Source: Euplotes cf. woodruffi 2 WChen-2021 (Eukaryota > Ciliophora > Spirotrichea > Euplotida > Euplotidae). From it: 28,723 nucleotides of DNA. The notes below the pieces were generated by a model. That model ran no database searches, was not told the origin of the DNA, and worked only from the letters and a program-made list of their open reading frames with translations. The DNA is taken from NCBI GenBank assembly GCA_021441665.1, contig JAGYYN010022304.1, positions 1-28,723 of the forward strand, read 5' to 3'. This document shows, one piece after another, positions 1 to 28,723 of the stretch (position 1 is the first letter of the stretch; every line of letters starts with the position of its first letter). The translations under genes were made by a program, and so were the position numbers.

Positions 1-58
1 GTGAGTGATGGTTGAGGTAGTGTGGAGTTTGTTTTGAGATTTATTCAATAATAAAAAT

Positions 59-2383
59 ATGGACGGCAATGACGACTCGCAGATCTGGCATGATCAAACT
101 ACAGACAAATACTACCGTATCACTGAATCCGGCAAACAACTTGAATGTAATCGTGACGGAACTTCAAAGAAGAGGTTTAATGTAAGTGCAGTAATCTCAC
201 TATTTCAGTACTTTTGATTCAAACTAAAGCAGTTATTTTCTTCTTCGTTTCATTCGTAGTTAGAATTAGCAAAGATGGTTCGATATACTGATTGGCATTA
301 ACAGACTTATAGTTATTAGATACCAATATAATATACATGATTTACAAAATCATTGCTTTTAATTTTGCAGTGATAGTCAAGTATTAATATGAAAAACTAA
401 ACATTAGAAATAATAGTTATTAAAACCAAAAGCTACTAAAAATGCAATTTAAATCAACTGATAATAAAATCCAAAAATTACTACGTGGGCTATAAATTTT
501 ATATCATAAAGTTATTGATAATGATAGATCAAACGATTCTACAAGCGAATGGAGCAACTACTTCCGAACATCCGCTACCAGCTAAACCAGTCAAACCAGG
601 TTCTCGCAAGACAGCAGGCTAAAGGTAAATTCGCTTTCGAAGTCTTCTGCTGTCGCTGTTTTCTAACTTTTCTCAAGCGATCATGCGGAGCAATGACAAC
701 CAGTCAGTCGAGATAACATCGAGGAACTAAATCATACAAGAGCATTGCTAAGATCGAGCCGTCGGTGTTGCCGAACACGTTCAGAGACTTCAGGAACAGC
801 AAAGTTGATTTCCCAACGACGCTAAAGAGCAGTATAATTATATCTGGGAGGAACAAAGCAAAGCTAGTTCAGGATTCTATATACAAAGCGAAAACTCACG
901 AGACACAGAGCAACAGTATTTCATTCAACCAGAATTTGACTAGGAATAAGCTAGGCCATAACTCGATTAGCAAATCTTCACTAAAAGTATTAAAAGAGAA
1001 GAAGAATGTAAATATGTCGGCAGTTAAGACTGGTAGGAACTCTGCAGATTTATAAAGTAAGCTCAGTTCGTAATTTTATAGTCCCGCGGGCTCTTCTATC
1101 GACCATAGTCACAGTAATATCAAAAACTTAGCGATTTTTGCAGAGTAAGTTTAGTAATAAAATAATCAGGATTTGAATGATATAAGATTTTATTTATACG
1201 TTGATATTTGAAAGTAGTTATCATCACAAATGCTACTTTTGCGAATGAAATTAAATAGCAATAAAATTTATTTTATTTTAATTATTTTTTAGCTTACCAA
1301 AAACTCATGATAAGAGTCTTATTATTGGAGTGCCAAAGCAAAAATTAGTCAGCTACAAAGCTCCTGAAAAACCAATTACAAATCAGTAAGTGTAAAATAT
1401 GTATTATTGTAAATAGTCAGAATTCAGAGACAGCTTCATTCGCTTCAAAGTTTGATCAATTTCCGTCGATCAACAACAGAAGTGTGAGCAGAAGCAACAT
1501 GAATGTCACTAAAATTAAATATTCATCATATAATAATCAAAGTTTATCCAGGTCAAAGGAAAGGAGCAAAGTGACTTTTGGCAAGACTGAGGTTGGCCCT
1601 CAGCCAAATATTGTCATTCGAAATAAGAAACTAAAGCAAGGACTTCCAACTTTCAATCTTAATCGCAGAAGTATTCAAAAAGACAGCGAGGACATGATTT
1701 TACTGACGAGGTATCGAAATATTTAGTCTTGCGCTAATGTCATATAGCAACCCACTTAGCAGAATCGATAGTAATGTTGAGTCGAAGTACTCAGAAACCA
1801 CGACAGATAAGCATTTTACAAAGTCCTCAAAGCACCAAAAAGTCCTAAAGCCGTTCTTAGAAAAAGAGAACATAGAAGAAAATGAGGAAGTGTACATCAG
1901 CTCGATATCTGAGGAGGACTCTGATCGACAGGAAGTCGGCCCGAATGTCGAGTTGAGTATTACTCCAACTCTCATTACCAATTTCAAATAGACACGATTC
2001 GCTTTATGACAAACTCTTGAGCATGAAGCAGGAAAAAGAAGACCTCGACTACGTTTTTAATAGAAAAGCCAATGTCTCCTCCCATCGAAGTAAGTCGCAA
2101 GTTTAACATCTTAGGCTATGAAGACTCTCCGACACGAGTCAGGAAAGTTCCTATTAAATCTCCTGAAGAGCTTTACAAGCTCGACAAAGCGATGAAGGAA
2201 AAGTACCAACAAGACGTCGTGCAGAAAGAAAAAGCCTACGAAGAAAGAGACAGAAAAATACTTGAAAAAATCAAAAAAGGCAACCTCGCTAAGCAAGAAC
2301 GCAAACTTAAAGAATTAATTAAACTGCAGGAGGAAAGGATGAACAAAATTAATAAAACTAAAAATGAAGATCTTGGGTTTTAG
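59..2383 (+). CDS. unrecognised disordered basic protein, multi-exon, five +1 shifts
   Basis: I do not recognise the family. The best model starts at the ATG at 59 after an A-rich leader and gives about 560 residues, rich in Ser, Asn and Lys, ending in a charged Lys/Glu coiled coil (coded 2150-2380). The stop is TAG 2381-2383. Introns with GT..AG ends: 182-527 (uncertain), 625-677, 1057-1081, 1145-1292, 1386-1416, 1711-1747. Frames connect only if +1 shifts occur at AAC-TAA (728), TTA-TAA (1053), CCA-TAG (1106), AAA-TAG (1989) and GTT-TAA (2104). With these, codon phase closes through every exon from 678 to the stop. Exon 528-624 is open in one frame, but two other frames joined by shifts at AGC-TAA and GGC-TAA give a Ser/Asn-rich reading closer to the rest of the protein, so this exon is ambiguous. 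A cytoskeletal or scaffold role would fit the composition, but nothing shows it. Confidence 0.6.
182..527 (+). other. AT-rich interruption in the first gene; intron or unresolved
   Basis: This AT-rich stretch begins with gtaagt and ends with gatag before an open exon, so it can be one long intron. Positions about 261-302 read LELAKMVRYTDW in one frame and follow a TAG acceptor, so a small extra exon is possible. The stretch also contains TATAGTTA at 308-315, which fits the TAYAGYNR IES-end pattern, but I found no good partner end. Confidence 0.35.
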
Positions 2384-2523
2384 AAGCCTGTAAATAAGAT
2401 TTTTAACAGCTTAAAATTTATTAATCTGTATACTTTGAAATATTTATATCATCAAGGCCAGTTTTATTTGAGTCTTTTTCAAATATTGGTTTGCAAAAAC
2501 AAGCGAATTAATGTGATATACTA

Positions 2524-2533
2524 ATATTCAATT
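2524..2533 (-). repeat. E-Cbs-like decamer, copy 1
   Basis: AATTGAATAT on the minus strand lies 44 bp before the TBC start codon. It fits HATTGAAaHH, the Euplotes crassus chromosome-breakage consensus. The same decamer recurs at 8565 and 8906. A chance match is possible in AT-rich DNA. Confidence 0.3.
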
Positions 2534-2567
2534 TTTGATAAATAAAATAGAATAATAAATTATAAAA

Positions 2568-4392
2568 ATGGTAAGTCTTTTTCAACACTGCACTTAATTT
2601 GCTTATAAAATCGGATTTTTAGGCTTTATAAATATTCATATTAATTTATAAAAAAATAGGAAAGTAAAAACGATGAAAATTACGACGTTGACTTTGGAGC
2701 GTATGAAATCGTTAATATGGACAACCAAGAAGAGTTCAGTAAGTAGCAAAAAATAATTATACTTAATAGACGCACATTTTAGCGTTCCAAAAGAACGCAA
2801 GAAAGGAAATATCGTAAAGAACTTCATTAGCAATTCGCTAAAGAAAGGCGCAAACTTGTTAAACAGCAAAATCAAAAAGCGAAAGCATAAAGTAGCTAAT
2901 GTGCATAATATCGAAGAATCTAAAGACATCGAATTCGTTACTAAAAATATTAAATTTGAGCCGCGGCCTGGAGTACAAGATGATGTGGAGGAAGATCTTG
3001 ATAACTACGACATTTACCAAAATTTAACTAAAAAAATCAGCAACGAACTAAAAATTTACGAAGCTCAGCCTGATGAATTTGAAGAATTCGAATTAACTGA
3101 AGTCCAGAAACAAAAGAGATCGACAAGTGAAAATAAATACATCAGCGATGATGATTTTGAAGAACTCACCGATCAAAACTATATGTTCACCGAAGACGAA
3201 TGGAGTCAGCTTCTTAATGAAAATAAGAAAAAACTCACTGAAGATGAGAAAAATCGAATGGTATTATAATTAAAAAAAATTTTGATTTTTTAAGCTAAAT
3301 TTGACCTTTTCACTATAAATTTTGATTCTTTAAAAATTACTTTGTTATTTTATTTAAAAACTGTAGTTTTATAAATAAAAAAATATCTAAAAATTTGACG
3401 TTGAGAATAATTATTTTTTAGGTCTTTAGCATTCGAGTTGGACTTCCGGCAAACTTAAGGGGAAGAATCTGGGAGTATATCGTAAAGGTGAACAAATACA
3501 ACTCAGATCCAGAGGAAAGCTATGAGTACTACTTGAACGCTCCGTGCACTGACGGCTCGGATAACGTAATCAGCAAGGATATTATGAGAACCTTTCCCCA
3601 TGATAAAGCTCATAAAGAAAACTGGAATTCTGGGAATAATAAGCTATATAATGTGCTAAAGGCCTATTCGAGCTATGATCCTGAAGTTAGGTACTGCCAA
3701 GGGATGAACTTCATCGTGTTCATATTCCTCAAGAATTTAGACCAAGACCCGGTATGACTTTTACTCGCAAATATTTTGTTTCGAGATCGTCTGTGCATTA
3801 AAACAGCAATTTTTATTTATAAAAAGCAGATTTGATAAACAAAATAAAATTTGGAAAATATTAATAAAATACGATATGATTTTGTTTATCTAAAAAATTA
3901 CTTAAATCAAAATTTATAGGAAAGAGCATTCTGGCTACTCGTTGCGATGATGAAGGAGAAATAAATGGAATCAAGTTTACCAGCTAGATACTCCAAAGCT
4001 GATTGAGCTGCTTAAATAAGCTCAAAAAGAAGATGAAAAAGGAAATAGAAGACATTTACGACCTACTGATTCTTAACGAGCTGCCCATTGAAGGAGTTTT
4101 CGCTCCTTACTTCTTGACTTTATTCCTGTACTCAACTCCGATCAAAATAGCTGAGAGGATCATCGATTGATTTCTTTACAGTGGAGAAAAGTTCATGCTT
4201 GACATGACGATCCAAATGCTGAAGATGAAGAGGACAGAAATACTAAAGTTCAACAACTACGATACAGCTCCATTTGATCTACAGGTATATCTCAGCAAGA
4301 AAATGGTGATAGAATGTTGCTCTGACAAGACGATCAAATCAATTCTGAACATGAGCAAGCTTAGTGAAGGCAGAAGCTTATTTCACTTTTAA
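2568..4392 (+). CDS. TBC-domain protein (Rab GTPase-activating protein)
   Basis: TBC proteins speed GTP hydrolysis by Rab GTPases in membrane traffic. The model gives 457 residues with codon phase closing exactly: ATG 2568, introns 2571-2659, 2739-2769, 3261-3421 and 3752-3919, stop TAA 4390-4392. Residues 1-190 are an acidic, unrecognised leader. The TBC domain follows: VGLPANLRGRIWEYI, the arginine finger in ISKDIMRTFP (about R247), the glutamine finger in RYCQGMNF (about Q284), then ERAFWLLVAMM, LNELPIEGVFAPYFLTLF and IAERIID-C-FLYSGEKF, where C is TGA 4168-4170. Both catalytic fingers are present, so it should be an active GAP. Two +1 shifts, AAA-TAA at 3962 and AAA-TAA at 4017, are needed inside the conserved domain. 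Only with both does the reading run from ERAFW through KWNQVY and LDTPKLIELL to the LNELPIEG motif. The Rab target cannot be told from the sequence. Confidence 0.88.
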
Positions 4393-4714
4393 TATCAAAC
4401 AAAATTTAGATCATATTTCAATACAGCAGCTAAAAATATTTAATATATCCTTATTTAATCATTTTAATTTCTCAAATATTAATAGAAAAAATTATAGTTT
4501 GAGTTTATTAAAATTAGAAATAACAGTAAAAAAATAATTACTACAAAACTAAAATTACCTGTTTTAGTTTTTAGTCATCAGTAGATTTAGATTAGTAAAT
4601 CACTAATTTATTATTCTGATTTAAAGGGGCCTATTTATTAAATAAATCTTGAATTATTTTATTTATCAATTGCAAATAATAGAATTAGGCAGAGTTCAGT
4701 TTAAATAATAAAAA
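4393..4714. other. AT-rich spacer
   Basis: No gene is visible between the TBC gene stop and the helicase gene start. The stretch is strongly AT-rich. On the minus strand 4423-4414 reads TATTGAAATA, which fits the Euplotes chromosome-breakage consensus HATTGAAaHH and lies 22 bp after the TBC stop. Confidence 0.5.
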
Positions 4715-7700
4715 ATGAAAGACTTTTTCAAAAAGTACGCGAATACCCCACAAATCTGCAATATTTTTAGCCTCTCATTTCAAAGCTATTTTAATAACGA
4801 TTTGCATAATTTAGGCGAAAATTGAAAGAAAGGCAAGAGCAGGAGGAGGAGCATGAGTGGGAGTCGAAGTTAACTGACAAGAAATGAAAAGTATACCTCC
4901 AAATGATATCGCCCACCAGCTACGCAGTCACTTTCGATAAATAGATACTTTGATAAGCTCAAAGCAGCCATTAAAGCTTCGAAATTATGAAGATTTAATG
5001 ATAAAAACGTCTGGTATGCTCTTTATATTTTAGCTTTTTAATTCATACTAAATTATGCTGATTTTAGATGGGAGTTCGACGATGGAAAACAAGACCAGCT
5101 CATTCAATTTATTTCAAAGTCAGAACTACACATGTCTTGCTTTTGCTGATAATTATTAAAAGTTTTGGTCGAATCATAAAAATTAGTATAAAAACTCAAA
5201 ATTAAATATCTCAACCAAAGGTTCTAATTATTATTCATGATTTATACTATTTATCGAGGAATATTGGTTGTATAAAAATTATATTAAAAAGTAATCATTA
5301 TTTATTTGAGAAATCAATAATTCCTGCAAGTAACGAAGGTTTGTATATAGCTACTTAATCCAGATAAAATCAGGGATCCGAATTGAGCATGAAGTATGCG
5401 ACCAGTATGCTAAACTCATGGACAAATACAGCATTCCTTTCTCAAGAGACCCGTAAGCTTGTTTTTATTGTCTTTACACCCCGTGCGACCGTTGTTTAGG
5501 AGAGAATACTGGTACAAGTACAGAAAGGACAACGACCTCGAGTACTCCGTCCAAGACCTCAAAGTCGACACTTACAAGCGCTTGCTTCGATACCAAAAGG
5601 AAGGTGTCGAATTCGCTATTAAAAACTACGGCAGGATCCTGCTGGGAGATGAAATGGGAGTCGGAAAGACCCTTCAGGGAATATGCATTGCTTATATATA
5701 CAAAAGTGACTGGCCGCTAGTCATTTTGTGACCGTCAGCACTGAAACTTGTCTGGAGGGACGAAATACTGAAATGGATCAGCGATGTGAACAAGGATGAT
5801 ATCCATATACTGAATACTTCGAAAGATAAATTTATCGAAGGCAAAAATGTAATAATACAATCAAATCTAACCGTGTGTTTAGATCTACATAATTTCATAT
5901 GAAATCGCGAAAAAGAAGTAAATCAGAAATTGAAGATATCGACTTCAAAGTGTGTCTGTGAGATGAAGCTCACGCACTGAAGTCTGAGACAAGCCAAAGG
6001 TCGATTGAACTCGTTCCTGTGCTACAAAAAATCAAGCGCATTGTGTTGATTTCTGGAACGCCTGTTTTAGCAAGACCGTCGGAGCTATTTAATTTAGTGA
6101 AAATATTGAGGCCTGACATCTTCAACAGTTTCAAAATATTCGCAAAATTGTACTGTGATCCGAAGCAAAAACAAATAAGAATGGGGAAGCATTTAAGGAC
6201 CGTAACTGAGTACAAAGGATCGACGAACTCACAAGAGCTGAATTACTGGCTTTCTAAGCACATTATGATTAGAAGACTGAAAAAGGACGTTCTTAAAGAA
6301 CTTCCTGAAAAACTCAGAATTAAATTACCTGTTGAAGTCAACCCAAAATTTAAGAAAGAACTTGAAAAATTGATGAAGCTTAGCGAAGACATTAAATAAA
6401 AATGTGGAGGAGAAAGAAGGAACCAAAATGAACTTTAATCAACTTATCGCCAGAAAGAATAATCTCGAAGCCAATATTTTAGAAGGAGATTCAACCAATC
6501 CGATTATGGAGCTTTACCTCAAAACGGGGCTTGCAAAGGTCCAGGCTGGATTTGAGTTCCTTGAAACATTACTCGATGCTCAAATTAAATTCCTGCTATT
6601 CGCACATCATTTAGCTGTGCTTGATGAATACGAAGAAAAATTGATTAAAAAGAAAATTGAATACATACGGATTGATGGAAGTACAGCTGAAAAGAAATAA
6701 ACACGAAAATGTTAAGTCATTTCAAACAAACTCAAAAATAAAAGTAGCAGTTCTTTCTATCACAGCAGCTTATCAAGGTAATACATTAATGCTAATTGCT
6801 TTATAAAATTAAAATATCATCAAAATATTATAAATGAATAATCTTGTATTTAGGAATCACTCTGACTGAAGCATCAGTAGTTGTGTTTGCTGAGTACTAC
6901 TGGACTCCAGGTATAATCATTCAAGCAGAAGACAGAGCTCATCGAGTAGGACAAAAGCAATCAGTAACAGTCTACTACCTGCACGCAGATCAAAAGACAA
7001 TCGATTCGTCGATGGCAAAGTAGCTAATTATCTTTATTATCTCATATTTAATGTTCGCTATAAAAACTCTTATAATTTAACTGTTTTTTTATATTAAAAA
7101 CATAAAATTTTAAATAAATTCTGATTATTTCTAACATCAACTAGATATATTGAAGAAAAAGACCGTGTGACTTCAAGTGTGCTAAACAACGCGACTTCTG
7201 AGTACCAAGTCACCAAAGTTTCAGTTGAGGAAGTGAAAGACAGGATCGAAAGGACTTCAAAATAATGTAAAAATAAAAATACTCACCTTTAGGCTTCTGC
7301 TTACGAAAAGCAAAAGAAGACTGAAAGGCTGCAGGACAAGTCAAGGCTGTTTTACTACCTCAATAATTCAGATAAAAAGCCTGTGCCAAGTAATTACAAC
7401 TCATAGCTTATCAATTATAGAACGCGTGACTGAGTGAGTCCCAGAAGACATCGAAGACTCAAGTTCTTCAGACCTCGACGACGCTGAAGATCACCAATCT
7501 CAGCTCGCTGTTGAAGAAACAAAGGAAAAAATCGAAATCAACCCGACATTTAAAGAGTTCTTTGACAGTGTTAAAAAAGGAGATAAGAAATTTAAGCAAA
7601 TCCCGAGGTTGAGTTTATTTTCATTCAAAATCAAGATATTTTACTCCAAATTAATTTGCTAAAAAAGCGCATGCTTGAAAATAAAAAAATAATTCTTTTT

Positions 7701-8554
7701 ACAGCTATAATGAACTCATCAGAGGATGTGAATTCAAAAATATTGAGTTGAGTGATAAATATGACCAACAGCAATCAAGTGTAAGTTTGATAATTCCTAT
7801 AAATTAGTTTTTCCTAATAATAAAAAATTACGATTATTAAGGAATTTATATTCACAGCCTGCGGTGTTTAAAAGCAAAATTTGGGCTTTTTTATATTAAA
7901 AATGAACCAGACAAAATTTGATGGATATTTTGCGGTGGTTTCGAAAATTTACAAATCGTGTTTAGATTTCTGATGATTATATTAACTCGAGCATTGTGGA
8001 GTCAGATAATGAGTAAGTGGTGGTTTTGAGATTTTTAGCTGGACCGCTGGTATTAATTCAGATGACCTTAATGATGTGATTTCAAATCAGTCTTGAGACG
8101 AGGGTCAATGTATGGATAGGAAGCAGATGAGGAATGAGAACAAAAAATTGGATTTTGGAGACTCTTGATCTAAGGAAGATAGGAGTTGTTTTGGATCTTC
8201 ATTGGTGAAGAGCGGAAATGGTGATCAGGATTTTATAAGAGATGAAGATAATGATATGGGGAGGATGCAAAATGAGAGGTACTGGAGTTGTGGTTGTTTT
8301 AAGAGGATTTAGTGTATTTTATTTGAATTTTTGAGGATGTTTTGGACTATATGGGTTTTTGTAGCTGTGACAAAGTCGATGAGGAAGGTAAAATGCATGG
8401 AGAAGAAAATGAAGACTCTTTGTGTCTGGAAGACTTGGAAAGCCTGATTAGCTCGATGTCAAGCTGTAGTAGTAAGCGGAGGCGGAATACGTTTCGGAGT
8501 GAAATTCAAGATGAATGTTTTGGAGATGCAAAGGTACGAGCGCATACTAAGTAA
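4715..8554 (+). CDS. SMARCAL1: SMARCAL1/ZRANB3-type SNF2 annealing helicase
   Basis: The family rewinds RPA-coated DNA and remodels stalled replication forks in the nucleus. The model gives 913 residues. After a short basic leader comes a HARP-like segment (about 30-125: VYLQMISPTSYAVTF, WEFDDGKQDQLIQFI, GIRIEHEV), then the SNF2 ATPase: GDEMGVGKT (about 175), CPSALKLVW with Cys as TGA 5729, DEAH preceded by a TGA Cys (5959), LISGTP, MIRRLKKDVLKELP, and motif VI QAEDRAHRVGQ (about 563). Residues after about 640 are an acidic, low-complexity tail. Introns: 4735-4814, 5014-5067, 5339-5373, 5453-5499, 5849-5882, 6778-6853, 7020-7144, 7267-7292, 7390-7420, 7608-7704, 7781-7965, 8013-8038, 8279-8364. 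+1 shifts: AAA-TAG 4942, AAG-TAA 5919, AAA-TAA 6397, 6698 and 7263. The join across 5128-5319 is unresolved (IES or intron). ATPase motifs are intact, so the protein should be active. SMARCAL1 versus ZRANB3 is not settled, although no C-terminal nuclease is seen. Confidence 0.9.
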
Positions 8555-8564
8555 TACTTTATTT

Positions 8565-8574
8565 ATATTCAATT
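8565..8574 (-). repeat. E-Cbs-like decamer, copy 2
   Basis: AATTGAATAT on the minus strand, 11 bp after the helicase stop codon. It is identical to the copies at 2524 and 8906. Confidence 0.3.
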
Positions 8575-8905
8575 AATTCGCAACAAAGAATTCACAGTGA
8601 AGAGCAATAGTTTTTATTATGAGATTGATGGATATAATTTCAAAAGATCAAATAAAAAAATCAAAATGGTTCAAAAGATTTATTTTAATTCAAAATAAAA
8701 TTATCATTAAAAAAATTTAACAAAACAAAAGTGATATTTTTTAAATTTAAAACTGCATAAATAAAAAGTATATAAATTCACTTATTTTTTATCAAAATCA
8801 CATTAAATTTCAAAAAATTCTAATAATTTAGTATCAAATATCCAATGCACATTCTTATTTACCAAATTACAATTTACCCTTAAAATTTTAACTATAAACC
8901 CCAAA

Positions 8906-8915
8906 ATATTCAATT
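8906..8915 (-). repeat. E-Cbs-like decamer, copy 3
   Basis: AATTGAATAT on the minus strand, 129 bp before the start of the coiled-coil gene. With copy 2 it brackets most of the spacer between the helicase and coiled-coil genes. Confidence 0.3.
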
Positions 8916-9044
8916 CGCATGATAGCTCCCATCTGTGCTGTCTAAATACTCTTTGCGAATACTGCCGTCTCTACCTAAAAATCCCGCTGTGCTAAAGCCT
9001 GTCTTGCATTGGATCTTAAAATATAATTAAAATCAGCAGAGCAA

Positions 9045-11836
9045 ATGAAGAAAAGCCTGGACCAGAGCTCAGACGACGACTCCAGCCACAGCAACGAGGA
9101 CAAAAACACCATCTCCAACAAAGCCGTCACCGACCAGTCGGCATCCTCGCCTAAAAAAGAAGACGCCGAAAGCCAGAAATCCGCTGCCAAAGGTTACGTG
9201 CTCGATGAGGAGAAGTAAGGAAGCGCCGAAGGAGCCTGTGGTCGCTTCGCTTATCCAGCACGAGCTCAACTTCTTTGAGTTCGAGACGAAAATGAGGAAG
9301 GTGATGTATGACATCATCGAGCCGAATACGAAACGAGTCAACTCGCAAAGCGCGCAAATTAATGATCTCGAAAAACAGCTTAAGAAATCGAACTTAGGTC
9401 GAGTATTCAAATTAATTCCGGTTTAGAAATCCAAGAGCTCCAGGCGTTCCTTTTTAAAGGCAAGAAAAACAAGCAAAGCACGATTGATGAAATCTACATC
9501 AAAATCGCAGATATTGAAAAAGACAGGAAGATGGAGGAAGCGAATATGATGTTCGAACTTCATAAATTTGATAAGAAACTCAGCGACATGGATTTTAACT
9601 ACAAAGCCACAAGAGAGGAAAACACTATCCTTCGAGACCGGATTAAAGCATGCGAAGAGAATATCTTCAAGTTCAACCACAATCTTAAATCAATGAAAGA
9701 TGCGTTTTTATTAAAGCTTTCTGAGACTTATGAAAAATTATTCGGACAGATCGAAGCTATCCAAGAAGTTTCAAATAGAGCTGACCAGCAGAGCAAAGTA
9801 AACAAAGCAAAAATTAACACAATGGACGCTCAGATTCAGAGTGACAGGAAGCTGATCGATTCTAACTCGAATAACAGCATTCGTCTCGAGTCAAAGCTCG
9901 AACGTCTAAATCAACTGACAGTTAAAGAACAAAAGTACAGAGAGGACATTAAGAATATCGAAGACAATATTAAAAGCCTCGAGGTCAAAGAAGACGACTT
10001 CACTAATCATTTAGCAACTATTGAAAACTACGTCGAGAAGTACTTGCCAGCCCAGATCCAAATGCAAATTACCGAGGCCATCAAAGGAATCCTTCCGAAA
10101 CGAGAGCAGAGGAAGTTTGACGAATTTCAAAAGAAAATATTTGAAAAGATCAACAAAGTCATTCTATCAGACGACGGAATTCCTGATGTGTTGTCAAAAA
10201 TCAAGCAAACTCGGAATTTAATAAACTCAGGTGCAATATCAAATCCAGGGGCGATGTACATAGTCCTCGATTCAAAGAACTCTCCGGTGAAGGTCGAAAA
10301 TTTAGCAAATGACGACTCTCCACATAAAAGCGAGGCATCGCATATTTCGTTTTCGAAGTCAGCAATGAGCAAGAAAAATACAGAAATAGATCAGGTTCAA
10401 GAAATTCCACTCGGCAAAGCAAAGTCAAACTTCTCGAAGAATCGAGAAGAAGGCCACAGACACATCAGCTCGACTAATAATGATAAAAATGCTGATGTGG
10501 GCGACTACGGCCAATTTAATATGGATTTAGAAGGCGCCACTCACAGCCGCAAATTTAGTGTTAAACAAGCGAACAACGATTACCTCAACTCTGCAGAAAG
10601 AAACCAGCAAAGTTTTGATGATATGGATCAAGAACAAAAACAGCTGTATTCAGAGGAAAACGAAGAATCTGAGCAAGTCTCGCAAAATTTCGATGGTGAA
10701 AGGGCCCATCATGCTTCAAAGCATACGAACAGTATCCAGAAAGCAAATCAAAATAGAGAGAATTCAGAGGACAACTTTGATGGCTTCATATACGGCAAGC
10801 AAAGAAGCGACGAAAGCAATAATAATTACCAGCAGTCGAATTTAAATATTATGAGCAAACACCAAATTTATGAAGTCGGGGAGTTAAGAAAATACATCGA
10901 TCGCAGTCTTAAAGAAAATATGGACTACATCCAGCAAATCAGCAAAGAGTCGAAGGAATATAATCTGATACTGCACAGCGAGCTTGATGCATTTATCAAA
11001 AATAAAAAGAAAGAATTTTACCAGAAGTTCCTCGAGATAAAGCATATCAAAGAAGAACAAGAAACCATCCGATTGTCATTTTCCGACGTCAATAGTACTC
11101 TCAAGCAGCTGTGAATTATTATATCGTGATTAGTCGAAGGAAATGCTTTAATCTCAAATGTTCTTAAAAACAAGACTAAAAGTAGTATTTATCATAGCGC
11201 AGTTGATGTAAACTCTTCGCATAATGACTCTTTACTGCTAAATAAATCGTTTTTGCCGTCAAATCAGAATCGTAATATTACGAAGATAAATAATGTAAAT
11301 GATAAGGTAGTAAAGGCATCGAGGAATATAAGCAAGGATCTGTTCCAGGGACCAAATATGAGCACATACCTTGCCCAGTCTCGCCTATCAACCCATACAA
11401 AGTCTGGGAGTAAATCAAACTCTCGAATAATGAACAGGCTTAAGACTCCTGATATTGCATTGCAAGGACACACGTACGAAAACAAAAGTATGATCAATGA
11501 GTCACCGATCAGCAACAATCGGTTCCAGATCTTTAATTCAATGATATACCGCCAGAATGAATTTACGTAAGCATTATAGTATACGATTTTTATAGAAAAG
11601 ACGATGCATTTGTAATGCTCAGCGTCATGAATAAAAAGTGAAACGAGGTTATATCGTGTACACAGATTTTTAAAGAAAATAACCTCCTGACTAAAAAGAT
11701 CTTCGAAGACTGAGTTGAATTTATCATTAGTAAAGGGTATAATCATAATATCCGACCGGCTGTAAATAACGCAATAATCTTGCAAAATGAGAAAGTGGCT
11801 TCAACTGAAGGTCTCATAAGTGAATCTAAGCTATAA
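9045..11836 (+). CDS. large coiled-coil protein, unrecognised
   Basis: I do not recognise the family. The model has 910 residues and closes in phase: ATG 9045 after an A-rich leader, +1 shift at AAG-TAA (9216), introns 9398-9426 and 11567-11595 (both 29 bp), stop TAA 11834-11836. Three TGA codons (for example 11112-11114) are read through as Cys. The first 70 residues are acidic and Ser-rich. A long heptad-like coiled coil spans about 75-400, with Lys/Glu-rich segments such as NDLEKQLKKSN. A Ser/Asn/Gln-rich linker follows, then a second helical segment and a Ser/Asn-rich tail. No catalytic motif or membrane segment is visible. The exon at 9427-11566 is over 2 kb without a shift, unusual among its neighbours. 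A structural role, for instance in cilia or the cortex, is only a guess. Confidence 0.8.
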
Positions 11837-11844
11837 TAATCATT

Positions 11845-11854
11845 ATTTTCAATT
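11845..11854 (-). repeat. E-Cbs-like decamer after the coiled-coil gene
   Basis: AATTGAAAAT on the minus strand lies 9 bp after the stop at 11836. It fits HATTGAAaHH including the preferred A. Confidence 0.3.
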
Positions 11855-12055
11855 TTACAATGATTAAAGCAAAAAATTTAAACCAAGCTTAATTAATTTT
11901 TTTCACAGTTTGATATTAAAAATATTAAATTTTTCTATGAAAAAAATTATTTCAAATATTATTTCTCATATCTCAAATTAAAAAAACTTCGTGATTAATA
12001 TAATTTTTGAATCATATTAGATCTGAATTTAAAATTGATTCTGAACAAATAATTT

Positions 12056-13251
12056 CTACGGCTTGGTTGAGATCCTCTGTTGCTGTCTCGATAGCGTCGG
12101 TGCTGCTCTTTCCTTGATATCTCGTTCGAACTCTTGGTCTTCGAAGTGGTGTTCGTCATTCTTTGAGTAAAACGAGTCCAAAAATGACTCGAAGTCTTCA
12201 TTCACGCTAAATCTCGAATAATTATGGTCGATGAGCTTCTTTTCGTGGAAAAACAACTGTTTGAACATTGTTTTAACTTTTTCGCGGTTGACTCTTTTCT
12301 TTTTGCTAACATGAGTGACAATTCCTTTTAAGTAATCAATAAACTCGGGGATGTAGCTTTTGCCATCGATCATTTTTGAACTGGTTGGCTCAAATCTACA
12401 TTACAGTGAGATTTACAAAAATCGAGGCTATTTTTAAAACCAAATTACTTAATCACAACTGTGTCAAAAAACACTGTGTTGTTTATATTTCGATTTTGAA
12501 GCTAGAAGTGATATTTTTGAATGATAAAATACTCCTCCTTACAAGCTAATACTTGGATCTTTCAAGGTGCGTTTTTCAATGATGTATTTTCTCGCTTCTC
12601 TTTTAAAAGAAGGAAGCAGTTTCTTCTTAAGCTGTTCGAACTTAAACTTGCGCATTATTTTGTCTCTCATATCGATAGTTTTGTCATAAGACATATCGTT
12701 GATATTTTGACTCGAGAACATCTCCCTGCTTTTGCCTTTTAATTCTTCGGTTTTGACTTTGACGAGCTCGTTGAAGATCTCTTGCTCTAAGTCCCCGAGT
12801 TTTCCCAATTGTGATATTTTTAAATGGAACGGCTTTATCTGAAGAAATGGTATTTCTTCAGGCTCTGCACTTGCTTGCTTTATATTGTAAGACTGAGCGC
12901 TATCTCCGAATACTGAGTCTTCTCTATCGAGAGAATTGATCCTTGGCAGCTTATCTGGGAGATCGCTGTTTTGTTTTTGAGGCACTTGAAGATACGCATT
13001 TGAACCGAAATCAGCAATCGTTTCCTCTAAGTTACTTTAAAAACTTCTTCGGGTTCGATCTGTACTGGTTCGATACGACGACTTGGCCGAGCGTTTGGGT
13101 TTCATGATCGAGGTCTTCTGAATAAATCTGCTCGTCTGTCTTGTCCTGGAAATTATTTGAAGGCCTTATCGACTGATCATGCTCAACTTCAGTACTGTTA
13201 AATATCTTATTTTAGACTTTGAGACTTAAATTTTTTCTTTGCTATTTGCAT
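12056..13251 (-). CDS. unrecognised charged protein, possibly the 3' part of the next upstream gene
   Basis: The family is not recognised. From ATG 13251-13249 the reading needs +1 shifts at AAA-TAA (13209-13207) and AAG-TAA (13034-13032), then one GT..AG intron at 12542-12396 (147 bp), and ends at TAG 12058-12056; all phases close. The product is polar and partly helical, with segments such as KIMRKFKFEQLKKKLLPSFK and, after the intron, IPEFIDYLKGIVTHVSKKK. The ATG is weak: the sequence just before it also reads as Ser/Asn/Lys-rich protein (DSNSQVDANSKEK in another frame) directly after an AAAATAG acceptor. The unit may therefore be the downstream part of the gene ending near 13449, joined by an intron of about 185 bp. 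Confidence 0.62.
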
Positions 13252-13448
13252 CAACTTGTGAATTGGAATCGATGCTATTTTAAATCAGTTGAGAATTAAA
13301 TAAATTTTGATTTATTTTTCATTAATTGTAAAAAGGTAAAAACAGTATATGGAAATTATTTTACTAATAAAAACACAAATTATTTACTGTAAATTAATAC
13401 AGATTTTTATCCAAATTTCGAGTTTTTTATTAACAAGACAAGAAATAT

Positions 13449-15376
13449 TTAAAATTTCATACGAACTGTTTCAGTATCGCTATTATTTGATGAAGGAAGG
13501 TCACCAGGATAAAGACCTCCTCGCTGTAGTATTTTATTTCTGAGTCTCATTTCGTACATTGCCTTCATTTGCTTTTTGAATTCTTTCTTCGTGTCATCAT
13601 AGAACTGTTCTCTTTCGGTCTTGTCAATATTGCTGTCAGACTTATTTAATTTCTTTTTCTCCGACTTGTACTTTTGCAAGTCAGAGAGCTTGTGATTTGA
13701 ATATTCCTCGATGCAATTATGGATTTTAGGCATTGAGTATTGGATGTTCACTTGCATCGACTCGTTACTGCTGTCTAGATACAGTTAACAAGGCAAACCC
13801 GATCTCTACCTTGATTTAAAGTGCGATACTGGCTGCTTGCCTTCGTCCCCTTTTGCACTGGAGAACTCATATTAATCGATGTCGAGCTATCCACCGATTT
13901 GATACCTTTAGAATCAGGATTTTTAACAGTTGTCTTCAGATTCAAAAAGAAATCTGACGACTGCCTTCGCTTATAAGCGTCGGTGGATTTATTTAAGTTC
14001 ACTGAGTCTTTCTTCGATTTTACTGAAAAACATTTCTTTTTCGTATACTTTGGACCGCCTCCTTATTCTGTCCATCCGCAAGTTTTCATTGGGGACCTCA
14101 TGGTCTCTATTTTTGATTGTAAAAGTAAATTTAGAGAAATTAAATATAAAGAGGAGATGGAATTGAGCACACAACCAAAAGTATTATGGAGCTGAGGTTA
14201 AATAAAACTTTATGGTCGAAGCTATAAATTTACTCTTCTTGATTTTGCTTGATAATATTATTTTCTTAAATCCACGCTTCTGAAATGAGGCACTTCTGTA
14301 TTTCTTCCTGATCTGAAGAACGGTGATATAAAGGTAATAAAGAACTAGTAAATCTTATTTTTTTATTAGTAAGTAATAAGTTTTTTCGTAAGTAAACATT
14401 CCAGTAGGAACGAATATTATTCGGTAAGTACTTTGCATGTCTATTTAGCCCGAGTTTAGCTCCTCTTTTCATTCACTGCTTTCTGGCTTCTTGTTCGTCC
14501 TTGATCATTTGTTCTGCCTTTCTAAACCTGACTTCAAGGCCGAATAAGTTAAGTGGAGTGGGGTCGAGTCCCTTTGTTTCTGACTTCAGCGGCTGTCTGC
14601 CTACATATTTGGAGTTAGATTGAAAATATACGTTTAATCATAATAATTCAATTTTTATTTCGATATTCAGGACATGATCGAGGACATCACTGATGGCTTT
14701 ACTTTCGATGTATTTGCAAGTCTCTGGCTGAGAGTTAATTTTGATTCATGCAGCGAGTCCTCAGTCTTCTGTCGCTTCTTTTTCTTTTTCTCGCCGTCAT
14801 CAAGCTAATGAATAAATTATCAAGCTAAAGCACGAATAAAAAACGATGGGGAATTAAATCAATGCTTACTTGCTTGAATCTTGAGGGAACGATAGTATTT
14901 TTGATTTTCTTTAAGACCTTTTCTCGCTTGATATCGACTTCAATTGATCTTTCGACTTCATTCGGCTTTCTATTCGAATTAAGCGGAGAAAGGTACCTTT
15001 TCGCAGTCTTCTGCTGAGATTTATTAGAAGTGGTCTGCGGAGTTTTGTATTTTACAGGTCTCAGCATGATTTTATCTCTTCTTTCCTCCCACAACTGGTT
15101 GTATCTCTTTTTGAACTCCCTCCTCTGGTCGAGTTTTTCTTGTTCCTCTGGACTGAGCTTTTGCTATAGTTTCATTGTCAGTTTTAATCTCAAAAAGGAG
15201 CCGAAGTAAAATGGAAAATGATAAAGTAGAAAATAATGTACGAGTGTTTCAAAACTGGAGAATTTATTCTTTTTCTCTTGTTCTTTGTTAAGCTGCTTCG
15301 CCTTTCTCTGCTCTTTTTTAGACCGACGCTTGACGGAAGACTGCAGCAGCTCTCTTTGCTTATTTAGGAGTGTCAT
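13449..15376 (-). CDS. unrecognised basic protein with coiled-coil stretches, three +1 shifts
   Basis: The family is not recognised. The start is ATG 15376-15374 after ataaaaat. The model has 489 residues: introns 15241-15164, 14869-14805, 14631-14601, 14431-14313, 14233-14107 and 13809-13775, and +1 shifts at AAA-TAA 14657-14655, 14260-14258 and 13991-13989. All phases close, which supports the model. The N-terminus is a Lys/Gln/Glu-rich helix, the middle carries RQPLKSETKGLDPTPLNLFG and an Arg-rich block, and the end has a helix around FKKQMKAMYEMRLRNKIL. It stops at TAA 13451-13449 unless GTATGA at 13460 is a splice donor leading into the next unit. No catalytic motif is visible. The composition resembles ciliate cytoskeletal or cortical proteins, but this is only an impression. 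Confidence 0.7.
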
Positions 15377-15504
15377 ATTTTTATTATCAATTATTATGAT
15401 TTTTCAGATTACTTAAAAGCGATTTTTAGCGGAAATAAAACTGCTTTATCAACATCTGTCAAAAGTGAAATAATATACAAGTTGAACTAAAATAATATTT
15501 AAAC

Positions 15505-16516
15505 ATGTTTCGAACAAATAGTGAAGAAGCGTCAGATGGAGTCAGACTTTACCCAGAGAAAGTCGTGTTCCGCACTGCTGAAGACCTCTATTTTAGCGAA
15601 TACTCTAAAGACAAAGAAGTCATCGCAAAATGCGGCAAAAGCATCAAGTTCGATTTTGACCCTGACCGAACTTACTATTCTTACTGCTGCGAATTCTGTG
15701 GAAAAATTAATATGAAATTAGACACACTGAACTTCATGCTGAAGAACATCCGTGTTGCGATGCATCGAAATGTAAAGAGGCCGTGAGAGATCACAGTATA
15801 CATGGGTGCTGGATCTTCGCTTGACACGGATAAATTCATGGTTTCTTTAATGCACCTATTCACGCTCGGAGAGCACTCAGACCTGACAATTAAAATCAAC
15901 ACGGACACTGAGTTCAAAGTGCACAAGTGAGTTCTCGCAGCGAGGTGTCCAAAGCTTAAAGCCATGCTTTTGTCCAGCATGATGGAGACCGTCAACAACA
16001 TTTTGTCAATCGAAAACGAAGGTGCTGATTTCCCAGAGCTTTTCAAGCAAATGTTATCTTGGATATACACTGAGAAATGCGACTTCCCCGAGTCGATATC
16101 GTCAATGATAAATTTGCTTTGCCTAACCGACGAGTACATGCTAAGCGACCTGCAGACTGTATGTGAATTAGAAGTCATCAAAAGGCTGAATTCGACCAAT
16201 GTTTCTCGAATCCTCACCGACGAGAACTTGATTCTGCCTCCTTCTTCTGAAGAAAGAATTAAAGAAGCTGCGAAAGAGATCTTTATCCTCGAGTTTCCTA
16301 CGATAATCGAAGAGAATCAGGTACGTGGGATGTGTCATTTTTTAGGGCGATTTGCACATTGAAAAAGAACTTAGCAAAATCGAAGGCTTGTGGAGCTCAA
16401 TCTTGCTCAAGTCAATACAGATGAACGGAACTCAACGAAATAAAACTGTTGTAAGGTCGGATTGAGAACAGGTTTTTTTCTGTGTTTTTTATGATATAAA
16501 TTACGATATTTTTTAG
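15505..16516 (+). CDS. BTB/POZ-domain protein
   Basis: BTB domains mediate dimerisation and often recruit substrates to cullin-3 ubiquitin ligases. ATG 15505 follows taaac. The frame runs 272 codons with TGA read as Cys at 15784 and 15928, then a 25-bp intron at 16321-16345 and 56 more codons to TAG 16514-16516, about 328 residues. Residues 1-100 are an unrecognised N-terminal region with one CEFC pair. The BTB fold follows: GEHSDLTIKIN, FKVHKCVLAARCPKLKAML, then FKQMLSWIYTEKCDFPES. The TGA in HK-TGA-VLAAR is a position where BTB proteins often have Cys, a good test of the code. Kelch, MATH or zinc-finger partners are absent. The end is uncertain, because GTAAGG near 16450 could be a further donor. 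No +1 shift is needed. Confidence 0.85.
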
Positions 16517-16904
16517 ATGCTGTTAATAATTCAGTCTTTTTTATTTACTTATTTTTTAAGAGATGTTAAATAAATCAATTTGATATTTTTGGAATTTCAA
16601 AGAGAAATTTTTGTACTGATATTTTTTTATAGAATAAAAGACTAAGCTTTGGAGGTGTTATGCGTTAGTTGCAAAAGCAGAAGAATGCAAATTTAATCTT
16701 GACTAATTATTTCAATTCAATCACCGATACTATTTATTTAATACGCTTATTACTATTAATAATTGCAGCTAGTTTATTTAATATTATGGATATTCGGGTT
16801 ACAATAGACATAATTTTAGATTAAAGATCAGATTTCTAAATCTCATAACAAACGAAATACACTACCTTCAAGCTGCTAAAGAACTTATTTTGTGAATTAA
16901 TTGA
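16517..16904. other. AT-rich spacer between convergent genes
   Basis: These bases separate the ends of two convergent genes. I see no gene or RNA structure. TATTTCAATT at 16707-16716 is AATTGAAATA on the minus strand, an E-Cbs-like match. Confidence 0.45.
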
Positions 16905-19074
16905 TTAAAATTTCATTGTTATACTTTTCACCAGTTGTGGGTTATAATCTTCATATTTTTCTCTTTCGACAATTTTTGAATCTTCTTCTTGCTTCTTATT
17001 ATTCTTTTCTTTTCGTTTTATTTTGTATTTTGGCAGAGCATCTCGATTTTCAACCATAAACTTTTGATTTTTCTTCTTTCCCTCAGGTTTATTCGGAGAT
17101 TCAGGTTTGCTATCATTTTCATCTTTTACCTCGATGACTTCTCTGGGCTTCGATTTGACAGTCCGGTCTTCAAAGCCGTAAAAAGAAGGCTGGACCCTGT
17201 TCTGAGTATCGATAGTGTTTTCGATATCCTCCAGAGTTGTCTTTAGATCATACTGGATGCTGCGGTTTGAGCATGCAGGAATCGACACTGATTTCCTGTC
17301 TTTTTCTATATATAAATTGTAATTCCCGAGTTATCTGGACTAAATAAGCTTAAAAATTATTGATATTTAGCAGAATCACTAAGCTTTTTATAACTGAGAC
17401 TTCACTTAGCTAACCTATGGCAAAGGGTTGCAAAGTAAATCAGCAAAAGTACAGCAGGAGAACCTCAGCTTAGTTTTATTATACAAAAAGACAACAGTGG
17501 AATAGCTAATAAAACAAATAATCTTCATGCTAAAAACCGAGTTCACCCCTTACTTTTGGCCTTCTTATTCTTCATAATTTCCATTGCGTTTTCTCCATGC
17601 AGCTTGATGATGTCTTGGTAGATCGAGTACAAGTGGGGGCTTTTGTGGTTTGCGTCGCTCTTGCCTTTGCGTCCTGAATACAGTCTAAGCTTGTTGTCGA
17701 GTGTTTTTATTTGCTGCAGCAGCATCGGTATTTGTGAATTTTTAGCCTAAAAGTAATAGAACGACACTTACTTCAGATAGTCCGAGGCTATTGATTAAAT
17801 CTGTGTTTTTATTGACTAACCTCTGCACCTGGCTGCTAAGGTCTTCGATGATCATTCAGTACTCGTTATTTTGTGATTTGCACTTTTCGTAGAGCAAAGT
17901 GTGAGGCGATACCATGATATTAATCTCGTCTTGTTCTTTCAACTTGGTTTGGTAAATGAATTTCTGGCTTAAATGATTCGTATATCGGTAGTCCATAACT
18001 TCCTCTGCGACCTTTAGACGGTTATTTAATGCATTTGTGTGAGAACAGGACACTGAGAGACATTCTTGCAGAGACTCAACTTCGATTGAAAAAGACTGCT
18101 TCAGGTCTTCAATTTGCTGAGTGAAGGTCTGTTTAATATTCGCAATTTGGGCTTTGAACTTCTCCCGTTCTTCATTAAGCTTTCCTTTCATCAAGTTCAA
18201 CGCATCATTTTTGCTAGGAGTTCAAAGCGTCGTAGAGAACTGATTAATTGAGCTTGCTTGTTCGTATATCAGTCTAGAGGATCTTTCAAATTCGTATTCT
18301 TCGACTTTGGCTTCCAAGTCGTCTATTCTTTCGAGCAGTCTTCGGTTGAGTTTATTTAGTCTGCGATAATTCAGCTTCGAGCATGTCGACTTGAATTTTG
18401 TAGTCTCTCATCTCGCTTAACGGGTGGATGTTTGCCTTCGAAGTCTTGTTGCCTCTGCTTCTCTCGATATTGAAGGAGACGTTAGTCTCGGTCGGGTTGA
18501 GCTTCAGGTCTGGGTTCTTCAAAGGCAATTTTATATTGTTCTTCGACTCGTAGTACAACTTAGACAGCTCGCTGAACCGACCGTAGTTTTTAGAGAGGTC
18601 CTGGGTCGTGCCTTGGTAGAGCGAGTCAAGTTGGACGACAACTCGTGCTTTGCGGTTGAAGATACTCATGCTCTTGTTAAATTTATTGTAAGATCTCTCT
18701 TTACTCATCCTTTCATTGAAGTACAACTTGCTTTTGTTCATCAGCTTTATTTCGTTATCGTTTCTTTTTATAATTTGATCATAATTTCTTAGTGTATTTG
18801 GCAGCGGGTTAAAGCTAGTGTCGCTGTTCTGAACTTTCATTTTGTTATTACTCGAGGTATTCAATTTCTTGCTGTTTCGCAATTCGTTAGAGATTACTGA
18901 CTTGCTTTTGTAATTATTTTGTAACGACGAGTGTATTTTTAATACTGACTTTCTATTCTTTACTTCTGAGTTGTCAAATGACCTTTGGTAATATCTCACA
19001 GGTGACGGAAGAATTGAAGAAGAGCAGTATTCATTGTTTGCTTCGAAATCTGGATAATCTATGCTCGATTCCAT
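16905..19074 (-). CDS. unrecognised coiled-coil protein
   Basis: The family is not recognised. ATG 19074-19072 follows ttaaataaa. The reading is 240 codons to AAA-TAA (18354-18352), where a +1 shift continues the frame, then a 25-bp intron (17771-17747), a 248-bp intron (17553-17306) and a last exon to TAA 16907-16905, giving 631 residues with exact phase. TGA codons inside (for example in TTL-C-TPSK) are read as Cys. Residues 1-200 are Ser/Asn-rich and disordered. A coiled coil spans about 230-430 (RLLERIDDLEAKVEEYEF, FTQQIEDLKQSFSIEVESL). The tail is Lys/Glu-rich. The last exon could belong to another gene if the long intron is wrong, but donor and acceptor join in frame. A role in a cytoskeletal structure would fit but is not shown. 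Confidence 0.7.
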
Positions 19075-19248
19075 TTTATTTAACTTTCTTCAAACTTTAT
19101 TTCTATTTAAAGCACAAAGTTACAATTATATTTTAACATTTTTAATAATTTTGTGACCAAAAATTGAATTTTAAATTAGTATGAAATAACTAAAAATGCA
19201 TGTATAAATTCAAATTTCAACTTTTCCCAAAATATGATAATTTAATGT

Positions 19249-19768
19249 TTATCTAAAAGAGGTGATTCTGAGTTGTAAAGCCTTTCCGCCCATAGTTAAA
19301 GGATCAAACACGCCTGTATTTCTCCATTCTTTCATCGCTCGTTGGTAAAGATCAGGTCTTCCATATACAAATGTCAGATGTTCAGCTCCAGAGTAGTCTC
19401 ATCTGATTCTAAAAATGCGTGTGCCGCCGACTCCTAGTAAATGTTGAGTACAGTTATATTATTTTTGTGATTATTCTGCATTGAGCTATATAAAAGCAGA
19501 AATAGTGAAAAGCAGCTGTATTTTCATCAGGAATGTACTTGGTTTCAGCAATGGACCAGATCGAGTTAAAGTGCTCTTTCTCCTCTGGTATCAGCCACTT
19601 AAAGCCAGTCGTTGGGTTCTCATACAACTCGATCTCGATGATGTCTCCGATCTGGCACAGAGTCGTATCGTACTGTCCGTCGTCGAGGCTTTCGAATTTG
19701 AACTTCAGGTTAGTTGCCAACGACTGTGCTACGAATAAGAGGGATATAATTGCGACTCACGCTTTCAT
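19249..19768 (-). CDS. secreted chagasin-family (I42) protease inhibitor, copy A, split by a candidate IES
   Basis: Chagasin-type inhibitors block papain-like cysteine proteases with three loops. ATG 19768-19766 opens a signal peptide (MKACVAIISLLFVAQSLA, Cys as TGA). Loop 1 is NPTTGFKW (51-58), the Gly loop is LGVGGTR (89-92) and the third loop reads YGRPDL (114-116), with Asp where the family usually has Trp. The frame is broken between loops 1 and 2. Removing one 70-bp TA-bounded piece (19449-19518) restores a continuous 149-residue protein ending at TAA 19251-19249, nearly the length of copy B (150), with the two loops equally spaced in both. The alternative, a +1 shift at ATA-TAA, would insert about 23 unrelated residues. 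No GT..AG intron fits. Copy B lies 405 bp upstream on the same strand, so a tandem duplication is likely. Confidence 0.85.
19449..19518 (-). other. candidate internal eliminated sequence (IES), 70 bp
   Basis: The piece is flanked by TA direct repeats (19449-19450 and 19519-19520). Its two ends, each read inward, are TACAGTTA and TACAGCTG. Both fit TAYAGYNR, the IES-end consensus known from Paramecium and related to Tc1/mariner ends; the published Euplotes crassus consensus (TATRGCRN) is similar but not identical. Precise excision leaving one TA makes codons GAA AAT ACT CAA CAT and restores the chagasin reading frame. The length is not a multiple of three. It carries no gene. Confidence 0.75.
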
Positions 19769-20173
19769 CACAACGATTCTTAATTTAAAATATTTAATTC
19801 AAGTATTTTTAAAATTTGTGAATTTTATTAGAAAAAACTAATTTAGAGAACTTTTTGGTGCTATTTTCTCGAGATGTTTTTTTTTTTATTAAAAATGCTT
19901 ATTTTTTAGGATTTAATGATTGATGATATTGCATGACATAAATCAAGATTAATATCTGTGACAGGAGTTATTTAAAACTCGATTTAATTTTGATCATCAA
20001 AGTTTAGAAAAAAAAATTTACTTTAAAAATATGATTTAAAAGTTTTAATGATTTTGAGGTATTTGTGAATATGCAGTATTTTTTCTCGAATTTAATGTGA
20101 TATTTTTTATACTTATCTTCCTCACAAAAATGTTGAATCCAGAATTGATTAATACTTTATTGGTGTAAAGAGT
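19769..20173. other. AT-rich spacer between the two chagasin copies
   Basis: No gene is visible. The stretch is AT-rich and includes a run of T at 19876-19886. It holds the 5' flank of copy A and the 3' flank of copy B. Confidence 0.45.
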
Positions 20174-20626
20174 TTAAGCAGAGGACACAATGTCCAGTTG
20201 AACTGCATTTCCTTCCATAATGCTTGCATCGAAGTTTCCTGTTGTATTATATGCAGCCATAGTTTGATTGTAAAGCCAAGGTCTTCCATAAACAAAAGTG
20301 ACAGTCTCATTTCCAGTGTCGTTGATGTCAAGTACAAAAGTTTTTGTGCCTCCGACTCCAACCATGCCGCGAGGACTTGGATCTGCGCTATAAGTGCTCG
20401 AGTTCAGCGACCAGATGAGGTTATATCCTTCAATCTCCTCCGGGATCATCCACTGATATCCAGTTGTCGGATTTTCACTAAAACTGAGTTGAATCTTGTC
20501 TCCTTTCTTGCAAGTCTGCGTTTCTTTCGTGCCGTTATCAGTCGAGCTAAAGCTATGCACAATTGTGCTTGACTTCGCCACCCAAACGAGTGCGATGAGT
20601 AGTAAAACTGTGACAAAAGGTTTCAT
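20174..20626 (-). CDS. secreted chagasin-family (I42) protease inhibitor, copy B
   Basis: The gene is a single uninterrupted frame of 150 residues. I chose the ATG at 20626-20624 because it opens a clear signal peptide (MKPFVTVLLLIALVWVAKSS) and follows an A-rich leader; the frame is open farther upstream, but without signal-like sequence. All three inhibitory loops are present and canonical: NPTTGYQW (52-59), VGVGGTKTF (90-93) and YGRPW (113-117). Several NxS/T sites (for example NGT, NSS, NET, NTT) suggest glycosylation in the secretory pathway. It should inhibit papain-like (C1) proteases, either its own lysosomal or secreted cathepsins or those of prey; the sequence does not say which. 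There is no intron, no +1 shift and no IES, unlike its tandem partner. Confidence 0.92.
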   Translation of the reverse strand: MKPFVTVLLLIALVWVAKSSTIVHSFSSTDNGTKETQTCKKGDKIQLSFSENPTTGYQWMIPEEIEGYNLIWSLNSSTYSADPSPRGMVGVGGTKTFVLDINDTGNETVTFVYGRPWLYNQTMAAYNTTGNFDASIMEGNAVQLDIVSSA

Positions 20627-21396
20627 TTTTATTTTTTTTATTATAAATTCTGTTAAATAAGCAAAGACTTCAGTATATATACAATTGCTGTTGCAACCAC
20701 CACCAGTCACAAGGTTGAGCCGGACTGAGCTGAGGCTTATTAAGATATTATTTACTTAGCAAAACCGGAGGTATTTTAGCTTCTCTCGATAGATATATGA
20801 TCGAAATAATTACTTTTATATTACTATAAAAAATATTATTTAAAATTGTAATTATCTGTGATTTGCTGTTTTTATTGAATACTGCTGTATGCTCAAAATT
20901 AAGCTTGTATTTATAGATGATTGGTTATATTCGGATTTTGGCAAAAAAATTAATTTATAGACATGATTGATCATGATGAAGAGAAATTATGACCTTGAAG
21001 TGCAGATTTACAATCATATGGATATGTAATTTAGTATAGATTAAGATGAAAGAATAAAATATTTTTATTATGTAATAATCGTTTTTATGTAGATTTTAAA
21101 AAGTATTTTATATAAAAAATAAAATAAAATCTGAATTGTTGGTTTTTATATCAAAAAATTATTTATTTACATGTATAAAGAATTTAATAATTAAAATAGA
21201 ATATTTTAGTCGAATATTCACACATATATTTAGATTCAAAATAATTTTTAAAAAAATATTTATGTTAACAAAAAAATCAAATATTTTTTAGTCTTATATT
21301 TTAATATTAAATCCTGATAATTATTAATTAATCTCGATTTCTCAAACCCCTTTGATATAACCAAAGATATTGTAGGATTTTGTAATTTATATACAT
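20627..21396. other. long AT-rich spacer
   Basis: This 770-bp stretch holds no gene that I can support. From about 21050 to 21330 it is nearly pure A/T. A 20-30 bp more mixed part at 20690-20740 lies in the copy B promoter region. TATTGAATAC at 20873-20882 fits the HATTGAAaHH breakage consensus. Confidence 0.45.
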
Positions 21397-22666
21397 CTAT
21401 TTGACTCTGTCCAATTTAAGATTCGAGTTGTTTAAGATCAACTTTTCAGTCCCAGTATGAATTTTATACGCTGACAGATAGTTGCGCATATAAAAGTTGC
21501 TTTGATCATAAAACTCATAATGACTATTGTTATCTTCACTACTTTCAGACGCGATGCTTGAGCTTAAGTCCTGATCATCCTCCTTCTCCATCTCTTCTCT
21601 GATAGAGAATCATGATTTATGCAGCAGTAATGATGAATCGAACACATAGCTAAGTTTACGATACCCAAACAGCAGGTTTACAATATACAGCCTGAAGTCG
21701 ATGTTCTTTATATTGAAAAATACGTAAAAGAAAAATAAAAGGTAATAAAACAGCAAAAATATTAACATCGCTAATAACTCACTATTGCTTGATGCAAAGC
21801 GATCAGTGATGCTGTTAAGCTGGTCTCAGTCCAGTTGCAGAAAATAGCATAAAAACGATTGGATTATACTCATTCAGAAGAACGTAATATTGACTGAAGT
21901 GAGGATGTATAAATACTTTCGGTTATTTTAAATAAAACGTGTACAAGCTCGACTTCATCATCCGGATGAGTATTGTAAATAAAGTGACTTCGACGATCAG
22001 TAAAACCACCCATAAGACTTTGAAAAACATTTCGAGAATGTGGTCAAAGATATCATAACAAATGCAGATTTTTTTATTTGTCAACCTGGTTTCGTCTTCA
22101 CTTCAGTCAACGAATTGTGCAATCATGTCTTTAGCAAGACATACGCTTGAGTAAAGTATAAGTCCGACAGTAACAGCGGCCAGTCAAATCTTTTCGATTT
22201 TAATGATTTCCTTTCTGACGTGTAAATAAGTGATTCCACTTGCGATTTTCTTATATTTCTTGATATGCACGATCATGATGAACCAGATCATTTGGTTGAA
22301 AATAATATACAGGTGTTCTGACACGAAAAATAGGTTAATGAACTTGTACCCGGGGTAGTCTCCAAAATCTGGGTCGATTGACATCGCCACGTAATTAAAC
22401 GTCCAAGTGATAAATAAAATCATAAGCAGGACGTACTGGATGACCTTGTGCATGTCTAAAAGTTTATTGCTTCTCAGCTCGTTATTCATCCGCATCGCGA
22501 TCATCACCATGAAAATTAAGTCCAGCACAACGAAGAAGATTTTAAACGTTATCGTTGAAATTTTAGCGATGTCTTCTCGACTTGAAGACATGAGCTTTTG
22601 ATAGCACTGAGAGCTCTCTGCAGAGCCAGAGAGCAGCAGAAACAGCTTTGGACTTCCTTCCTCCAT
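21397..22666 (-). CDS. seven-helix membrane protein
   Basis: The protein is not assigned to a family. ATG 22666-22664 starts a frame that passes TGA codons as Cys (for example 22186-22184) and needs one +1 shift at AAA-TAA (21925-21923), after which it continues to TAA 21399-21397, giving 422 residues. I see seven hydrophobic segments, in order: IFFVVLDLIFMVMIAM, VLLMILFITWTFNYVAM, HLYIIFNQMIWFIMIVHI, LAAVTVGLILYSSVCLA, VLWVVLLIVEVTLFTILI, YILTSVNITFFCMSII and LLAMLIFLLFYYLLFFFYVF. An acidic Ser-rich tail (EKEDDQDLSSSIASESSED) follows. The topology resembles GPCR-like ciliate receptors, but no signature motif confirms it. The shift falls between helices 5 and 6, so helices 6-7 and the tail depend on it. 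No intron is needed. Confidence 0.78.
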
Positions 22667-22795
22667 CCTTGATAGCTTTAATACTAATTTGTATTGATTT
22701 TCTATAATTACAAAACTGTAATTGTGAAAAGAAAATAGGCTGAGTTCACAATCGAGGTTTAAAAATATAATTTATTGACTTGTGAAAAATCACTT

Positions 22796-24693
22796 ATGCA
22801 CAACGAGGGTTTGATGGTGCCGACAGAAAGCATGTTCGAGTTAAAAGACAGAAACTACAACATCTCCGAAATCACTCCATACATGTCTCCACTGAAGCCG
22901 GTGAACAACTCAAGTAATAAATAAGCTGCTGACGTACTCAAAGTCGGACCAAAAGTAAGCATGCTGCATTGACAATAAAAAACATAGATTTTATAATTTA
23001 CAGTTGTTCGTTATTCTCTTCAAAATCACAATTGATTTTTACAGCAGTTAAATTACTAATTTACTAATTTTTGTGAATGAGTAATATCCTAGGGCAAGCG
23101 CTCGAAGCCAAGAAGGAAGTAAAGTAGACCATATTCTCAGCAAAGAAAACAAATTCATTCGATTTAAAGTTAACGATCTGCTTGCACACACGCACATTCA
23201 GATGATATTGATTAAGATTTGGAGGCTTCTGCTAGAATTACAGTACGCAGACGAAAAACATACGAAGATATAGACATCCACAACTGCATGAAGTACAGTC
23301 TGGACTTAAACAGGTTGGCATTTGATGTTATAACCGGGTTGTAGGACGTATCAAGACGGACAGAACATTTACGAAAAGTTCATACCGGTACTGCAAAGAG
23401 GCTACGGGGTGTACTACAACAACGACTACTATATCACCAAACGGCCGGAATACACAAAAGACTATATTAACTTTGAGAGGTTTTCATTCGACTGAATATC
23501 TCTTGTCGGAGAGAACTTGCTCAAGCTCAGAGAAGACCAGTTCGAGCTTATTTTGCGCAAATAGCTTCCACTCAATTACTTTTTCAAATGACGGCAAATT
23601 AAACTTCCTCGAGCTGAATCAGATCAAAAGTTTCTGGGACAGCACAAGGATCGAAGATCTTGAAGCGGGAAAGGTAAATTCGCAAAACTTTATTTGTCGT
23701 AGAAAGAAGAAAATAATAAAACTGCGAAACATACTACGGTTAATTTTAATATTTCTGTCAACCGTGAAAAATAAACGCAGGCTAGTTGAACAGATAAAAA
23801 GAATCCAAGAAGAACGAAAACCATTTCGGCTTGAAAAGCTCGGAATTCTATCGAAAGAACAGCCGAAATAAGCAAAAATTTGAAAATTTTATTAATAAAC
23901 TAGATAACAACTGGAGGAAGATCCAAAGAAACTTAAACCTTCGCAATCGGTTTATTACAGCGAAAACTATACAAAAGCAAGACCTCGAAGACCACAATAT
24001 ATCGATATTTGATTGCAAGTAAAGCAAGAAATCAAATTGAAAATAAAAGTTTTATAAATTATCAAGATTCAAGTAAGATACTTTAAACTGTTATTTTACA
24101 TCAAAAAGTATCTCAAAGTTTATTAATGTAAATGCATAATATATTTTTGTTGTATCGCAATAATTAGTATATTTTACAAATAAAAATTGTTAATTTATAC
24201 CAACATCATTTTAAAGTCAGTTGCTAAATTCATCAATGTTAAATACACTGCTGTTTTTTCAACTAAAATAGGATAAATTAATATGAAACTTACTAAAGCA
24301 TTCAAAATAATGATTTAAACTGAGTAATGCTTTTATACAGGTTTTGACAGAAGTTTTGACTACGAAAACATCCACGTTTTAGATAAGCACAAGCAAGAAA
24401 TACTGTCGAAGAGAAACGCATTTAATAATTCGTTTCAAAGCTCCAATTTACACAACAACCACGAGTTACACTGAGCTGCGACTCGGTATCCAAATTTCTG
24501 AACCCAGTCCAAGCCAGCGGGGAAGAATACATCACTTGAGTCGATCCCCAGTATATCTCGACACATCCCGCAGGTCAGAGTGAAGCATAGGCAAAGCGAC
24601 AGAGAAACTGCTAATTTGAGTCCGATCTACTCAAATAAATCAGCTAATAAGCATGCAGCGGAGAACATGCACGGTGCGTCGAATAAAAAGTAA
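22796..24693 (+). CDS. unrecognised protein, four +1 shifts; may continue into the next unit
   Basis: The family is not recognised. ATG 22796 starts 42 codons to AAA-TAA (22922); a shift and an intron from 22955 follow. The stretch 23093-23313 is coding-like but no single frame passes it, so its exon structure is open. From 23269 the reading is solid: intron 23314-23344 (31 bp), then GYGVYYNNDYYITKRPEYTK, a shift at AAA-TAG (23562), a basic helical segment, shifts at AAA-TAA (23869) and AAG-TAA (24020), an intron at 24073-24340 and a Ser/Asn/His-rich end to TAA 24691-24693. TGA codons are read as Cys. GTAAGC at 24690 can start a 24-bp intron (24690-24713) that joins in frame to the next exon, so the TAA may be intronic and this unit and the next a single gene. 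Confidence 0.6.
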
Positions 24694-24977
24694 GCCACGA
24701 GGATGGATTTCAGCTTTGTCAAGATACTGCTGTCAACTGCGCAACGTCTAGTACTTAACATTCCTATTATTTTTATTCAGTGTTGGTTGTAAAAATAGAT
24801 TTAAAATTTAATAAAAAAATAATGCAAATATGTCAAAATACAATAAAAAAAATATTGAAACTGAAAAAAAAAAGCGAAAGGCATATTTTATGCTAAAATT
24901 AGGCAATTTGCAATTTATTGTGTAAATTCATAAATCAAAATTTTGTGTTTGAAATTATAATTTAACAGGAAATAAGT

Positions 24978-26446
24978 ATGAACTACATAGCGAGGAACTG
25001 GCAGCAGGCTCACTTTAAAATTATCGATGCTGAATACAGTCTGAAGCTTGCAGCACAACTGGCAGGGTGACTAATAAAGAATGATATTGCCAGAGCGTCA
25101 AAATCTGCACACGTAGCCCATCGAGGAATGGAAATGACTCCGAATGAGTTTGAGCTCGTCAATATCAATCACCAACGGGATGAGAGAATGGGGGTTGTCG
25201 ATGCATATACAGAAAAATATAGAACTCTTGAAAAGCAAATTGATATGTATGACAAGGCAAAATAACGAATTATTAGAAGAAATTCAGTCTGAAAGAGAAT
25301 ACTTCAATAATCTCTGTGCGATAAGAGTGAACTACCCGATTCAAGATGCCTCTTTAATTCCTGAATTTAAAAACAAAGTTGGACTCCTCACCCACCTGAC
25401 ATCAAGTAAAAAGACACTATACTGCCATGTGATTAAGAACCCCGAGCTGTACATTCCAAAGTCACAGAAAAACTATTTAAACAAAGTATTGCTGATACAA
25501 GGTAAAACAGGCGAATTAGAGTACAGATGTCATCCTGATTTGCGAAAATCTATCAAACTCAAAACTGAAATTGAATACACAGTCGATAACTTTCACAGCC
25601 AAAAGCACACAATAACAAAGTTGGTTAATTTAAACAACATTGACAGTCTGTATACAAACGAAGAGTTCATTCCGAACATCATTGAAAAGCTGAAGATTAT
25701 ATCGCTGTACAAGTGCCTCGAGAAGGAAACCAATGGCATCGAGTACTTCAATACCAAAGAAGATAAATAAAGGCGAAGTTAAAGCTCCGAAAAGAGAAGT
25801 CAAAAAGTATAAAGAGTACCACACTAAATTCACACGAGAGCAGTACGAACAGGTCAAACGAGTCAAGGGCTCTTGCAGCGAGCCGCTCGACTATTTAAAA
25901 ATAGCTGACCTCAAAGTTGACCTTTCCTATGACGTCCACATCGCACTAAAATTTGTTATTGAGCTTTGTGAATTCGATGAAAATTTACCACCACAAGATA
26001 TCGAAGAAAGCATTGAGGATAAAACAGACTCAGAGCCGATTATTAAAGCTCTCTCGATGATGCAAATTATCGAGTCTTGAGTTTGAAGAGACAACACAGA
26101 TGAAATAATATCATTAGACTTACTATCGATTCTCAGCCAGAGGTACATGTCGTATCTGCTAAACAAGCTGATCCATTCTGAGATGGGGATTGCTTACGAG
26201 TTCCACTACAGCGAACCGTGCTACTTCAAATACCATATCAACCAGTTTTTCCCAAATAAAGGAGGTGACGTTTCGCTTGTGAAGAGAATAACGGTCATAA
26301 TCATCGAGGTAGACTGATTTAAAATGGTCATCAATGTCAAGACGAAGTCGAACAACGAGTCTGAGTACGTCGGGACCTTCACCACGAAAGAAGTGAAGTA
26401 CTTGACTAAGGATCTCTCGCAAGGGCTGATTTTAAGCTTGACTTAA
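24978..26446 (+). CDS. unrecognised protein, about 490 residues, two +1 shifts
   Basis: From ATG 24978 the frame needs +1 shifts at AAA-TAA (25263) and AAA-TAA (25768) and ends at TAA 26444-26446; phases close. TGA codons are Cys. The N-terminal 100 residues are helical (WQQAHFKIIDAEYSLKLAAQ, YRTLEKQIDMYDKAK). The middle looks globular (EREYFNNLCAIRVNYPIQDA, LNKVLLIQGKTGELEY). A Lys/Glu linker follows, then a helical and beta-rich C-terminal part (LDLLSILSQRYMSYLLNKL, ITVIIIEVD). The order of a helical bundle followed by a folded C-terminal half faintly recalls Mediator subunit Med17, but no motif proves it and I do not assign it. An upstream exon at 24714-24750 (reading FVKILLSTAQRL) joins in phase through an intron 24751-24968, and may tie this unit to the preceding one. 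Confidence 0.7.
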
Positions 26447-26581
26447 AGTTTGTTTAATTATTCACTAAAATCCAGGCTGTTTAATAATTCCACACGATTC
26501 CAATCCCGAATTTAATTCGCAAGTGTTAGTCTCAGGTTGCTTATTGACTATAAAAAATTAATATTATTTCAGAGTGTTTCA

Positions 26582-27919
26582 ATGGGCAAAAAACAAAAGC
26601 AAGCGAAAGAAGTAAACGAGCAAGCAAATGAGCAGCCAAAAGCTCAAAAACAGCAGGAAAAAGTATCTGAGTCCAAGCCTAGTGAAGTCAAAGCGACTAA
26701 AAAAGTGAAGAAAGCACCAAAACGCCCGAAATCTGAACCAAAAGTTGATGATGGAGCTGCAAAAATTAAAGAAGACGTGCAAAAAGAACAAAAATCAGCA
26801 AAGCCTCAGGAAGAAGTAAAACAAGAAACAAAGAAAACTGAGAAAGTTGAGAAAAGACAGACTGAAGAAGCAGAGCAAGACCAACCGATGGCTGGCATTG
26901 AAACTTTACCTGGAAACGAGAATCTTTCTGCTTTTCAATTAGAAGAAAGGAAAAAGAGGACGATATTTGTCGGAAACATCCCTATGGACTTACCAGCAAA
27001 AAAGCTGTGGTACGTATTCAAAAATTGTGGCAAAGTAGAGAAAATTTGGTTCCGCAGCATTCCTCCATCGACGATGATCACAGAAAGAAGGAACGTGGTT
27101 AAAGGAAAGTTGATCGGTAGCCAAAAGAACAATAAAAACGCGTATATCTTATTTGAAAATGAGTCGAGCATAAGTGAAGCGCTGAAACTGAACGGCTATT
27201 TGATTCAAGAGGAGCCGCCGTTCCATCTCAGAGTTGATAGAGATGTCAAAAAGGAAGATGACTTCGAGTCAACTCTGTTTGTTGGCAACTTACCATTTAT
27301 CATTAACGAAGAAGAGCTTCGGTCTCATTTCGAAGCTCTGGGAAAAATCAAAAACATAAGAATCGTGAGAGACCCGAAGACCCTCATCGGCGTCGGAATT
27401 GCGTTCATTCAAATGGAGTCAAAAGCAGAAGTCGTCAACGCTGTTACTGAATGATTTAAAAACAAAAAATTCAAATTTTTTAAAGGCAGAGAACTCCGAA
27501 TTAAAAAAGCAACTCCACCGGAACGAAGAGACCGTAAAGTCAAGCGCAAGAGAGACTTAAAGCAAGAATTGTAAGTTTTTTTTCATTTCAGCTAAATAAA
27601 TTATTTCTATAGGAAGAGAAAAGAGGAAGAAGACGAATCAAACGAATTCCAGTCGAAATTCCTCGAAAAGTACAACAAAATCAGGGAAAGACCAAGGAAC
27701 GCGATTCAAAACGATATCAAGCTCAATAAGCACAAGAGGAAGAAGATGATGCAACAGATGATTAAAAAAGGCAAATCGAGGATTAGAAACGTCAGCAGAA
27801 GCAATATAACCAATAAGATTGACTACCAAAAGATTAACAGAGAAAGGAGAGATAAAAAGATAGATGCTAATAATAAAAAGCTTAAGACTGTGATGACCAA
27901 GAAGGATCTTAGCAAATAA
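26582..27919 (+). CDS. RBM34: RBM34/Nop12-type nucleolar protein with two RRMs
   Basis: RBM34 and yeast Nop12 are nucleolar RNA-binding proteins linked to pre-25S/28S rRNA processing. I chose ATG 26582 because the coding-like, Lys-rich sequence begins there; a possible intron acceptor (ATTTCAG) precedes it by 9 bases. Exons 26582-27570 and 27613-27916 are separated by a 42-bp intron, giving 431 residues. Residues 1-125 are a Lys/Glu/Gln-rich disordered leader. RRM1 (about 127-219) has RNP2 RTIFVGNIP and an enlarged loop before NAYILFENESS, as in RBM34. RRM2 (about 231-312) has TLFVGNLPF and GVGIAFIQM, with a TGA Cys at 27452. The tail is a basic Lys/Arg-rich, nucleolar-type region. It terminates at AAA-TAA (27917-27919), the same tetrad that frameshifts elsewhere here, but near the message end. 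No +1 shift is needed. Confidence 0.9.
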
Positions 27920-28239
27920 GTAAATACACATGCTGAAAAAAAAACAGGTTCAATCAAAATTTTATGCTGATTTTACAACTGCAACAAAAGTATTGATCAT
28001 GATGAATTTTTTATTTATTAATGATCTAATCTTTTTTAGATAATATAATAGAACTATTAAAATAAAACAACATAGTAAGTAATAATTTTTTCAAATCCCG
28101 ATAAAATAATATATTTATAATTTTATTATTTACCAGTATTTCAAAATGTTAAAGGACCAATAGAAAATCAGTAATAATTAAATTTATCGAATTTAATTTT
28201 TGCTTCTCTATCCTCCAGATCTGTCTGTTATCAAACAAG
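27920..28239. other. AT-rich spacer
   Basis: These 320 bases hold no gene. They include the 3' flank of the RRM gene, where an A-rich run lies just after the stop, and the 5' flank of the aminolevulinate synthase gene. No telomere-like or repeated element is visible. Confidence 0.45.
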
Positions 28240-28723
28240 ATGAGAAGACTATGTCCTTACTTAAAGAAGACAGCTGTGAGACAAGATGCTGCAAATTCAT
28301 CATATTCCTTGCCTGATGCAATAAAGACATGTCCTTACGTGAAGGAGTTGTTCACAGGCTTCGGGAGCAAGAATCAAGATTCACAAAGCGAAAACGCAAG
28401 ACCCCAAGATGAATGCAAATATAAATTCAGCGATTCGGTCGAAGACAATAACGAGCCTGCCCTCTTCAAAATGGAAAGCTACAAGAAGAAAGAAGATCTC
28501 AAGTGATACCTCAAAAACTCAGCGAATCTTTATGGAGGCCTAAGCTCGACAGAAATGTCAGAAGGGAGTAGTTTAGATGATGACATCACAAAATCGAATG
28601 AAAGACCGCCGAATATGTACGACCAAAAGTTTGATAGCTGCATCGATACTTTGAAGCGCGAAGGAAGATATAGAACTTTCATCAATATCCAAAGACATTT
28701 AGGCAACTTCCCCAATGCAACCA
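28240..28723 (+). CDS. ALAS: 5-aminolevulinate synthase, N-terminal part (runs off the window)
   Basis: ALAS makes 5-aminolevulinate from glycine and succinyl-CoA in mitochondria, the first step of heme synthesis. ATG 28240 opens a frame that runs to the right edge, with TGA 28504-28506 read as Cys. The first 100 residues are a leader with two Cys-Pro motifs, LCPYLKK (Cys5) and TCPYVKE (Cys31), matching the heme-regulatory motifs known in ALAS presequences. From about residue 127 the conserved start of the catalytic core appears: YDQKFDSCIDTLKREGRYRT then FINIQRHLGNFPNA, comparable to the YRVF..I.R....FP.A pattern of eukaryotic ALAS. The PLP-binding lysine and the rest of the core lie beyond the window. 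The leader would target the mitochondrion. No intron or +1 shift is seen in the visible 161 codons. Confidence 0.85.

Follow-up and report, generated by a model that had tools for sequence, protein, structure and literature searches.

The coding frame of a chagasin (I42) gene contains a 70-bp insert, which we interpret, with a probability of roughly 0.83, as a short TA-bounded internal eliminated sequence (IES) that lies in the micronuclear (germline) genome of a euplotid ciliate and is predicted to be excised. Removable DNA of the IES kind is well known in this group of ciliates, and the insert is most likely a clean new example of a TA-bounded IES, a phenomenon in itself already familiar. 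It is a tidy single-gene example because a tandem paralogue pins its boundary closely. All positions below refer to the window, the whole stretch of 28,723 nucleotides that was analysed.

Results

The interrupted gene, its insert and its tandem copy comprise the following features.

19249..19768, minus strand: chagasin (I42) gene carrying the insert, with a product of 149 aa once this is removed and TGA as cysteine at codon 4 (PF09394, 55.7 bits; T. cruzi chagasin, E = 2e-10)
19449..19518 (equivalent to 19451-19520), minus strand: putative IES of 70 bp, one TA copy included, with TA at both ends, TAYAGYNR ends, a noncoding codon score and exact restoration of the I42 protein on removal
19519..19520, strand not assigned: second TA copy, seen in the sequence, with a single TA left post-removal
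19454..19459, minus strand: ATA-TAA inside the insert, where the uninterrupted frame stops and the sole candidate site for a +1 frameshift
20174..20626, minus strand: intact tandem chagasin paralogue of 150 aa without the insert (PF09394, 67.8 bits; ungapped alignment from ENPTTG onward)

Read without interruption, the frame runs from an ATG through a hydrophobic N-terminus, an NPTTGFKW loop and 21 codons of the insert to a TAA after 104 residues. The earlier note had placed the insert between TA direct repeats and described its ends as TAYAGYNR, and on both points it was right: the TA copies lie at 19449-19450 and 19519-19520, 70 bp apart from TA to TA, and the ends read inward, TACAGTTA on the plus strand and TACAGCTG on the minus strand, match this consensus with 0 mismatches each. 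Past TACAG the two ends differ from each other. Against the TATRGCRN consensus of E. crassus they show 3 and 2 mismatches, this consensus being that of another species from which single elements may deviate. The insert has no coding capacity, and a search for further copies in the window gave nothing beyond chance matches of 9-15 bp. Its G+C content of 29% lies above that of intergenic DNA (19%) and below that of coding sequence (38%), which we counted against the IES reading. On either side of the insert the frame is open, and codon use is coding-like over 83 and 63 codons.

Deletion of the 70 bp gives GAAAATACTCAACAT and an open reading frame of 149 aa. The product lengths and the equal spacing of the loops proposed in the earlier note agree with our analysis, as the 149-aa protein and the 150-aa product of the intact paralogue, which lies upstream at a distance of about 400 bp, share ~44% identity and align free of gaps from ENPTTG to the C-terminus. 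The repaired protein exceeds the PF09394 cut-off of 27.2 bits, with its NPTTG and GVGGT loops intact, and its alignment with T. cruzi chagasin spans the junction with a sole gap of two residues. Precise removal also scored best among the products compared, ahead of a 64-bp TA deletion (50.7 bits), read-through by frameshifting (45.7), an intron combined with a frameshift (43.1) and the two halves alone (26.2 and 20.2). The third loop (19360-19370, minus strand) reads RPD, and not the RPW of the intact tandem copy, and the interrupted copy may therefore be under relaxed constraint. That removal corrects the frame, as had been claimed, holds for the 70-bp deletion, but this is not the sole frame-correcting route, because a +1 ribosomal frameshift at the internal ATA-TAA also works.

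We estimated how often such ends would arise by chance. Among 21 frame-restoring TA-bounded deletions in the gene region, only the 70-bp one has TAYAGYNR at both ends, and when all 30,920 segments of 26-200 bp that lie between two TAs anywhere in the window are considered, the same insert is again the single one with paired TAYAGYNR ends. Locally matched shuffles contained 0.47 TAYAGYNR pairs of up to 120 bp per window, with at least one pair in 73 of 200 shuffles, and so the motif pair alone is little proof. The significance lies rather in the coincidence of the TAYAGYNR pair with a gene interruption, for which ~0.001 cases are expected by chance. TACAGYNR itself occurs 19 times in the whole window against 8.6 expected, a count reached in 0 of 100 shuffles, and these occurrences mostly lack a paired, IES-like arrangement.

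No second IES from which an end consensus for the species could be derived was recognisable in the window. Other TAYAGYNR pairs (for example 6682-7062 and 26207-26552) were rejected, as they overlap conserved helicase or other coding sequence and occur at about chance frequency. A relaxed search of the window returned 69 candidates; permuted motifs returned 22-122, so this search carried no signal. The chromosome-breakage motif HATTGAA was scattered through the window, often within coding sequence, and was uninformative.

The host is a euplotid. TGA codes for cysteine, as in VIL-C-PSALKLVW of an SNF2 helicase, and two neighbouring genes anchored by conserved domains are complete only with TGA as cysteine, a total of five GT-AG introns (34-168 bp) and +1 frameshifts.

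3422-4392, plus strand: RabGAP-TBC gene, interrupted by a single GT-AG intron of 168 bp and by +1 frameshifts at two AAA-TAA sites 18 codons apart (reconstructed protein, 162.8 bits)
5349-7300, plus strand: SNF2-family helicase gene, continuous once four GT-AG introns of 34, 47, 76 and 125 bp are removed and the frame is shifted by +1 at three sites, one AAG-TAA and two AAA-TAA (reconstructed protein, 139.7 bits)

Near the 3' end of the SNF2 gene a fourth AAA-TAA may be a shift or part of an intron. All interruptions examined in these two genes are GT-AG introns or AAA/AAG-TAA frameshifts, and the 70-bp insert is therefore of another type. Elsewhere, at 1990-2063 on the plus strand, the coding frame of a gene without a recognised domain appears to switch near 2052-2063, where no intron, stop or frameshift motif is evident. 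The 28.7-kb contig carries many genes on both strands and is free of C4A4 repeats; it fits micronuclear (germline) DNA, because the macronuclear chromosomes of Euplotes are gene-sized (PMC9797194). No relatives were found in the genome-contig and viral-contig collections searched.

Discussion

Frame restoration could also be achieved with no removal at all, an explanation that the earlier note overlooked. A ribosome shifting +1 at ATA-TAA-C within the insert would enter the frame of the GVGGT loop and produce a 172-aa protein in which 23 additional residues separate the NPTTG loop from the GVGGT loop. Such shifts are common at WWW-TAR stops in Euplotes, occur in neighbouring genes of the same contig, and would leave a product that still scores 45.7 bits against PF09394. 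In E. octocarinatus, where the general motif is WWW-TAR, 3,700 of 32,353 transcripts were found to require a +1 shift (PMC4759687). ATA-TAA matches this loose motif, but the 21 codons preceding it are not coding-like: in the frame concerned their log-odds average -0.46 per codon, a value lower than in any of the 3,232 coding windows scored with leave-one-gene-out training (median 0.73), and the synonymous part of the score alone falls at the 1.5th percentile. Moreover, AAA-TAR is the site of 3,489 of the 3,700 shifts in E. octocarinatus, and ATA is absent from the other slippery motifs named in the text of that report (PMC4759687), while the shifts in our two domain-anchored neighbour genes occur at AAA or AAG before TAA. 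The frameshifted product also scores 10 bits lower than that of precise removal, its 23 residues are absent from both the paralogue and the T. cruzi homologue, and the paired TA ends would have to be a coincidence. We therefore rank frameshifting low, because of the codon scores of the insert and the AAA/AAG-TAA context of the neighbouring shifts, and give it little credence.

That the piece is removed only at the RNA level, either as a non-canonical intron or through a GT-AG intron together with a frameshift, appears to be the least probable of the explanations considered. The neighbouring SNF2 gene has introns down to 34 bp, and interconversion of introns and IESs is on record in spirotrichs (PMC9797194), but no GT-AG intron alone restores the frame, and all five combinations of a GT-AG intron with a frameshift require a shift at ATA-TAA, the most domain-preserving of them reaching only 43.1 bits. 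The introns examined in the neighbour genes are GT-AG in five of five cases. A GC-AG intron of 172 bp was rejected as it would delete conserved residues, and AT-AC options were rejected as being without support. It is also very unlikely that the gene is a pseudogene, a decaying tandem duplicate in which a transposon remnant or mutation was never removed. An intact paralogue so close by and the RPD loop would be consistent with such decay; against it stand the coding-like codon use of the open flanks, the intact NPTTG and GVGGT loops and the lack of any other lesion in the gene.

A short IES in a euplotid germline gene, as the earlier note had proposed, thus remains the best-supported reading, although that note had not weighed +1 frameshifting. 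It agrees with TGA coding for cysteine, AAA-TAA shifts, a 28.7-kb contig of many genes that lacks C4A4 repeats, an insert that is noncoding and TA-bounded, exact repair and the lack of a frame-restoring GT-AG intron; excision itself we infer from these features. Under the IES reading, the chagasin frame of the germline copy stops at TAA after 104 codons, and in the new macronucleus formed after mating the DNA would be cut at both TA copies, and rejoining of the flanks would leave one TA between them. The junction would then read AAT ACT and the gene would encode the 149-residue I42 cysteine-protease inhibitor. Removal would take place at the level of DNA, and by analogy cleavage may resemble that of the Tec elements and short IESs of E. 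crassus, for which the same excision mechanism has been reported, with excision circles at whose junction 10 bp of partly heteroduplex DNA lie between two TAs (PMC3464196).

Short IESs with TA pointers are established in Euplotes (PMC10901763, PMC9797194, PMC7599177). As a rule the IESs of E. crassus and E. vannus have TA pointers (PMC9797194, PMC10901763); in E. vannus, where 24,674 IESs have been identified, their median length is 172 bp and the pointers are mostly TA (PMC10901763). Like the short IESs of these species, the insert is TA-bounded, intragenic and AT-rich and would leave one TA on removal; its ends, however, depart from the E. crassus consensus TATRGCRN at 2 and 3 positions. With Paramecium IESs it shares TA boundaries and TAYAGYNR at both ends, but its host belongs to a different ciliate class with another genetic code. 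Excision products in Euplotes are also unlike those of Paramecium, whose end consensus was weak as first reported (PMC3464196). The resemblance to the Tc1/mariner Tec transposons of E. crassus, with a TA target duplication and short inverted ends, is likewise partial, as the insert is only 70 bp, is without coding capacity and has ends that do not match past TACAG. Both the Paramecium and the E. crassus end consensuses are said to resemble Tc1/mariner ends (PMC7599177), and the TACAG ends of the insert may have descended from an element of this type. The repaired protein, for its part, matches T. cruzi chagasin and the I42 family in its domain score and in its NPTTG and GVGGT loops, and departs from the family in carrying RPD instead of RPW.

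The ends of this one insert are Paramecium-like, as the earlier note had described them, but this is a match of a single element to averaged consensuses, with no second IES recognisable in the window. It is doubtful that the IESs of the source euplotid as a class carry TAYAGYNR ends in place of the TATRGCRN ends of E. crassus. If they did, this would point to a different Tc1/mariner family as founder, or to an end preference that has been conserved between ciliate classes. Frame-correcting inserts in euplotids should be tested against +1 frameshifting before being called IESs, and were the whole species to use TAYAGYNR ends, this would bear on a shared transposon origin of IES end signals in distant ciliates.
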